Assembly: GCA_007859745.1 (NCBI GenBank) | Contig: SMLU01000001.1 | Location: 1,922,001 to 1,986,000, forward strand | Direction of reading: 5' to 3' | Length of the DNA stretch: 64,000 nucleotides | Source: Phycisphaerae bacterium RAS1 | GTDB taxonomy: Bacteria; Planctomycetota; Phycisphaerae; UBA1845; Fen-1342 | In this document: positions 1 to 64,000 of the stretch, one piece after another | Layout of the letters: each line of letters begins with the position of its first letter | How positions within the stretch are numbered: the first letter of the stretch is position 1 | Translations under genes and position numbers: made by a program | The notes under the pieces: generated by a model | Told to the model about the DNA's origin: nothing | Database searches by the model: none | The model's input: only the letters and a program-made list of their open reading frames with translations

Positions 1-1
1 C

Positions 2-55
2 GCCGTCGACGTGCTTGACATCAATCCATTCGTCAGCCGCATCCTCGGCGGATAG
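2..55 (+). CDS. C-terminal end of a dockerin-tagged exported protein (partial)
   Basis: The window opens inside a gene. Reading from base 2 gives a 17-residue tail, AVDVLDINPFVSRILGG, then TAG. This matches the second repeat of the paired dockerin-like tag that ends four other proteins in this window (pattern VLDINPFV..L.G). The protein body lies upstream of the window, so its function cannot be stated. The tag suggests a secreted or surface protein. Confidence 0.75.
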   Translation, partial: AVDVLDINPFVSRILGG

Positions 56-213
56 GTCGCCTGAATGAAGTTCGGGCCGGGGAGTGCGACGATCCAGCAG
101 CGGCACGCCGCCGGCCGGATCGCACTCTCCGGCCGAGCCTGCCTGCATGCTCCGTCAGCATCCACTGGGACGGGTCATCCCGCGAGGATGGCGCGCCCAC
201 CCGCCCGCGCCCC

Positions 214-243
214 TTGACGCACTTTTACCGCGCTCGCTAGGAT
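214..243 (+). promoter_or_regulatory. Putative sigma70-like promoter of the ATP synthase operon
   Basis: TTGACG at 214-219 and TAGGAT at 238-243 are separated by 18 bases and lie just before the first operon gene. If used, transcription would start near 250, leaving almost no leader before the ATG at 256. This fits either near-leaderless translation from 256 or a later true start such as the in-frame GTG at 340. The call rests on pattern only. Confidence 0.4.
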
Positions 244-255
244 ACTCGGCCCAAC

Positions 256-630
256 GTGAATGGCCGGTCGTGCCTCTCACGGGCCGCGAAGTCTGCGGCC
301 TCGGAGAGACTGTCCTCGCCCCGCGTTGCGGATGGACGCGTGCAGCCCGAACGTCCGACGGATCGGCTGGTTGAACAGCAACGGACCCTCCTCGTCCGCT
401 ACGGCGGACTGGGAATGGAGCTGGCGGGCGGCATCCTGGGATTTGTGCTCATCGGCTGGTGGGTCGATCGGAGCCTGCGGTCTCATCCGATCGGCATCAT
501 CGTCGGCTCGATCATCGGCTGCGCCGGCGGACTTTATCACACCGTCCGGCGGGCGATCGAGATGCAGCGCGAATTCGATTCGCTGAACAAGACGCCGCCA
601 AGAAGCGATGATGACCAGCCTGCCGCATGA
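256..630 (+). CDS. atpZ: AtpZ-type accessory subunit of F1Fo ATP synthase
   Basis: A 124-residue protein whose core has the AtpZ layout: a basic lead-in (RLVEQQRTLLVRYGGLGMEL), a first membrane helix (LAGGILGFVLIGWWVD), a short loop, and a second helix rich in small residues (GIIVGSIIGCAGGLYHTVRRAI). AtpZ proteins sit at the head of many atp operons and are thought to help Fo assembly or ion supply. The first ~30 residues are not family-like, so translation may begin at the GTG at 340. It overlaps the next gene by 23 bases, which suggests coupled translation. Confidence 0.72.
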   Translation: MNGRSCLSRAAKSAASERLSSPRVADGRVQPERPTDRLVEQQRTLLVRYGGLGMELAGGILGFVLIGWWVDRSLRSHPIGIIVGSIIGCAGGLYHTVRRAIEMQREFDSLNKTPPRSDDDQPAA

Positions 631-1075
631 CGACCACTTTTCGCAGGACGATCGCCCGACCGCCGGAGCCGCCTTCGCGCGCCTGCTCCTGTCGCCGGCG
701 ATCACCGCGGGCGTCGCGGCGCTGGGCGTCGTATTATGCGGCGCGGTCATCGCGGCGCCGGTTCAGGCCGCCCTGCTGGCCGCCATCGCGGTCGGATTTC
801 TGGGCAGCCTCGCCGCCGCGGCGATCGTCGCCTTCTGCATTCGCCGGCCGGCCGCGGAGCTGGCGGGCGCGGTGCTCGGCAGCCTCGGCGCGCGGTTCGT
901 ACTCACGCTCGGCGCGGCCCTGCTGGTGCGATCGGCGGCCGGCGGCGCGATCCCCGGAGACGCGTTGCTGATCGCCGTCGGCGTGACTCAACTGATCTTC
1001 CTCGCGGTGGATACCGCGGCGCAGGTGCTCCTGATTCGCAGCCTGAACGGTCCGTCCCAGGCGGAGGCGCGATGA
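608..1075 (+). CDS. atpI: AtpI-like small membrane protein of the atp operon
   Basis: A 155-residue very hydrophobic protein with about four membrane segments (roughly residues 22-45, 48-75, 82-110 and 118-145). Position between atpZ and atpB, size and topology match the AtpI/ATP-synthase-I group, which promotes c-ring assembly. Sequence identity to AtpI cannot be judged by eye, so the name is positional. It starts inside atpZ, and its TGA overlaps the atpB start (ATGA at 1072-1075). Confidence 0.6.
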   Translation: MMTSLPHDDHFSQDDRPTAGAAFARLLLSPAITAGVAALGVVLCGAVIAAPVQAALLAAIAVGFLGSLAAAAIVAFCIRRPAAELAGAVLGSLGARFVLTLGAALLVRSAAGGAIPGDALLIAVGVTQLIFLAVDTAAQVLLIRSLNGPSQAEAR

Positions 1076-1959
1076 GCTCGTTTCTGCTGGCATCCGGCGA
1101 TCCGACCAGCCACGTCGTGCAGCACACCGTGATTGACCTGAATCCCGGCGGCGGCTTCGGCATGTCGTTTCCGCTCATGTCGAACCATATCTTTATGGAG
1201 ATCGTCGCGGCGGCGCTGCTGATTTTGGTCCTGCCGCTGGCGGTGCGGATGCGGGCCGGGCGCGACGGCGTGAACCCGCTCGTGCCGCGCGGTTTCGGCA
1301 ACGCGATCGAGGCCATCTGCGTGACGCTCCGCTCGCAGATTTTCCAGCCCAATCTCGGCAAGTACACCGACGTGTTCTCGCCTTATCTGTGGTCGCTCTT
1401 CTTCTTCATCCTGGCGTGCAACGTTCTCGGCATGATCCCGCTGGCCGACTGGTTTTCGTGGGTGCCGGGGCACTGGGTCGGCGGCACGGCCACGGGCAAC
1501 CTCTTCACCACGGGGACGCTGGCGCTCTTTACGCTCGGCCTGGTTGTCTTCAATGGCGTGCGCTACAACGGCATGGACTACGTAAAGCACTTCTTCATGG
1601 GGCCGCCGGGGCTGAACGTCTTCATCGCGGTGCTTGAGATTGCCGGTCTGGGCTTCAAGACAATGGCCCTGTGCGTGCGTCTTTTCGCGAACATGCTCGC
1701 GGGGCACATGATCCTGGCCGTGCTGCTCTCGTTCATTCCGCCGCGGATCGACGCCTTCGGGATCGGCATCGCCATCCCGGTCATCCTGGCGAGCGTCGCT
1801 TTCAATTTCCTCGAAATCCTGGTCGCGTTCCTGCACGCGTTCATCTTTACCACGCTGACCGCCGTCTTTCTCGGCCAGGCCGTCAATATCCACCACGATC
1901 ACCACGAGGAGCACGATGCGCACCATGGCGAGCACGCGCCCGCCGCCGCGCATCACTAG
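1072..1959 (+). CDS. atpB: ATP synthase Fo subunit a
   Basis: Subunit a (295 residues) forms the proton half-channels against the c-ring. The essential arginine is visible at about R203 in MALCVRLFANMLAGHMI, followed by the two conserved C-terminal membrane helices. The start at 1072 is chosen because it gives the ATGA overlap with the upstream gene and a normal length; the frame stays open further upstream only as antisense-like sequence. The C-terminus (about 274-295) is an unusual His/Asp/Glu-rich tail (HHDHHEEHDAHHGEH) that could bind metal; this is an oddity, not a known family feature. Confidence 0.95.
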   Translation: MSSFLLASGDPTSHVVQHTVIDLNPGGGFGMSFPLMSNHIFMEIVAAALLILVLPLAVRMRAGRDGVNPLVPRGFGNAIEAICVTLRSQIFQPNLGKYTDVFSPYLWSLFFFILACNVLGMIPLADWFSWVPGHWVGGTATGNLFTTGTLALFTLGLVVFNGVRYNGMDYVKHFFMGPPGLNVFIAVLEIAGLGFKTMALCVRLFANMLAGHMILAVLLSFIPPRIDAFGIGIAIPVILASVAFNFLEILVAFLHAFIFTTLTAVFLGQAVNIHHDHHEEHDAHHGEHAPAAAHH

Positions 1960-2020
1960 AAGCCAGTGATTCACGTCGGCCGCGGAGGCTCGACGCAAGA
2001 GACGAAAGGTAGGCTTGAGC

Positions 2021-2323
2021 ATGGCACGTTCGTTGTTTGCAGCGATTCTGATGGTGTTGACGTTCTCGGTCGCCTCGGCCGACCCGGCCCTGGCCCAGAC
2101 GCCCGGCGGCGGCACGACCATCCCCGGCATGGCCATCCTGGGCGCCGGCCTGGCGATCGTCGGCGCCGGCATCGGCATCGGCCGCATCGGCGGCAGCACG
2201 GTCGAGTCCATCGCCCGTCAGCCCGAGGCCGCCGGCGCGATGTTCACCCCGATGATCATCACCGCCGCCATGATCGAAGGCGCCGCGTTCTTCGCGATCA
2301 TCGCGGCGTTCGTCAAGGGCTAG
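2021..2323 (+). CDS. atpE: ATP synthase Fo subunit c with signal-peptide-like N-terminus
   Basis: A 100-residue c subunit: hairpin of two glycine-rich helices joined by the RQPEAAG loop (about 66-72), with the ion-carrying carboxylate at E86 (AAMIEGAAF). The residue after the glutamate is Gly, not the Ser/Thr of sodium-binding rings, which favours proton coupling. The first ~26 residues (MARSLFAAILMVLTFSVASA, then DPALAQ) look like a cleavable signal peptide, making the precursor longer than the usual 70-85 residues. Start at 2021 is supported by AAAGGTAGG at 2005-2013; TTG at 2015 is a weaker alternative. Confidence 0.95.
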   Translation: MARSLFAAILMVLTFSVASADPALAQTPGGGTTIPGMAILGAGLAIVGAGIGIGRIGGSTVESIARQPEAAGAMFTPMIITAAMIEGAAFFAIIAAFVKG

Positions 2324-2384
2324 CACCACGGCGCTCGGTGCGGGTTGTCCAAGCCGCTCCCATGCGGGACCGGTTTGTCCGTCC

Positions 2385-2532
2385 CGCGACCGTGAGGGAG
2401 CGGTGATTTTCCGAGCCGCGACCGTGAGGGAGCGGTGATTTTCCGAGCCGCGACCGTGAGGAAGCGGTGATTTTCCGAGCCGCGACCGTGAGGGAGCGGT
2501 GATTTTCCGAGCCGCGACCGTGAGGGAGCGGA
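2385..2532. repeat. 32-bp tandem repeat, about 4.6 copies, between atpE and atpF
   Basis: Full units start at 2405, 2437, 2469 and 2501, each containing GAGCCGCGACCGTGAGGGAG followed by CGGTGATTTTCC, with a partial unit from 2385. Units differ by at most a base or two and there are no spacers, so this is not CRISPR. The core is the reverse complement of CTCCCTCACGGTCGCGGCTC, found again at 27896-27994 and 36680-36706, so it is an interspersed family that amplified here inside an operon. Confidence 0.92.
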
Positions 2533-2571
2533 CCCCGTTGGCCCCGGCCCTCTGATTTCCGGAGATTGCGT

Positions 2572-3270
2572 GTGAAAGCTCGATTCATCCTGTCGGTCGC
2601 ATTGCTCGGAAGTCTGGCCCTCGCGGCCATCGCCTCCGATCCGCCGCCCGCGCCGCCGCACGCCGCTGATCTTCCGAAAGCAGCGCCGGCTCACGCCGAA
2701 GCGCCCGCGAGCGATCCGCGGGCGGCCGGCGCGACCCATGGCGACGATCACGGCGGCGGCGGGAACATCTTCGCCGGCGGCATCGGCAACGTCGTCTGGA
2801 CCACGATCATCTTCCTGATCGTTGTGGCGATTCTCGGCTCGAAGGCCTGGCCGCCGCTGCTGAAGGTCCTGAAGGAACGCGAAGACAGCATCCGCGAGTC
2901 GCTTGAGACGGCGCGGCGCGAACGCGAGGCCTCCGAAAAGCTTCTGAAGCAGTATCAGCATCAGCTCGACGAGGCCGGCAAGAAGGCCACCGCCATCGTC
3001 GATGAAGGCCGCCGCGACGCCGAAGAGGTTCGCCGCCGCATTCAGGAGGAGGCCCGCAAGGAAGCCGACGAGACGCTGGCCCGCGCGCGGCGCGAGATTC
3101 AGCTCGCCACCGACGCGGCCATCAAGGAGCTGTACGACCAGACCGCGGCCCTGGCGATCCAGGCCGCGTCCAACGTCGTCCGGCGGCAGCTTTCGGCGGA
3201 GGACCATGACCGCCTGGTGGGCGAGGCGCTGGAGCAGATTCGCGCCGGCGGCAAGGCGCGGATGAACTAG
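2572..3270 (+). CDS. atpF: ATP synthase Fo subunit b
   Basis: Subunit b (232 residues from GTG 2572) is the peripheral stalk linking Fo to F1. It has a signal-peptide-like N-terminus (residues 1-22), a Pro/Ala/His-rich stretch, one membrane helix (about 75-95, NVVWTTIIFLIVVAILGS) and a long charged coiled coil rich in REREASEKLL-type heptads. GTG at 2572 is preferred over TTG at 2566 because GGAG at 2561-2564 is properly spaced from it. The extra N-terminal export-like segment makes it longer than typical b (about 160 residues). Confidence 0.9.
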   Translation: MKARFILSVALLGSLALAAIASDPPPAPPHAADLPKAAPAHAEAPASDPRAAGATHGDDHGGGGNIFAGGIGNVVWTTIIFLIVVAILGSKAWPPLLKVLKEREDSIRESLETARREREASEKLLKQYQHQLDEAGKKATAIVDEGRRDAEEVRRRIQEEARKEADETLARARREIQLATDAAIKELYDQTAALAIQAASNVVRRQLSAEDHDRLVGEALEQIRAGGKARMN

Positions 3271-3322
3271 CGGCCCCCGTGCGGCGTTTGGGTGGCACGG
3301 GCGTCTCGCCCGTGCCGAGTCT

Positions 3323-3390
3323 GGGGAGCATCGGCGTCCCGCCGGTGCGACAGTGAACGAAGGAGCACCGGCGGGACGCCGATGCTCCCC
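3323..3390. repeat. Perfect 26-bp inverted repeat before atpH
   Basis: 3323-3348 and 3365-3390 are exact reverse complements (core GCATCGGCGTCCCGCCGGTG) around a 16-base loop. It lies in the atpF-atpH gap. In RNA it would form a very stable hairpin without a following U-run. A second copy lies on the other side of atpH. A separate short palindrome, GGGCGTCTCGCCC (about 3299-3311), belongs to the family also seen at 38359. Confidence 0.93.
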
Positions 3391-3404
3391 GGCGAAGGTA
3401 GATC

Positions 3405-3989
3405 ATGATCGAAGCGCTCGACAAGCAACTGGCGACCGTGGCTCCGTACGCCGCGGCGCTCTTTGAATTGGCGCGCGAGCAGGACCAGGTGCGCGAAATC
3501 GACGCCGAGCTGGCTGAGCTCATCAAGCTCGAGCAGATCGAGCCCTCGTTCCGCGCCTTCATGGAGTCCAGCGCCCTGGACGACGACCATCGCGCCGCCG
3601 GCCTCGAGAGAATGCTCCGCGGCAAGCTGAGCGACGTCCTGCTCAACACGCTGCTGGTCATGAACCGCAACGGCCGGCACGGCATGCTGGCGGCGCTCAA
3701 GCGGCAGTACGATCTGATCGCTGAAAGCTACTACGGCATGGTGGAAGCCCGCGCGCTCAGCGCCGTGGAGCTGAGCGACTCCCACAAGCAGGCCGTCGAG
3801 CAGGTCGCCGCCGGGCTTTCCGGCAAAAAGCCGATCATGACGTTTGACGTCTCGGCCGACATTCTCGGCGGCCTGATCCTCGAAATCGGCGACATGCGCT
3901 TCGACTACTCCGTGCGAACGCAACTGCAAACTGCGAAGCGCAGGCTTGCGTCGCGCGGCGAGGTCGGACTGACGTTGACGAACCGTTGA
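3405..3989 (+). CDS. atpH: ATP synthase F1 subunit delta
   Basis: A 194-residue delta subunit, which ties the top of F1 to the b stalk. The N-terminal helical bundle (about 1-110, beginning QLATVAPYAAALFELAREQ) and the C-terminal domain ending in the motif LGGLILEIGDMRFDYSVRTQL match the family. GAAGG at 3395-3399 is spaced correctly for ATG 3405. It is separated from both neighbours by about 115-135 bases filled by near-identical hairpins, unusual for an atp operon. Confidence 0.95.
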   Translation: MIEALDKQLATVAPYAAALFELAREQDQVREIDAELAELIKLEQIEPSFRAFMESSALDDDHRAAGLERMLRGKLSDVLLNTLLVMNRNGRHGMLAALKRQYDLIAESYYGMVEARALSAVELSDSHKQAVEQVAAGLSGKKPIMTFDVSADILGGLILEIGDMRFDYSVRTQLQTAKRRLASRGEVGLTLTNR

Positions 3990-4000
3990 ATAGGTCCGCC

Positions 4001-4073
4001 GGGGAGCATCGGCGTCCCGCCGGTGCACCCGGCACGACGCAGCGGACGCACCGGCGAGACGCCGATGCTCCCC
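4001..4073. repeat. 26-bp inverted repeat after atpH
   Basis: 4001-4026 and 4048-4073 are reverse complements with one mismatch, and the left arm is identical to 3323-3348. The loop differs (21 bases). Together with the first copy it brackets atpH. Confidence 0.92.
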
Positions 4074-4104
4074 GGAAACGCGAAAACTGACACGGGATAC
4101 TCCC

Positions 4105-5769
4105 ATGAAGTTTCAAGCCAGCGAAATCGCCTCGATCATCAAAACCGAAATCGGCCACTACAAGTCGGAACTCGACGTGGCCGAAGTCGGAAAAGTCCTT
4201 GAAGTCGGCGACGGCGTCGCCCGCATCTACGGCCTCTCGCGCGCCATGTCGGGCGAGATGCTGCAGTTCGCCAGCGGCGCCACCGGCGTGGTCTTCAACC
4301 TCGAAGAAGACTCGATCGGCACCGTCGTGCTCGGCGGCTACCTCGACGTCAAGGAAGGCGAGGAAGTCCGCGCCACCGGCCAGCTCCTGAGCGTCCCCGT
4401 CGGCGACGTGATGGTCGGCCGCGTGGTCGATCCGCTCGGCCGTCCGCTGGACGGCAAAGGCCCGATCCAGACCCCGCTGCGCCGCCCGCTCGAAGTCATC
4501 GCCCCCGGCATCGCCGGCAGGCAGCCGGTGACCGAGCCGCTTCAAACCGGCGTGAAGGCCATCGACAGCATGATCCCGATCGGCCGCGGGCAGCGCGAGC
4601 TGATCATCGGCGACCGCAAGACCGGCAAGACCGCCATCGCGATCGACACGATCCTGAACCAGCGCGGCACGGGCGTCATCTGCGTCTACGTCGCGATCGG
4701 CCAGAAGGAATCGACCATTGCCGGCATCGTCGAACGGCTGCGCAAGTACAACGCGATGGACTACACCGTCGTCGTCGTCGCCGGTGCGTCCGACCCTGCC
4801 CCGCTTCAGTACATCGCGCCGTACGCCGGCTGCACAATGGCCGAGTACTTCATGTACGAGAATGGCGCGGCCACACTCTGCATCTACGACGACCTGTCGA
4901 AGCAGGCCACCGCCTATCGCCAGCTTTCGCTCCTGCTGAAGCGCCCGCCCGGCCGAGAGGCGTTTCCCGGCGACGTGTTCTACCTCCACAGCCGCCTGCT
5001 GGAGCGCTCCTGCAAGCTGGCCGAGCAGCGCGTCATCGTGAAAAAGGGCGCCGCCGCGGGCGACGAGACGCCCGTCAACGGCAAAACCTACATCGGCGAG
5101 CAGGACAAGCACGCCCTCGACCACGACCTCACGGCCCTCGGCAAGGACTCGCACGAGGTCCGCCGCATCAAGACGTCCGGCGGCTCGCTTACAGCGCTTC
5201 CGGTCATTGAAACGCTCGAAGGCGAAGTGTCGGCCTACATTCCGACGAACGTGATTTCGATCACCGACGGGCAGATCTACCTCGAACCCGACCTGTTCTT
5301 CGCCGGCATTCGCCCGGCCGTCAACGTCGGCATCTCGGTCAGCCGCGTCGGTGGAAACGCCCAGATTCCGGCGATGAAGAAAATCGCCGGCTCGCTGCGG
5401 CTGGACCTGGCCGCCTTCCGCGAACTGGAGGCGTTCGCCCAACTCGGCACCGAGCTGGACGCCGCCACGCAGCGGCAGCTCGACCGCGGCCGGCGCATGG
5501 TGGAGCTGTTGAAGCAGCCGCAGTTCGAGCCGATGAACGTGCTGGACCAGGTGCTCTCGATCCACGCCGGCGCCCGCGGCTTCCTGGACGACGTTCCGCT
5601 GAATCGCGTGGCGGAGTTCGAGGCGGCGCTGCTGAAACATTATCGCGACGAGCATCCGGAAATCCGCGCGGAGCTGGAGAAGAGCCCGAAGCTGACGGAT
5701 GAGCTGGACGCTCGCCTGAAGGAAATCGTCGGCGGGTTCAAGCGGCGATTTATGGCGGCGTCAAAGTAG
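4105..5769 (+). CDS. atpA: ATP synthase F1 subunit alpha
   Basis: Subunit alpha (554 residues), the non-catalytic nucleotide-binding partner of beta in the F1 hexamer. Walker A is GDRKTGKT at about 169-176 and the arginine finger lies in ISVSRVGG (about R414). Between [11 protein letters not shown] (about 308) and [12 protein letters not shown] (about 359) is an extra segment of roughly 45 charged residues absent from most alphas, where other proteins go almost directly from one to the other. This explains the length above the usual 500-515. The stop codon TAG is the first TAG of the repeat that starts the downstream cassette. Confidence 0.97.
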
Positions 5770-6247
5770 CGAGTTCAAAGTTCAGAGTAGCGAGTTGAAT
5801 ACGTGCGCGCGGAGCCCGTGGTGGCGAGTCCAGCCAAACCTCTGATTCAGCAGCGGACCTTTGAGTTCGCCGTTCGCGTGCTGCGCGTCGTCCGAGCCAT
5901 GCCGCGTGGTGTCGCGGATCAGGTCATCGCGAGGCAGCTCGCTCGCTGCGGAACGAGCATTGGCGCCAATGTCGAAGAGGCACAAGGCGCCCAATCGAAG
6001 GCAGAATTCACCCGCAAAATGAACATCGCCCGCGGTGAAGCGCGCGAGGCCGTCTATTGGCTCCGTCTCGTCGCGGAGCTCGACATGGTCCCGCAGGAGC
6101 GATCGGCGAACCTGTTTCAGGAGGCGCGTGAGATTTCCAACATACTGATTGCCATCGTCAAGACTGCCCGCAGCCGGCCTGAGGGCTGAGTCTTGATTTG
6201 AAAGTTCTTTGTCTGAACTCGCTACTTTGAACTCGCTACTCTGAACT
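5762..6247. mobile_element. Inverted-repeat cassette 1 carrying an S23-like gene (atpA/atpG junction)
   Basis: Left arm 5762-5798 is built from units such as AAAGTAGCGAGTTCAAAG and AGAGTAGCGAGTTGAA. Right arm 6212-6247 carries the same units inverted (TGAACTCGCTACTTTGAACT). A single small gene fills the space between. The left arm supplies the atpA stop codon, and atpG starts 10 bases after the right arm. There is no transposase. The arrangement resembles intervening sequences of 23S rRNA genes, but it sits here in a protein operon. Mobility is inferred from repetition (see 7147-7592 and 9061-9155). Confidence 0.7.
5803..6189 (+). CDS. Four-helix-bundle protein (S23 / 23S rRNA intervening-sequence protein family), copy 1
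   Basis: A 128-residue helical protein with the family signature GTSIGANVEEAQGAQSKAEF, then KMNIARGEAREAVYWLRL, then a closing helix ending IVKTARSR. Family members form pentameric four-helix bundles and are found as ORFs in rRNA intervening sequences and as stand-alone genes; their biochemical role is not established. The start is GTG at 5803 with no clear Shine-Dalgarno, so translation may depend on atpA. It has a close relative at 7186-7551 in the same operon. It is not a known ATP synthase component. Confidence 0.88.
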   Translation: MRAEPVVASPAKPLIQQRTFEFAVRVLRVVRAMPRGVADQVIARQLARCGTSIGANVEEAQGAQSKAEFTRKMNIARGEAREAVYWLRLVAELDMVPQERSANLFQEAREISNILIAIVKTARSRPEG

Positions 6248-6256
6248 GGATCTCCC

Positions 6257-7146
6257 ATGGCCAAAGCCCGCGCCATCACCAAACGCCGCAAAGCGGTGCG
6301 CAACATCAAGAAAATCACGCAGACGATGCAGCTCATCGCCACCGCGCGATTCCAGAAATGCCTGCAGCGCGCCACCGCCTCGGCCCCCTACACCCGCAAA
6401 CTGACTGAAATGATCGAAACGCTCTCCGGACTGGAGTCGGTCGATCACGAGCTGCTCCGCCCCAACGACAGCGTGCCGCGCAGCATCCTGCTCACCATCA
6501 CCTCCAACCGCGGCCTGTGCGGCTCCTACAACGCCGGCGTGCTGCGCGCCGCGACCGAGCGCACGCGCGAGGCGGCCGCCCGCGGCGGCAAGCTCGAAAT
6601 GGAGGTGGTCGGTAAGAAGGGCATCAACTACTTGCGTTTTCTCGGCCAGTCGCCGTCGGTCTCAATCACCGACGTCGAAGACAAGATCGCCTACAGCCGC
6701 GTGGCCGAGATGGCTGAGCGCTACATGACCCTCTACCGCCAGCGGCAGATCGCCCGCGTCGAAGTGGCCTACATGCGCTTCGTGTCCGTCGGCGTGCAGC
6801 GCCCCACAATTGCCACGCTCTTGCCGATCGAGAAGCCGAAGGCCGACACTCCGGCGGCCGGCGCGGTCGCCAAGCGCGGCGAAATCAAGCTCGACTTCGA
6901 ATTCTCGCCCCCGCCGGCCGAGCTGCTGGCCCGGCTGATCCCCGAGTCGGTCAAGATCCGGCTCTACCAGTATTTCAATGACGCCATCGTCAGCGAGCAG
7001 GTCTCGCGCATGGTCGCCATGAAAGCCGCCACCGACGCCGCCGGCGAGATGATCAAGTTCCTGACGCGCGAATACAACCGCGCCCGCCAGTCGGCGATCA
7101 CGATGGAGCTGCTGGACATCATCGGCGGGAAGAAGGCGATTGAGGG

Positions 7147-7153
<7 letters not shown>
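6257..7153 (+). CDS. atpG: ATP synthase F1 subunit gamma
   Basis: Gamma (298 residues) is the rotating central shaft. The N-terminal helix (RAITKRRKAVRNIKKITQTM) and the C-terminal helix (MKAATDAAGEMIKFLTREYN, then RARQSAITMELLDI) are conserved, and the SNRGLCGSYNAGV motif is present near residue 80. Both ends abut inverted-repeat cassettes, and its own TAG stop is the first TAG of the second cassette. This makes gamma, needed once per F1, the only gene isolated on both sides by S23 cassettes. Confidence 0.96.
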
Positions 7154-9060
<1,907 letters not shown>

Positions 9061-9061
<1 letters not shown>

Positions 9062-9155
9062 GAGTTCAGAGTAGCGAGTTCAGAGTAGCGAGTTGAAGAC
9101 CTCGTATCGGAGCGCTTCGTCAACTCGCCACTCTGAACTCTGAACTTTGAACTCT
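9061..9155. repeat. Gene-less hairpin of the cassette repeat after atpD
   Basis: Left arm 9061-9096 (units AGAGTTCAGAGTAGCGAGTT) and right arm 9120-9155 (starting TCAACTCGCCACTCTGAACT) are near-perfect inverted repeats around a 23-base loop. The units are those of cassette 1, but no gene lies between the arms. It begins at the last base of the atpD stop codon. It could be a solo or deleted cassette and could also end or process the atp transcript. Confidence 0.85.
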
Positions 9156-9170
9156 GAGGTGAGCTCGCCC

Positions 9171-10616
9171 ATGTCCTCCTCGCCAGCCACCGCGCCCGCC
9201 GGCGGCTTCCAATCCACGCTTCAGGCCTTCGCCGACCTGCGCCGCCTTCCGCTGGCCTTCTGGCTGATCGTCCTCACCTTCGCGGTCGAGTCGATGGCCT
9301 ACTTCGCCATGCTCCCGCTGATGGTCACTTTCCTCACCGCCGATCTCCACTGGTCCGACGCCTGGGCCACGCCCGCCGTCTCGCTTTTCAGCGGGGCCGT
9401 CACGCTCTTCATGCTCGGCGCCGGCAGCATCGCCGAGTCTTTCGGCGTGCGCCGCGCCATCGTCGCCGCGCTTCTGCTCACGGTCGCCGGCCGCGTCGTC
9501 TACTGCGTCGCGCCGTCCGCCGGCGGCGCGGTCGTCGTCGTCGTCATCGCCGGCCTGCTCATCACCGCCCTGGGCGACGCGATCCTCCAGCCCGTCTGCT
9601 ATTCAGGCATCAAGCAATACACCGACCAGCGCACCAGCGCCATGGGCTACGCGCTCATTTATGCCATCATGAACGCCGGCATCATCGTCGTCGGCGAGAT
9701 CTCCAGCCGCATCCGCCCCGCCGTCGACGCCGCCATCAAGGCCCGCGCCACCGGCGGCGACGCCCCGGGCGGCCTCATCGGCCTGCTCGCCGCCCGCACA
9801 GGCAGCGGCGTGCAGGCGGTCAACTGGGTCGGCACGGTGATTAACGTGCTGGCGCTGCTGATGTTCGTCGTGCTGATGGTCGTGGCTTTCGCCCGCCCGG
9901 CCCTGCGGCCGGACAAGCTGCTCGACGGCGCCCCGCCCGATGCGCGCCCCCTCGGCCAGCGCCTCAAGGAGTATTTCACCGAAGGCCCATTCGGCAACGC
10001 ACGTTTTCTCTTCTTCATCTTCATGCTGCTCCCCGTGCGAACCGTCTTCGTCCACGCCCAGATTCTCACGCTGCCGGCCTTCGTACTGCGCGTCTACCCG
10101 TCTGACGTCGCCAATCACATGGAGCAGATTCTCAACTGGACCAACTCGCTCATCATTCTGATCGGCGTGCCCGTTCTCACCGCGGTCTTCAGGAAGACGA
10201 ACATCTACACCGTGATGATCGTCGGCTCGCTCATCACCGCCGCCCCGGTGTATCTGCTGGCCGCCGGCGCCAACTTCTGGATTCTGATCACCTTCCAGGT
10301 GCTCTACTCCATCGGCGAAGCGATGTGGACCGCCCGCTTCCTCGAATACGCCTCCGAACTCGCCCCGCCCGGACGCATCGCCCAGTACATGGGCCTGGCC
10401 AACATCCCCTGGCTGCTGGCCAAGCTGACCACCGGCCTCTACGCCGGCCTGATGCTGGAGCGCTTCTGCCCGCTCGGCCGGGACAACACCGGCGTCACCG
10501 CCGCTCCAATGTGGACTCTCTACGGCAGCATTGCCATGCTCAGCCCGATCGGTCTGCTGCTGGCGCGAAAATGGGTGCTGGTCGGTCTGCACAAGCCCTC
10601 AGCCTCCGGCCAGTAG
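9171..10616 (+). CDS. Major facilitator superfamily transporter
   Basis: About 481 residues with 12 or more predicted membrane helices and an MFS-like cytoplasmic loop after helix 2/3 (GSIAESFGVRRAIV). The long central loop (about 195-220) separates two six-helix halves. The substrate cannot be told from sequence; the peptide (POT) branch is possible but its signatures were not recognised. GAGGTGAG at 9156-9163 sits 7 bases before ATG 9171, which decides the start against a TTG at 9147 inside the hairpin. It occupies the place where atpC is usually found. Confidence 0.82.
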   Translation: MSSSPATAPAGGFQSTLQAFADLRRLPLAFWLIVLTFAVESMAYFAMLPLMVTFLTADLHWSDAWATPAVSLFSGAVTLFMLGAGSIAESFGVRRAIVAALLLTVAGRVVYCVAPSAGGAVVVVVIAGLLITALGDAILQPVCYSGIKQYTDQRTSAMGYALIYAIMNAGIIVVGEISSRIRPAVDAAIKARATGGDAPGGLIGLLAARTGSGVQAVNWVGTVINVLALLMFVVLMVVAFARPALRPDKLLDGAPPDARPLGQRLKEYFTEGPFGNARFLFFIFMLLPVRTVFVHAQILTLPAFVLRVYPSDVANHMEQILNWTNSLIILIGVPVLTAVFRKTNIYTVMIVGSLITAAPVYLLAAGANFWILITFQVLYSIGEAMWTARFLEYASELAPPGRIAQYMGLANIPWLLAKLTTGLYAGLMLERFCPLGRDNTGVTAAPMWTLYGSIAMLSPIGLLLARKWVLVGLHKPSASGQ

Positions 10617-10930
10617 GGCGGCGTTGCACCAATCGTGCCTCGTTCTGGCGGGGACAGCGTTCGGGTAGCGCGGGCGTCCGTCCGCACCGGACGGTGCGCG
10701 CGCGTCTGAGCCTTTGCATCTCATTTCGGGTGGAACGGGCATCTTGCCCGTTCTGAAATCGCGGGGACGGGCTATCAGAACCCCGCACGGAAGTGCGGGG
10801 CCGGCTCGCCCGCTACTCCCGTGGCGGGTTCTGTTAGTCGGTCTTCGACATTCGACATTCGACATTCGAAATGCTAAATTGCCGCCGTGCGGTCATTGTC
10901 GGCACATCGACAAAACCAAAGGAGCTACTC
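10617..10930. other. Intergenic region with short repeats
   Basis: No gene is supported. It holds a palindromic element around 10728-10755 (GGGTGGAACGGGCATCTTGC), related to repeats at 38359 and 46269, and three tandem GACATTC units starting about 10847. AAAGGAG at its right end belongs to the next gene. Confidence 0.6.
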
Positions 10931-11059
10931 ATGGGCGGTCTCGATTGGCTGCTGTACGGCGTCGTCTTCCTCGTGCTTTTCCCCGGAATCCTGTTCCTCT
11001 TCTCATCCAGCCTGAATTCGGTCCGCACGATCGGCGAAATGGCCACCGCGGCAATGTGA
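10931..11059 (+). CDS. Small single-pass membrane peptide, 42 residues
   Basis: ATG at 10931 is preceded by AAAGGAG at a normal distance. The peptide has a hydrophobic helix (WLLYGVVFLVLFPGILFLFS, about 6-25) and a short polar C-terminal tail ending EMATAAM. No family is recognised. The strong ribosome-binding site and clean hydrophobic profile favour a real gene. An open frame extends to 10871 but without a start signal. Confidence 0.55.
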   Translation: MGGLDWLLYGVVFLVLFPGILFLFSSSLNSVRTIGEMATAAM

Positions 11060-11083
11060 TCGCCGCATCACCTATCCGTCCGA

Positions 11084-11480
11084 ACCCGCCGCGTGGCGCC
11101 GATCTGTCCGAACCCGCCGCGTGGCGCCGATCTGTCCGAACCCGCCGCGCCAAGCGGCGGGGTGACGTCCCCGGCCGGAGCGGCACCGCTCACTATTCGG
11201 GCGGCGCTCATGCAACCACCAGCCCGCCGCGTGGCGCCGACCCGTCCGAACCCGCCGCCCCAAGCGGCGGGTCGACGTCCCCGGCCTTTGTGGCGCAGCT
11301 CGCGTGCGACCGCCTATTCGCCGCGTGGCGCCGATCTGTCCGAACCCGCCGCGCCAAGCGGCGGGGTGACGTCCCCGGCCGGAGCGGCACCGCTCACTAT
11401 TCGGGCGGCGCTCATGCAACCACCAGCCCGCCGCGTGGCGCCGACCCGTCCGAACCCGCCGCCCCAAGCGGCGGGGTGAC
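11084..11480. repeat. Field of palindromic GC repeats with an internal ~200-bp duplication
   Basis: Multiple copies of TCCGAACCCGCCGCGCCAAG / CGGCGGGGTGACG, whose core CCGCCGC-GCCAA-GCGGCGG folds on itself. The segment around 11143-11265 recurs almost exactly around 11345-11467, showing local duplication. Open frames through it in several phases are repeat artefacts. The same unit occurs at about 12090, 24730, 26967, 44789 and 63604. Confidence 0.85.
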
Positions 11481-11610
11481 GCTGCACCTCACCAACCAAC
11501 CGCTCACCGCTCGTCAACACGCCGATAGTAAATCTCTGCCAAATCAGGATTTACAAATATTATCGGCGACCCGTTTGACATCACGCCGGAACCGGTCCTA
11601 AACCCTCAAT

Positions 11611-12027
11611 GAGCGGCGGGGCGAAACGCCGCTCGCACGACTCGTAGTTACCTTGAAACCAACGGCGGCCGCGCGTGATCGGTTCGGTCGGCCGCCTCGA
11701 AGCGAACTCTCTCTAGGTGTTGCGTGCTCCGTGCCGGCAACGACTCCATCGACCCGGGAACCTCTCTCTCCCCTGGCGCATGAGGCGCTTGCGACTTAAA
11801 CGGCCGGTACATGCGACACCTAACCGGGGATGCGTCCATAAACGCGGACGCATCCCCGGCCTCCTCCGAACGCTTCCCGACTGACCTTCCGGGAAGCGCC
11901 GCCAGAAAACCGGACGCTCAGACTTCCGCGCTGGGCGCTTCCGCATAACGCCGCAGCCGACGGCTATCGGCCGCGGCCCATATATCGCGAGGCGTGGCTT
12001 GTGAAAGGGCCACGCCTCTTTCTTTCT
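11611..12027 (+). ncRNA. Candidate structured RNA ending at an intrinsic terminator
   Basis: No credible coding frame runs through this stretch, but it contains a chain of clean hairpins: 11611-11618/11627-11634, 11664-11671/11689-11696, a perfect 14-bp stem 11824-11837/11846-11859, a 9-bp stem 11871-11879/11890-11898, and a terminator-like stem at 11990-12017. A TTGACA lies at 11575-11580 with a weak TAAACC 18 bases later. Motifs of RNase P RNA, tmRNA and SRP RNA were looked for on both strands and not found. The identity is unknown and the boundaries are approximate. Confidence 0.42.
11990..12027 (+). terminator. Intrinsic terminator
   Basis: The 9-bp stem AGGCGTGGC / GCCACGCCT (11990-11998 and 12009-12017) is followed by the pyrimidine-rich CTTTCTTTCT, the form of a rho-independent terminator reading rightward. 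It closes the candidate RNA upstream. Confidence 0.6.
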
Positions 12028-12080
12028 CCAGACGGTCGGGTTCAGAAATACAGGTCGGCCGGCGGCCGACGTGAAGGGCC

Positions 12081-12215
12081 GATCTGTCCGAACCCGCCGC
12101 GCCAAGCGGCGGGGTGACGTCGCTGGCCGGTGTCGCGCCGTTCGTTTTCGATCGCCAACTCGCCGCTTGGCGCGGCGGCTTCGGAAAAACAGCCCGGCCA
12201 GCGACGTCTGCCAAA
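12081..12215. repeat. Inverted pair of the CCGCCGC/GCGGCGG palindrome
   Basis: One unit (about 12088-12120) reads CCGAACCCGCCGCGCCAAGC and a second, inverted unit (about 12162-12186) reads CGCCGCTTGGCGCGGCGG. They form a two-unit element like those at 26967, 44789 and 63604. It lies between the candidate RNA and the 3' end of the leftward gene. Confidence 0.75.
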
Positions 12216-12240
12216 GCGCTCCGCAACAGCCTCGCGCGAT

Positions 12241-13374
12241 TCACCTCACTCCCGCCGCCGCCTTCTCCGCCGCGACCTTCTCCGCGTCTTCCAGCGTCTT
12301 CGGCTTCGCCCGCTGCCACTCATCATGCACGTCGTTGCAGAACTCAACCACCACCCACTCGCCCGCCTGATCACAGATCACAACCTGAAACCCGCCACGC
12401 GCCGGATGTTCAGGGTTGAAGTTCATGTCGACCAGCGCCGCGTACTGAGTCTTCGGCGGATGCTTCTGCACGTGCTCGCGCAGCCCGCGCGCCAGGTCCC
12501 ACAGACGCTTCTGCTGATTGCTGCTCGGCGCGATCGTGACACCCGCGGCCTCCTCAGCCGCCGCCGCGCCGCCGCCGAATGTGCCGCCCAGCAGCTTCGC
12601 CAACCGCGTCGCGCTGCCCGCGTCCGTCTTGTCGCCTAGCAGCGTCGGATACACCGTCAACGTCGCGCTGCCTTTCGTCGCCTTGAGCTGCGCCAGGCGC
12701 GGCTTCATCGCATCCCGCTCTGCGGCTCCCGGCATGCCCGACTTCTCCGCCCACAGCCGCGCGAACTTGCCGTCCGCACCGCTGGCCGACTCCTTCCAGC
12801 CGCAGAGAGAAAACAGCCGCGTCGCTACCAGCACTGAGCAGCCCATCGGGTCCGGATCACGAGCCGCTGTCTTCTTGAAATCCGCGTCTGCCGGCGTCTG
12901 TCGGTCCGCCAGCACCAGCGCACCCTTCGCATCCAGCACCACGAACCGCACCTCGGTCGGTCCACTCTTCGGCTCGCCCAGATACTCCGCGTACAGCGCG
13001 TAACCATCGCCGATCGGGTTCTTCGCCAGAAACTCGCCGAACAGCTTCGGCATTTGCTCCCGGGTCGCGTCTGCCGGCGGGGTAAATGCGGTGTCCACCG
13101 CGTCCAGCGCGGACATGCCCTTCTTCTCCAGGACCAGACCCACCGCGTCCGCGACGTTTCGCATCGGCCGCCCGAGGACGGTCACCGGGAATACCGTCAT
13201 GTGGACGCCCGTACCGGCCTGCTTGAAGGAGGCCAGGCGCTGCCCCTGTACCGGGTCCTCCTTCGACGCCTCCTGGGCCGCCAGAAATACGGCGCCACAC
13301 GTCGCGGCTGCGACGATCAGGAGGCCCGCTCGCAATAGCCCGCGCCGAAATGTACTGCTCTTCATGACTGCCAT
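12241..13374 (-). CDS. Exported protein with two repeated domains, likely TetR target
   Basis: A 377-residue protein with an N-terminal signal sequence (about 8-33). Two similar halves can be seen: each starts with a strand such as MTVFPVTVLG (about 58) or LTVYPTLLGD (about 236), continues through a helix, and ends in a strand pair (VRFVVLDAKGALVLADRQ / FQVVICDQAGEWVVVEFC). No named family was recognised. AAGGAG just upstream supports the start at 13374. An 18-bp palindrome 89 bases upstream matches one in front of the adjacent tetR gene, so expression is probably controlled by that repressor. Confidence 0.72.
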   Translation of the reverse strand: MAVMKSSTFRRGLLRAGLLIVAAATCGAVFLAAQEASKEDPVQGQRLASFKQAGTGVHMTVFPVTVLGRPMRNVADAVGLVLEKKGMSALDAVDTAFTPPADATREQMPKLFGEFLAKNPIGDGYALYAEYLGEPKSGPTEVRFVVLDAKGALVLADRQTPADADFKKTAARDPDPMGCSVLVATRLFSLCGWKESASGADGKFARLWAEKSGMPGAAERDAMKPRLAQLKATKGSATLTVYPTLLGDKTDAGSATRLAKLLGGTFGGGAAAAEEAAGVTIAPSSNQQKRLWDLARGLREHVQKHPPKTQYAALVDMNFNPEHPARGGFQVVICDQAGEWVVVEFCNDVHDEWQRAKPKTLEDAEKVAAEKAAAGVR

Positions 13375-13462
13375 GACACATTCTCCTTCTTTTCAAGTCC
13401 AGGCCCGCGGCGACGCGCCGCCGGGCGACCAACCTCGCCGCATCCGAACCTGGCGCGGCTTG

Positions 13463-13480
13463 TGTAGGCGTACACTTACA
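13463..13480. promoter_or_regulatory. Putative TetR operator upstream of the exported-protein gene
   Basis: TGTAGGCGTACACTTACA is an imperfect palindrome. Its complement, TGTAAGTGTACGCCTACA, shares TGTAAGTGT with the site at 14127-14144 in front of tetR. Two related palindromes around one TetR gene indicate a local regulon. Confidence 0.6.
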
Positions 13481-13520
13481 ATTCGTTGCTGTACAACCGG
13501 CATATTCGACGACCCGAGAA

Positions 13521-14111
13521 TCACTGTGTCTCCCCGTCGAGCACCATTCGGCCGACGCGCGCGAGCAGCGCCGTCCGCGAATCGCGTGAGATCAGCTCCA
13601 GCTCGCGCCCGATGTTCACCGCCGTCCCGAGCCCCACAAACGCCCACGCCGCCAGCTCGGCGTCGAGATGCCGCCGCGGCGATCCGCGGCGACGATGCGC
13701 CGCAACCTGCTGCGAGAGAAAACGCACGAACCGTTCGTAGGTGCGCTTCAGTGCCGCCGAGATCTCGGCGTCATCCGTCTCGCTGAGTCCGGCGAAGAGA
13801 ATGCGATAGAGCCCGAATTCGCCGTGATGGCCCGCCTCGTAATTCAGCAGTTGCTCCGCCGGCGACGCGCCGTCGCGCTTCTCCAGCAGGCCACGCCAGA
13901 TTTCAACCGACCGCTCGTACACATGTTCGATCGCCGCGATGAACATCGCCCGCTTGTCGGGCCACATGCGATACAGGATGTTCTCCCGCACGCCGCAGCG
14001 GCGCGCCAGCTCGGCCGTCGTCGTTCGGCGATAGCTCAATTCGGCGAACGCCCGCGCGATCAGGGGCGTCAGCTCGCTTCGTTTCTCCCGGATTTGGCTT
14101 GGCCGCGGCAA
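13521..14111 (-). CDS. TetR/AcrR family transcriptional regulator
   Basis: A 196-residue protein with an N-terminal TetR helix-turn-helix (about 12-60: IARAFAELSYRRTTTAELAR, then GVRENILYRMWPDKRAMFIA) and an alpha-helical ligand domain. It lies between the two palindromic sites at 13463 and 14127, so self-repression and control of the downstream exported-protein gene are likely. The ligand is unknown. Confidence 0.9.
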   Translation of the reverse strand: MPRPSQIREKRSELTPLIARAFAELSYRRTTTAELARRCGVRENILYRMWPDKRAMFIAAIEHVYERSVEIWRGLLEKRDGASPAEQLLNYEAGHHGEFGLYRILFAGLSETDDAEISAALKRTYERFVRFLSQQVAAHRRRGSPRRHLDAELAAWAFVGLGTAVNIGRELELISRDSRTALLARVGRMVLDGETQ

Positions 14112-14126
14112 TCGCCACTCCTGTTG

Positions 14127-14144
14127 TGTAAGTGTTCACATACA
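14127..14144. promoter_or_regulatory. Putative TetR operator upstream of tetR
   Basis: TGTAAGTGTTCACATACA is a palindrome with few mismatches, 15 bases before the tetR start. It matches the site at 13463 in its TGTAAGTGT half, consistent with autoregulation. Confidence 0.6.
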
Positions 14145-14211
14145 TAATGACTCAGGCCGCACGGATTGTCAAGCGATCCGCAGATTATTGTGTTATAGGA
14201 CCACTCGTACC

Positions 14212-14227
14212 TGTTTCACGTGAAACA
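14212..14227. promoter_or_regulatory. parS: Perfect parS centromere site
   Basis: TGTTTCACGTGAAACA is the exact 16-bp parS consensus bound by chromosomal ParB. It lies about 850 bases from the parB gene in this window, and parS sites cluster near the replication origin in most bacteria. ParB loads here, spreads as a CTP-dependent clamp and drives origin segregation with ParA. Confidence 0.93.
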
Positions 14228-14230
14228 CGG

Positions 14231-15076
14231 CTAGCTCAGGATTGCCGAAACATATCCGACGGAGTTTTCTGGATTCCGTTCCGGAGCAATCTCAGCGCTG
14301 CAAGTGTGAAGCAACTCGGTGAGCGTAACCGACTCGCCCGTGACCGCCCCGAGCAGGGCCGCCACCGCGCCGGCGCCGCATGCGTTGCGGTGGGTGGTCG
14401 CCTCCGGAACAACGGCATGCGGATCAAGTAATCCGACCGTGCGAATGAACCGCTGATCGTTAACGTCCTTGGCCCACCGCACCCCTGCCACTCCCCGGCC
14501 CATCGGCTCAAAACCATACGCTGGACCGTAGTGCGTCAGATCCGTTGACGCAATATACGCAACTTCTCGGCCGATCGCGCCAGCGGCCACCGCGACGACC
14601 CTCCCGATCTCAGCAGCCTTGTCGCTGGGCTGGACCATGAGCGGGACAATCCGAGCCGACGGCAGCAGCCGCTTGATGAACGGAAGCTCAACCTCGATCG
14701 AGTGTTCGTCGCGGTGCGCCTCGGGCGCGACTGTGATCAGCCGCGTTCGCGCGAGCTCACGGCACAGCTCGCGGTCGACCTCGATGTCCCCGATCGGTGT
14801 TCGCCAGGTACCGCTGCCAAACAGGCTCGCGGTGTTTCTATCCCAAACGTGAACGGCACCAAAGACGACGATCGTCTCAGGGTTCGACGCTGCCAGGCAC
14901 TTGATCGTAAGTGCTGCCGTGGAGCCGCTGTACAGCCAGCCGGCGTGTGGCGCAAGGCCTCCGACTGCCGCGCTCGCCGCCGCCGGTTCCAACAGCTTAT
15001 CCACAAGCGAAATGCATGCGTTCGCGTCCGACGGATAGAACCGTCCGGCGACCGCCGGCTCGCGAATCAGCGCCAT
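14231..15076 (-). CDS. MEMO1-family protein (AmmeMemoRadiSam system protein B)
   Basis: A 281-residue protein matching the MEMO/AmMe system B family: IREPAVAGRFYP at the N-terminus, LAPHAGWLYSG (about 41-51), a DEHSIEVELPFI block and STDLTHYG (about 180). These carry the His/Asp/Glu/Cys pocket related to extradiol dioxygenases. The AmMe partners (radical SAM and AMMECR1 proteins) are not in this window. The 5-base gap to parB suggests one transcript. A perfect DnaA-box 9-mer, TTATCCACA, falls inside the gene at 14997-15005. Confidence 0.88.
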   Translation of the reverse strand: MALIREPAVAGRFYPSDANACISLVDKLLEPAAASAAVGGLAPHAGWLYSGSTAALTIKCLAASNPETIVVFGAVHVWDRNTASLFGSGTWRTPIGDIEVDRELCRELARTRLITVAPEAHRDEHSIEVELPFIKRLLPSARIVPLMVQPSDKAAEIGRVVAVAAGAIGREVAYIASTDLTHYGPAYGFEPMGRGVAGVRWAKDVNDQRFIRTVGLLDPHAVVPEATTHRNACGAGAVAALLGAVTGESVTLTELLHTCSAEIAPERNPENSVGYVSAILS

Positions 15077-15081
15077 GGCGG

Positions 15082-16017
15082 CTACTCCGGCCGCAACGAG
15101 ACCCCTAGTCGCTGTGCGATACGCTCAAACTCTTCCAAGCCATTATACGTGATGATGATACGGCCGGCATTCTTGCGCTTGGCAGGCGTCAGTTGCACGC
15201 GGGCGCCGAGCGCGCTCGTGAACGCGCGTTCGACCTCTCCGAAGTGGCGACGGGAGGCGACGCTGCGGGTCTGTTCCTCCACTTCCGGTTGAGTCGCCGG
15301 CGATTCCTCGGTCAACCGCGCGAGCGATTCCACCTGCCGCACGGAGAGCTCGCGGCGGACGGCCATTCGCGCCACCGCGAGCTGCCTTTGCGGATCGGAG
15401 ATCCCGGCGACGGCGCGGGCCTGGCCCATCGCGAGCTGTCCGCTCTCGATAAGCTGCTGAATCTCGCCGGGCAGGCGCATCAGCCGCAGGTAGTTCGCGA
15501 TATTTGCCCGGCTCTCGCCAAGGCGAATGGCGAGTTGATCGGGAGTGGCGTGGAAGTAGTTCAGGTAGTTCTGGTAGGCGGCCGCTCGTTCGAGCGGACC
15601 GAGGTCCTCGCGCTGCACGTTTTCCACGAGCGCGATCTCAATCGCCTGCGCGTCATCGACGGCGCGAACGATGGCGGGAATCGTCCTGAGTCCGGCCCTC
15701 TCCGCCGCCCGCCAGCGGCGCTCGCCCGCGACGATCTGGAAACGGCCGTCGGAGGCAGGACGAACCAGGATCGGCTGGAGCACCCCGTTGGTGCGAATCG
15801 ACTCGGCGAGCTGGTTGAGGGAGGCGTCGTCAAAGCGCACGCGTGGCTGGGTGATGTTCCGATCGATGGCGGCGAGCGGAATCTCGCGCGGCAGCGGCTG
15901 GCTGTGCGTCGCAGGCGTGGCGGAGTCAAGCTCGTGCGGCGGACGCGGCAGCGCCGCGGCGCGCGAGCCCAGCAGCGCGTGAAGGCCTTTTCCGAGTCGT
16001 GGCGCCGGCTTTGACAT
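15082..16017 (-). CDS. parB: Chromosome partitioning protein ParB
   Basis: A 311-residue ParB. RLGKGLHALLG at the N-terminus resembles the ParA-contacting peptide. The CTP-binding ParB domain contains GERRWRAAE (about 98-106) and ENVQREDL (about 132), followed by the helix-turn-helix (LAIRLGESRANIANYLRLMR) that reads parS and a C-terminal dimerisation domain. The start at 16017 gives the family-like MSKPAPRLGKGL. No parA is adjacent: the upstream side is a non-coding gap and the broken exported gene. Confidence 0.95.
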   Translation of the reverse strand: MSKPAPRLGKGLHALLGSRAAALPRPPHELDSATPATHSQPLPREIPLAAIDRNITQPRVRFDDASLNQLAESIRTNGVLQPILVRPASDGRFQIVAGERRWRAAERAGLRTIPAIVRAVDDAQAIEIALVENVQREDLGPLERAAAYQNYLNYFHATPDQLAIRLGESRANIANYLRLMRLPGEIQQLIESGQLAMGQARAVAGISDPQRQLAVARMAVRRELSVRQVESLARLTEESPATQPEVEEQTRSVASRRHFGEVERAFTSALGARVQLTPAKRKNAGRIIITYNGLEEFERIAQRLGVSLRPE

Positions 16018-16560
16018 GCATTGCTCCAGAAGACCGCGGGCGACGATATCTCCGGCGGGGCGGCGGGTCAAAACGAAAACGGCAAGTCGCGGCGGGTGGG
16101 GCGACGTGCGGCCGGGCGCCGCTCGCGCGGCTGACTCGCACCCCCGGGGGCGGCGAGGCAGTGCTACGATATCTATGATACATAGAATTAATAGTAACGT
16201 GTCGGCGCGCTGCCGACCGACGATGTTCCGCGGCAGAGCGTCAGCGGCCGCTGAGCAGCGCCACGAACGCATTGATATCCAGCACGTTCACATTTCCGTC
16301 CATGTTGATGTCGCTATTGGCGATGGGGCAGGTCGGGAATTGCTGCTGGTAGGCGGCCGGGTCTGAGAGCGCCAGCACGAAGGGGTTGATGTCGAGGATG
16401 TCGGTCAGGCCGTCGCAGTTCAGGTCGCCGAGCGTGAGCTTGGGCGCCGGAGCGTTCAGGCGGATGTCGATGCGGCCCGAGCCGCCGCCGCGGCTGGCGC
16501 GGTCGTCACGGCTCGCGACGTCTGCATGGCCGAGCTTCGCGACGGCCGGCCGATCGCCCC

Positions 16561-16680
16561 CGTAGCGTCCGACCTCCGGGTCGGACGTCCCGTAGCGTCC
16601 GACCTCTGAGTCGGACGTCCCGTAGCGTCCGACCTCCGCGACGGACGTCCCGTAGCGTCCGACCTCTGAGTCGGACGATT
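16561..16680. repeat. Four 30-bp palindromic tandem repeats inside the giant gene
   Basis: Exactly 30-base units at 16561, 16591, 16621 and 16651, each GTAGCGTCCGACCTC then GAGTCGGACGTCC with small changes. On the gene strand they add about four copies of a ten-residue unit like SEVGRYGTSD just before the dockerin tag. The same palindrome occurs outside genes at 24848-24874, about 33329-33353 and 40191-40266. It is therefore an interspersed element read in frame. Confidence 0.92.
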
Positions 16681-18158
16681 CCATCGCCAGCAGCAGCGAC
16701 TGATCGTCAATCACCACCAGGTCGTCGCGCGTGTCGGCGTTCAGGTCGGCCGCGGCGAGCAGCAGCGGGCTGCTCCCGGCCGCCAGGTCGGTCGCCGGGG
16801 CGAAGGCCAGTTGGCCGGCGGAGAGGTCGTTGCGCAGCACGCGGGCGACCGGCTGTCCGGCGGGGAATGGAATGCTCGGTTCACTGCGGGCCAGCAAGAC
16901 GACATCCAGATCATTGTCCTGATCCAGGTCGAGAATGGTGATTGATCTTGCCTCGGCCGAGTGGTCGGGCTGGCCGGGAGTGGGATTGGTGCGCGCCGGC
17001 AGATCAACGGCGGGGGCGAAGGTAATGTTGTCGGGTCCGCCGCTGCTGAATGTAGTGTTCACGAGAATAGAGACTGTGCCGTCATTGCGGTTGACCGTGA
17101 CAATGTCGGGCCGGTCGCCGCTGTCGCCGGCCGGGTTGAGGTCGCCGACCACGAACTGTACCGGCTCGCGGCCGACATTGAGCGTGACCGGGGCAGGCAG
17201 GAAGCCGAATCCGTCGCCGGCGCCGCCATTGCTGACCAGAATGCCGAGAGAATCGGGCGGACCGGGGTCGTTGGGAGCGCTGGGCGAACCGAGCGAACCG
17301 AAGACCAGGTCAAAATCCTTGTCATTGTCGCCGTCGAAGGGGCGCGGGTGGCGTGGGCGCGGGGCGGTGGGGATCGTTCCGCCGGGGAGCGGCACAAAGA
17401 TGATGCCCTTGCCGGGACCGTGCAGTTGGAGCGTGACGCCGTCGTCGGCGGGGTTGTTGTCGTCGCCGTCGAGCGTGACGGCGATGTCGTTGCCATTGAC
17501 CTGGTCGAAATCGGCGATACAGATGCCGCGCGGCTGGTCGCCGGCGGGAAGCGTGGCGGCGTTGGTGAACAGCCAGGAAGGGCCGCCGTTGTTGGTCAGA
17601 ACGGTGACGGTATCGCCGCCGGCATTTGCCACGGCAATGTCGACCAGGGTGTCGCCGTCCAGGTCGCCGAGTGCGACGGCACAGGGTTCGACGCCCATGT
17701 CCATACCGTATTGCGTCGTTGACGGAATATAGACGCCGGCATTGAACTCGGTGCGCAGCACGAACACCGATCCGGGCGCCGTAGTAGGGTTCGCAACGTC
17801 CGGAACGGCGAGAACGAGGTCGTCCATCCCGTCGCCATTCAGATCGCCGACGGCGAGGGCATTCGGCACGCCGCCGACCGTGGCCGGTTCGGGCTGGTTC
17901 AGGTTGATGAGACCCTGCAAGTCGGCGACCGTGAGCAGAATGTCCCCGCCGCGCGGGCCGCCATTGGTAGAAGTCGGGTATTGGAGCTTGAGGAATCGGT
18001 TTCCGGTAATGCCAGGGAAAAAGGCGACGTCGAAGCGCGGCCGCTGCGGGTTGATCGCGCCGGTCGCCAGGAGCGGCACATTCAACGGCCCCGGCGGCGG
18101 TTCATAGCCATTGATCAACTCCACAAACAGCCCGCCGCCGAGTTCCGACTGGCCACTA

Positions 18159-19273
18159 TTAATCCGGCCATATAATATTGGACATTCTGTGGCTTTGTGA
18201 TATACTTCATGCATGAGCCAACTCGATACACGCAGGCTGTCGCCGGAGGCCCAGGAGCAGATTCGCATTCGCGTCGTCACGGCGATCCGCGGCGGCACGA
18301 AGAAGTCGGTCGCGGCCCGCACGTTCGGCGTCTCGCGCACCTCGATCGACACCTGGCTGGCCAAGGTCGAGGCCGGCAACATCACCTCGCTGCGCTCCAA
18401 GCAGCGCGGCCGGCCGCCGCAGCCGCGTCTGCCGGCGCAGCAGGCCGCGACCATCGTCCGGCAGATCACCGACCGCACGCCCGATCAACTCAAGCTGCCC
18501 TTCGCGCTCTGGACGCGCGAGGCGGTCCGCGACCTGATCGCGCAGCGCACCGGCCTGCACGTTTCGGTGCGAACGGCGGGCCGCTACCTGAAGCGCTGGG
18601 GCTTCACGCCGCAGAAGCCGCTGCGGCGGGCGTACGAACGCGACCCGGCGGCCGTGCAGCGCTGGAAGGAGCAGGAGTATCCGGCGATCGTGAAGCAGGC
18701 CAAGGCCGAAAACGGCGAGATTCACTGGGGCGACCAGCTCGGGGCGCGCAGCGATCATCAGGCCGGCCGCAGCTACGGCCGGCGCGGCGTCACGCCAGTG
18801 ATTCCCGGCACGGGGCAGCGCTTCCGGGCCAACCTGATGTCCAGCATCACCAACCGCGGCCATTTGTGCTTCCTGGTCTTCGAAGGCTCGTTCAACGCCG
18901 AGGTCTTCATCCGCTTCTGCCGCCGCTTGCTGCGCCAACGGCGGCGGCGCGTGTTCCTGATCGTGGACGGTCATCCGGTGCATCGCTCGGCCGCGGCGCG
19001 CGATTGGCTGCACGCCCACCGACACCGCATCCGCATCTTCTTCCTGCCGGGCTACAGCCCCGAGCTGAACCCCGACGAGTACCTGAACAACGACGTCAAA
19101 ACCAACGCCGTCGGCCGCCAGCGGCCCGCCACCAAACCCGAGTTGATCGCCAATCTCCAAGGCTACCTCCGCGACACGCAACGCCGACCCAACATCATCA
19201 GGAATTACTTCCAAGCCGAACCCGTGCGCTACGCCGCAGGGTAGAAATGTCCAATGTTTAGTGACCGGGGTAA
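18159..19273 (+). mobile_element. IS630-family insertion sequence, copy A (1115 bp)
   Basis: The element runs from TTAATCCGG to CCGGGGTAA with imperfect terminal inverted repeats of about 30 bp (TATTAAYCCGGYCA near the tip; TTGGACATT innermost), flanked by TA on both sides (18157-18158, 19274-19275). TA duplication is characteristic of IS630/Tc1-like elements. It carries one transposase gene. Excision restores the host reading frame. Confidence 0.93.
18213..19244 (+). CDS. IS630-family transposase, copy A
   Basis: A 343-residue DDE transposase. An N-terminal helix-turn-helix region (VAARTFGVSRTSIDTWLAKV) and a second winged-helix segment (TGLHVSVRTAGRYLKRWGF) bind the ends. The catalytic domain shows candidate acidic residues in IHWGDQLGARSD, VFLIVDGHPVH and PELNPDEYLNNDVK, the IS630 DDE pattern. 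It appears intact and identical to copy B. Confidence 0.94.
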   Translation: MSQLDTRRLSPEAQEQIRIRVVTAIRGGTKKSVAARTFGVSRTSIDTWLAKVEAGNITSLRSKQRGRPPQPRLPAQQAATIVRQITDRTPDQLKLPFALWTREAVRDLIAQRTGLHVSVRTAGRYLKRWGFTPQKPLRRAYERDPAAVQRWKEQEYPAIVKQAKAENGEIHWGDQLGARSDHQAGRSYGRRGVTPVIPGTGQRFRANLMSSITNRGHLCFLVFEGSFNAEVFIRFCRRLLRQRRRRVFLIVDGHPVHRSAAARDWLHAHRHRIRIFFLPGYSPELNPDEYLNNDVKTNAVGRQRPATKPELIANLQGYLRDTQRRPNIIRNYFQAEPVRYAAG

Positions 19274-22200
19274 TAATTACCAATTGATCGAATTGCCCGG
19301 GTGCGCCTCCGCCGACCTGCACATGCACGTTGCCGCTGGCCGCGCCGCCCGGCACGGGGCCGATCTGCCGGTAGTTTCCGGCGATCGCTAATGTGCCGGT
19401 GGTCAGGCCACGGGCAGCGCCGCCGTCGGGAATAATCCGACGGAAGTTGAAAACGTCGCCGACGATCTGGCCGCCGCCGCTGACGACGCCGGCCTGCCGA
19501 AGCGTGACTCCGGTTGCGAAGTTAAGCTGTCCGCCTGGGGCAATGTCTATGGTTGCACTGCCGGCGTTGCCAACCTGCAATGTACCGAGCGTCTCAATCC
19601 ACGCCGACCCGGCGCCGATGCTGACGCTGGCGCTGCCGGCGGCGGTACGGGCCAGCGTCACGCCGCTGCTCGTGGCCGAAACAAGCTGTGCGCCGTCTGA
19701 AAGCTCCAATGCACCGCTGCCCGCGTCTCCGATGACGAAGCTGTCGCTGCTGAAGCTGGCCGATGCGCCGCCCTGCGCGCCGCCGGAAAGCGACAGCGTT
19801 CCGGATGAGTTCGCCGACACGCCGAGAATGATCTCCTGCGCTTGCGCCGTCGCGATGAGCGCCGCATTGCTCGCGCTGAGGCTGCCGGTTCCGGCGGCGC
19901 CGATGTGCAGCTTGCTCGTCGCGTTGCCGCCAAAGACGAGCTCTGAATCCAGTCCTGTAATTGTCGCGGCTCCATTGCCGCCGCTGCTGGTTCCGAGGTA
20001 AAGCGACGCGACATCGGCCCGGCCCTTGCTGTTGATGTCCAGCATTCCGGCGCCGCTGCGGCCGATGTCCGCGCGCCCGTCGGCGACCAGGGCGACGCGA
20101 TCGGTGACGATGTTGATGCGGCCGACGCTGCCGAGCGTGTCCGCCACGCTGATCGACCGGGCGTCGAGGACGCCGTCGGCGCCGAACGTGTTGTTGTTGC
20201 GCAGGGTCAGGCGCGGGTCTTCGACGCCCGTGCCGCTGACGATCAGCGACGGCAGCGGATCGCCCGACGGCGCCGCCAATGACAGCGTTCGCGCCGGAAG
20301 GACGAAGCTGGCGGTGTTTGCGCTCAGATTGAGCGAATAGGCGCTGGCATTGCTCACGACGGTGACGCTGTAGGAAAGCGGCAGGCCGACGCTGCCGTCA
20401 AAAATCGCCCGCGTTGAGGCGGTTGGCAAGACGCTGTTCAGCCAGTGCGCGGCGGTGTTGAACGATCCATTGCCCCCGCCGCCGGCCGCTCCGCGCCAGT
20501 AGGCGCTGCTCAGGTTGTTCTCATAGGCGCCACGGTCGACGTGCGGCGGCGAGCCGGGGCCGGTGTTGGGGACGTTCGGATCGTCGACGAGGCGGGGATT
20601 ATCGACACGGTTGTTGAGATCCCATGGGATCCGCTCGGACGTGTCGTTGTCGCCGTCGATGTCGAGCGCGTCCGTCGGCAGAGCGCTTGTGTCTCCGGAA
20701 TCGATCGCCGCGATTCCCGACGCGAGGCGAAGGTCGTCGTCGGCGGTTCCGAAGGTGTTATCGAGGCCATCGGCGTCGACGAACGAACTCAAAGCGACGA
20801 GACCGTTGTTTCCGGGTCCGTCGCTGATGCACAAGCCGTCTCCCGCCTCGCCCCAGCCCTCGATCGAGGAATACACCCGGCCGCACGCCGCACCGGCGCC
20901 GGGCGACGTAAACTGATTCTGCAGCACCGTGCCGCTGGGGGCGGCGTTTCCGGCAAGGAGGCAACTGTAAACGGACACGGCGCACAGAGTCGGCAGATTC
21001 TCTATATAGACGCCTGCTCCGGCATTGTTTGACGTATTGCCGACGATCGTGCAGTTGTAGAGTATTGCCTCGGTGCGGACCTGGTTCGTGCCGACATACA
21101 CGGCTGCGGCGTTATTCGCGTGGTTGCCCGCGATCACGCAGTTGGTGGCGGTCAGATCGCCGGCCAGGTAGGCGGCGATCGCGCTGCCCACGTTGACCGT
21201 CGAGTTTCCAAGGAATTTGCAGTTGACCAAGGACCGCCGTTCCGCCGTCCGCCGAGAGAAGGGCGCCGGCGTCCACGTCGGCGTGATTGTCGAGAAACTC
21301 GCAAAGCGAAAAGGACGCGACCGTTCCAAAGCGATCGACCAGGGCGGCGCCGCCGGAACCGGATGCGGTGTTGTTCAGATACTGGCAGCGGTCGAAGCGC
21401 ACGATCGAGCCGAATTCGGTCATGCATGCGCCGCCGTGATTCGCGGTATTGGCCTCGAAGCGGCAGGAGCGGAAGGTCGCGCCGGTGGCATAGGCGGTGT
21501 ATGCGGCGCCCCCGAACACGCCGCGGTTTCCAACGAACGTGCAGTTCTCGACGAGTGGTCCTCCGCTCTCCAAGATGAACAGGCCGCCGCCGTTGGGCGA
21601 CACGTCCCCGATGGCGTTGCCGGCGCGTATGGTGAATCCGTCCATGATTGCACTGGCGTTGACGTAGAGCGCCTTGACGACGTGATGCGAATTGTCGTCG
21701 TAATTGCTCGTGGGCGGTTCGTTGCCGTTCAGGTCGCCATTCAGAATCGTGACATTCGCGGTCGGGCTTCGTTGCGAGCGCTGCGTCTCGGTTCCGTTGA
21801 ACCCGCCGTAGAGTGCGACGTCGCTCGCGAGCTGAAAGGACGCTGACCGGCTTCCGTCGCTTTGGGGAGGCAGCGGGCGCGACGGGCGGTACGTTCCGCC
21901 GGCCACCCAGACCTCGGTGATCGCGTTCGCAGGTCCCGCGGCGTAAGTCAGGGCCGTTTGGAGTCCGAGCGCCCCGCGAAACGCGCTGGTCCAGCTTGCC
22001 CCGTCGCCGCTGGTCGGCTCTGTCAGGCTGGTTGGAGGCTTCACGTAGAGGATTGGCGTGTACGGCGGCGAGCCGAATTCGTACGCGCCCAAGTCGACTA
22101 CGTACGATCCGTCGCCGTTGCCATCATGCACGCGTCTGTGGCCGTCGAGGTCGACAAACGTGTACGCTGGGAAAGTCGGACCTGCGTCGATAATCGGGGA

Positions 22201-22589
22201 AGTGAGGAGAAGTCTGAGATCGTCGTCGATGGTTCCCGGCAGGTTGTCGGCGCCATCCGGATCAACAAAGCCAACCGGAGCGCCTGGGTAGTTGTTCTCC
22301 TCCTGGGGCAGCGTAGTTGGAAATGGCGTCTCAGTTGCCCACGCACTATACCCGACGTACGCGTTCCCACCCCCGGATGGATCGGCAATGTCGAGAACCG
22401 CACCATTTCCCCCAAAGCAGGATTGCAAAATGGAGACCGAGCAATCCATGGCGAAAACAGCCGCGCCTGATTCATGATAAAACGAGGAGTGAGTGACCTC
22501 CAGTATCACCTGTGGTGAGAACACGCCCGGTTGAACGCTGATGTCCTCATGGCTTGCTGTTCCGCTGAAGGCGCAGCCGCGAACGCTTA

Positions 22590-23704
22590 TTACCCCGGTC
22601 ACTAAACATTGGACATTTCTACCCTGCGGCGTAGCGCACGGGTTCGGCTTGGAAGTAATTCCTGATGATGTTGGGTCGGCGTTGCGTGTCGCGGAGGTAG
22701 CCTTGGAGATTGGCGATCAACTCGGGTTTGGTGGCGGGCCGCTGGCGGCCGACGGCGTTGGTTTTGACGTCGTTGTTCAGGTACTCGTCGGGGTTCAGCT
22801 CGGGGCTGTAGCCCGGCAGGAAGAAGATGCGGATGCGGTGTCGGTGGGCGTGCAGCCAATCGCGCGCCGCGGCCGAGCGATGCACCGGATGACCGTCCAC
22901 GATCAGGAACACGCGCCGCCGCCGTTGGCGCAGCAAGCGGCGGCAGAAGCGGATGAAGACCTCGGCGTTGAACGAGCCTTCGAAGACCAGGAAGCACAAA
23001 TGGCCGCGGTTGGTGATGCTGGACATCAGGTTGGCCCGGAAGCGCTGCCCCGTGCCGGGAATCACTGGCGTGACGCCGCGCCGGCCGTAGCTGCGGCCGG
23101 CCTGATGATCGCTGCGCGCCCCGAGCTGGTCGCCCCAGTGAATCTCGCCGTTTTCGGCCTTGGCCTGCTTCACGATCGCCGGATACTCCTGCTCCTTCCA
23201 GCGCTGCACGGCCGCCGGGTCGCGTTCGTACGCCCGCCGCAGCGGCTTCTGCGGCGTGAAGCCCCAGCGCTTCAGGTAGCGGCCCGCCGTTCGCACCGAA
23301 ACGTGCAGGCCGGTGCGCTGCGCGATCAGGTCGCGGACCGCCTCGCGCGTCCAGAGCGCGAAGGGCAGCTTGAGTTGATCGGGCGTGCGGTCGGTGATCT
23401 GCCGGACGATGGTCGCGGCCTGCTGCGCCGGCAGACGCGGCTGCGGCGGCCGGCCGCGCTGCTTGGAGCGCAGCGAGGTGATGTTGCCGGCCTCGACCTT
23501 GGCCAGCCAGGTGTCGATCGAGGTGCGCGAGACGCCGAACGTGCGGGCCGCGACCGACTTCTTCGTGCCGCCGCGGATCGCCGTGACGACGCGAATGCGA
23601 ATCTGCTCCTGGGCCTCCGGCGACAGCCTGCGTGTATCGAGTTGGCTCATGCATGAAGTATATCACAAAGCCACAGAATGTCCAATATTATATGGCCGGA
23701 TTAA
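22590..23704 (-). mobile_element. IS630-family insertion sequence, copy B (1115 bp, inverted)
   Basis: The same length and ends as copy A but in the opposite orientation, flanked by TA at 22588-22589 and 23705-23706. It interrupts the same gene about 3.3 kb away. The two copies encode identical proteins, so at least one arrived recently. Because the host frame reads correctly across both restored junctions, the segment between them has not been inverted. Confidence 0.93.
22619..23650 (-). CDS. IS630-family transposase, copy B
   Basis: A 343-residue transposase identical in translated sequence to the 18213-19244 copy, with the same two DNA-binding regions and DDE candidates. Both copies look functional. 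Confidence 0.94.
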   Translation of the reverse strand: MSQLDTRRLSPEAQEQIRIRVVTAIRGGTKKSVAARTFGVSRTSIDTWLAKVEAGNITSLRSKQRGRPPQPRLPAQQAATIVRQITDRTPDQLKLPFALWTREAVRDLIAQRTGLHVSVRTAGRYLKRWGFTPQKPLRRAYERDPAAVQRWKEQEYPAIVKQAKAENGEIHWGDQLGARSDHQAGRSYGRRGVTPVIPGTGQRFRANLMSSITNRGHLCFLVFEGSFNAEVFIRFCRRLLRQRRRRVFLIVDGHPVHRSAAARDWLHAHRHRIRIFFLPGYSPELNPDEYLNNDVKTNAVGRQRPATKPELIANLQGYLRDTQRRPNIIRNYFQAEPVRYAAG

Positions 23705-24487
23705 TACGTTGATAACGCAAGCCGTGAGAACCTCGATCGCCGGTCCGTCGTTTCCAAGGAACCGACAATTGTCGACCTCGACTCCCGGGGTCTCCGTGGA
23801 CTGCTGTTTGGTTAGTCCCGTGCGGACGCTGACGCCATTCTGCACAAAGACACAGTTGCGCACCTGCTTTCGGTCCATGCCCTCGACAATGAAGTCCGTC
23901 CACACCGCAGCCACGCCCGTCCCCTGGGCGCCGCCGCCGCGCACCGTAAATCCATCGAGCGGCCCGGCCGCGCCGGGCAATAGGCGCACGAGGACCACGG
24001 AGTTGTCGGTCATGTTTGCAAAGCCAGCCGGCGGATCATCGCCGTTGAGGTCGCCGCTCATGACTGACAGGTTGCTTCGAAAATCGCGCTGCGAGCGAGT
24101 CGCTTCTGTTCCCGAAAAGCCGCCGTAGAGCGCGATGTTTGCTTCAACCTCGAAGCGCTCACTCGGATCGCCCGGCGTGTGCCCGGCTCCGGTGTCCGGC
24201 TTATACAAACCAGCGGCGACCCAAACTTCGACGCTGGTCCCCCCGCCCGCGATCGGCCCCGCTGCCGTGAGCGCATCCTGCAAGTGATCAAACGCCGTAT
24301 TCCACGACAGCCCGTCATCCCCCGCCGGCGTGTTTGGCTTGACGCGCAGAATGGTCTGGCCGAGGGCCGGCGGAGTCAGCGGCGACGGGAGGATGCCGGC
24401 GGCGAGGGCGAGGGCGAAAGCGGCGGCGAAGAGGAGCGGAAGGCGGATGGTCGGGCGCCTAGCGGCGCTGGGTCGAGCGAGCTGCAT

Positions 24488-24940
24488 GGGGCACCTTCTC
24501 CGGGCGGCAGCGCGCTGAATCGCGTACTGCGCAGCCGGCCGACCCCGCGGGCGAGGCCGATTAGAGGTAGCCGGGATTCCGGCATTCTAGCTTGCAGACC
24601 GGGATTTCGGACGGGGCAAGCGGTGATTTTCGGGGGGAGCGGGGGGGAGGGAGGGAGCGGGATGCCAGTGGGGTTCTTGGGGTCTTTTGCGGGGTTCACG
24701 GGGGCGAGGCCGCGAGAGGCTCGGGACGTCGACCCGCCGCTTGGCGCGGCGGGTTCGGACAGACGAGTGGCGGCAGGCGCGCGGACAGATCGGGTGGCGG
24801 TGTGGGCGCGGGGGCGGCGGTTCGGATGGAAGACGGGTACGAAATGACGTCCGACTCGGAGGTCGGACGCTACGGGGTCGGCCCGGCCGACGGGCGCGAC
24901 GTTCCGTTTTTCCGGTTGCCTTCTCGCTTACCATCCGCCG
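24488..24940. other. Intergenic region with repeats
   Basis: No gene is supported. It contains a G-rich run near 24633-24665, a single CGCCGCTTGGCGCGGCGG palindrome unit around 24730-24762, and one copy of the 16561-type palindrome (CGTCCGACTCGGAGGTCGGA) at 24848-24874. It separates the divergent giant gene and the glycosyltransferase operon, so promoters for both should lie here, but none is clear. Confidence 0.6.
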
Positions 24941-26104
24941 ATGCACATCTGTCACGTCATCACGCGGTTGATCATCGGCGGGGCGCAGGAAAACACCCTT
25001 CTCACGTGCGAAGGGCTGCAACAGCGCGGGCATCGCGTGACGCTCATCAGCGGGCCGACGCGCGGGCCGGAGGGCAGCCTGCTGGAGCGCGTCCGCGGCG
25101 GCGGATACGAGTACATCGAACTGCCGGAGCTGATCCGGGCCGTGAATCCGTGGATGGACGCGCGCGCCATGCGCATGCTGGAATCGGAGTTTCGGCAGAT
25201 CGAGCCGGACGTGGTTCACACGCACAGCAGCAAGGCGGGCATCCTGGGGCGCTTCGCCGCCCGCGACGCGCGCGTGCCGGCCATCGTTCACACGATTCAC
25301 GGGATGAGCTTCAACCGCACGCAGCCGTGGCTGGTGCGGCGGCTGTATGCCTGGCTGGAGCGTCGCGCGGCGCGCTGCACGCATCGCATCGTGACGGTGG
25401 CGGACGCGATGATCGATCAATCCGTCGCCGCCGGCATCTGCGCGCGCGAGCGGATGCAGACCATCTACTCGGGGATGGAAGTCGAGCCGTTTGACGCGGC
25501 GCGGCATGATCGCTCGGCGGTTCGGGCGGCGTGGGGGATCGGGCCGGATGAGATCGTGGTCGGGACGGTCGCGCGGCTGTTTCGCAAGAAGGGGTATGAG
25601 CAACTGATTCCGATCATGGCGCACGCGGCCCGGCAGGAGCCGCGGCTGCGGTTCGTATGGGTCGGCGACGGGGCGCAGCGCGGAGAGTACACGGCGGAAT
25701 TGCGGCGGCTTGGGCTCGCGGAACGGACGACGCTGGTGGGGCTGGTGCCGCCGGCGGACGTGGCGCGGCAGATGGCCGGTTTTGACGTCCTGGCGCATCC
25801 GTCACAATGGGAGGGGCTGCCGCGGGCGGTGGTGCAGGCGTTGCTGATGCTGGTGCCGGCGGTGGCGTTCGACATTGACGGAACGCCGGAAGTGGTGCTG
25901 GACCGGAGCACCGGACGAGTCGTGCGGCTTGGCGACGAGAGCGGGTTCGTGGAGGCGCTGCTGGAGCTGGCACGAGATTCCGGCGCGCGGCGGGCGTACG
26001 GCAAGGCGGGCCGGCGGCTGTGCCTGGAGCGTTTCGACTGGCGGCGAATGGTGGAGCAGCTTGAAACGCTGTATTTCGAGTTAGGTCGGCGGCGAGTAGG
26101 ATGA
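24941..26104 (+). CDS. Glycosyltransferase family 4
   Basis: A 387-residue GT-B glycosyltransferase. The N-terminal acceptor domain starts MHICHVITRLIIGGAQENTL, and the C-terminal nucleotide-sugar domain has VGTVARLFRKKGYEQLI and the donor-site motif HPSQWEGLPRAVVQALL. Members transfer sugars onto lipids or polysaccharides in the cytoplasm. It overlaps kdsA by 4 bases, pointing to lipopolysaccharide or surface polysaccharide assembly. Confidence 0.9.
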   Translation: MHICHVITRLIIGGAQENTLLTCEGLQQRGHRVTLISGPTRGPEGSLLERVRGGGYEYIELPELIRAVNPWMDARAMRMLESEFRQIEPDVVHTHSSKAGILGRFAARDARVPAIVHTIHGMSFNRTQPWLVRRLYAWLERRAARCTHRIVTVADAMIDQSVAAGICARERMQTIYSGMEVEPFDAARHDRSAVRAAWGIGPDEIVVGTVARLFRKKGYEQLIPIMAHAARQEPRLRFVWVGDGAQRGEYTAELRRLGLAERTTLVGLVPPADVARQMAGFDVLAHPSQWEGLPRAVVQALLMLVPAVAFDIDGTPEVVLDRSTGRVVRLGDESGFVEALLELARDSGARRAYGKAGRRLCLERFDWRRMVEQLETLYFELGRRRVG

Positions 26105-26931
26105 GGCGCATGACCCTGCCCGCGGAAATCCGCATCGGCCCGCACCGCGTCGGCCCCGGCCGGCCGCTGCTGCTGATCGCCGGGCCGTGCGTGATCGAGT
26201 CGCAGGATCATTGCCTGAAGCTGGCGGAAGCGATCGGCGGCGTGGCGCGGCGGCTGGAGTTGCCGTACGTCTTCAAGGCCAGCTTCGACAAGGCGAATCG
26301 TTCGAGCGGGGGGTCGTTTCGCGGGCCGGGGCTGGAAGGCGGGCTGCGTGTCCTGGCGGCGGTGCGCGAGAGAACCGGGCTGGCGGTTCTGTCCGATGTG
26401 CACGAAGCGGGGCAGGCGGCGGCGGCGGGGGCGGTGCTCGACTGCCTGCAAGTGCCGGCGTTTCTGTGCCGGCAGACCGACCTGCTGCTGGCGTGCGCCG
26501 CGACGGGCCGGGCGGTGAACGTGAAGAAGGGACAGTTCATGGCGCCGGAGAAGATGGGTTTGGCGGTCGAGAAGGTGCGCGGGGCGGGCAACCCGAACGT
26601 GATGCTGACGGATCGAGGGACGATGTTCGGCTACGAGAGGCTGATCAACGACATGACCGGCCTGGCGACGATGCGGGCGTTTGCGCCCGTGTGTTTCGAC
26701 GCGACGCATTCGGTGCAGTATCCTGGCGGCGCCGGCAACGTTACCGGCGGGCGGCGGGAGTTCATTCCGCTTCTCGCGCGGGCGGCGGTTGCGGCCGGAA
26801 TCGACGCACTGTTCATGGAAGTCCACGACGATCCGGATCATGCCAGGAGCGACGCCGCGACGGTCTGGCCGCTGGCGGAACTGGAGCGGCTGCTTGCCGG
26901 GCTGGTGCGCATTCGAGCGGCGGTGGCGTAG
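26101..26931 (+). CDS. kdsA: 3-deoxy-8-phosphooctulonate synthase (KDO-8-P synthase)
   Basis: A 276-residue TIM-barrel enzyme that condenses phosphoenolpyruvate with arabinose 5-phosphate to make KDO-8-P for the LPS inner core. Diagnostic motifs: IAGPCVIES, FKASFDKANRSS, LSDVHE, VPAFLCRQTDLL, VNVKKGQFMAP and FDATHSVQYPGG. The Asn in KANRSS marks it as KDO8P rather than DAHP synthase. Its presence implies an LPS-bearing outer membrane. The start ATG overlaps the upstream stop (ATGA). Confidence 0.96.
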   Translation: MRRMTLPAEIRIGPHRVGPGRPLLLIAGPCVIESQDHCLKLAEAIGGVARRLELPYVFKASFDKANRSSGGSFRGPGLEGGLRVLAAVRERTGLAVLSDVHEAGQAAAAGAVLDCLQVPAFLCRQTDLLLACAATGRAVNVKKGQFMAPEKMGLAVEKVRGAGNPNVMLTDRGTMFGYERLINDMTGLATMRAFAPVCFDATHSVQYPGGAGNVTGGRREFIPLLARAAVAAGIDALFMEVHDDPDHARSDAATVWPLAELERLLAGLVRIRAAVA

Positions 26932-26966
26932 GGCGACGCGACGACGCGCGCGGCATGGAGGCGTCT

Positions 26967-27066
26967 TTCCGAACCCGCCGCGCCAAGCGGCGGGTTGACG
27001 ATCGTGAGCGATCGGCGCGCCACAGGCCGCGGACGTCACCCCGCCGCTTGGCGCGGCGGGTTCGGA
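26967..27066. repeat. Two-unit inverted palindromic element
   Basis: Unit 1 (26967-27000) contains GAACCCGCCGCGCCAAGCGG and unit 2 (27034-27066) is its inverse, separated by about 33 bases (ATCGTGAGCGATCGGC...). The layout matches bacterial BIME elements. Near-identical elements lie at 44789-44888 and 63604-63706. Confidence 0.9.
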
Positions 27067-27208
27067 CGGACCCACCTGAAGCCGGATGGGCGTGCCGCGC
27101 ATCGGGCGCGGGGGAATTGAATTGACGCTGCGCGCGGCGATCGGCTAGATTCGAATCAGCGGCGCAGCACAGCGCATCACCGCGCAGCGATTCGGCGAGG
27201 CCCACTGC

Positions 27209-27826
27209 ATGTCCGACAACACGCCCGAGCTGCTTCTCGCCTCGATGAACGGCGACTCGGTGGCGTTGTCATCGCTCCTGGAGCGTCACGCGGTTGAATT
27301 GCGGCGGCGCATGGCGGGGCGGATTTCGCCTGTCTGGCAAAACGTGCTGGACGTGGACGATATTCTGCAGGTGACCTTCATGGAGGCTTTCCTGCGAATC
27401 GGCCAATTCGTCCCGGGGAAGGACAGCTCGTTCGTTGCGTGGCTGACGCGGATTGCGGAGAACAACCTGAAGGACGCGGTCAAGGAGCTCTCGCGCGTCA
27501 AGCGTCCGCCGCCGGACCGCCGCGTGGGCGACGCCGCCGGGAATGACTCGTTCGCGTCGTTTCTGGATCAGCTCGCGCAAACCAGCGCGACTCCGAGCCG
27601 GGTGGTGCGCTGGCAGGAGGCCCGCGGCGTGCTGGAGCAGGCGCTGGGCCGGCTTCCGTCGGACTATGAAACCGTCATCCGCGGCTATGACCTGGAGCAG
27701 AAGACGGCCGCGGAGCTGGCGGCGCAACTGCAGCGCTCGGAGGGCGCGGTGTTCATGCTGCGGGCGCGGGCGCACGACCGGCTGCGCGATCTGCTGAACG
27801 AACAGCAGCTCTTCAGCGATCACTGA
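27209..27826 (+). CDS. ECF-type RNA polymerase sigma factor
   Basis: A 205-residue sigma70-family protein with region 2 (LDVDDILQVTFMEAFLRIGQF, about 46-66; TRIAENNLKDAVKEL) and region 4 (LGRLPSDYETVIRGYDLEQK, then TAAELAAQLQRSEGAVFMLRARA). It resembles the planctomycete ECF groups. No anti-sigma gene is adjacent, so control may be through an unlinked partner. Confidence 0.9.
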   Translation: MSDNTPELLLASMNGDSVALSSLLERHAVELRRRMAGRISPVWQNVLDVDDILQVTFMEAFLRIGQFVPGKDSSFVAWLTRIAENNLKDAVKELSRVKRPPPDRRVGDAAGNDSFASFLDQLAQTSATPSRVVRWQEARGVLEQALGRLPSDYETVIRGYDLEQKTAAELAAQLQRSEGAVFMLRARAHDRLRDLLNEQQLFSDH

Positions 27827-27859
27827 CACATGGAGCTGCCGGGTACGGGCCGTATTGAT

Positions 27860-27994
27860 CCGAGCCGCGCGCGTAAGCCGGCGCACTGCAAGGCTCCGCT
27901 CCCTCACGGTCGCGGCTCGGACAGAAGAACCGCTTCCTGACGGTCGCGGCTCGGACAGAAGAACCGCTCCCTCACGGTCGCGGCTCGGACAGAA
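27860..27994. repeat. Hairpin element plus three 34-bp tandem units
   Basis: CCGAGCCGCG at 27860-27869 pairs with CGCGGCTCGG at 27911-27920. The segment CCGCTCCCTCACGGTCGCGG plus CTCGGACAGAAGAA is then repeated at 27896, 27930 and 27964. It is the same family as 2385-2532 (opposite strand) and 36645-36706. The array ends 15 bases before the next start codon. Confidence 0.88.
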
Positions 27995-28009
27995 CTCCGG
28001 GATAGCTTC

Positions 28010-30256
28010 ATGAAACCACCCAAGGCCGGCGGCGGCTGGACATCGATTTTCTATGCGTTTGACGCCGCACGGCGGGCCGGCGGCCTGCTGCGCTTCTTCT
28101 CGGCGCTTAGGGCGCGAAACGCGTGCAAGACATGCGCACTGGGGATGGGCGGGCAGCTCGGCGGCATGGCCAACGAAGCCGGGCACTTCCCCGAGGTGTG
28201 CAAGAAATCGATGCAGGCCATGGCGGCCGACATGCAGGGGCGCATCGAGCGGCGGTTCTTCGAGAATTACAGCATTGAGCAGATGCGGCGGATGACGCCG
28301 CGCGAGCTGGAGCACATGGGCCGGCTGGCGGAGCCGATGCTGGCGCGGGCGGACGATTCGCACTATCGCCCGATTTCGTGGGATGAGGCGCTGGCCGTGT
28401 GCGTCGAGCGTCTGACTGCGACCCTGCCGGACGAGAATTTCTTCTACTTCAGCGGGCGCTCGTCGAACGAAGCGGGTTTCATCGCACAGCTCTTCGCGCG
28501 GCTTTACGGCACCAACAACGTCAACAACTGCAGCTACTACTGCCACCAGGCCAGCGCTGTCGGGCTGGCCGGCGCGCTGGGCGGCGGCACGGGAACGGTG
28601 CAGCTCGATGACCTGGGAAAATGCGACCTCGTGTTGCTGGTCGGCGGCAACCCGGCCTCGAATCACCCGCGGTTGATGACGAGCCTCATGCAGCTTCGCC
28701 GCCGCGGCGGGCAGATTGTGGTGGTCAATCCGATCGTCGAGACCGGACTGGTGCGTTTCAAGGTGCCGTCGGACTGGCGCAGCCTGCTGTTCGGCACGGA
28801 GATTGCGACGCACTACGTACAGCCGCACGCGGGCGGCGATCTGGCGCTCTTGGTCGGGCTGGCCAAGCGCGTGGATGAGCTGGGCGCCGTGGACGAGGGT
28901 TTCGTCGCGGCACATACAAATGGCGCTGCGGAACTCCGCGCCGCGCTTCGCGATACGGGCTGGGAGCAGATCGAGGCGGCCTCGGGCGTCGACCGCGAGA
29001 TGATCGACCGCGTCGCCCGGGTTTACGCCGCGTCGCGGGCGACGATTTTCGCGTGGACGATGGGCATCACGCATCATGCACACGGTACGGACAACGTGCG
29101 TGCGATCGCCAATCTCGCGCTTCTGCGCGGGATGATCGGCCGGCCGGGCGCGGGCGTCATGCCGATTCGCGGCCACAGCAACGTGCAGGGCGTCGGGTCC
29201 ATGGGGGTGACGCCCAAGCTGAAAGACGCGGTGTTCTCGCGGCTGGAGCGGCACTTCGGCGTGACGCTGCCGACGACGCCGGGGATGGACACGCTGGCCT
29301 GCATGCAGGCGATGGCGGAGCGGCGCGTGAAAAACGGGTGGTGCGTGGGCGGCAACCTGTTCGGGTCGAATCCGGATGCCGCGGCGACGACGAGGGCGTT
29401 TTCAAACCTGGAGAGCGCGGTCTATTTCACCACGACGCTGAACACGGGGCACGCCTGGGGGCGGGCGCGGCAAACGCTGATTCTGCCGGTGAAGGCGCGC
29501 GATGAGGAAGACCAGGCGACGACGCAGGAGTCGATGTTCAGCTTCGTGCGGCTGAGCGAGGGCGGCCCGGAGCGGTTCGAGGGTCCGCGGAGCGAAGTGC
29601 AGATCTTTGCGACGCTGGCGCGGCGGGTGCTGGGAGAGAGCGGTCCGATTGACTGGCGCAGCCTCGAAAAACACCGCAACATCCGCCGCGCCATCGCCGC
29701 GGTCATTCCCGAGTATGAGCCGATCGGCCGCATCGATGAGACGGGGGCTGAGTTCCACGTCGCGGGCCGCGCCGTTCGCGAGCCACGATTCAAGACGCCG
29801 GACGGGCGGGCGCGACTGCACGTTACGCCGATACCGTCGAGTGTGCTGCCGCCGGGGCAGCTTCGGCTGATGACGATTCGCAGCGAGGGGCAGTTCAACA
29901 CGGTGGTGTACGAGGACTACGACCTCTACCGCGGGCAGGATCGCCGCGATGTCATCCTTTTGAACTCCGACGACATGCAGCGCCTGGGCCTTGAGCCGGG
30001 TCGGGCGGTGGCGGTGGAGAGCGAGGTCGGGCGGATGGTCGTGGTCGCTCGGGCGTTTGCGATCCGGGCGGGGAACGCGGCGATGTACTACCCGGAGGCG
30101 AACATCCTGGTCCCGCGCGTTGCCGACTCCGCGTCGAAGACGCCTGCGTTCAAAAACATTCCGATAACCGTGACACCGACGAGCGACCTTCCGGTTGTGC
30201 AGGTCGCCGAGTCGAGGCGTCGCAAGCGCTCCCACCAGCGACTTTCAGCCTGCTAA
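28010..30256 (+). CDS. FdhF/YdeP-family molybdopterin oxidoreductase
   Basis: A 748-residue molybdoenzyme of the formate-dehydrogenase-like YdeP group. The N-terminus carries [10 protein letters not shown] (C39, C42), and the molybdopterin domain follows ([67 protein letters not shown]). The C-terminal cofactor domain includes [20 protein letters not shown]. YdeP-type proteins lack a clear physiological substrate; the E. coli member is linked to acid resistance. moeA, needed for its cofactor, lies 5 kb downstream on the other strand. Confidence 0.9.
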
Positions 30257-30414
30257 TTGATGCTAGGAAAAATTCTATCGCGAGCGGCGATTTCGCTTGA
30301 ACATCGTCGTTCATTGTGGTGTACTCCGGGCTGCGCTGGACTGCATTCGGACGACTAGCTACTGGTTGCTCCTCGCCCGCGGTCCCACCAAGGCACAGCG
30401 ATAAGGGTGAACTC

Positions 30415-32025
30415 GTGATCCACCGCACTCCGCTCGCGGTCGTATCGCTCAGCTTGCTCATTGGGCTCGTCCACGGGGGTTGCCCGGCGTCAGACACAAC
30501 TGTAGATGGGGCAGCGACTTCGGTCGGCCCGCGCGGCCCTGCCGGCGCGACTGGCCCGGCCGGAGAACAGGGCGAGGCCGGACTGCAAGGCCAAGCGGGA
30601 CCGGCTGGTGCCAACGGCGTCGACGGCGGGGACGGTGAGATGGGTGCGGCAGGCCCGGCAGGCGCGGCTGGCGACGATGGAGCGGTCGGCCCGGCGGGGC
30701 CGCAGGGAGTTCAGGGGCCGGCCGGCGACACTGGGCCGCAAGGGGCCGCGGGTCCGGCGGGCAAAGAAGGACCGCCGGGACCGCAAGGTCCGCCCGGGCC
30801 GGTGGCCGACAACGTGCTGCTGCTGGATGGCACGCGCTCGATGACCGGGGCGCTTGAGATCGCGCCGACCGAGATTTTGTCGGGTAACGCGCTGAAGTAC
30901 ACACCCGCTGACGAGAGATCCGGCGCGTTCAATCTGACATATGACTCCGCCCCGAACACCGGTTCAAGCCGGAACGACGACACGTTCACGTGGGGCTACA
31001 ACAACTCCTTCGACGGTGGGCGCGAGCGGCTGGATGAGCCGTCCTTTACGCACCGCATTGAGAGCTTCTTCTGGCCCAGTCCGGACAACGGCCCGGGCGG
31101 CCCCTATCTCGAATCGCACATTCAGTACGTGCACGCGAACGGTGAGATCTACCGGCCCTACGGCCTGTTGATCCGCCGCGCGACCGACGACCCCTACATC
31201 TTCGGTGCGCTGGAACACAACGCACTTCAGATCAACTCGCCCGGCACGGTAGGGACGCCGACCGCCGTTTCGCGGCAGTTCGTGAAGTTCGAGCGGATCG
31301 ACAACGTGAACTACGCGTTTCTTTACAACGACGTGGTGAACAACACGTACCTGTGCGCGCTGACCAACGGACGGCCGTTTACGCTGCAGATGAACGGAAC
31401 CGGGAGCGCGTGGGTGGCGCTGCCTTACATCAACGAAGACAGCAACCTTGAATTGCCGGCGACGGCGGAAACCGACCATCCGATCGTGTCGCGGGTCGGG
31501 CTGGGGACGGCGCCGTTTGTCGTTTCGTCGGCGACGCTGGTGACCAACCTGAACGCCGACCTGCTCGACGGGCGATCGTCAATTGATTTTGCCGCGCTGG
31601 ACGCGACGAACTTCTGGGTCGGCGCCAACGTTTTCAACGGCGCCGTGCAGATCGGGATGGGCAGCGACCTGACGCTGGAGAACAAGTCAGACGTCGTGCT
31701 CGGGACGGGGCAGGGGTCGCGAATCGCGTCGGCGGCCGATGAGAAGCTGGCGTTCTGGGGCGCGACGCCCGTCGTGCAACCATCCGGCGCGGCGCAGGAG
31801 GCGGTCATGCCGCCCGACGCGTTCCAGACGGCCGACGGACAGATCGCAGCGCTGCCGCTGGGCGCGAGTTACTCGCAAGCCGAGGTTCAGGCGCTGCGCG
31901 ACCGCTGCGAGCAGCTCGGCGACGACTGCCGGCAGCTTCGGGCGCGGGTGGCGGAGTACGAGGCGTTGATTTCGGAGATGCGGCGGGTGATGGTGGAGAC
32001 CGGGCTGATGAAGGGCGCGCCGTAG
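30415..32025 (+). CDS. Exported collagen-like protein with C-terminal coiled coil
   Basis: About 536 residues from GTG 30415, with AAGGGTG upstream. An N-terminal export signal ([17 protein letters not shown]; the lipobox is weak) is followed by about 31 Gly-X-Y triplets (residues ~38-130, [16 protein letters not shown]...). A large middle domain contains the fibre-like motif [15 protein letters not shown], and a C-terminal coiled coil ([20 protein letters not shown]) follows. Triple-helix trimerisation with a trimeric fibre-like head is likely. The role is unknown; surface appendage or adhesion are guesses. Confidence 0.8.
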
Positions 32026-32055
32026 GTGACTGTGCGCGATTCCGCGCCACGTTCG

Positions 32056-32113
32056 GAACGCGAAGCGCAAGCGAGCGCAGGTTGCGGCGGGCGCTCGCTT
32101 GCGCTTCGCGTTC
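32056..32113. repeat. Perfect 23-bp inverted repeat
   Basis: 32056-32078 (GAACGCGAAGCGCAAGCGAG...) and 32091-32113 are exact reverse complements around a 12-base loop. It lies between convergent genes and could terminate both. Related palindromes occur at 36560-36629, 50935-50992 and, as a half, near 62219-62243. Confidence 0.9.
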
Positions 32114-32149
32114 TGAGATGTGGCGCCGCCTCGCTCACGCTGAGTTGGT

Positions 32150-33157
32150 CTAGTCAACGACGATGCGGCAGATGGCGTAGCTGGCGGCGACCTGGATGCG
32201 CTGGTCGTCCGAGCTTTCCGCCAGCGTTCGCAGGGCGCCGAGGGCGGCGGGGTCGCCGATGTCGCCCAGGGCCATGGCCGCCAGTCGGCGCACGCGCGGC
32301 GTCTGCTCCGGGTCCTCGCGGTCGGATGACGTGAAGCGGGTGGAGTCCAGCGCGAGCTTCATTCCCATGTTCGAGCGGAGCCGGCCGAGTCCGCGGGCGG
32401 CGAGGAGGCGCGCTTCCAGATATTCCTCTGGGTCGCGCAGGACAAACGTCATGGCCTCGCGGGCGCGCTCGTGGCCGATTTCGGCCAGGCACTGGAGCGC
32501 CAGCAGGCGCGAGATGGGGTCGCCCTGCACGAACGCGATCACGCGATCGAGGGCCTCGTCGTCTCCGCAGGCGGCGAGTGCGGCGTAGGTCTGCACGGTC
32601 ACCTTGCTGCTCTTTTCATTGACCTTTTCGCGCAGCGCGCGCCGCAGGCGCTTGGCGGCGGCGGGTTCACGTAAGCGACCGATGAGCCAGGCGGCGTCGG
32701 CCCGCAGGCCCTCGTCCGGATTGTCCGAGAGCGTTTTGGCCAGAATCTCGGCCTGGGGAAAATCACCCATGCGGTACACGGCGTAGGCGGCGCCGAGCCG
32801 GACGCGTGGATTCTGGTCATCCAGAAGACGGCGGATGGCCTCGCCGGCGGTGCGGTCGCGCACCTCGCCGCAGGCCAGACAGCCGGCGAATCGGAGCATG
32901 GGCACGTCGGAGCGCAGCGCGTCGCGGAAACGCGGCAGTCCGTCGCGCGGGGCGACCTGCACCAGGGCTTCGATGGCGTTGGTGGCGACCTCCGGATCGC
33001 CGCTCTGGGCGGCCCGAAGCAGCAGGTCCTCCGCACGGCGGCGCAATTCGAGTTGCTCGGTCGGGCTGAGGCGAACGGTTTGATCGACGCAGCCGCTGAG
33101 CGCGAGCAGCGCCGCGAGGCCGATCATCGGCGCCAGAGTGAATCGGAGAAAAGGCAT
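32150..33157 (-). CDS. HEAT-repeat lipoprotein
   Basis: A 335-residue protein with signal and lipobox LLALSGC near residue 20, then a solenoid of helical repeats (DAALRSD-, VRLGAAYAVYRMGD, GLRADAAWLIGRL, ALQCLAEIGHERAREAM, VRRLAAMALGDIGDPAAL). HEAT solenoids are protein-protein scaffolds; this one would sit on a membrane facing the periplasm. The start at 33157 is preceded by AAAGGAG (minus strand). Two codons upstream of the repeats look clean, with no truncation. Confidence 0.85.
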   Translation of the reverse strand: MPFLRFTLAPMIGLAALLALSGCVDQTVRLSPTEQLELRRRAEDLLLRAAQSGDPEVATNAIEALVQVAPRDGLPRFRDALRSDVPMLRFAGCLACGEVRDRTAGEAIRRLLDDQNPRVRLGAAYAVYRMGDFPQAEILAKTLSDNPDEGLRADAAWLIGRLREPAAAKRLRRALREKVNEKSSKVTVQTYAALAACGDDEALDRVIAFVQGDPISRLLALQCLAEIGHERAREAMTFVLRDPEEYLEARLLAARGLGRLRSNMGMKLALDSTRFTSSDREDPEQTPRVRRLAAMALGDIGDPAALGALRTLAESSDDQRIQVAASYAICRIVVD

Positions 33158-33205
33158 ATCGGCGACTCCTTTCGCGGGACGGGGCTGCAGCATGGCGTCC
33201 ACTCG

Positions 33206-33285
33206 GCTGGGGGACCGGCCTCCGGCCGGTCTCCGCACTTCGTATTTCGGGCCGAAGGAGACCGGCCGGAGGCCGGTCCCCCAGC
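33206..33285. repeat. Perfect 29-bp inverted repeat
   Basis: 33206-33234 (GCTGGGGGACCGGCCTCCGG...) and 33257-33285 are exact reverse complements around a 22-base loop. Another short palindrome of the 16561 family (GGTCCGACGCTACG, about 33340-33353) overlaps the end of lnt. The element lies between lnt and the HEAT gene, both leftward, and could separate their transcripts. Confidence 0.92.
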
Positions 33286-33345
33286 GGGCCGGTGCACGGA
33301 CCGATCCGCCAGAGGCGATACACCGTCGGACACGGCGGTCCGACG

Positions 33346-35202
33346 CTACGCAGGGGTTCGGGCCAACATCGCCGCCAGGCGCGCTTTGACCGCCAACACC
33401 CAGCGCTCGAAGATCGCCGCCAGCCACAGGCCGGTGGCCAGAGCGAGGCAGATTCCGGCGAACCAGTCTCCGGTGCGGCCGTAGAAGCTGTCGCGGCTAT
33501 CCAACTCGATTGCGTGGGTGCGGTGTCCGACAATTCCGATTCCGACGCGGCGGCCGTCTTTCTCTACGACGCTGTGGACGCGCCCGTTCGGGTCGATAAA
33601 GCCGCTGATGCCGGTGTTCACGGCGCGCGCGATCGCGACGCGATTCTCGACGGCGCGGAAGACGCAGATTGCCAGGTGTTGCGGCAACTCGTGGCTGTAA
33701 AGGAACCAGGCGTCGTTGCTGATGCTGACCAGGAAATCGACCTGCCGCTGTCCGCCGCCCCAGACGAAGCGGCGGATGATGTAAGGCATGACGTCTTCAT
33801 AGCAGATGGGGGTGGCGAAGCGGACGTTACCGCCGCTGTAGTGCAGATCGAACACGGTGAACTTGGCGCCGGACCAGAGGCTGTAGTGGTTCTTGCCGCC
33901 GTCGCTGAAGGGGCTGAGGGAATTCAGCCAGTTGTAGAGCCGGCGGAAGCTGGTGCGGAAGGGGACGGCCTCGCCGAAGGGAACCAGGTGTATTTTGTCG
34001 TAGCGATCGGCCCGCTGTGAGCCGTCGGGATCGTAAATCAGGGCCGAATTGAAGCGCTTTTTCTTCGGATCGACGGCTTCGGGGAAGGCTTCGACCGACA
34101 TGGCGCCGCAGACGATGGTCGTCGGCGGGTGAGGGGCCTGCGGCAACTCGGCGAACTTCTCATCCTTGTCGTACCAGCGCTTCATGGTCTTGATCACGTC
34201 GGCCGCCGCGGGGTAGTCGCCGCGGGCGGCGGCGGAGACCGCCTTGTCGCACAGCCGGCCGTAGGTCCAGGTGATCGGCTTGATGTCGTCGATGGCCTGC
34301 GGCTCCAGCGCGAGGAAGTCGCGGTTCTGCGTCGCGTTCCAGACGCTTTCGGGCAGCGCGAGCAGGTCGGGCTGGTCGAGCGAGGCCGCGGCGGTGAGCG
34401 CCAGGTAGCTGGCGAGTACGACCGGTCCCGGGGCGCCGTAGGGCGGCGTGCTGACCAGCGGAAAATCGCCCTGCACGACTGCGACGCGCGGGCCGACGCG
34501 GAATTGCACGCCGCTGGTGCGCACGATTCCGTAGATAACCATTCCGGCGAGCACAAGGATCGTCGTCACGGCGCCGGCGCCAAGCTGTTTCCGGCTGCGA
34601 CCGGGCAGGGCCCAGCGGCCGTGGCACAGCGCGGCCTCGACGATCAGCCCATTCACCAGGGCGGCGGCGAACGAGACGCCGTAGGCGCCGGTGATGTCGC
34701 TGATCTGAATGAGCCACGTCTGCGCATACAGCCCGTGGGCGAGGAAGAGCCACGGGAATCCGCTCATCACCCATGCTCGCAGGTATTCGCACGCGACCCA
34801 CACGACCGGCAGCGACCAGACCGGCGAAATGCCGTGCCGCAGGGCGGTGCGCATGGCCCAGGCGGTGAGCGCCCAGTAGAGGGTCAGGTAGAACGCGAGC
34901 GCCGCGTAGCCCAGGCCGGTCACGGGCATCAGCCAGCGCAAGCCGACCAGGAAGAAGGTCCAGCCGACGGCAAAGGTCAGCCAATGGACCACCCAGGCGC
35001 GATGCGTGCGGCAGACGGCCAGCGCCCACGGCGCCAGCGCGACAAACGCGAGCGGCCACAGGCCATAGGCCGGGAAGAGCCACGTGAGCAGGACGACCGA
35101 CAGGCCGCCGGCGAGCGCGAACCCGCGCGCGTCGTGAGACGCGGAGGGCACGCCTGCGGCGGCAGTCGAGGCGGCGCCGGCTGGCAGCGTGCGATTCTTC
35201 AT
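33346..35202 (-). CDS. lnt: Apolipoprotein N-acyltransferase
   Basis: A 618-residue inner-membrane enzyme that adds the third acyl chain to lipoproteins. Several membrane helices (about 28-225) precede a nitrilase-type domain with the catalytic triad E285 (LLALPESVWN), K403 (RYDKIHLVPFGE) and C467 (FATPICYEDV). It is about 100 residues longer than E. coli Lnt, mainly because of a 60-70-residue insert (about 300-365) between E and K. ATG 35202 shares one base with the moeA stop (TGATG), indicating coupling. It fits the many lipoproteins in this window. Confidence 0.93.
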   Translation of the reverse strand: MKNRTLPAGAASTAAAGVPSASHDARGFALAGGLSVVLLTWLFPAYGLWPLAFVALAPWALAVCRTHRAWVVHWLTFAVGWTFFLVGLRWLMPVTGLGYAALAFYLTLYWALTAWAMRTALRHGISPVWSLPVVWVACEYLRAWVMSGFPWLFLAHGLYAQTWLIQISDITGAYGVSFAAALVNGLIVEAALCHGRWALPGRSRKQLGAGAVTTILVLAGMVIYGIVRTSGVQFRVGPRVAVVQGDFPLVSTPPYGAPGPVVLASYLALTAAASLDQPDLLALPESVWNATQNRDFLALEPQAIDDIKPITWTYGRLCDKAVSAAARGDYPAAADVIKTMKRWYDKDEKFAELPQAPHPPTTIVCGAMSVEAFPEAVDPKKKRFNSALIYDPDGSQRADRYDKIHLVPFGEAVPFRTSFRRLYNWLNSLSPFSDGGKNHYSLWSGAKFTVFDLHYSGGNVRFATPICYEDVMPYIIRRFVWGGGQRQVDFLVSISNDAWFLYSHELPQHLAICVFRAVENRVAIARAVNTGISGFIDPNGRVHSVVEKDGRRVGIGIVGHRTHAIELDSRDSFYGRTGDWFAGICLALATGLWLAAIFERWVLAVKARLAAMLARTPA

Positions 35203-36458
35203 CAGGGCAGGCCGAATGGGATGAACAACACCTGGTCGCCGCGGGCCGCCGGCAGGGCGTTTTCCGGTCTGTAGAGCAGCGCGTTGGCGCCGCAAAGCCC
35301 GAAGGGGTCGCCCGAGCCGCGCCACGGATTGGGCGTCACGGTTACTTCACCGCGCGGACCGGCGCGCCACTCGGCCGGCTGGTACATCGGCCGGCTGCCG
35401 TTGGCGGGCAGGTCGGCGTTCAACATACCCGAAAAGTGCGGCGGGGGCGCGGGCGGGCGGCCGCTGAGGCCGTCGATGATCGGCCGCACGAGGAGCAGGA
35501 AGCAGACGACGCAACTGACCGGGTTGCCGGGCAGGCCGACGATCCACTGTCCCTGCGGCCCGCGGCCGATGCGGGTCGGCTTTCCGGGCTTGAGCTTGAG
35601 GCTTTCGACCAGCCAGGCGACGCCCAGCGATTCGAACGCGGCGGGGACCAGGTCGTGCGTGCCTTTCGACATGCCGCCGGTGACGCAGGCGATGCGGTGA
35701 CGGAGGGCGTCGCGGAGGCGCTGCTGGAGCAGGTTGGGTTCATCCGGGCAGCGGCCAAGCAGGGTCGGCCTTCCGCCGGCGTCACGCACGCAGCCGCTGA
35801 GGGCGATGCTGTTGCTGTCGATGATCTGCCCGGGGCCGGGCTGATCGCCGGGGTCGACGAGCTCGTCGCCGGTGGAGAGCAGTGCGACGGTGGGCGCTTC
35901 GAACGCGCGCAGCGCGCGACGGCCGCCGGCGGCGACGGTGGCGAGCTCGCCGGGGCCGATGCGCGTGCCGCCGCGGATGAGCAGGTCGCCTGTTCTGACA
36001 ATCGCGCCGCGGCGTTCGATGTGCTGGCCGGGGCTGGGCCGATCGTCGAGGAATACTTGCGTGCTCGAGTTGAGTGGTGCGGGCGTCTCGCCCGCCGCAC
36101 CGCGCGAATTCTCCACAATGACGATCGCGTCGGCGCCAGGAGGAATCGGGGCGCCGGTGTTGATCTGCACGCACGTGCCGCTCGTCAGCGGCGCCGCGGC
36201 GTCTCCGCCCGCCCGCGCCAGCCCGGAAAGCTGCAGGGCGCGCGGGCCATCGGCGAAGTCGGCGGAGAGCACGGCGTAGCCATCCATGATGGCCCGGTCG
36301 AAAGGCGGGAAATCGGACTGGGCGCGAACGTCTTCGGCCAGCGTCGCCCCCAGCAACCCGTCCAGCGGCCGGTCGGTCGGCGCTGCGGGGCGGACCTGTT
36401 CGGCTAGCAGATCCCAGACCTGTCGGGCGTAGGCGTTTTTCAGGGGAAGGGGCGGCAT
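35202..36458 (-). CDS. moeA: Molybdopterin molybdenumtransferase MoeA
   Basis: A 418-residue enzyme (430 if started at 36494) that inserts molybdate into adenylated molybdopterin. Motifs: DFPPFDRAIMDGYAV (about 50-64), INTGAPIPPGADAIV, LLSTGDELV, DSNSIAL, TGGMSKGTHDLV and GLPGNPVSCVVCF. It supports the molybdoenzyme at 28010. It is upstream of lnt, with a one-base overlap. Confidence 0.95.
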   Translation of the reverse strand: MPPLPLKNAYARQVWDLLAEQVRPAAPTDRPLDGLLGATLAEDVRAQSDFPPFDRAIMDGYAVLSADFADGPRALQLSGLARAGGDAAAPLTSGTCVQINTGAPIPPGADAIVIVENSRGAAGETPAPLNSSTQVFLDDRPSPGQHIERRGAIVRTGDLLIRGGTRIGPGELATVAAGGRRALRAFEAPTVALLSTGDELVDPGDQPGPGQIIDSNSIALSGCVRDAGGRPTLLGRCPDEPNLLQQRLRDALRHRIACVTGGMSKGTHDLVPAAFESLGVAWLVESLKLKPGKPTRIGRGPQGQWIVGLPGNPVSCVVCFLLLVRPIIDGLSGRPPAPPPHFSGMLNADLPANGSRPMYQPAEWRAGPRGEVTVTPNPWRGSGDPFGLCGANALLYRPENALPAARGDQVLFIPFGLP

Positions 36459-36559
36459 GCCCGGGATTGTGCGAAGCGGATGGGCCAGCGTCAACGCGAC
36501 GGCGTCAGCGCGATGGCGTCAGCGCGACAGACCACGACGCTGGCCGCGGCGTCGAGTCA

Positions 36560-36706
36560 GAACGCGAAGCGCAAGCGAGCGCGAAGGCGAGAGGGCTCGG
36601 CACCCTTCGCTATCGCGCTCGCTTGCGCTTAGCCGTCGTTTCGACCCGAGCCGCGCGCGTAAGCAAGCGGTTTTCAAGCCTCCGCTCCCTCACGGTCGCG
36701 GCCCGG
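36560..36706. repeat. Two adjacent palindromic elements
   Basis: 36560-36582 (GAACGCGAAGCGCAAGCGAG) pairs with about 36614-36629, the family of 32056. Then CCCGAGCCGCG at 36645-36655 pairs with CGCGGCCCGG at 36697-36706 around CTCCGCTCCCTCACGGTCG, the family of 27860. Two families are stacked in one 270-base gap upstream of moeA. Confidence 0.82.
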
Positions 36707-36730
36707 AAAGGGGCAGGTTCTACTTCGGCG

Positions 36731-38248
36731 CTACCCGCCGGCGAGCGCGTCGGCGAACGGATTGATGTCCAGAATGTCCGTCTGTCCGTCGGCGTTCATG
36801 TCGCCGTTGGTCGCGGCGCAGCCGGGATAGGCCGCGGCGTAGGCAGCCGGGTCGGCGAGGGCCAGCGTGAAGGCGTTGATGTCGAGAATGTCGAGCACGC
36901 CGTCGCAATTCATGTCGCCCAGCGGGGCCGGGCCTTTGCCGGGCACGGTGATCGAATCGCCGGTCTTGAAGCGGCCGATGGTGATGAGGCGATCGACCGG
37001 CGACGTGCGGGCGTCGAAGCGGAAGTTGTACATTGTGCCAAAGCGAAGGGCGTTGGCGTTTGGGTTCACGGGGAACGGCGTTGTGGCCCACGTCAGCAGG
37101 CCATCGGCGCCGGCGTTGTTCGGCCAGTCGCTCAGATCGTAGGGCATGCCGTCGCCGCCGTAGTCCACATCTTTGAAGCCGATGTCGGCCAGCAGGACGT
37201 CGGCGGCGTCGCCGGCGGGGATGCTGAAGGAGCCGACGGAGGCGTCGGAATTCACGTTGAGCAGTGCGAACTCATAGTGAAACAGGCCGTTGCCGGCGAG
37301 GGCGGCCTTGTACCCCAGGACCAGGCGGCCGTCGGTGACATCGATTGTCTGAATCACGACATTGGGATCAGGCACGTTCAGACCGCCGCCGTGCGCCTGC
37401 CAGGCGTAGATGGCCGGGAGCGTGCGCGCGATTAGTCCGGTGAAGCCCAGTGCGTAGCCGCCGCCGGTGAAGGCGCCGACGTTCAGCCGCTTGTATGACA
37501 TGTTGTTTTCGCCGTTGCCGGCGGCGGCGTCATCGGGCGAGAGCGTGAGCAGCTCGCCGAAGAAGAGCGCACCGGAGTTGAGCGCCGGATTCAGGTCGTC
37601 GTTGCGAACGACGATGCGGCCGTCGAGCGTGCCGCTGCCGGGATGGGGGTGGTTTTGCGTAAACACGCCGGTGCTCGGGTTGATGATCCACCGCGGGCCC
37701 AGCAGCGACTGCGATCCACAGCGGTCGGCGGTGGACGGGCTGGAACAGCCCACGCCGAGGTGGTCGCAGCAGGCGCCGCAGTAGGGACTGCACGCGCCGC
37801 ACACGCCGCCTTCCAGGCAGCAAAACTCCCATTTCAACCAGGACTGGCCGAGCTGTTCGATTCTCCCGTTGCGAAGGCGGTAGATGTTGCCACCGATGAC
37901 CGGGTGGTTGGGCGTGCCGTCGATCCACTGGAGCGGGACTGAGCCGACGTTGCAGCCGGTCCAGCCGTGCGAATAGGACGTCATCGCCATGCCGTCGACC
38001 GTGGCCGTGCCCCATTTCCGCGGCCCGGCCGTCTCGCCCACGATCAGGTCGGACGTGACGGACGGCCATTCGCCGCCGAACTCGCCCGGCTGCGCGGGCA
38101 GGTGCGGCTCGGCCGGTGCCGCCGCGTCCGGCGGCTGGCTGAAACCTACTTCACCGTCGGCGCGGGGGCGGGCGGGCGCGACATCGGGCGACCAGGCGGT
38201 CATCAACAGCACGAGCGTTCCCGCGATCAGCAACAGTCGGCGCGACAT
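36731..38248 (-). CDS. Exported protein with C-terminal dockerin-like tag
   Basis: A 505-residue protein with a signal peptide (LLLIAGTLVLLMTAW). A Cys-rich cluster sits near residues 115-150 (EFCCLEGGVCGACSPYCGAC), and a beta-rich body of unknown family follows. The final ~62 residues are the paired tag: GDMNCDGVLDILDINAFTLA, then GDMNADGQTDILDINPFADALAGG. The Asp/Asn spacing suggests two calcium-binding loops. Location is probably the cell surface or outside. Confidence 0.8.
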   Translation of the reverse strand: MSRRLLLIAGTLVLLMTAWSPDVAPARPRADGEVGFSQPPDAAAPAEPHLPAQPGEFGGEWPSVTSDLIVGETAGPRKWGTATVDGMAMTSYSHGWTGCNVGSVPLQWIDGTPNHPVIGGNIYRLRNGRIEQLGQSWLKWEFCCLEGGVCGACSPYCGACCDHLGVGCSSPSTADRCGSQSLLGPRWIINPSTGVFTQNHPHPGSGTLDGRIVVRNDDLNPALNSGALFFGELLTLSPDDAAAGNGENNMSYKRLNVGAFTGGGYALGFTGLIARTLPAIYAWQAHGGGLNVPDPNVVIQTIDVTDGRLVLGYKAALAGNGLFHYEFALLNVNSDASVGSFSIPAGDAADVLLADIGFKDVDYGGDGMPYDLSDWPNNAGADGLLTWATTPFPVNPNANALRFGTMYNFRFDARTSPVDRLITIGRFKTGDSITVPGKGPAPLGDMNCDGVLDILDINAFTLALADPAAYAAAYPGCAATNGDMNADGQTDILDINPFADALAGG

Positions 38249-38358
38249 GGCGTGTCTCCCAGAGCGCATCGAGTCGTCCCCCCACCGCAAAATGGTAGCG
38301 TCGCCGGGATCGGCGCGAAAGAAAAAACTGGAGGGGGCGGGAGAGCATTCGGACATTT

Positions 38359-38421
38359 GGGTGGGACGGGCGTCTCGCCCGTCCCAGCGGATTAGGGACG
38401 GGCGAGACGCCCGTCCCACCC
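38359..38421. repeat. Perfect 27-bp inverted repeat
   Basis: 38359-38385 (GGGTGGGACGGGCGTCTCGC...) and 38395-38421 are exact reverse complements around a 9-base loop. It lies just upstream of the 36731-38248 gene and 13 bases past the stop of the carboxypeptidase gene. Related copies lie at about 3289, 10728 and 46269. Confidence 0.92.
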
Positions 38422-38433
38422 TAATGTTGCGGG

Positions 38434-40278
38434 TTACTTCACGCTGCAGCCAAGGCTGCGGCTGCCGACGCGCGGGCCGTTGAAGCGAATCTGCGCTTCG
38501 CCGCCGCCGGAGACGATCCACTCGAATGTGCGGAAGCCTTCGCCGGGAATGCCGTCGTCGATCCAGATTCGCTCCGGATGGTGCTCGACGAACGTCAGCG
38601 GTGACGTGAAGCGATTCTCAATCGTCCCGCCGGCGACCACTTTCAAACCGTCGCCGCTCAGCTCGATGCTGTCGCGCGGTCCGTAGCGGCGGCGGGCGGC
38701 CTGGGCGGTGGTAGTCGCGATGGCGCGGCGGTTGCAGACGTCGACGCGGACGCGCGACAGGCCGCCGCCCAGCGGCGCGACCTCGACATTCGTCAGCTCG
38801 ATAAGCGGCATCTGCTGGGCGTGGTAGACGGTGAACGCGAAGTTGCGGTGACACTCCTCTTCGAGATGAAACGACGGCGGGACGCGGCCGGTCATTTTGA
38901 CAAAGCCGCCCAGCTCGACGTCGCCGTAAAGGGGATGCTTGAACTTCTTCCAGGGCACGTAGGACTGGCCGAACATGACGTAATCGTTGAACTCCAGTTC
39001 CTCTTTCTGCGTGGCGCCCTCTTTGTTGCCGTAGAGATTGCGGTCGGTCCAGAGCTCGTTGGTGAAGCTGATGATGCCCAGCTCCTCGGCGGTCCAGTTG
39101 ATGAAGCCGCCGTGCACGTCGTACAGGTCTTTGTAGATCACCGAGTAGGTGTAGAAGGGAATGATGCGTTCGCCGCGCTTGCCGATGCGGTCGTAGGCCC
39201 GCAGATCGGCGGGCGGATACTCGGCCTCGCGCGCCTGCACGCCCGGGCCGCGGAGCATCATCCCGGCGGCGTTGTGATAGGCCTGGACGCCGGCGATGTT
39301 TGGATGGGCGACCAGAAAGTCGGCGATGGACTTGGACTCGGGCAGGCTGAGCGGGTAGTCGCCGGCGCCGAACTGGACGTAGTCCGGCTGCCAGGCGGCG
39401 GGCCAGTTGCGGTTGGGGTCGTAGCCGCCGGGGCCGTCTTCGTTGAAAAGTCCGTCGCCGTCGTCGTCGAGGCCCTCCATGCCGAGCATGGTGTAGCGCT
39501 TGTAGTCGCCGGGCTGCTGCGGATCGACTTGGACCATCAGCCGATAGTCTTCGGGGGATTCGCGCATGCGGCCGTTGGGGTCTTCGCGGCGCATCATGAG
39601 CAGCCGGCCGTCGCCGTCGAGGTCGTTGGGCGGGTCTTCGTCGAAGAGGCCGTCGCCGTCGTTATCGACCGGCTTTTTTCCGGTGCGCGACGAGCTGCCG
39701 GTGTTGGGGGCGCCGAACCAGTAGGCGCGGCCGTCCGGATTGACCATCGGGATGAAGTAGAACGAGGCCCGGTCCATGAGCTGGGTGAGCTGCTCGACCT
39801 TGCCGTAGCTCTTCGTGAGATACCAGATCGAGTAGAGCACGACTTCCGCCGCCTGCACTTCGTTGCCGTGGATGTTGCCGTCGATGTACATGGCCGGCTT
39901 GACCGTATCCGCGCCGGTCCTGGCGACGTTCAGCGTGACCAGCCACATGTCGCGGCCTTCAACGCTCTTGCCGATCGACTCGAGCTTGATCAGATCGGGG
40001 TAGGCGGCGACGAGCTGCTTGAGCGCCGCGGTGATTTCGTCGTAGTCGTGCAGCCGGTTCCAGGCGATCTCGACTTTGGCGGGGGCGTTGTAGCCGTCCT
40101 GGGCGGCCGCAGGAGCGGCGAGTGTGAGAAGCGTCGCCGCGGCCGCGATCCATGGGAGCAGGGCGCAGGGCGCAGGGCGCGGGGGCGTCTGTAGCGTCGA
40201 ACGTGTGTGTCCGACGTCGTCACTCACTGCTCGTTGCGCCGTCGGACGCAGAGGTCCGACGCTACCGGTATTTCTCAC
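38434..40278 (-). CDS. M14-family zinc carboxypeptidase, catalytically intact
   Basis: About 614 residues. Zinc ligands are present in GNIHGNEVQAAEVV (H137, E140) and AYHNAAGMM, and the catalytic Glu is in ISFTNELW. Two EF-hand-like segments (DNDGDGLFDEDPPNDLDGDG; GLDDDGDGLFNEDGPGG) resemble dockerin loops. GTG 40278 overlaps the upstream stop (GTGA). The first ~37 codons before the signal sequence (LLPWIAAAATLLTLAAPAAA) are encoded by a 16561-family repeat, so the true start may be later. It is the partner of the degenerate paralogue upstream. Likely periplasmic or secreted peptide trimming. Confidence 0.87.
   Translation of the reverse strand: MRNTGSVGPLRPTAQRAVSDDVGHTRSTLQTPPRPAPCALLPWIAAAATLLTLAAPAAAQDGYNAPAKVEIAWNRLHDYDEITAALKQLVAAYPDLIKLESIGKSVEGRDMWLVTLNVARTGADTVKPAMYIDGNIHGNEVQAAEVVLYSIWYLTKSYGKVEQLTQLMDRASFYFIPMVNPDGRAYWFGAPNTGSSSRTGKKPVDNDGDGLFDEDPPNDLDGDGRLLMMRREDPNGRMRESPEDYRLMVQVDPQQPGDYKRYTMLGMEGLDDDGDGLFNEDGPGGYDPNRNWPAAWQPDYVQFGAGDYPLSLPESKSIADFLVAHPNIAGVQAYHNAAGMMLRGPGVQAREAEYPPADLRAYDRIGKRGERIIPFYTYSVIYKDLYDVHGGFINWTAEELGIISFTNELWTDRNLYGNKEGATQKEELEFNDYVMFGQSYVPWKKFKHPLYGDVELGGFVKMTGRVPPSFHLEEECHRNFAFTVYHAQQMPLIELTNVEVAPLGGGLSRVRVDVCNRRAIATTTAQAARRRYGPRDSIELSGDGLKVVAGGTIENRFTSPLTFVEHHPERIWIDDGIPGEGFRTFEWIVSGGGEAQIRFNGPRVGSRSLGCSVK
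40191..40266. repeat. 16561-family palindrome at the 5' end of the carboxypeptidase gene
   Basis: GTAGCGTCGAACGTGTGTGT at the left and CGGACGCAGAGGTCCGACGC then TACC at the right form a diverged inverted pair. It is read within the first codons of the leftward gene, ahead of its signal peptide. Confidence 0.65.
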
Positions 40279-42212
40279 GGGCGCACCTCCGTAGTCGGCG
40301 GCGTCATTTTCAAGACGACCTCGGTCGGCAATTCGCCGTGCACGCGGTTGTACGCGGTGAAGGCGACTTTCTCGTCCGGCGCGCCGCGGATCAGCCAGCG
40401 CACTTCCGCCAAGCCGCCGCTGCCGGGGATATTCTCGACGCGTTCCATGCGTCGTCCGCCGATGATTCGCTCGCTGGGAAGCTGGGGTCGGATCACCCAG
40501 CCGGGCTGCTGCGCGTGCAGCGCCATGGCGGAGTGCGTCGGCAGGAAGCCCGCGTTGGTGAGTCGCAGACGCACTTCCCACACACCGGCGCCGTGGTCTT
40601 TCACCACCGCGGGGAGGAACGCGGGCGCTGGCAGCAGATCGCTCAGTTCCAGCAGCGCCGCGAATTGCTGATCGGCGATGGCGGTCAGATCGGCGGCGGG
40701 CGCGGCGGTCTTGAAATAGGGCGCGAAGCCGCCGATTTCGACTTTTCCGAATTCAGGATGATCGACCGCGGTCCAGGCGATGAATCCCTTTTTGTCCGGC
40801 GTGCGGTCGTTGTAGCCAAGCCATTTCTTGTTCGAATCGGAACATTCGACCGTGGCTGCAACGCCGGTTTCGCGGGCCGCGGTGTCTTTCGCTGCCGCTT
40901 CGCTGGACGGAGCGCCGCCCGGGGGGCCGCCGGGGAACATCCCTGCGCCTCGGCCGCGACCGCCGCGAGCGCCGCGTCCGGGTGGTCCGCCGCCCGGCCC
41001 GGGACTGGATGGTCCGCCGCCGGGGGATGGACCGGCGTCGTCGGGCTTTTTCGCGCCGCCGGGGCCGTCGCCCGCCGGAGCGGAAGCCGGTCCTGATGCG
41101 GGTTGCGAGGCGGGCGGCTCGGGCGTGATCCACGGGGTGATCGCGAGCGTGAAGACGCCCTGCTGTGCGTACAGCCATGAATAGAACGCGCCTTCCGGCT
41201 TGCCGCCGAACGAACTGCCCAGGCGCGATGTCTTCTTGAATTTCTCGGAAAGGGTGTCAAAGAGCGGCTTGTCGTCGGGATGCATGTCGCGGTACGGCTT
41301 GCCGTCGGGCTGCTTGTCGCCGGCCTTGGCGACCTGCACGATGTTGTCATTGCGCCCGTAGACGCAGGCCAGCACGATGTTGCGATGGGCCAGGACGAAG
41401 TCGGCCAGCGCCCGCGTCTGCGGCTCGGAGAGCGGGTGCAGGCCGCACTCGGCCGTGCCCGCTTCGAACAGATGCGGCCAGTTGCGATCGCAGTCCACTC
41501 CGCCGGGGCCGTCCTCATTGATCTGCCCGTCGCCGTCGTCGTCGATGCCCTCGACCAGCAGCTTGAATTCGCCCTTCTGCCCCTTGGCGCGGTCGGCTTT
41601 CTTCATGAGCCGCGGCTCGTCCGGATCGGCGATCCACTCGCCGGCCGGATCGCGGACGCGCATGACGCTGATTCGGCCGTCGGCATTCAGGTCGTTCGGG
41701 CCGTCCTCGTCGGTGCGCCCGTCGCGATCTTCGTCAAGCGGGCGACCGTTGGCACGGCGTTCCTGCGCGGGCGTTTCGAACATGGCGTCGTAGCCGTCCG
41801 GGTCGACGCAGGGAACGATGTAAACCGTTCGGCAGGCGAGCGACCTTGCCGCCGGGCCGTCCGGCTCTTTCGTCAGGCTGTCGATCAGTTTCGCGGCGAC
41901 ACGAAACGCGGCTTCTGTGCCAGTAGGGCTGTCGGCGTCGATTCCGCCGACGATCAGGATCGCCGGGCGGTGGTCGGGTTCGGTTGCCGCGGGGGCGGCG
42001 AGCGCCAGCGCCCAGACTTCGCGCTTCTGGGCCGTGTCGCTGAGCTTGATGAGCTTCGCGGCGGGGCCGGCTTGGGTTGCGGCGGCCTTGAGAGCAGCGA
42101 CCTGTTCGGCGTACTTACGGTAGCCGCCGTCGTCGGCTGTCGCCGTCGCAGACAGCAGTGCCGCCGTGAGCAGGAATGCCGGGCGTGCGGGTCGAGAGTG
42201 CGGGTAGGTCAT
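40275..42212 (-). CDS. M14-family paralogue lacking the zinc and catalytic residues
   Basis: About 645 residues, sharing architecture with the downstream gene: signal peptide, M14 fold, EF-hand-like inserts (DEDRDGRTDEDGPNDLNADG; GIDDDGDGQINEDGPGG, then CDRNWPHLF). Where the partner has GNIHGNE this has GGIDADSPTG, where it has AYHNAAG this has VYGRNDN, and where it has TNELW this has AITPW. All metal ligands and the catalytic Glu are therefore gone. A Gly/Pro-rich low-complexity insert (about 385-435) interrupts it. It is probably a binding or regulatory pseudoenzyme rather than a peptidase. Confidence 0.8.
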   Translation of the reverse strand: MTYPHSRPARPAFLLTAALLSATATADDGGYRKYAEQVAALKAAATQAGPAAKLIKLSDTAQKREVWALALAAPAATEPDHRPAILIVGGIDADSPTGTEAAFRVAAKLIDSLTKEPDGPAARSLACRTVYIVPCVDPDGYDAMFETPAQERRANGRPLDEDRDGRTDEDGPNDLNADGRISVMRVRDPAGEWIADPDEPRLMKKADRAKGQKGEFKLLVEGIDDDGDGQINEDGPGGVDCDRNWPHLFEAGTAECGLHPLSEPQTRALADFVLAHRNIVLACVYGRNDNIVQVAKAGDKQPDGKPYRDMHPDDKPLFDTLSEKFKKTSRLGSSFGGKPEGAFYSWLYAQQGVFTLAITPWITPEPPASQPASGPASAPAGDGPGGAKKPDDAGPSPGGGPSSPGPGGGPPGRGARGGRGRGAGMFPGGPPGGAPSSEAAAKDTAARETGVAATVECSDSNKKWLGYNDRTPDKKGFIAWTAVDHPEFGKVEIGGFAPYFKTAAPAADLTAIADQQFAALLELSDLLPAPAFLPAVVKDHGAGVWEVRLRLTNAGFLPTHSAMALHAQQPGWVIRPQLPSERIIGGRRMERVENIPGSGGLAEVRWLIRGAPDEKVAFTAYNRVHGELPTEVVLKMTPPTTEVRP

Positions 42213-42372
42213 GTATGGCTTTCGGCTGAGTGTGGGTGTTGACCGCGGCACCGGCTTCCAGTCGTTTACGTGGCGTGAATTGTCGGGGCCCGATCGCGCC
42301 GGGCTGCTGGCGGCTCATTCCAGCGCCCGGGTCGCGGGCGGATTGTACAGCCGAAACGCGGGCGTGCCAGGG

Positions 42373-43392
42373 TCAGCAGATGCGCGGCAGCGGGTCGCCG
42401 GTGAGCATCTCGATGACGCGCGTGGCGCCGAGCGCGCTGCGGCACAAGACGCGCCGGGCGGCGTCATCAGTAATGCGTCCGACGATCGCCGCGGCTTCGT
42501 CGCCCGCGACGCTGCGCAGCGCCGTCAGGGCCCGATCAGCCGCCTGCGGCGCAATTACCGCGACAAACTGCCCTTCGTTGGCGACGTGCAGCGGATCGAG
42601 CCCGAGCAGTTCGCACGCCTGGCGCACAGGCTCACTCACGGGAATCCGGGCTTCTTCGAGCTGCACGCCGGCGCCGGCCGCCTGCGCCAGCTCGTTCAGC
42701 ACGGTCGCGACGCCGCCGCGCGTTGCGTCGCGCATCCAGCGCACGTTCTGTCCGGTGGCGTCGCGAAGCGCGGAGATCAGCGCAGTGAGCGGGCGCGTGT
42801 CGGAGCGAACCGGTTCGTCGAGCGCGAGCTCATGCCGCGCGAGCAGGATCGAGATGCCGTGATCGGCGATCGGCCCGGAGAGCAGCACCGCGTCCCCGGG
42901 GCGGACGTGCTGCGGTCCGAGCCGCCAGAGCGGATCGACGCAGCCGATGCCGCTGGCGGTGATGTAGAGTCCGTCGGCCTTTCCGCGTTCGACGACCTTC
43001 GTGTCGCCGGCGACGATCGCGACGCGCGCCTGCCGGGCGGCGCGCGCCATGGCCGCCACCTCGCGTCGCAGGACGCCGGCGTCCAGCCCGTCTTCGATGA
43101 TGAAGCCGGCGGCGATCGCAATCGGGGTCGCGCCGCTGACCGCGAGGTCGTTGACCGTGCCGTTGATGGCCAGCTCGCCGATCGATCCGCCGGGAAACAC
43201 GAGCGGGCGGACGACGAAACAGTCGGTTGTGAACGCAAGGCGCAGATTTTGAACATCGAGAATTGCGGCGTCCGCGAGGGCGTCGAGCGCGGGGTTGGCG
43301 AAGGCGGGCTTGAAGACTTCTTCGACCAGCCGCCGGCTGGCCGTCCCGCCCGCGCCGTGGGCCATGCTGATGGACAGGTCGGGAAAGGGCAT
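42373..43392 (-). CDS. hypE: Hydrogenase maturation protein HypE
   Basis: A 339-residue protein of the PurM/AIR-synthase fold that dehydrates thiocarboxamide to thiocyanate for the CN ligands of [NiFe] hydrogenases. Motifs: SISMAHGAGGTASRRLVEEV, TTDCFVVRPLVFPGGSIGEL, GTVNDLAVSGATP, AGDTKVVE and DATRGGVATVLNE. The C-terminal PRIC gives the essential terminal cysteine that carries the carboxamide. No other hyp or hydrogenase gene is in the window. Confidence 0.94.
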   Translation of the reverse strand: MPFPDLSISMAHGAGGTASRRLVEEVFKPAFANPALDALADAAILDVQNLRLAFTTDCFVVRPLVFPGGSIGELAINGTVNDLAVSGATPIAIAAGFIIEDGLDAGVLRREVAAMARAARQARVAIVAGDTKVVERGKADGLYITASGIGCVDPLWRLGPQHVRPGDAVLLSGPIADHGISILLARHELALDEPVRSDTRPLTALISALRDATGQNVRWMRDATRGGVATVLNELAQAAGAGVQLEEARIPVSEPVRQACELLGLDPLHVANEGQFVAVIAPQAADRALTALRSVAGDEAAAIVGRITDDAARRVLCRSALGATRVIEMLTGDPLPRIC

Positions 43393-43528
43393 GGTCGCAG
43401 TATAGCGACGGCCGCGCGGGGGTCGGCGAAGCACGGGCAAGCATGCCGCGCGGCAGAGCACGGGTCGCGGAGTACCGTGACCCATGCCACCCATACCACC
43501 CGCCGACGGCCGGCACGGGGACCGGCCG

Positions 43529-44674
43529 CTACCGGCGTGCGGCGGCGGCGTACGCCTGGTATGCCGCGCGAACTTCGTGGAGCGTGTCGCCGGCGAATTT
43601 GTCGAGCCAGGCGCGGGCCACTTCGAACGCGACGACGTTCTGGGCCACCACGCTGGCGGCGGGCACGGCACAGACGTCGCTGCGCTCGTAATCGCTGCGC
43701 TGGGGCTGGAGCGTCTGGAGATTCACGCTGTCCATCCCCTGCATGAGCGTGCTGATCGGCTTCATCGCGGCGCGGACCACCAGCACCTGCCCGTTGGTCA
43801 TGCCGCCCTCCAGCCCGCCGGCACGGTTGGTCGGGCGTGTGAAGCCGAAGTTCGGCGTGCTGCGCTGCGACGGGTCGAAGTGGATGGCGTCGTGCACCGC
43901 GCTGCCCGGCTGCCGGGCCGCCTCGAACCCCAGACCGATCTCGACCCCCTTGATGGCTTGAATCGCGCCGACGGCCTGCATCAGACGCCCGTCGAGTTTC
44001 TGCGGGTATGACGCGCACGACCCCAATCCTGGCGGAAGATTGAACACACGCACTTCCACGACGCCTCCCACGGTGTCGCCGGCCTTCTTCGCGTCGCGAA
44101 TCGCCTCGATCATCGCCGCCGCAGCCGCGGCATCCGGGCAATACGCGTCGTTCTCGCGGGCAGCGACGAGGGCCTCGGCGCCGGCGTCCTCCGCGATGGC
44201 TCCGCGCACCGGCCCGATTTCCGCCACAAAGCCGACGCTCTTAACGTCGAACTCGCGCAGCAGGCACATCGCCAGGGCCCCGGCGGCGGTGCGAGCGGCG
44301 GTCTCGCGGGCCGAGGCGCGCTCCAGCGTCTCGCGGCAATCGGTCGTGAGCCACTTCAGACTGCCGGCCAGGTCGGCGTGCCCCGGGCGCGGGCGGTGAA
44401 CGGGTGGCGCGTCGTCGAGCCGCGAATCCTTATTGGGAATCTGAAGAACGATCGGCGCGCCGGTGGTCAGCCCGCGCCGCACGCCCGCGAGCGGCACGGC
44501 GGCGTCCTGCTCGATCTTTTGCCGTCCACCGCGGCCGTAGCCGCCCTGCCTGCGGCGCAGCTCGGCGTTGATGAGGGCGAGATCGACGCTGACGCCGGCG
44601 GGCATGCCCTCGATAAGCACGGTGAGCGCCGGGCCATGCGATTCGCCGGCGGTGCGACAGGTGAGTTCGGACAC
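43529..44674 (-). CDS. aroC: Chorismate synthase
   Basis: A 381-residue enzyme of the shikimate pathway that makes chorismate from EPSP using reduced FMN. It begins TCRTAGESHGPALTVLIEGM, with RRRQGGYGRGGRQKIE, RPGHADL, RASARETAARTAAGA and the later AGGLEGGMTNGQ signature. The start is GTG 44674, the only position giving the conserved N-terminus. A two-unit palindromic element lies about 115 bases upstream. Confidence 0.96.
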   Translation of the reverse strand: MSELTCRTAGESHGPALTVLIEGMPAGVSVDLALINAELRRRQGGYGRGGRQKIEQDAAVPLAGVRRGLTTGAPIVLQIPNKDSRLDDAPPVHRPRPGHADLAGSLKWLTTDCRETLERASARETAARTAAGALAMCLLREFDVKSVGFVAEIGPVRGAIAEDAGAEALVAARENDAYCPDAAAAAAMIEAIRDAKKAGDTVGGVVEVRVFNLPPGLGSCASYPQKLDGRLMQAVGAIQAIKGVEIGLGFEAARQPGSAVHDAIHFDPSQRSTPNFGFTRPTNRAGGLEGGMTNGQVLVVRAAMKPISTLMQGMDSVNLQTLQPQRSDYERSDVCAVPAASVVAQNVVAFEVARAWLDKFAGDTLHEVRAAYQAYAAAARR

Positions 44675-44788
44675 GCGTGCTCCAAAGTGGCGACGAGCGC
44701 GAACGGATGGCGGTCGAGCGGAGTGATTATGAACGTGCGTTGCGGCAGGCACAATTGCCGTCGCCGTTGGTGGCCGGCCCGCGCGTCT

Positions 44789-44888
44789 GTCTGAACCCGC
44801 CGCGCCAAGCGGCGGGGTGACGATCGCCAGCGAGCGGCGCCACACGGGGCGGGGACGTCAACCCGCCGCTTGGCGCGGCGGGTTCGGA
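44789..44888. repeat. Two-unit inverted palindromic element
   Basis: Unit 1 (44789-44822, GAACCCGCCGCGCCAAGCGG) and inverted unit 2 (about 44855-44888) flank a spacer CGATCGCCAGCGAGCGGCGC. The spacer resembles that of 26967-27066, so the whole ~100-bp element, not only the palindromes, is repeated. It lies between divergent genes. Confidence 0.88.
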
Positions 44889-44997
44889 AAGACAGCCGGT
44901 CGGCGGAATGACGATGCCAGCGGCGCCGCGCCTACGACCTGTGCAGCGCACTCAGGCGCGGGTTCGCGTCGTGACGATAAGAACCGCGGAGTTCCGC

Positions 44998-46224
44998 ATG
45001 GATGCGCGCAAAATCTGCCTGGATGCAGCGACCCTGTCATTTACGCTGCTGGCCGTCGGATGCGAGGTCTTCCAGCCGACGCCGACGCCGGCGGCCAAGC
45101 CGGCTGACTCCCAGCCTGACCCGCCGCAGGTCGTCAAGGCCGCCGTCGACAAGCCGCAGCACGCGGCCGACGAACAAGTCGATCCGCTGGTGGCGGAGTA
45201 CATCCGCCGCATTGACGACATCGCCGGAAGGCCAGCGCCGCGGCGCGGCGGCGCGGCGCTGGATATGCAGGAATTGCGCCGCGACGCCGAGATTTTGCCT
45301 CCGGGCGATGAACCCGGCGAACCCGCCCCGGCAGCGCGGCAGCCGATCCCGGCACGAAGCGAGCCGCATCAGCCGCCCGCCAAACAGCCCGGCGAATCGG
45401 CGACGTCGCACTCCGAACCACCGACGGTCACATCTGTCGCGATTCGTGGCGACGGGCGGCCGCTGACCACGGCGCCGCCGCCGAAGAGCGGTGATGCGCC
45501 GGAGATGAACGCGGCGGTCGAGTCGCGCTACGGCCCGACGTCGCTGCGCGATTTTCTGTCACGCCTGCCGGCCACGTCGTCTGATGCGCCGTTCCGCGAG
45601 CAGCTCGACGAGCGCGTGCTTCAACTGCTGGCGGGACAGTATGAGCAGGCCCGGCGTCCGCTGGAGCTGGTGAGCGATGAGCACCGTCAGCTTGGCGAGC
45701 GGTTCGTGGAAGCCCTGATCGCGCTGCGCGAGGCGCACGCGGGCGACGCCGCAGCCGGGGCCGCAGCGGTGCTGCGCGAACTGGAGGCGCTTTCGGAGTC
45801 GCTGCGGAAGCTCTCGGACCTGTCGATTCCGGCCATGGCGCTGTGCTGGAAGGTGGAGGGATTCGGCCGCTACCAGACGTTCGACCCGCCGCAGTTCGTC
45901 GCCGGCAGCACCGCGGAGGTGATCGTGTATTGCGAGCTGCGCGATTTTGTGAGCGAGAAGCGCGACGACGGGCTGTATCACACCGAGCTGGGAATGACCG
46001 TGAACGTGCTGAATCGCATCGGCGAGTCCGTGCTGGAGGTCAGGGACCCGCTCATTCGCGACACCTGCCGCACGCGGCGGCAGGACTGCTTCGTGCCGCG
46101 GCTGATCCGCCTGCCGGCGAGCCTGTCGGCGGGTGAGTACACGGTGAAGGCGACGGTGGTGGACCTGCTGGGCGGCAAGGTGGCCGAGAGCCGCACGACG
46201 CTGGTGGTCAAGCCGGGGCTGTGA
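44998..46224 (+). CDS. Lipoprotein of unknown function
   Basis: A 408-residue protein with lipobox LLAVGC (about 17-22). A long Pro/Ala-rich linker (about 25-165) leads to a helical domain (about 170-280) and a beta-rich C-terminal domain starting CWKVEGFGRYQTFDPPQF that resembles other planctomycete surface lipoproteins. No named family is recognised. GGAG at 44987-44990 supports the start at 44998. Confidence 0.72.
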   Translation: MDARKICLDAATLSFTLLAVGCEVFQPTPTPAAKPADSQPDPPQVVKAAVDKPQHAADEQVDPLVAEYIRRIDDIAGRPAPRRGGAALDMQELRRDAEILPPGDEPGEPAPAARQPIPARSEPHQPPAKQPGESATSHSEPPTVTSVAIRGDGRPLTTAPPPKSGDAPEMNAAVESRYGPTSLRDFLSRLPATSSDAPFREQLDERVLQLLAGQYEQARRPLELVSDEHRQLGERFVEALIALREAHAGDAAAGAAAVLRELEALSESLRKLSDLSIPAMALCWKVEGFGRYQTFDPPQFVAGSTAEVIVYCELRDFVSEKRDDGLYHTELGMTVNVLNRIGESVLEVRDPLIRDTCRTRRQDCFVPRLIRLPASLSAGEYTVKATVVDLLGGKVAESRTTLVVKPGL

Positions 46225-46268
46225 AGCCGTTGTTCGGGAGACCGGCCGGAGAGCCTGTGAACGGCTTC

Positions 46269-46376
46269 GGGTGGAGCGGGCATCTTGCCCGTGTCTGAGA
46301 TCGCGGGGACGGGCGAGACGCCCGTCCCACCCAAGCGTCCCACCCAAGCGTCCCACCCAAGCGTCCCACCCAAGCG
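46269..46376. repeat. Palindrome plus 13-bp tandem repeats
   Basis: GGGTGGAGCGGGCATCTTGC (46269 on) and GGGGACGGGCGAGACGCCCG (about 46305-46324) form a diverged inverted pair of the 38359 family. AAGCGTCCCACCC is then repeated in tandem about four times (46333-46384). The tandem array looks like stepwise amplification of the element end. Confidence 0.82.
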
Positions 46377-46413
46377 TCTCCCCAAAACGTCCCCGGGCTT
46401 TACAATCAGCGGC

Positions 46414-47136
46414 ATGAGCGACACGCACACGCCTGGCGGACCGACACCCGCCGGCGCTCCGGCGGATTTCGAGCTGATTCCGACGCGCTTGGGCTACGAT
46501 CGCTGGGCCGCGATCTACGACGACGAGGACAATCCGCTCGTCGAGCTCGAATTCGGCCCCTTCGGTGAGCTGCTGGGCGACGTGCGCGGCTTGCAGGTTC
46601 TGGATGTCGGCTGCGGAACCGGCCGGCACGCACTGCGGGCCGCCTCGCTGGGCGCTTGCGTGACCGGCGTGGATTTTTCGAGCGAGATGCTGCGCCGGGC
46701 GCAGGCCAAGCCCGGCGGCGGCGACGTCCGCTGGGTCTCGCACGATCTGGAAACACCCCTTCCATTTGACAGCCACGCGTTCCACCGGGTGACCAGCGCC
46801 CTGGTCATCGATCACATCGGCAACCTGGCGGCGTACATGGCCGAGATGCGGCGCGTCTGCCGGCCGGACGGCTTCGTGCTGCTTTCCGTGCTGCATCCGG
46901 CGATGATGCTGCGCGGCGTGCGGGCGCGATTCACCGATCCGGCGACCGGGCGGCAGGTGCGGCCGGACAGTCATCCTCACCAGATCAGCGATTACATCAT
47001 GGGGGCGGTGCGGGGAGGGTTGCGAGTGGACTGGATGAGCGAGCACACGATCGATCGCGCGATGGCGGCCCGGTCGGAGCGGGCGGCGCGGTACGAGGGG
47101 TGGCCGGTGCTGTTGATGCTTCGCTTGCGGCCGTAG
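46414..47136 (+). CDS. Class I SAM-dependent methyltransferase
   Basis: A 240-residue protein with the SAM motif I VLDVGCGTGRHAL (about 65-77), motif II GVDFSSEML and an SHDLETPLPF segment. RMAEMRRVCRPDGFVLLSVL corresponds to the post-I/motif III region. It is UbiE/BioC-like in layout; the substrate is unknown. ATG 46414 is chosen over the open frame reaching 46285, which is inside the repeat. Confidence 0.88.
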   Translation: MSDTHTPGGPTPAGAPADFELIPTRLGYDRWAAIYDDEDNPLVELEFGPFGELLGDVRGLQVLDVGCGTGRHALRAASLGACVTGVDFSSEMLRRAQAKPGGGDVRWVSHDLETPLPFDSHAFHRVTSALVIDHIGNLAAYMAEMRRVCRPDGFVLLSVLHPAMMLRGVRARFTDPATGRQVRPDSHPHQISDYIMGAVRGGLRVDWMSEHTIDRAMAARSERAARYEGWPVLLMLRLRP

Positions 47137-47323
47137 ATCAGAGGACCGCCGCGCGCGGGGGGACGGCGGGGGAGTAGCACCGATCGGCCAATGTAAAAAG
47201 AAAATCACGCGCGCAACCCGGTTCTAGCTCTTGAAAAAAAAAAAAGCCGTCGCGGTTACAATACGTCGAAGCGGACATCAGTACTGGCGGCGTGTAGGCG
47301 AACCACGCAGAAAGGCAGAAGTT

Positions 47324-47722
47324 ATGAAACGAACGGGTCTGCTCGACCGAATCGCGGTGTGTGTCTTCCTCGCTGTCGCTCCGCCGTCATTCGCCTGTAT
47401 CTGCGGGAATATCGTCAATGTCACCTGTCCAAGCTGCACAGCCAATCCTGCCGAGTCATGCGTTTGCGATGGCGGAATATGCTCGTTCGATCTTGAGATT
47501 ACCTGCCTGAAGGGCCCGTTTGCAGTGGATCAGGATGACAACGGGCCAACCGTTTGCGTCGACGACATCATGCAGGCTAAGTGTTCGCGCATCAGGGAGT
47601 GTCAGCCGTCGGTGTTCGGTATGCCGTGTGGGGCGACAAACTGGTGCGTCTACACCAATACCAGCTACTACTACTCGAACCGCCTTATTGTTGTTGAAGA
47701 CGAATGCCTCTTCTTCCCGTAG
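47324..47722 (+). CDS. Small cysteine-rich secreted protein
   Basis: A 132-residue protein with a signal peptide (AVCVFLAVAPPSFA). About 14 cysteines follow in 110 residues, many in pairs or close spacing (ACICGN, TCPSCTANPAESCVCDGGIC), ending CLFFP. Disulfide-bonded extracellular product expected; no known family recognised. It is 22 bases upstream of the next gene and may be cotranscribed. A run of 12 A lies at 47234-47245, upstream of the gene. Confidence 0.62.
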   Translation: MKRTGLLDRIAVCVFLAVAPPSFACICGNIVNVTCPSCTANPAESCVCDGGICSFDLEITCLKGPFAVDQDDNGPTVCVDDIMQAKCSRIRECQPSVFGMPCGATNWCVYTNTSYYYSNRLIVVEDECLFFP

Positions 47723-47744
47723 CGCGCCGCGCAGGGGACCTTTC

Positions 47745-49169
47745 ATGACCGCGCGATCCGCCCTCTTCCTGGCTCTGGCTGTCGTACGATCGGCCTTCTC
47801 GCAGTCTGGGGGCGAGATCCCTGCGGCCTTGGGTCGACTCGAGGAGGCACGGCAGTCGCTCCGGAGCGGCGACGTATCCTGGAGCCGCACCTCGCGCGCG
47901 CAGCCGGGGCGCGAGTGCCGCTTCCAGAGCCGCTACGCGGCAAACGGCGATCGGTTATTCGAGGAGCGCGGCGATCAACAGGGGTGGGTTGCGTGGCCGC
48001 GCGGCGCTGAAAAGCCGCTGCACAAGTTCCCGACGCTGTACATGCTGAATGCCGACGGCGTCTGGCGGTTTGCGGAAACGAGCCTGTCGTGCGACTTCTG
48101 GCGCGAGGTCGATGAAGGGCTTCCCGCGGATGAGGGTGAGCCGAAGCCGGGGAGGGAAGATTTCGTAGACATCCGCTGGGTCGGGCTCTGTCCGGCGTCC
48201 GGCGCCGACCTTTTGGACAGCCCTTCTTTTCTGCGGCGAGCGCGGCTGGGCGCCGACGCGCCCACGGCGCCGCACCGCGAATGGACGGAGCGGCGGGTGG
48301 GCGACAGAATCGAAGTGACGGCCAAAGCGGTGGATGGCGCTCGGCTCACCTGGCTGATAGACCCGGCGCGCGGCTGGAACGCCGTGCGGATTACATCGGA
48401 ATCGGCCGATGGGAAGGCGCGTCTGGCTTGCGATTGCGAAGTTCGGGAGATGAATGGAACGTGGTTTCCCGCGGAAGTGCGATACTCTGCGAACGGGGAA
48501 GTCTATGAACGCATCGTCGTTCGCGAGGCGCGGTTTAATCACGCGGAAGACGCGGCGTCATTCACGGGCAAAGAACTCAAGCTCACGGCGGGCGTCAACA
48601 TCGTCCCACAGAACTTCCGCTTGACGAACCGCTACTCGGGTCGTCTTTTCTGGAACGGGGACGCGGTCGTTGAAGGAGAGGAGTGGTTTGCAGATTTGAG
48701 GGCCGGGCGGCGAAAGCGCGGCCCGGTGCTCGAGGCGAAGCTGCGAGGCGAGCATAGCCCGTACATGACGACCGAACAGATCAGGAACTGGGAGATCCAG
48801 AGCAAGGAACTCATCTACACCACCCACACGCACGGGGTTGTATCCTCGTGGGAACGATACACCTTGGACTTTATCCGGCGCTTTGCGCTCGACCGGGAGC
48901 AGTCCGAGGCCGCCAAGTTTGTACTCTGGGACTGCCAAGCGCAGGCACAGGAATATCTAAACGAACACGGCGACAAGATCATGGAGGCGGCTCGCGGATT
49001 CTATGATCCTCGCGAAGGTCCCGGCGGGGCCTCGAAGGCGCGCGAGAAGCTTGAAGCCCTGCGGGCGCCGCTCGACAAGATTTTCGAAAGGCAATTGAAG
49101 CCGCGACTCGACGCAATCCCTACGCGAAAGCAGCGCAGAGAAGCCGAGACCCAGCCCGCGAAACCGTGA
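47745..49169 (+). CDS. Exported protein of unknown function
   Basis: A 474-residue protein with a signal peptide (ALFLALAVVRSAFSQ) and AGGGGA-like ribosome-binding site. The first 300 residues alternate beta strands (LFEERGDQQGWV, ADGVWRFAETSL, VGDRIEVTAKAVDGARLTWL) in a pattern reminiscent of LolA-like lipoprotein carriers. The C-terminal part is helical and ends in a basic tail (RKQRREAETQPAKP). The family is not recognised, and the LolA likeness is only a fold guess. Confidence 0.65.
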   Translation: MTARSALFLALAVVRSAFSQSGGEIPAALGRLEEARQSLRSGDVSWSRTSRAQPGRECRFQSRYAANGDRLFEERGDQQGWVAWPRGAEKPLHKFPTLYMLNADGVWRFAETSLSCDFWREVDEGLPADEGEPKPGREDFVDIRWVGLCPASGADLLDSPSFLRRARLGADAPTAPHREWTERRVGDRIEVTAKAVDGARLTWLIDPARGWNAVRITSESADGKARLACDCEVREMNGTWFPAEVRYSANGEVYERIVVREARFNHAEDAASFTGKELKLTAGVNIVPQNFRLTNRYSGRLFWNGDAVVEGEEWFADLRAGRRKRGPVLEAKLRGEHSPYMTTEQIRNWEIQSKELIYTTHTHGVVSSWERYTLDFIRRFALDREQSEAAKFVLWDCQAQAQEYLNEHGDKIMEAARGFYDPREGPGGASKAREKLEALRAPLDKIFERQLKPRLDAIPTRKQRREAETQPAKP

Positions 49170-49201
49170 CGCAACGAGATTTCGACGGCCCCACTTTGAG
49201 G

Positions 49202-50254
49202 TTACTTCAACTTCTCGCGCAGTTCCGCCAACTCTTTTTCCAGCCGCCGCACGGTTTCATTCAGGTCGCCGAGGCGCGCGACGTAGGCCACTTGCCGGCG
49301 CATGTCGCGGATGGGGATGGCGGGCTGGCCCAGGACGGTTTCACCTTCGGGGACGTTGTTGGTGACGCCGGCCTTGGCGCCGACGGTGGCCTTATCGCCG
49401 ATGCGAATATGGCCGACGACGCCGGCCTGCCCGGCGAGCGTGACGTGATTGCCGACGGAAACGGAGCCGGCGATTCCGACCTGCGCGACGAGCAGGCAGT
49501 CTTCACCCACCTGTGTGCCGTGACCGATGGCGATCAGGTTGCTCATCTTCGTGCCGCGGGCGATTCGTGTGCGGCCGAGCGTGGCGCGGTCGATGCAGCA
49601 ATTCGCGCCGATCTCGACGTCGTCGCCCAACTCGACAATCCCGATCTGCGGAATCTTCGCCCAGCGGCCCTCAAACGGGGCGTAACCCAGGCCGTCGTTG
49701 CCGATCACCGTGCCGGCGTGAATCGTGACGCGGTCGCCCAGGATGCAGTCGTCATAGATCACGACGTTCGGATAGAGGAGCACATGGTGTCCGATGCGGC
49801 AGCGCGGGCCGATGTAGCAGCCGGGGTAGATCACCGCGTGGTCGCCGATCTGCGCGTCTTCGTCGATTGTCGCGCCGGGGTAGATCAACGCGTTTTCGCC
49901 GATGCGGGCGCTGGCGGCGATCTGCGGCGGGGCGCGCGTCGGCTCCGGCTTGCGATGGCGGCGGTAGCCGTGCAGGGTCACGATCAGCACGGTGATGGCG
50001 GCGTAGGGATCGTCCACGCAGATGCGGGCCAGGTGCGGCGGCGCTTCGACGTCGGGCTTGATGACGACGGCGGACGCCCGCGTCGTCTGCAGCAGCTTTA
50101 GATACTTGGGGTTGGAGAGGAATGTGATCTGCCCCTCGCCGGCCTCCTCCAGCGTGGCGACCGAACGAATCAGCGTATCGCCGCGGCCGGCCAGCCGCGG
50201 GCGCATCTGGTAGCGTTCGAGGGCGCTGCAAAGATCGGCGAGGGTTCCGGGCAT
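49202..50254 (-). CDS. lpxD: UDP-3-O-acylglucosamine N-acyltransferase
   Basis: A 350-residue lipid A enzyme that N-acylates UDP-3-O-acyl-glucosamine. The N-terminal uridine-binding domain (GQITFLSNPKYLKLL) precedes a left-handed beta-helix of hexapeptide repeats (IGENALIYPGATIDEDAQIG...). The catalytic histidine is in AIGHGTQVG (about H245), with a C-terminal coiled helix. With kdsA and lnt it shows an outer membrane with lipid A. Confidence 0.95.
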   Translation of the reverse strand: MPGTLADLCSALERYQMRPRLAGRGDTLIRSVATLEEAGEGQITFLSNPKYLKLLQTTRASAVVIKPDVEAPPHLARICVDDPYAAITVLIVTLHGYRRHRKPEPTRAPPQIAASARIGENALIYPGATIDEDAQIGDHAVIYPGCYIGPRCRIGHHVLLYPNVVIYDDCILGDRVTIHAGTVIGNDGLGYAPFEGRWAKIPQIGIVELGDDVEIGANCCIDRATLGRTRIARGTKMSNLIAIGHGTQVGEDCLLVAQVGIAGSVSVGNHVTLAGQAGVVGHIRIGDKATVGAKAGVTNNVPEGETVLGQPAIPIRDMRRQVAYVARLGDLNETVRRLEKELAELREKLK

Positions 50255-50313
50255 CTGGATTCGGGCAGTTTACGGGCGGCGGGCGCGGCACGCAAAGCGG
50301 CGCTCGCGGGCGG

Positions 50314-50868
<555 letters not shown>

Positions 50869-50934
50869 GGGCGCAGTCGTACCGATGCGGGGCTCGCGCT
50901 GCAAGCGCGGTCGCGGCGGCGAGCGCTGCGGTCG

Positions 50935-50992
50935 GAACGCGACGCGCGAGCGAGCGCATGTCGCGGCGTGCGCTCGCTGGCGCTTCGCGTTC
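50935..50992. repeat. Imperfect inverted repeat of the 32056 family
   Basis: GAACGCGACGCGCGAGCGAG at the left and CGCTCGCTGGCGCTTCGCGT then TC at the right form a diverged hairpin. It sits between the macrodomain gene and the next leftward gene. Confidence 0.75.
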
Positions 50993-51023
50993 TGAAATGC
51001 GGCGCCAACTCGCGCACGCTGGT

Positions 51024-53261
51024 TCAGCGGACGACGGCGCGGGCCGCGGAGAAGGTCGCCTGGGGGTTCACGAGGTTGGCCATCTCAAGGTAGATGCGCC
51101 CGCTCGCCGTGACGCGGACCACGCCCGGGCCGGCGCTGGTGACGCCCAGGGAGTACTCGCGCCAGTCGTAGCCGCTCACGTCCGCCGCGCTGACGCCGTC
51201 AAGATAGAGCTCGACGGTTCGGCCGAGTTCGACCGGCCAGAGCGAAACGAAGCGTTTTCCACTGGCGAGCGGCTCGCTGACGAAGGCGCGCACGGAGTCG
51301 CTGCCCGCGCCGACCGGCAGCAGCGACACCGGCAGCAGGTGAAACACGCCGCTGGCCGCCTCGCGGAAGAGCATGTAGTCGCGCGCGCGGCGGGCGGCGG
51401 AACGCACGCTCTCTGGAAAGTACCCGCTGAGGCGAAGTTGCTCGTAGAGCGCCATCAACTTCAGATTGGCGTCGCGGTGCGGCCAGACATTGAACCGGTC
51501 CATGCGCGCCAGCATGACGACCGGGGCCTCCCAGGCCACGCTCTTGGCGAGCAGATACTCGAAGTCATCCGGCCGTACGTGCTCGGTCGTGTTGGCGGGC
51601 GAAGCGATCATCGCCCAGCCGAGCTGCTTTTCCACGAACGGATCGAAGGGCGCGTTCATGAACGCGACGTTGCGGTCCACTTCGCCCTTGAAAGGCTCCG
51701 ACCAGTGGAAGTCGATCTGGCCGGCGACCGCCACCAGCGGGAAGGCCCACACCCCGGTCCCGAGCGACGACTCCATCCAGGCCGGCTTGGCGGCGACGGC
51801 GTCGTACATGCCGTTCAGCAGCACGCCGAGCGTGTAGTCATGCGGCGACTCGCTGTGCTCGACGGCGTCGCAGTAGATGTAGTCAAAGCCGAGCGCATCC
51901 ATGAGCACGGCGCTGGCGCGGGCGTGCTCGGCGGCGCCGCCGCTGGCGATGTCCCACTGGTAGGCGTACTCGGCCAGGGACGGAACCAGGTGCTGAATCG
52001 CGGCGCCGGCGAGGGCGTCCTGCGGTCCCAGGGCGCCGGCCGATCCGGTCTGGTTCTTGGCGCGAACGAAGGGGCCGACGAAACCGTAAGGCGGTGCGTC
52101 GGTCTTGAGCGCGGCGTACTGAATGATCTCGCGGCCGATGACGATGTCGCGGTTTCCGTCGTCCAGCGGCCAGCCGGCCGGCGATTCGGTGGTCTGAATC
52201 AGTCCATCCGTCTGCGAAGCGGGCAGGTCGGCGGCCAACACGACGGAGCGGTCGCGTCGCAGGCCGGCATGAGCGCCGGGCGCGACGTAGGCGAGGGAGT
52301 TCTTGACGCACTGAGTCGGGAAGACGTGTGCGCCGACGACGATACCCTCGGCTTTCAGACTGTCGATCCAGCTTCGCAGGTTGGCGGTCGATCCCCAGCT
52401 TGGCTGGACCTCCGACGGTTGCCGCGAGTCCTGCCAGAGCGGCTGGTGCAGCAGGACGCGGCCGACGCCGGCGTCCAGCGTGAGCTGCAGCGCGGCGTTC
52501 CGCTCGCTGTAGAGCATCTGGTCCCAGAACATGCAGGAGCGCTGCAGGGCCGGGTGCTGGCGGGCCGCGACGCCGATCGGCACGCCCTCGTTCACCTCGA
52601 CTGAGCTGACGCGCGCCAAGAGCGCCGCGCGATCGAGCGGGGCCGCGAAGAGCGCGGCTTTCCGGCCGGCGAACGAGACGGGCGTCGGGTAGGCGCGCGT
52701 GCGGTAGGCCGTCGCCCACAGGTATCCGCCGGCGCCCGCGGGGCCGACCTGCACGTCGGTCCAGCGATCGAGCGGCATGAGCCCGAGGTAGCGTCCGACG
52801 CCGCCGTCTTCGTAGCGGAGGAACCGCCACACGGCGCCGTCGAGCGAGTTGGCGGTCTCGATCGTCACGAAGCGGAACTCATCCACGTTGGCGTCGCCGG
52901 TGATGCTCTCCAGTTGGATGAGCAGGTGATCCGTGTGAGGCGTGATGCGGATGGTCGCGGTCGGAGTGGAGAAGAGCGAGCCGAATGAATAGGTGAGCTG
53001 CTCCCCGCTGTAGGAGAAGCCGGTGGGCTCGTGAAAGACGTTATTGCGTTTGGCGTAGCACAGGTACTTCCGGTAGGTGGCGATGTTGGTCTTGATTCGC
53101 TCGCGGCTTACTTCGCGATCGACGATCGACGAGACGCGGCCCTGGTCATCGATGCCCAGCGAGACGGTGGAGCACTGGTAGGTGGGGGCGAGCGATCGCG
53201 CCGGCAGCAGAAGCAGCCCCGCGACAACCGCCGACCAGAACATCCACGTGCGAGAACGCAT
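51024..53261 (-). CDS. Large exported protein, glycoside-hydrolase-like
   Basis: A 745-residue protein with a signal peptide ([17 protein letters not shown]). A beta-sandwich-like N-terminal half is followed by a segment with barrel-like features around 330-560 ([41 protein letters not shown]) and a C-terminal beta domain. The acidic DYIYCDAVE strand end is suggestive of a catalytic barrel, but no specific family was identified. A secreted carbohydrate-active role is inference. Confidence 0.62.
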
Positions 53262-53277
53262 CGAATCTCTCCGTCGT

Positions 53278-54744
53278 TCACGGCAAACGCGCCAGCCAGC
53301 CTTCCGCGTCGCCGGCCGGGTTGACGCCGTAGCCGATGACGACGTGACCGTCCGGGGAGACGGCGGTCGCGCCGCGCAGCCGCCAGGTCACGAGCGAGAC
53401 GTACTCATCCTGAAGCACTTGGTCGACGCGCCGCATGCCGCGGGCTTCATCCCAGACGAACGCCACGAAGCCGTCCGCCGATGCCGCCGTTCCGACGACG
53501 ACTGCACCGCTCGCGGAAACGCCGGTCGCGAGGCTGTATTCGTCGCCGCCGCTGATTTCGCCGAGCGAACGCATGCCGGCGGCGGCGGTCCAGATGAAGG
53601 CCCGCTCACCAGCCTCGCTGTCGCTCACGCCGACGATCGCGCCGCCGTCCCAGCTTACCGCGGTCGCGCGGCTGAAGGCGCCGCCGGGAAGCGTGCCCAA
53701 TGAGACCGCCGCGCCGGACGAGTTCCAGCGGACTGCCCGCTCTCCCTCGGCCGACGTTCCAAAGCCGACGATCGTCAGTCCATCCGCCGAGACGGCCGTC
53801 GCGCCGCTGCTGAAGGCGCCGCCGGGCAGGTCGCCCAGAGCGGTCATTCCGGCGACGCTCGACCAGCGAAAGGCCTCCGTGCCGTTTGCGGACGCGGAAC
53901 TTCCCACGACCACGGCGCCACGGGCCGACGTGCCGAACGCGACGCTTGAAAACGCGCCGCCAGGCAGGTCGCCCAGGCCGACCATTCCATCGGCGGCGGA
54001 GCGGCGAAACGCCTCGAGACCTGCGGCAGACTTGCTTTGTCCGACGATGACCAGGCCGTCCGAAGACACGCCGTTGGCCGTGGCGTATCGCGACGACGTC
54101 AGCAACTGTCCGATGTCATTGGTCGCGATCGTTGACCAGGTGAGAGCCTTCACGGTTCCACCCACGTCGAACCGCGTCCGACCGATCACGACGCCGCCAT
54201 TGCCCGATAGCCCGTTGGCCGTGCCCAGCGCGAGCGTTCGCGGAATGCCCAGGCCGGCGAGATAGACGCCGGCCGGCGTCAGCGGCGGGTCGCCAACGGC
54301 TGTTTCGCCGTCGATCGGCGGATCGTCATCCACCGGCGGATCAACCGGCGGTGTGTCGTCCGGCGGCGGGTCGCTCGGCGGCGGATCGTCCGAGGGCGGG
54401 TCCACCGGTGGAACAACGGGCGGGTCGCCGCCGCCGGTATTGTCGTTGCTGTTGTTGTCGTTGACGTTCGTATTGTCGTTTCCGGCGGCGGGCGCGGAGT
54501 TGTCGTTCGAATTCGCGTTCCCGCCCGCGGGCTGACCATCCCAGACGTCCAGCGGCGCACCGGAACTCGCGGCTTGCGTGGCGTCATCGCCCCGGACGGT
54601 TTCGCCGGCGACCTGCGTGGAGTCCGGGCAGCCACCCATTCCGGCCAGCAGTCCGAAACCGATAACGGCGGCGGTGACGCAGCGGGCCGTGCAGGCCGAC
54701 AGCCTCGATCCGAATGGGTACAACCGGTGCGTACGCACAATCAC
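53278..54744 (-). CDS. HAF-repeat lipoprotein
   Basis: A 488-residue protein with lipobox-like LLAGMGGC (about 33-40). An Asn/Asp-rich linker (NSNDNSAPAAGNDNTNVNDN) leads to a Pro/Asp-rich stretch (PPSDDPPPSDPPPDDTPP), then six or more HAF repeats of the form GMVGLGDLPGGAFSSVAFGT / VSADGLTIVGFGTSAEGERA. HAF repeats form a beta-propeller-like extracellular domain of unknown ligand. It resembles planctomycete surface proteins. Confidence 0.86.
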   Translation of the reverse strand: MIVRTHRLYPFGSRLSACTARCVTAAVIGFGLLAGMGGCPDSTQVAGETVRGDDATQAASSGAPLDVWDGQPAGGNANSNDNSAPAAGNDNTNVNDNNSNDNTGGGDPPVVPPVDPPSDDPPPSDPPPDDTPPVDPPVDDDPPIDGETAVGDPPLTPAGVYLAGLGIPRTLALGTANGLSGNGGVVIGRTRFDVGGTVKALTWSTIATNDIGQLLTSSRYATANGVSSDGLVIVGQSKSAAGLEAFRRSAADGMVGLGDLPGGAFSSVAFGTSARGAVVVGSSASANGTEAFRWSSVAGMTALGDLPGGAFSSGATAVSADGLTIVGFGTSAEGERAVRWNSSGAAVSLGTLPGGAFSRATAVSWDGGAIVGVSDSEAGERAFIWTAAAGMRSLGEISGGDEYSLATGVSASGAVVVGTAASADGFVAFVWDEARGMRRVDQVLQDEYVSLVTWRLRGATAVSPDGHVVIGYGVNPAGDAEGWLARLP

Positions 54745-54955
54745 GCCTTTCGCCTGGCACTTGCCACTGACCCCACCTTAAGAAGAAGTGGAAATCGCGG
54801 GCATGGACTTCAAGCGTGATTGAGTGAGGAGATTCACGCAGCATCGTCCGGATTTGCACCCAGCTTCGGCTTGCCGCGGAACAATGCTGAAGAAAATAGA
54901 AAAGTCTCAAAAAGACTGTCAGATGGGCGGGATTCGCGGCTACTCTTTACGCGGT

Positions 54956-55336
54956 TCAGCGCGGCTTCTCATATCGGCCCTGGAATTTCTCAGCCGGGTA
55001 CTTGCGCGCGTTTTTCTCGATCTTCCCGAGCACGGCCCGGCTCACGTCGATTCCCAACGTGTTCGCCAGCGACAGCGAGTAGCAAAGGATGTCCGCCAGC
55101 TCGTCGTTGATCTCGCCGCGCAGCTTGTCGTCCGCCAGCACGCGCGGCAGGTCTTCGCTGCGGACCCACTGGAAATGCTCCATCAGCTCGGCGGCCTCGA
55201 TGGCGATCGACATGGAGAGGTTTTTGGCGTCGTGAAACGGCTCCCACTTCCGCTCGGCGACGAAACGCGCCAGCGCGTCGCGGAGCTGCTGAACGCTGGT
55301 GTGCGCGTCGCCGGCGGCAGCGGGCGGGGTGGGCAC
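54956..55336 (-). CDS. MazG-like nucleotide pyrophosphohydrolase
   Basis: A 126-residue all-alpha NTP pyrophosphohydrolase of the MazG/RS21-C6 type. The metal-binding EAAELMEHF and EINDELADILCY motifs and the preceding RKWEPFHDAKNLSMSI are diagnostic. It probably hydrolyses non-canonical dNTPs. GTG 55336 is one base after the gcvT stop (TGACGTG), making an operon with gcvT; the frame is open further upstream only into gcvT. Confidence 0.88.
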   Translation of the reverse strand: MPTPPAAAGDAHTSVQQLRDALARFVAERKWEPFHDAKNLSMSIAIEAAELMEHFQWVRSEDLPRVLADDKLRGEINDELADILCYSLSLANTLGIDVSRAVLGKIEKNARKYPAEKFQGRYEKPR

Positions 55337-55337
55337 G

Positions 55338-56426
55338 TCAGCTCGCTTTCGCGCGCTTGTAGAACGGCAAGGGCGTGACGACTCCGCTGGCGGCGGTCCC
55401 ACGCAGGTCGAACTCGACCCGCGTGCCCGGCGTGCAGAGCGGGGCGTCGAGCAGGCCCATGGCGATCACCTTGTTGAGCGTCGGGCTTTGCGTTCCGCTG
55501 GTGACGACGCCCACCTCGCGGCCGCTACTCAAGATTTTCGCGCCCTGGCGTGCGATGCGCTTGCCTTCCAGCGAGAACCCCGCCACTTGCCGCCGGGGCG
55601 ACTGCTTCACCTTCGCCAGCACCGGCTGGCCGATGAACTCCTTCGTGAGATCGACGCACCAGGTCTGTCCGGCGGTGATGGAGTCCCAGTCCTCGGTTAA
55701 CTCATGTCCGTAGAGAGGCATCGCAGCTTCCATGCGCAGCGTGTCGCGCGCTCCCAGTCCGGCGGGCTTGATCGGCCGGCCGATTTCCTCGGCGTTGGCG
55801 ATTAGAAGTTGCATCGCCGCAGGGGCCAGGCGGGCCGGGATGACGATCTCAAGCCCGTCCTCGCCGGTGTAACCGCTGCGGAAGATGGTGTAGACCGCGC
55901 CCATGACTTCGCCGGTCTTGAAGTGGTAGCGCTTCAGGTCGTTGACCGGCAGCGGCAGCAGGCGCTGCATGGTGTCGATCGCCTCGGGCCCCTGCACGGC
56001 GACCATCACCGTCTCGAGCGTCAGGTCGCGGATTTCCAGGTCGGCCGGCCGGCGCTTGCCAAACCAGCCGAGCAGCTTTTCGCGGTTCGAGGCGTTCACG
56101 ACCATTCCGAAATAACCGTCGTGCTTTGAGACGATCACGTCGTCCAGAATCCCGCCGTCCTCGCGGCAGACGTGGCTGTAGCGGCTTTGGCCGAGCTTCA
56201 TGTCTCCAATGCGGCGGGTGCAGAGTTTTTCGAGGAACGCTTCGGCCGAGCCGCCCCGGAATTCGAGGCGGCCCATGTGGGAGACGTCGAAGATGGAACA
56301 GTGTTCGCGGGTGTAGTGATGTTCTTCGATGATGCCGGAGTAGACGACCGGCATTTCCCAGCCGGCGAAATCGACGAGCTTGGCGCCGGCGCCGCGGTGG
56401 AAGTCGTGGAGGGCAGTCTTGAGCAT
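55338..56426 (-). CDS. gcvT: Glycine cleavage system aminomethyltransferase T
   Basis: A 362-residue folate-dependent enzyme that moves the methylene of glycine from the H protein to tetrahydrofolate. Motifs: KLVDFAGWEMPVVY, SIFDVSHMGRLEF, RSGYTGEDGLEI, GLGARDTLRMEAAMPLYGHE and GVVTSGTQSPTLNKVIAMG. The P, H and L proteins are not in the window. Confidence 0.95.
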   Translation of the reverse strand: MLKTALHDFHRGAGAKLVDFAGWEMPVVYSGIIEEHHYTREHCSIFDVSHMGRLEFRGGSAEAFLEKLCTRRIGDMKLGQSRYSHVCREDGGILDDVIVSKHDGYFGMVVNASNREKLLGWFGKRRPADLEIRDLTLETVMVAVQGPEAIDTMQRLLPLPVNDLKRYHFKTGEVMGAVYTIFRSGYTGEDGLEIVIPARLAPAAMQLLIANAEEIGRPIKPAGLGARDTLRMEAAMPLYGHELTEDWDSITAGQTWCVDLTKEFIGQPVLAKVKQSPRRQVAGFSLEGKRIARQGAKILSSGREVGVVTSGTQSPTLNKVIAMGLLDAPLCTPGTRVEFDLRGTAASGVVTPLPFYKRAKAS

Positions 56427-56470
56427 GCACGTACGTTACCGCATCTGAGCAGCGCGGGCGAGAAGCTCGC

Positions 56471-57337
56471 TTAGCCCGGTGCGGGAGGTCCATCGATCAA
56501 ACGCACTAGTTCGGTTCGCAACCAGTCAGCGCTGAAATCACCTGGCGCGAGCGGATGCTCGCGCAGGCGCACCGATCCGCGGCTCTCCGGAGTTGAGAAT
56601 AACTCGCGAGCGATTCGAAGCGCTTCGATGCGGTGCGAATCGTGTCGGAACCTGAGGGCCAGTTCACCGGCGAGCCGCTCATCCTCCTCGGTCAGCATGG
56701 CGATGATCCGATACAGGTCGAGGGCGTGGTGGCGGCCGAGGCTCTTGTCGGGGTCGTCGAGCCGATCGCGCAATGCAAAGAGCTTCATCATCGCGTACGG
56801 AAATGCGCTGGGAACGTGGACTTCACAGGTTGCTGGCGTACCATCCGAGCGCACGCCGTCGAGAGGAATCGGAAACGGCTCTAACTCGGCGCCCAGCGCT
56901 TCGTCTGTTCGTCTGGCGTGCAGCCCAGTGTGCTTTCCCTTTGGTCTCGCACGGCGATCATTGCCGGCGTGATTATGCCCGCCATACGGGCCGAGAGGCC
57001 CTATGTGCACGTCTACTTTCACCTTGCCGCGCTGTCCCGCGCGAACGAATTGGTAGTGCTTGGCCGACTCGACTTCGGCAAAGCCCAGCGTGTCAAGCGC
57101 CGTTCGGATTTGCGCGAAGTCGTCGCGCGAGACGAGCAGTGCCGCGGGCAGAAACAAGTCGATATCCTCAGTCGTGCGTGCGACCGGCCAGCGGTCCAGC
57201 TTCACGAGCGTTCTGGTTCCCGTCTTCTCCAGATAGACTTGCTTCAGGTACAGCCCCAGTCCACCCGCGATGATAAGGCGCATTCGATTGCCTAAAAGCG
57301 AGTCCAGGTCCACAAGCGTTGAGAAGATCGGACTCAT
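56471..57337 (-). CDS. abiEii: AbiEii-type nucleotidyltransferase toxin
   Basis: A 288-residue protein of the AbiEii/AbiGii family, with IIAGGLGLYLK (about 22-32) and the catalytic RTTEDIDLFL (D58, D60) typical of nucleotidyltransferases. In type IV toxin-antitoxin systems these enzymes modify tRNA or arrest growth during phage infection. It overlaps the upstream antitoxin-like gene by 4 bases (ATGA). Confidence 0.82.
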   Translation of the reverse strand: MSPIFSTLVDLDSLLGNRMRLIIAGGLGLYLKQVYLEKTGTRTLVKLDRWPVARTTEDIDLFLPAALLVSRDDFAQIRTALDTLGFAEVESAKHYQFVRAGQRGKVKVDVHIGPLGPYGGHNHAGNDRRARPKGKHTGLHARRTDEALGAELEPFPIPLDGVRSDGTPATCEVHVPSAFPYAMMKLFALRDRLDDPDKSLGRHHALDLYRIIAMLTEEDERLAGELALRFRHDSHRIEALRIARELFSTPESRGSVRLREHPLAPGDFSADWLRTELVRLIDGPPAPG

Positions 57338-58470
57338 CGGCCGCCCGTCGACGGCGCACTTGCCGCCGCCAAGATCTGGTCACGAATCTGCGTCGCGATC
57401 TCGCGATCCCGCTTGTCGCGCGAGAAGTTCAGCTCGAGGTACGTCTGGAGGCGCGACGCGTAGCGGACGTCGCCGTCTCGTTCCGAGTCAAAAAACGGCG
57501 TCGCATCGTCGGTCTCAATAAGCACGAGATCTGCGAATCGCTCGGTCGGGCGCCACGCCGCACCCATCTGCTGCCGCAGTTCCCCCATCGACTGGCAGTA
57601 GAGCACCGGCTTGTCTGAGCGGAGTCCGGCGGCGTAGCGGGATTGTGAAGAAGCCCCTGACATGACCAATCGAAGTCGCGGGCCGAGGCGAACGCCCGGC
57701 GGCCCCGCTGATTCGTCTTGTTTGGCGATGCGAAAAAGGTCTTCCGGTTTGGCCTGCAACCGCACCTCTTGGATGCTCCTGGGCGCCGAAAAGCTGTCCG
57801 CCAGTTCTTCAAGCAGCCGCTCCGGTTGAATTAGCCTGATGCTGCGGTCGTCCTTCGCTACGATCAGGTCTTCCTGCATTCGGGCGATTGCCTTCCAGAC
57901 GGTGGAGAACACCACGCTTCCACCGCGGACTGAGATTTCGTCAACCACCTGCTTCATGGTGGCGAAGGTCGGACGGCTCAGGAATACGCGTGGGACCAGC
58001 GATGTGGCCCCGCGATAGGCGAAGCGCATCGCACGCGACTCCGGGTAGAGATTCGGCCGGCCCGAGCGCCAGAGCATGAGCCGGGGCGGCACGAGAATCA
58101 GTCCGTTGCCGCACAGGTCCAGCCCGGACACGTTCGCTTCGGCGAGCAGGGTGAGCGAAGTCTCGCTCAGGTAGGGGACCACAATCATTGGGCACAGCCC
58201 GCACGCTGCGGCCCATTTCGTTGCCAGGCGCTGCGCTTCGTCGACTATTCGCGGCGTATTTCGCTTCGCTGTTCGCACGGCGAACTTCGACGCATCGTTT
58301 GCATTCTCCCAACGCGCTTCAATGATCAGGTCGGGAACCTCAGCACCCAGCTTGTCTTCACTCACAACCGTGATCCAGATACGCGGCAACCAAGGCGTAG
58401 CGATTTGCTCTAGGCGTTCAGCGAACGCGGCGCGCGAGGTTGGCGGAGATTGCCTGCTTGTGTTTTCCAA
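57334..58470 (-). CDS. AbiEi-like antitoxin / regulator
   Basis: A 378-residue protein upstream of and coupled to the AbiEii-like toxin. A winged-helix-like segment (ATMKQVVDEISVRGGSVVFS, then TVWKAIARMQEDLIV) lies in the middle, after an N-terminal alpha/beta domain (PDLIIEARWEN, ANVSGLDLCGNGLILVPP). It is longer than classical AbiEi, so it is a divergent member. The start is a TTG at 58470 lying within a TTTTCC operator half-site; a later start is possible. Palindromic operators upstream fit AbiEi-type autorepression. Confidence 0.65.
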   Translation of the reverse strand: MENTSRQSPPTSRAAFAERLEQIATPWLPRIWITVVSEDKLGAEVPDLIIEARWENANDASKFAVRTAKRNTPRIVDEAQRLATKWAAACGLCPMIVVPYLSETSLTLLAEANVSGLDLCGNGLILVPPRLMLWRSGRPNLYPESRAMRFAYRGATSLVPRVFLSRPTFATMKQVVDEISVRGGSVVFSTVWKAIARMQEDLIVAKDDRSIRLIQPERLLEELADSFSAPRSIQEVRLQAKPEDLFRIAKQDESAGPPGVRLGPRLRLVMSGASSQSRYAAGLRSDKPVLYCQSMGELRQQMGAAWRPTERFADLVLIETDDATPFFDSERDGDVRYASRLQTYLELNFSRDKRDREIATQIRDQILAAASAPSTGGR

Positions 58471-58480
58471 GATTATGATA

Positions 58481-58548
58481 TTTTCCGGAATTGGAAAACG
58501 GAATCAAGTTGAAATTCCAAAAAATGTCAATTTTCCGGACTCGGAAAA
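58481..58548. promoter_or_regulatory. Pair of palindromic operators of the AbiE-like module
   Basis: TTTTCCGGAATTGGAAAA (58481-58498) and TTTTCCGGACTCGGAAAA (58531-58548) are palindromes spaced 50 bases apart, about five helical turns. A further half-site TTTTCC is at 58463-58468. They lie in an AT-rich island just upstream of the antitoxin gene. Autoregulators of the AbiEi type bind paired inverted repeats. Confidence 0.72.
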
Positions 58549-58628
58549 CAACGATACAGCATGTTTTATGGGGCGTAATTGAGCATGGGTGACGACGAAG
58601 GCCAAAGGACAATCCCCGCGACGCCGTT

Positions 58629-59447
58629 TCATCGCGACTTCAGACTCGCCGCCACCAACTCATACGATTTCGACGCCACCACGCTCCGCAACTGATCCGT
58701 ATCCTTCGGGCACACCGCCGTCACCTGCCCGACCAGCTCCGCCGTCTCGACGCTGACGATGCCCAGGTGCAGCACCTGCTCATCGCGCAGCCGCGTGATG
58801 CGCCCGTGGGCCAGGTAGTGCACTTCCAGCAGCTTGCCGAAGCGCGTCAGGCAGGTGGTCTGCTCGCAGCGCACCGCCTCGGCGAAGTCGCGCTCGCCGA
58901 GGATGCTGCGGATGTTGTTGCGGTCCATCAGCTTGTACTGCTGCGTGCGGGCCAGCGCGTCGCGGCACAGGTCGGCGGCCGCCTTGCCCACATCGCTCTC
59001 AATTCCCTTGCCTACGTCGAAGTCGATCACCGCCAGCGCCGCCCGTTTCTCCAGCGGCACCGGCGCCAGACCGAGCGTCTCCGGCGTCATTTCCTGCTCG
59101 AGTATCGCAAGCAGCTTTTCGCAGCGCTCGACCGCCGTGTCTTCCAGCAGGTACTCGTAGCGCACCAGGAGCGGCAGCTCGGTGCTCTGGTAACCGCGTT
59201 TGACGAAGGTCAGGCGGTATTTCTCGCTGTCCTTGCCGTCGCGGCGGAGCGTGAGCTGCGTCGGGGTCTCGCCGACGTAGGTGCCGTCCGGCTTGAAAAC
59301 GTGCGCCCCGGGCGGGTCGGAGGCGATCTCGTAGCTGGCGTAGTAGTAGATCGGAACATTGATCAGGCAGCCCGGCAGCAGAGTCAGCAGCAGCGCCGCG
59401 ACGGCAGCGCCAAACAGTCGAGCGGACGTGTTCAAAACTCGCTCCAA
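58629..59447 (-). CDS. Lipoprotein with PEGA and CsgG-like domains
   Basis: A 272-residue lipoprotein (lipobox LLPGC). A PEGA domain (about 40-95: YEIASDPPGAHVFKPDG..YV, GETPTQLTLRRDG) precedes a domain resembling the N-terminal part of CsgG/HfaB (ALAVIDFDVGKGI, ARTQQYKLMDRNNIRSILGE, YLAHGRITRL). CsgG-like lipoproteins form outer-membrane export pores or assemblies; a pore is not claimed here. Confidence 0.78.
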   Translation of the reverse strand: MERVLNTSARLFGAAVAALLLTLLPGCLINVPIYYYASYEIASDPPGAHVFKPDGTYVGETPTQLTLRRDGKDSEKYRLTFVKRGYQSTELPLLVRYEYLLEDTAVERCEKLLAILEQEMTPETLGLAPVPLEKRAALAVIDFDVGKGIESDVGKAAADLCRDALARTQQYKLMDRNNIRSILGERDFAEAVRCEQTTCLTRFGKLLEVHYLAHGRITRLRDEQVLHLGIVSVETAELVGQVTAVCPKDTDQLRSVVASKSYELVAASLKSR

Positions 59448-59653
59448 TTCATTCGCCGCGGAACGGCGATTTCAGCGGGCCGCGGCGATGTAATCGCTCG
59501 GCGTCAATTGTGCTGCCCCGAAGCCGCGTTTTCCAGCCGGCTCGGAGCCGTCCGCCAGGCTGACCCACGCGCGAGATTTCTCTGTTTTGCGTCGAGACGA
59601 AAACATATGCTGTGTCTGTACGAATAGACCGATGTGCGGCCGACGAGCAAACC

Positions 59654-60568
59654 ATGAAGCCAGGCCCTGAAACGCTTCCACCTGCCAGCCGACCCGTCTA
59701 CGAAGGGCGGCGCGTCAGCATCGGCATGTTCCGCTGCCCGCCGCACTATCCGCACTGGACGCGGCCCAGTGAGGCCGAGCAGCGGCCCTTTTTCGTGTTC
59801 CCACGCGTGCCGGTGCAGATCACGCACGTCGGCGAGCGGCCGCTGGTCGCCGATGCGGCCCGCGTCATGTTCTATAACCGAGCGCAAATCTACACGCGGC
59901 GAGCGCTGTGCGAGCGCGGCGACGAATGCGAGTGGTTCGCGGTCGAGCCGGCGGCGATGCACGAGGCGGTCACGGAGTTTGACGCCTTTGCGCCCGACGA
60001 TCCGATGCGGCCGTTCCGGTTGCGCTGCGGCCAAAGCGACGCGCGGATGTATCTGCGGCAGCGGCGGCTGTTCAACCTGCTGCGGAGCGGCGCCGCGAAC
60101 GAATCGCTCGCGGTGGAGGAGGCCGTCTTCGGCCTCATGCGCGGCGTGATCGCGCTCAGCTACGGATTCGGCGTCGCGGCGCCGGCGGGTGACATGCGCC
60201 GCGCGGCGTCCACACATGAGGAACTGGTCGAAGCGATTCGGGCGCTGCTCGCGACCCAACCGGGGCTGCGCTGGACGCTGGATGAAATCGCCTCGCGGGT
60301 GGGGCGCTCGCCCTACCACATCTGCCGCGTATTTCGTGAGCGCAGCGGCAGCACCATTCACGCCTGCCTGACGCAGCTTCGTCTGCATCTGGCGCTTGAA
60401 GCACTCGAACGCCCGGATACCGACCTCGCCTCGCTGGCACTGGAGCTGGGGTTCTCCAACCACGCTCACTTCACGTCGGCGTTTCGAAGGGCGTTTGGCG
60501 TCTGCCCGTCGAGTCTCCGCGGCCGAATCGGCGCCGCGCGCCGCCGCGCCGCGCGAGCAGGATTCTGA
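59654..60568 (+). CDS. AraC-family transcriptional regulator
   Basis: About 304 residues. The C-terminal AraC DNA-binding domain has two helix-turn-helix units (WTLDEIASRVGRSPYHICRV; FRERSGSTIHACLTQLRLHL and LASLALELGFSNHAHFTSAF). The N-terminal part is a cupin-like sensing domain (FPRVPVQITHVGERPLV). ATG 59654 is preferred over the GTG at 59612. The ligand is unknown. A PEGA/CsgG-like gene is divergent to it. Confidence 0.9.
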   Translation: MKPGPETLPPASRPVYEGRRVSIGMFRCPPHYPHWTRPSEAEQRPFFVFPRVPVQITHVGERPLVADAARVMFYNRAQIYTRRALCERGDECEWFAVEPAAMHEAVTEFDAFAPDDPMRPFRLRCGQSDARMYLRQRRLFNLLRSGAANESLAVEEAVFGLMRGVIALSYGFGVAAPAGDMRRAASTHEELVEAIRALLATQPGLRWTLDEIASRVGRSPYHICRVFRERSGSTIHACLTQLRLHLALEALERPDTDLASLALELGFSNHAHFTSAFRRAFGVCPSSLRGRIGAARRRAARAGF

Positions 60569-60662
60569 TAGCCGGACACTCAGCTCTTCCCTAACTTTCC
60601 CGTGCGAGCAAGCGTGCGGCCGGTGGAATCACTGCACCGGCCGGACGACGAGGTAAATCTCC

Positions 60663-62147
60663 ATGATCAGACGTTGTGTGCCTGCGCGGCGGTTGCTGTT
60701 GCCGGGCGTGGTCGCGATCGCGATCGCGGGCCGCGCCGCCGCGCAGTTTGTCGAGTCGGACGTTTCGCTCATCCACGAATGGGTCGGCGAGGCGCCCGGA
60801 GATGGTCTTGGCTGGGCGGTCGCCGTCCTGTCGGATGTAAGCGGCGACGGCATTCCGGAACTGATCGTACCGGCGCCGTTCAACGACGCCGGCGCGAGCA
60901 ACGCCGGGCGCGTGTACGTTTACTCGGGCGCGACGGGCATGGCGCTGCCCGGGCTGACGCTCACGGCCGGCTCGGCGAACGCAAACCTGGGCTACTCGAT
61001 TGCCGACGCCGGCGACGTGAACGGCGACGGCGTGGCGGATGTCATCGCCGGGTTGCCGCAGGTGGGCACGACCGGCGCAGGCTCCGTGCGGATCTACTCC
61101 GGTGCGACCGGCATGTTGATTCGGGCGATTGCCGGCCAGGCTTCGGGCGACGCGTTCGGTTACAGCGTCGCCGGCGCGGGTGACGTGAATGGCGACGGGC
61201 GCGCGGACGTTCTGGTGGGCGCCCCCTTCCACGACACCGCCGGTGCGTCGGCCGGCCGCGCCTACGTCTATTCCGCGACCAACGGCGTCCGGCTGCATTC
61301 CTGGGATGGCGAGGCGGCCGGCGACCGCCTGGGCAGCGGCATCGCGTCGGTCGGCGATCTGAACGGCGATGGCATCCCCGAGCACGTCGTCGGCGCACCG
61401 GCCGCCGGCCCCGGCGCCGTCGGGCGCGCGTATGTGTATGACGGTTCAACTCATCTTGCGGCGTTTCCCCCGCTACAGGCGGAACCGACGGGCGGCGCGT
61501 TCGGTGAATTTTTCGTCGGGCCGGCAGGCGACTCCAACGCCGATGGCGTGCCCGATGTGTACGTGGGTGACTATGCCGACAGCGCCTGCTATGTCTTCTC
61601 CGGCATCGACGGCCAACGATTGCATTTCATTGAGGGCGATCTTTCGGAAGGACTGGGCTGCGGCCGGGCGGCGGGCGATGTGAACAACGACGGGTACGAC
61701 GATTTGGCCGTGGGGGCGTACCTTAACAGCGACGGCGCCCCCCAGGCCGGCCGGGTTTACCTCTTCTCCGGCCGTGATGGCTCGACGCTGCGAACGATCA
61801 CCAGCACGCGGGCAGGCGAGAATTCCGGCTTCGACGCAATCGGCGCCGGCGACCTGAACGGCGACGGCTGGATCGACGTGCTGGTCGGCGCGGCTGGCCC
61901 CGGCGGCAACCGCGCGTACGTCGTCGCCGGCGTTCCGTTATGGCAGCCCGGCGACATGAACTGCGACGGACAGCTCAACGTGCTCGATATCAATGCGTTT
62001 GTGCTGGCACTGTCCGATCCGGGAGGCTATTCCGGGCAGTATCCCGAATGCGAATTGCTCAACGGCGACCTGGATGGTAACGGCGGCGTCGATGTGCTGG
62101 ATATCAACCCATTCGTGGCGGCGTTGGCGGGACAGGCTACGCGGTAG
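60663..62147 (+). CDS. FG-GAP beta-propeller protein with dockerin-like tag
   Basis: A 494-residue exported protein (signal ARRLLLPGVVAIAIAGRAAA). At least six FG-GAP/integrin-alpha repeats (GYSIADAGDVNGDGVADVIA; GYSVAGAGDVNGDGRADVLV) form a calcium-binding propeller. The last ~65 residues are the paired tag (GDMNCDGQLNVLDINAFVLA and GDLDGNGGVDVLDINPFVAA). Extracellular location likely. Confidence 0.92.
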   Translation: MIRRCVPARRLLLPGVVAIAIAGRAAAQFVESDVSLIHEWVGEAPGDGLGWAVAVLSDVSGDGIPELIVPAPFNDAGASNAGRVYVYSGATGMALPGLTLTAGSANANLGYSIADAGDVNGDGVADVIAGLPQVGTTGAGSVRIYSGATGMLIRAIAGQASGDAFGYSVAGAGDVNGDGRADVLVGAPFHDTAGASAGRAYVYSATNGVRLHSWDGEAAGDRLGSGIASVGDLNGDGIPEHVVGAPAAGPGAVGRAYVYDGSTHLAAFPPLQAEPTGGAFGEFFVGPAGDSNADGVPDVYVGDYADSACYVFSGIDGQRLHFIEGDLSEGLGCGRAAGDVNNDGYDDLAVGAYLNSDGAPQAGRVYLFSGRDGSTLRTITSTRAGENSGFDAIGAGDLNGDGWIDVLVGAAGPGGNRAYVVAGVPLWQPGDMNCDGQLNVLDINAFVLALSDPGGYSGQYPECELLNGDLDGNGGVDVLDINPFVAALAGQATR

Positions 62148-62292
62148 CGCCAGGGGGAATGTGGAGCGGCATGGGGCGCGAGCTGACGCGCTCGCAGCGC
62201 TAGGCGCTCGACGACGCCCGCGCTCGCTTGCCCTTCGCGTTCTGACGCTGACGACGGACCGCGAGCGTTCTTGGCGACTGGCCGCCTAACGC

Positions 62293-63459
62293 TCAATACG
62301 CTTCGAGCAGCTCAATGAACGGGTTGATGTCGAGCACGTTCACCGCTCCGTCCCGGTTTACGTCGCCGGCGCGCAGCCCGTCGACGCCCGGAAACTGGGC
62401 CGCGAACGCCGCCGGGTCAGAGATGGCCAGCGCAAAGGCGTTGATATCCAGGATGTTCACATCGCCGTCGTCGTTCAGATCGCCGAGCAGGACCTGCAAT
62501 TCCGGCCGCACGAACCACAGCCGCGACTTGGGCGACTCGCGGAAGAACGCCAGCAGCATGTTTGCCACTTTCTGCGCCCCGCTGGCGGATGGATGCGTCC
62601 CATCGCTGGCGGAAAAGTCGGTCTGCTGCCAGATCAGCCCGTCGCTGCGGGCCACCATGCCATCGGCCCACAGGTACGGCCCCCACTGCACCAGCGGCGA
62701 GTTCACCGGTCCGGCGGCCGGGTCGAAGTTGATCGCTCCGTCGCCGCCGATCTGATCTTCGATCAGCCATTTCACGCCGAAGCCGTACTCGTAAGCGTAC
62801 GGCTCGGGATTCAGCATGGTGGTGGCGTAGCCGGCGTAGATGCGCGAGGAGGCGTAGACGATGCGTGCGTTGGGATAGCGCGTCTTGATGATGTTGAGAA
62901 TGAGCTTGCTTTGGTCGCGGTACAGGTCGGCCTGTCCCGGGAAACCGTTGTTTGGGCCGGCATTCGCTTCTTTGTACCAGATCGCCTGCACCTGCTCGCG
63001 CGTCACGCCGGCGCTCGTGAGCCGCTGATCAATGACCGTCCAGAAGTTGGCGGCCGGGTCGCTGATGATGGCCGCGGTCTGGCCGCCCTGGGCGCCGTTG
63101 ACGAACGTGAGCGCCGGGTTGCGATCCGCATAGCCATTGAATGCCGCCGTGAACGCGGTCGATTCCTGCGACGTGTTCGACATGCCGATGCTCAGCAGAA
63201 CGATCCGCCCGCCCGCGGCCGGGTTGCCGGCGGCGTCACGCGGGACGATCTGCTGCGCCTCGTGCAGGCCGTCGGCCAGATGCTCGCCCCAGAGGTAGTT
63301 TCGTCCGTCGGGGTAGAGTCTGCCCGCGAACCCCTGGTACTGGTCGCCGGGCGCCATGTCAGTGAGCGGAATCAAGCCGGTGGACGGGCCCCCCGCCAGC
63401 GAAACCATGGAGATCGCGCCAATCGCGAATGACGCATGAACGACGCTGAAGAGCCTCAT
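62293..63459 (-). CDS. SGNH-hydrolase-like exported protein with dockerin-like tag
   Basis: A 388-residue protein. GRIVLLSIGMSNTSQES supplies an SGNH block-I-like Ser (GMSN), FVNGAQGGQTAA follows, and DGTHPSASGAQKVANML gives the block-V Asp-His pair near residue 300. An esterase or acetyl-hydrolase acting on carbohydrate esters is plausible. The C-terminal ~62 residues are the paired dockerin-like tag (GDLNDDGDVNILDINAFALA; GDVNRDGAVNVLDINPFIEL). A signal peptide begins at 63459. Confidence 0.8.
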   Translation of the reverse strand: MRLFSVVHASFAIGAISMVSLAGGPSTGLIPLTDMAPGDQYQGFAGRLYPDGRNYLWGEHLADGLHEAQQIVPRDAAGNPAAGGRIVLLSIGMSNTSQESTAFTAAFNGYADRNPALTFVNGAQGGQTAAIISDPAANFWTVIDQRLTSAGVTREQVQAIWYKEANAGPNNGFPGQADLYRDQSKLILNIIKTRYPNARIVYASSRIYAGYATTMLNPEPYAYEYGFGVKWLIEDQIGGDGAINFDPAAGPVNSPLVQWGPYLWADGMVARSDGLIWQQTDFSASDGTHPSASGAQKVANMLLAFFRESPKSRLWFVRPELQVLLGDLNDDGDVNILDINAFALAISDPAAFAAQFPGVDGLRAGDVNRDGAVNVLDINPFIELLEAY

Positions 63460-63603
63460 CGCCGGTCTCCTGAGTCGATGGAAAGGTCCGTCCACGGCGC
63501 GCAACGCCCCCCTTTCTCTCGCCATACGCCGCACAACGCTGATTATTGCCCAACTCTGTCAGCGTGTGGCGGACATTTTCGGCAGACGCCGCCGGCCGGG
63601 CGG

Positions 63604-63780
63604 TTTTCCGAACCCGCCGCGCCAAGCGGCGGGTTGACGACCCGTCTGTGCGGCACCGCTCGCTGACGACCGTCACCCCGCCGCTTGGCGCGGCGGGTTC
63701 GGACAGACTGGCCCGCCGGGCGGCGGGTTCGGACAGACTGGCCCGCCGGGCGGCGGGTTCGGACAGATAAGCCCGCCGAG
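63604..63780. repeat. Two-unit palindromic element extended by a 30-bp tandem array
   Basis: A BIME-like inverted pair (63604-63637 and 63672-63706, GAACCCGCCGCGCCAAGCGG and inverse) is followed by tandem copies of CGGCGGGTTCGGACAGACTG plus GCCCGCCGGG (30 bp) to about 63780. The tandem part seems to grow from the right half of the second unit. Confidence 0.87.
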
Positions 63781-63888
63781 CCTGCCGGGAACGTCGGTTG
63801 CACCGCTACTCAGATTCCAATTGCCAAACTGCCGCCTTTGGGGCACGACGCGCGGTATAAGCGGGCGTCGCGCGTTCGGAGGTCGATC

Positions 63889-64000
63889 ATGGCTCGCCGT
63901 AATTCCCGTCCGCCGCAGGTTCCGTTGCTCTCGCGTCGCGAGCGCCGGGTCGCTCGTTCTTGCGTGACCGCCGTCTTCGCGGCTGCCTGCCTGACCGGCT
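63889..64000 (+). CDS. Start of an exported protein (partial)
   Basis: ATG 63889 follows GGAGG at 63878-63882. The visible 37 residues (MARRNSRPPQVPLLSRRERR, then VARSCVTAVFAAACLTG) have a long basic n-region and the beginning of a hydrophobic segment, as in a signal peptide or signal anchor. The gene runs off the window. Confidence 0.65.
   Translation, partial: MARRNSRPPQVPLLSRRERRVARSCVTAVFAAACLTG

Follow-up and report, generated by a model that had tools for sequence, protein, structure and literature searches.

What is the role of a carboxypeptidase homologue whose active site has been lost and which lies directly upstream of an intact member of the same family? This question is raised by two intact M14 ORFs, one dead and one active, found on the minus strand at positions 38434–42212 of the window, i.e., the whole 64,000-nucleotide stretch of Phycisphaerae bacterium RAS1 DNA that was analysed (Table 1). 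Both products exceed the Pfam M14 gathering score of 21.6 (63.7 bits for the upstream and 153.2 bits for the downstream protein), in agreement with the tandem M14 homologues of the original prediction, and both proteins of another pair, L005, likewise score above the gathering score of PF00246. A secretion signal had also been proposed, and hydrophobic N-terminal segments were found in both window proteins by a hydropathy heuristic, which is not a signal-peptide predictor. The downstream ORF crosses an inverted repeat within its first ~40 codons, and its true start is therefore uncertain; the overlapping GTG at position 40278 is the most likely one.

Table 1. Features of the dead/active M14 gene pair (window coordinates).
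Feature	Position	Strand	Basis
Pseudo-carboxypeptidase (dead M14 homologue), 645 aa	40275..42212	-	ORF; Pfam PF00246 E 2.9e-17; catalytic residues gone
Active M14 carboxypeptidase; GTG start, 4 nt overlap with upstream stop	38434..40278	-	ORF; Pfam E 1.5e-44; catalytic residues intact
GTGA stop/start overlap; putative translational coupling	40275..40278	-	Sequence and junction survey
Inverted repeat in 5' end of active ORF, 29-nt arms (40191-40219/40237-40265), 17-nt loop	40191..40265	.	
Dead copy: former HxxE zinc segment, now D92-A-D-S95	41928..41939	-	Alignment
Dead copy: former third zinc ligand, now G286	41355..41357	-	Alignment
Dead copy: former catalytic Glu, now T359	41136..41138	-	Alignment
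Dead copy: DxDxDG loop 1, residues 160-178, calcium-like	41679..41735	-	Calcium binding putative
Dead copy: DxDxDG loop 2, residues 221-234	41511..41552	-	Calcium binding putative
Dead copy: Pro/Gly/Arg-rich linker of variable length, missing from active copy	40848..41117	-	Alignment; low-confidence in model
Active copy: HGNE zinc motif (H138, E141)	39859..39870	-	Sequence and alignment
Active copy: third zinc ligand H336	39274..39276	-	Sequence and alignment
Active copy: catalytic Glu409 (NELW)	39055..39057	-	Sequence and alignment

The zinc triad (HxxE + H) and the catalytic Glu are present in the downstream protein and absent from the upstream one; in the alignments, H138/E141, H336 and E409 of the active copy correspond to D92/S95, G286 and T359 of the dead copy. 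Both the predicted loss of the zinc segments and catalytic Glu upstream and the predicted retention of HGNE and NELW downstream were thus reproduced. Homologues were called dead or active by the higher-scoring profile, independently of the residues counted. The catalytic positions are invariant among active copies (H, 94/94; E, 94/94; H, 93/93; E, 91/91), and not one of the 93 dead copies has the complete set. Glu was found at the catalytic position in none of the 90 dead copies aligned there, the residue being R, P, N, S, T or others. These counts of 93 dead and 94 active copies take in truncated proteins, and the active ones include L047 (contig edge) and L199 (solitary), neither of which adjoins a dead gene in the sequence examined, as well as L101, whose partner lies elsewhere in the same genome. 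The possibility that another alignment would place H/E ligands elsewhere in the upstream protein was also considered. The sole His at positions at least 75% conserved in the 93 dead homologues is H485 of the C-terminal domain, which the active copies share. Displaced zinc ligands were rejected, as these homologues have no dead-specific conserved His. The upstream subunit is predicted to be unable to bind zinc or to catalyse.

The fold itself appears to have been retained, as originally suggested: in addition to the Pfam match, the top Foldseek matches of both models are M14 carboxypeptidases, the models being weak (pLDDT 54 and 62). Modelling covered four sequences as single chains, with low confidence throughout. 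The best Foldseek match of both models is carboxypeptidase T of Thermoactinomyces vulgaris (E-value, 4.8e-11 for the dead and 2.8e-13 for the active copy), which is also among the best sequence matches and, to our knowledge, is a single active enzyme with no dead partner. The calcium-like inserts noted in the dead protein are indeed of DxDxDG type and occur in the active protein as well. The acids of loop 1 (D162, D164, E169, D174) and loop 2 (E221, D224, D226, D228, E233, D234) are invariant in 93/93 dead homologues. The same loops are carried by solitary active relatives of other lineages (L199, L203, L204, L214, L217), hence they are not specific to pairing, and the idea that they form a pair-specific interface is weakened.

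Comparison of conservation between the two copies revealed the highest dead/active constraint ratio (0.91) in loop 1 and one helix, and the lowest in the linker of insert 1 (0.47) and the HxxE segment (0.57). In the dead protein, few parts are less conserved than the segments of the former pocket; the metal-loop regions and the C-terminal domain are better conserved. The DxDxDG loops of the dead copy have thus taken over constraint that the pocket has lost. Because of this pattern, the suggestion of a substrate-binding partner loses ground as far as the old pocket is concerned, and binding at an exosite is possible.

Relatives were sought only among kin of the window. Across the class, 298 genomes were sampled; both proteins were found in the same 50 genomes and neither in the other 248; DNA of all 50 was taken, and the dead gene was confirmed in each. 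In the phylum, 91 of 343 matched at E ≤ 1e-30; one stretch from each of 40 genomes was taken first, and 20 further stretches, mainly from genomes with few or extra matches, stand outside the counts of 93 and 94. ORFs were excluded if their score against either profile fell below 300 bits in the class or 200 bits in the phylum. Across the phylum, an active ORF lies directly downstream of 89 of the 94 dead ORFs, on the same strand, and four of the five exceptions are at contig ends; the fifth is a genome (G274) in which the two genes are apart. The 89 adjacent pairs consist of separate ORFs rather than one chain, and in 70 of these junctions the start codon overlaps the dead stop, versus 29 expected with a random downstream frame. 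No neighbour gene that might serve as a functional clue was found to be conserved beyond one family, and the pair looks self-contained. The largest neighbour clusters resemble artefacts that arise when the pair itself is read antisense or in another frame; next comes a transporter-like ABC protein (named by eye from its sequence), present in 14 of 95 loci. A plasmid search returned one distant haloarchaeal M14.

In the phylogenetic tree, the dead copies form one clade (99/95) and the active copies another (94/90), a topology that shows that each subunit family arose once. Purifying selection acts on the dead copy, its dN/dS being 0.10–0.48 in 13 computable close comparisons. It evolves faster than the active copy in all of the 3570 comparisons made. 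Distances of the partners are correlated (Mantel r 0.80 over 85 pairs, a value reached by 0/999 permutations; six loci whose partners are truncated were omitted), and the nearest relative is the same for both partners in only 49 of the 85. A Mantel correlation of this kind is expected of any two co-inherited genes.

A second tandem pair, X1/X2, in which both members have lost catalysis, was found in one family. X1 has X2 as its neighbour in 20 of the 22 loci. The pair may have arisen by duplication of a dead-active pair; a quick tree places X1 and X2 together, next to the dead copies (support 93), a grouping that long branches could cause.

Since the two genes are inherited so strictly together, one two-part machine is the most likely explanation. 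A heteromeric unit is supported by the strict co-occurrence of the genes, their fixed order and overlapping stop and start codons, the separation of the two clades and the purifying selection that acts on the dead copy; these findings also answer positively, and strongly, whether the pair and its residue losses are conserved in relatives. We consider it probable that the products are the catalytic and the pseudoenzyme subunit of one secreted carboxypeptidase, an obligate heteromer. The heteromeric enzyme of the original prediction stands as a conserved, co-inherited gene pair, with physical contact a prediction from sequence. The first subunit made would be the pseudo-carboxypeptidase, keeping the M14 fold, the metal-loop inserts and the C-terminal beta domain, and the second would be the catalytic one; translation of the two genes would be coupled, and both subunits would be exported by Sec. 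After assembly, the dead subunit may play a structural part: with its loop face and C-terminal domain it could stabilise or position the active subunit or limit access to it, rather than work through a ligand bound in the old pocket. Observations that point away from a heteromer are the solitary active relatives with the same loops, the unlinked genes of G274, the faster evolution of the dead copy, and the agreement of nearest relatives in 49/85 pairs.

The dead copy might instead be a dedicated chaperone or a trans-acting prodomain, which binds transiently, folds or silences the enzyme until it is outside, and is then shed. A prodomain is present in many M14 enzymes. The active copies whose N-termini were seen pass from the hydrophobic segment almost straight into the catalytic domain, without one, and the dead gene always comes first in the pair, usually overlapping the active start. 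On the other hand, the entire catalytic fold and the C-terminal domain are retained, far beyond the needs of a prodomain, and in X1/X2 there is no enzyme to chaperone or silence; this explanation is unlikely. Somewhat less probable still is an adaptor for a matrix, wall or substrate protein that merely shares the operon, as in the collagen-binding M14 pseudopeptidases of animals (precedent in PMC11266112). The long, variable Pro/Gly-rich linker and the purifying selection would suit such an adaptor, but strict co-occurrence with one enzyme and near-universal adjacency exceed what an independent adaptor needs, and Pfam finds no discoidin or other binding domain in the window protein.

A differently active enzyme was also considered, since the D-x-x-H found at the HxxE positions in many lineages could bind another metal: His is second in 37 and Asp first in 59 of the 93 dead copies, and an Asp near the former third ligand is kept in 81. 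This seems very improbable, as Asp and Ser occupy these sites in the window copy, the residues at them differ widely among dead copies, the catalytic Glu is replaced variously, and the pocket segments are so poorly conserved. A decaying, functionless duplicate, which the faster evolution and one frameshifted copy (L034, in a fragmented assembly) might suggest, was rejected as scarcely credible, since the gene is retained across the phylum with its ORF intact, dN/dS is well below 1 and the loop residues are invariant in 93/93.

The search for a description of a bacterial dead/active M14 pair returned none in the open literature, most subscription journals being outside its coverage. We know of no obligate active partner gene for AEBP1/ACLP, CPXM1 or CPXM2. 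According to PMC11266112, M16B peptidases (mitochondrial processing peptidase alpha/beta and bacterial two-gene homologues) likewise combine inactive and active paralogues as a two-gene unit, and the bc1 Core I/II proteins, M16B relatives with catalysis lost, are a precedent for relatives losing catalysis. However, M16B differs in fold and family (HxxEH), the window proteins matching the M14 profile only and not M16 members; for M16 it is established that a heterodimer forms and what its inactive subunit does (PMC11266112), whereas in the M14 pair both are predicted. Within M14, the inactive third domain of carboxypeptidase D has nearly all active-site residues replaced and lies beside active M14 domains, and substrate presentation has been suggested for it; this is, however, a single animal polypeptide with transthyretin-like domains and a membrane anchor, unlike the separate bacterial genes (PMC11266112). 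AEBP1/ACLP, CPXM1 and CPXM2 are likewise secreted M14 pseudopeptidases, but carry the discoidin domains that Pfam did not find in the window protein, and the fungal M14 pseudopeptidase Ecm14 differs from the pair in its Glu to Lys change at the catalytic position, its retained prodomain and its single gene (both from PMC11266112).

Active/inactive pairs in M16 and M14 pseudopeptidases of animals and fungi were already known. The bacterial M14 pair, as separate genes inherited strictly as one, is a clean natural experiment on the purpose of a pseudoenzyme subunit, and material for comparison is provided by dozens of families with paired sequences, by the solitary relatives as the state before, and by the all-dead sister pair as the state after. 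We tentatively suggest that an obligate two-subunit carboxypeptidase, with one active and one dead M14 chain, extends across the phylum and that X1/X2 persists as a secreted heteromer of coupled subunits whose role is purely one of binding or structure. If this is true, X1/X2 would be an enzyme complex caught becoming a non-enzyme complex.

Two M14 family proteins are encoded in tandem in the window. The upstream one (dead copy) matches the Pfam family with 63.7 bits (E 2.9e-17) and the downstream one (active copy) with 153.2 bits (E 1.5e-44; gathering score 21.6). NCBIfam holds no model matching either. The junction reads GTGA, with the stop codon of the dead gene overlapped by the active start codon. 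The downstream protein carries HGNE (H138, E141), YHN (H336) and NELW (E409), so that HGNE and NELW are retained as originally predicted; in the alignment, the catalytic columns of the upstream protein are occupied by D92, S95, G286 and T359, which bears out the claim that this copy was stripped of its active site. An inverted repeat with 29-nt arms lies within the active ORF at its 5' end, after the overlapping GTG and before the hydrophobic segment, and related words are found elsewhere in the window. Immediately downstream of the pair is a palindromic G+C-rich repeat of the GGGCGTCTCGCCC type, with similar words at window positions 3298, 36080 and 46308. A protein encoded downstream of the pair looks secreted and ends in two dockerin-like repeats, for which the Pfam dockerin match was not significant (E 0.56).

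Features of the tandem M14 loci and of the surroundings of the window pair
Feature	Location	Strand	Remark
Dead M14 homologue, 645 residues	window 42212-40275	-	ORF
Active M14 carboxypeptidase	window 40278-38434	-	ORF directly after dead gene
Inverted repeat arms	window 40191-40219 / 40237-40265		
GGGCGTCTCGCCC-type repeat	window 38362-38415		
Secreted-looking protein	window 38248-36731	-	
Dead copy keeping part of zinc set	L191 2174-5563		HxxE
Dead copy keeping part of zinc set	L192 1782-3500		
Second tandem M14 pair, f58	L219 4628-8064	+	both members catalytically dead
Second tandem M14 pair, f58	L220 6528-3320	-	both members catalytically dead
Second tandem M14 pair, f58	L227-L246		further loci

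Among 61 close and less close genomes, that of the window included, the dead protein matched in 14 (at 1e-6) and the active protein in 11 (at 1e-20), and the pair was present in 8 of the matched genomes, again with the window's; in G020 the active gene lies at the extreme contig edge, and the solitary relatives found in G030 and G006 are distant ones. In a class sample of 298 genomes, profiles built from nine dead and ten active proteins each matched 50 genomes (at 1e-25 and 1e-60, respectively), and the two lists were identical. Because the dead profile recognises active copies too, the DNA of all 50 was inspected, and a dead ORF was found in every one. The original prediction had proposed checking whether the pair is conserved with the same residue losses: both proteins occur in these 50 genomes and neither in the other 248, and none of 93 dead copies keeps the catalytic set. 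A search of 343 genomes of the phylum matched 91 (at 1e-30); the dead ORF was present in 39 of the first 40 stretches taken, the remaining one (L199) holding a solitary active gene. L199, L203, L204, L214 and L217 encode solitary active relatives with the same DxDxDG metal-loop inserts and an HSSELTSG-like zinc motif, and possibly represent an unpaired sister subfamily.

The active ORF follows on the same strand after 89 of 94 dead ORFs; four of the others (L129, L133, L144, L167) are at contig ends, and the fifth, L100 (genome G274), is truly unlinked, with the active partner on another contig. At 70 of the 89 junctions the active ORF has a start codon that shares 4 or 1 nt with the stop of the dead gene, compared with 29 expected from the actual bases if the downstream frame were random, and joint production of the two proteins is supported by these junctions. 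A hydropathy heuristic, used in place of a signal-peptide predictor, found a hydrophobic N-terminal stretch in 92/93 dead and 90/92 active proteins. Most likely, the two proteins would be made together, both exported, and assembled into a heteromer; the role of the dead subunit would be structural or regulatory, and the active subunit would cut. We infer the contact between them. One rival explanation is that the dead copy acts as a chaperone or trans-prodomain. Others are that it is an independent adaptor, that it has another activity, or that it is decaying. Of the genomes examined, G274 (L100 and L101) alone has both partners on separate contigs without either being at a contig end.

Residues were counted in 93 dead and 94 active proteins, with shortfalls at some columns due to truncated proteins. 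Active copies are uniform at the two HxxE ligands (H 94/94, E 94/94), the third ligand (H 93/93) and the catalytic Glu (91/91). In dead copies, the first ligand column holds D (59), E (12), H (9) and others, the second H (37), R (20) and others, and the third G (83), and Glu is at the catalytic position in 0/90. Of these four residues, 13/93 dead copies keep one or two; the H-x-x-E retained in L191 is one such case, and the dead copies of L191 and L192 are possibly early stages of inactivation. At the column that we take to be Arg127 of carboxypeptidase A, R is found in 92/92 pair-type active and 29/93 dead copies. Because dead copies have partly retained N-R from the NRN motif (N or D 78/93, R 62/93), they may keep some ability to bind C-terminal carboxylates.

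A tree was built from 36 dead, 36 active and 9 other proteins (81 in all). It gave a single dead clade (support 99/95) and a single active clade (94/90, with L047 inside), with outgroup support of 98/93, which indicates that the two subunits split once and were co-inherited. The proteins of L005, a Phycisphaerales bacterium labelled Planctomycetota, group next to those of G312, a genome from the same class as the window, which suggests a planctomycete origin for the window. Over 85 pairs, dead proteins share a mean identity of 0.327 and active proteins one of 0.468, the dead being less alike in 3570/3570 comparisons. The distances of the partners correlate (Mantel r 0.80; 0/999 permutations as high); the nearest relative is the same for both in 49/85, so the fine branching is noisy. 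The dead/active conservation ratio averages 0.75, which is also its value for the segment of the former catalytic Glu. It reaches 0.91 for loop 1, 0.82 for loop 2 and 0.80 for the C-terminal domain, and drops to 0.62 near the third ligand, 0.58 for residues 300-340, 0.57 for the HxxE segment and 0.47 for the linker that precedes loop 1. Against the rival of a decaying dead copy stand the loop acidic residues, invariant in 93/93 dead homologues, and a dN/dS of 0.10-0.48 in dead genes; active genes gave 0.05-0.32. These values come from 13 close comparisons that could be computed, some of which have genomes in common; a fourteenth was saturated.

Structure models, built from alignments of four sequences, were weak for both the dead (pLDDT 54.3, pTM 0.53) and the active protein (pLDDT 62.3, pTM 0.68); Foldseek ranked carboxypeptidase T first for each, in agreement with the sequence profiles. 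A text search of the open literature, as far as its texts were accessible, found no description of an active/inactive M14 pair in bacteria. The accessible part of one source describes M14 pseudopeptidases from animals and fungi only, with no mention of 'planctomyc' (PMC11266112).

In family f58, G621 and G630 carry, besides the canonical pair, an additional tandem M14 pair (X1, X2) lacking catalytic residues in both members, with the first stop overlapped by the second start in both genomes. X1 matched 57/81 f58 genomes at 1e-10, canonical dead copies among the matches; 20 strong places from 20 genomes and the two seeds gave 22 loci. X1 is found in all 22 and X2 in 20, since L239 stops at the contig edge and none was seen in L245; X2 is weakly recognised in L244 and L246. 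The four positions are occupied in X1 by D (22/22), by S or A, by G (22/22) and by A, G or S, in that order, and no X2 protein has His at either His position. The simple loop pattern occurs in X1 of every locus but L246, sometimes as one loop only, and in no X2. The pair may be likened to the bc1 Core proteins as set against mitochondrial processing peptidase (PMC11266112). Because both members of this pair are dead, it argues that the pairing of M14 proteins has value beyond catalysis.
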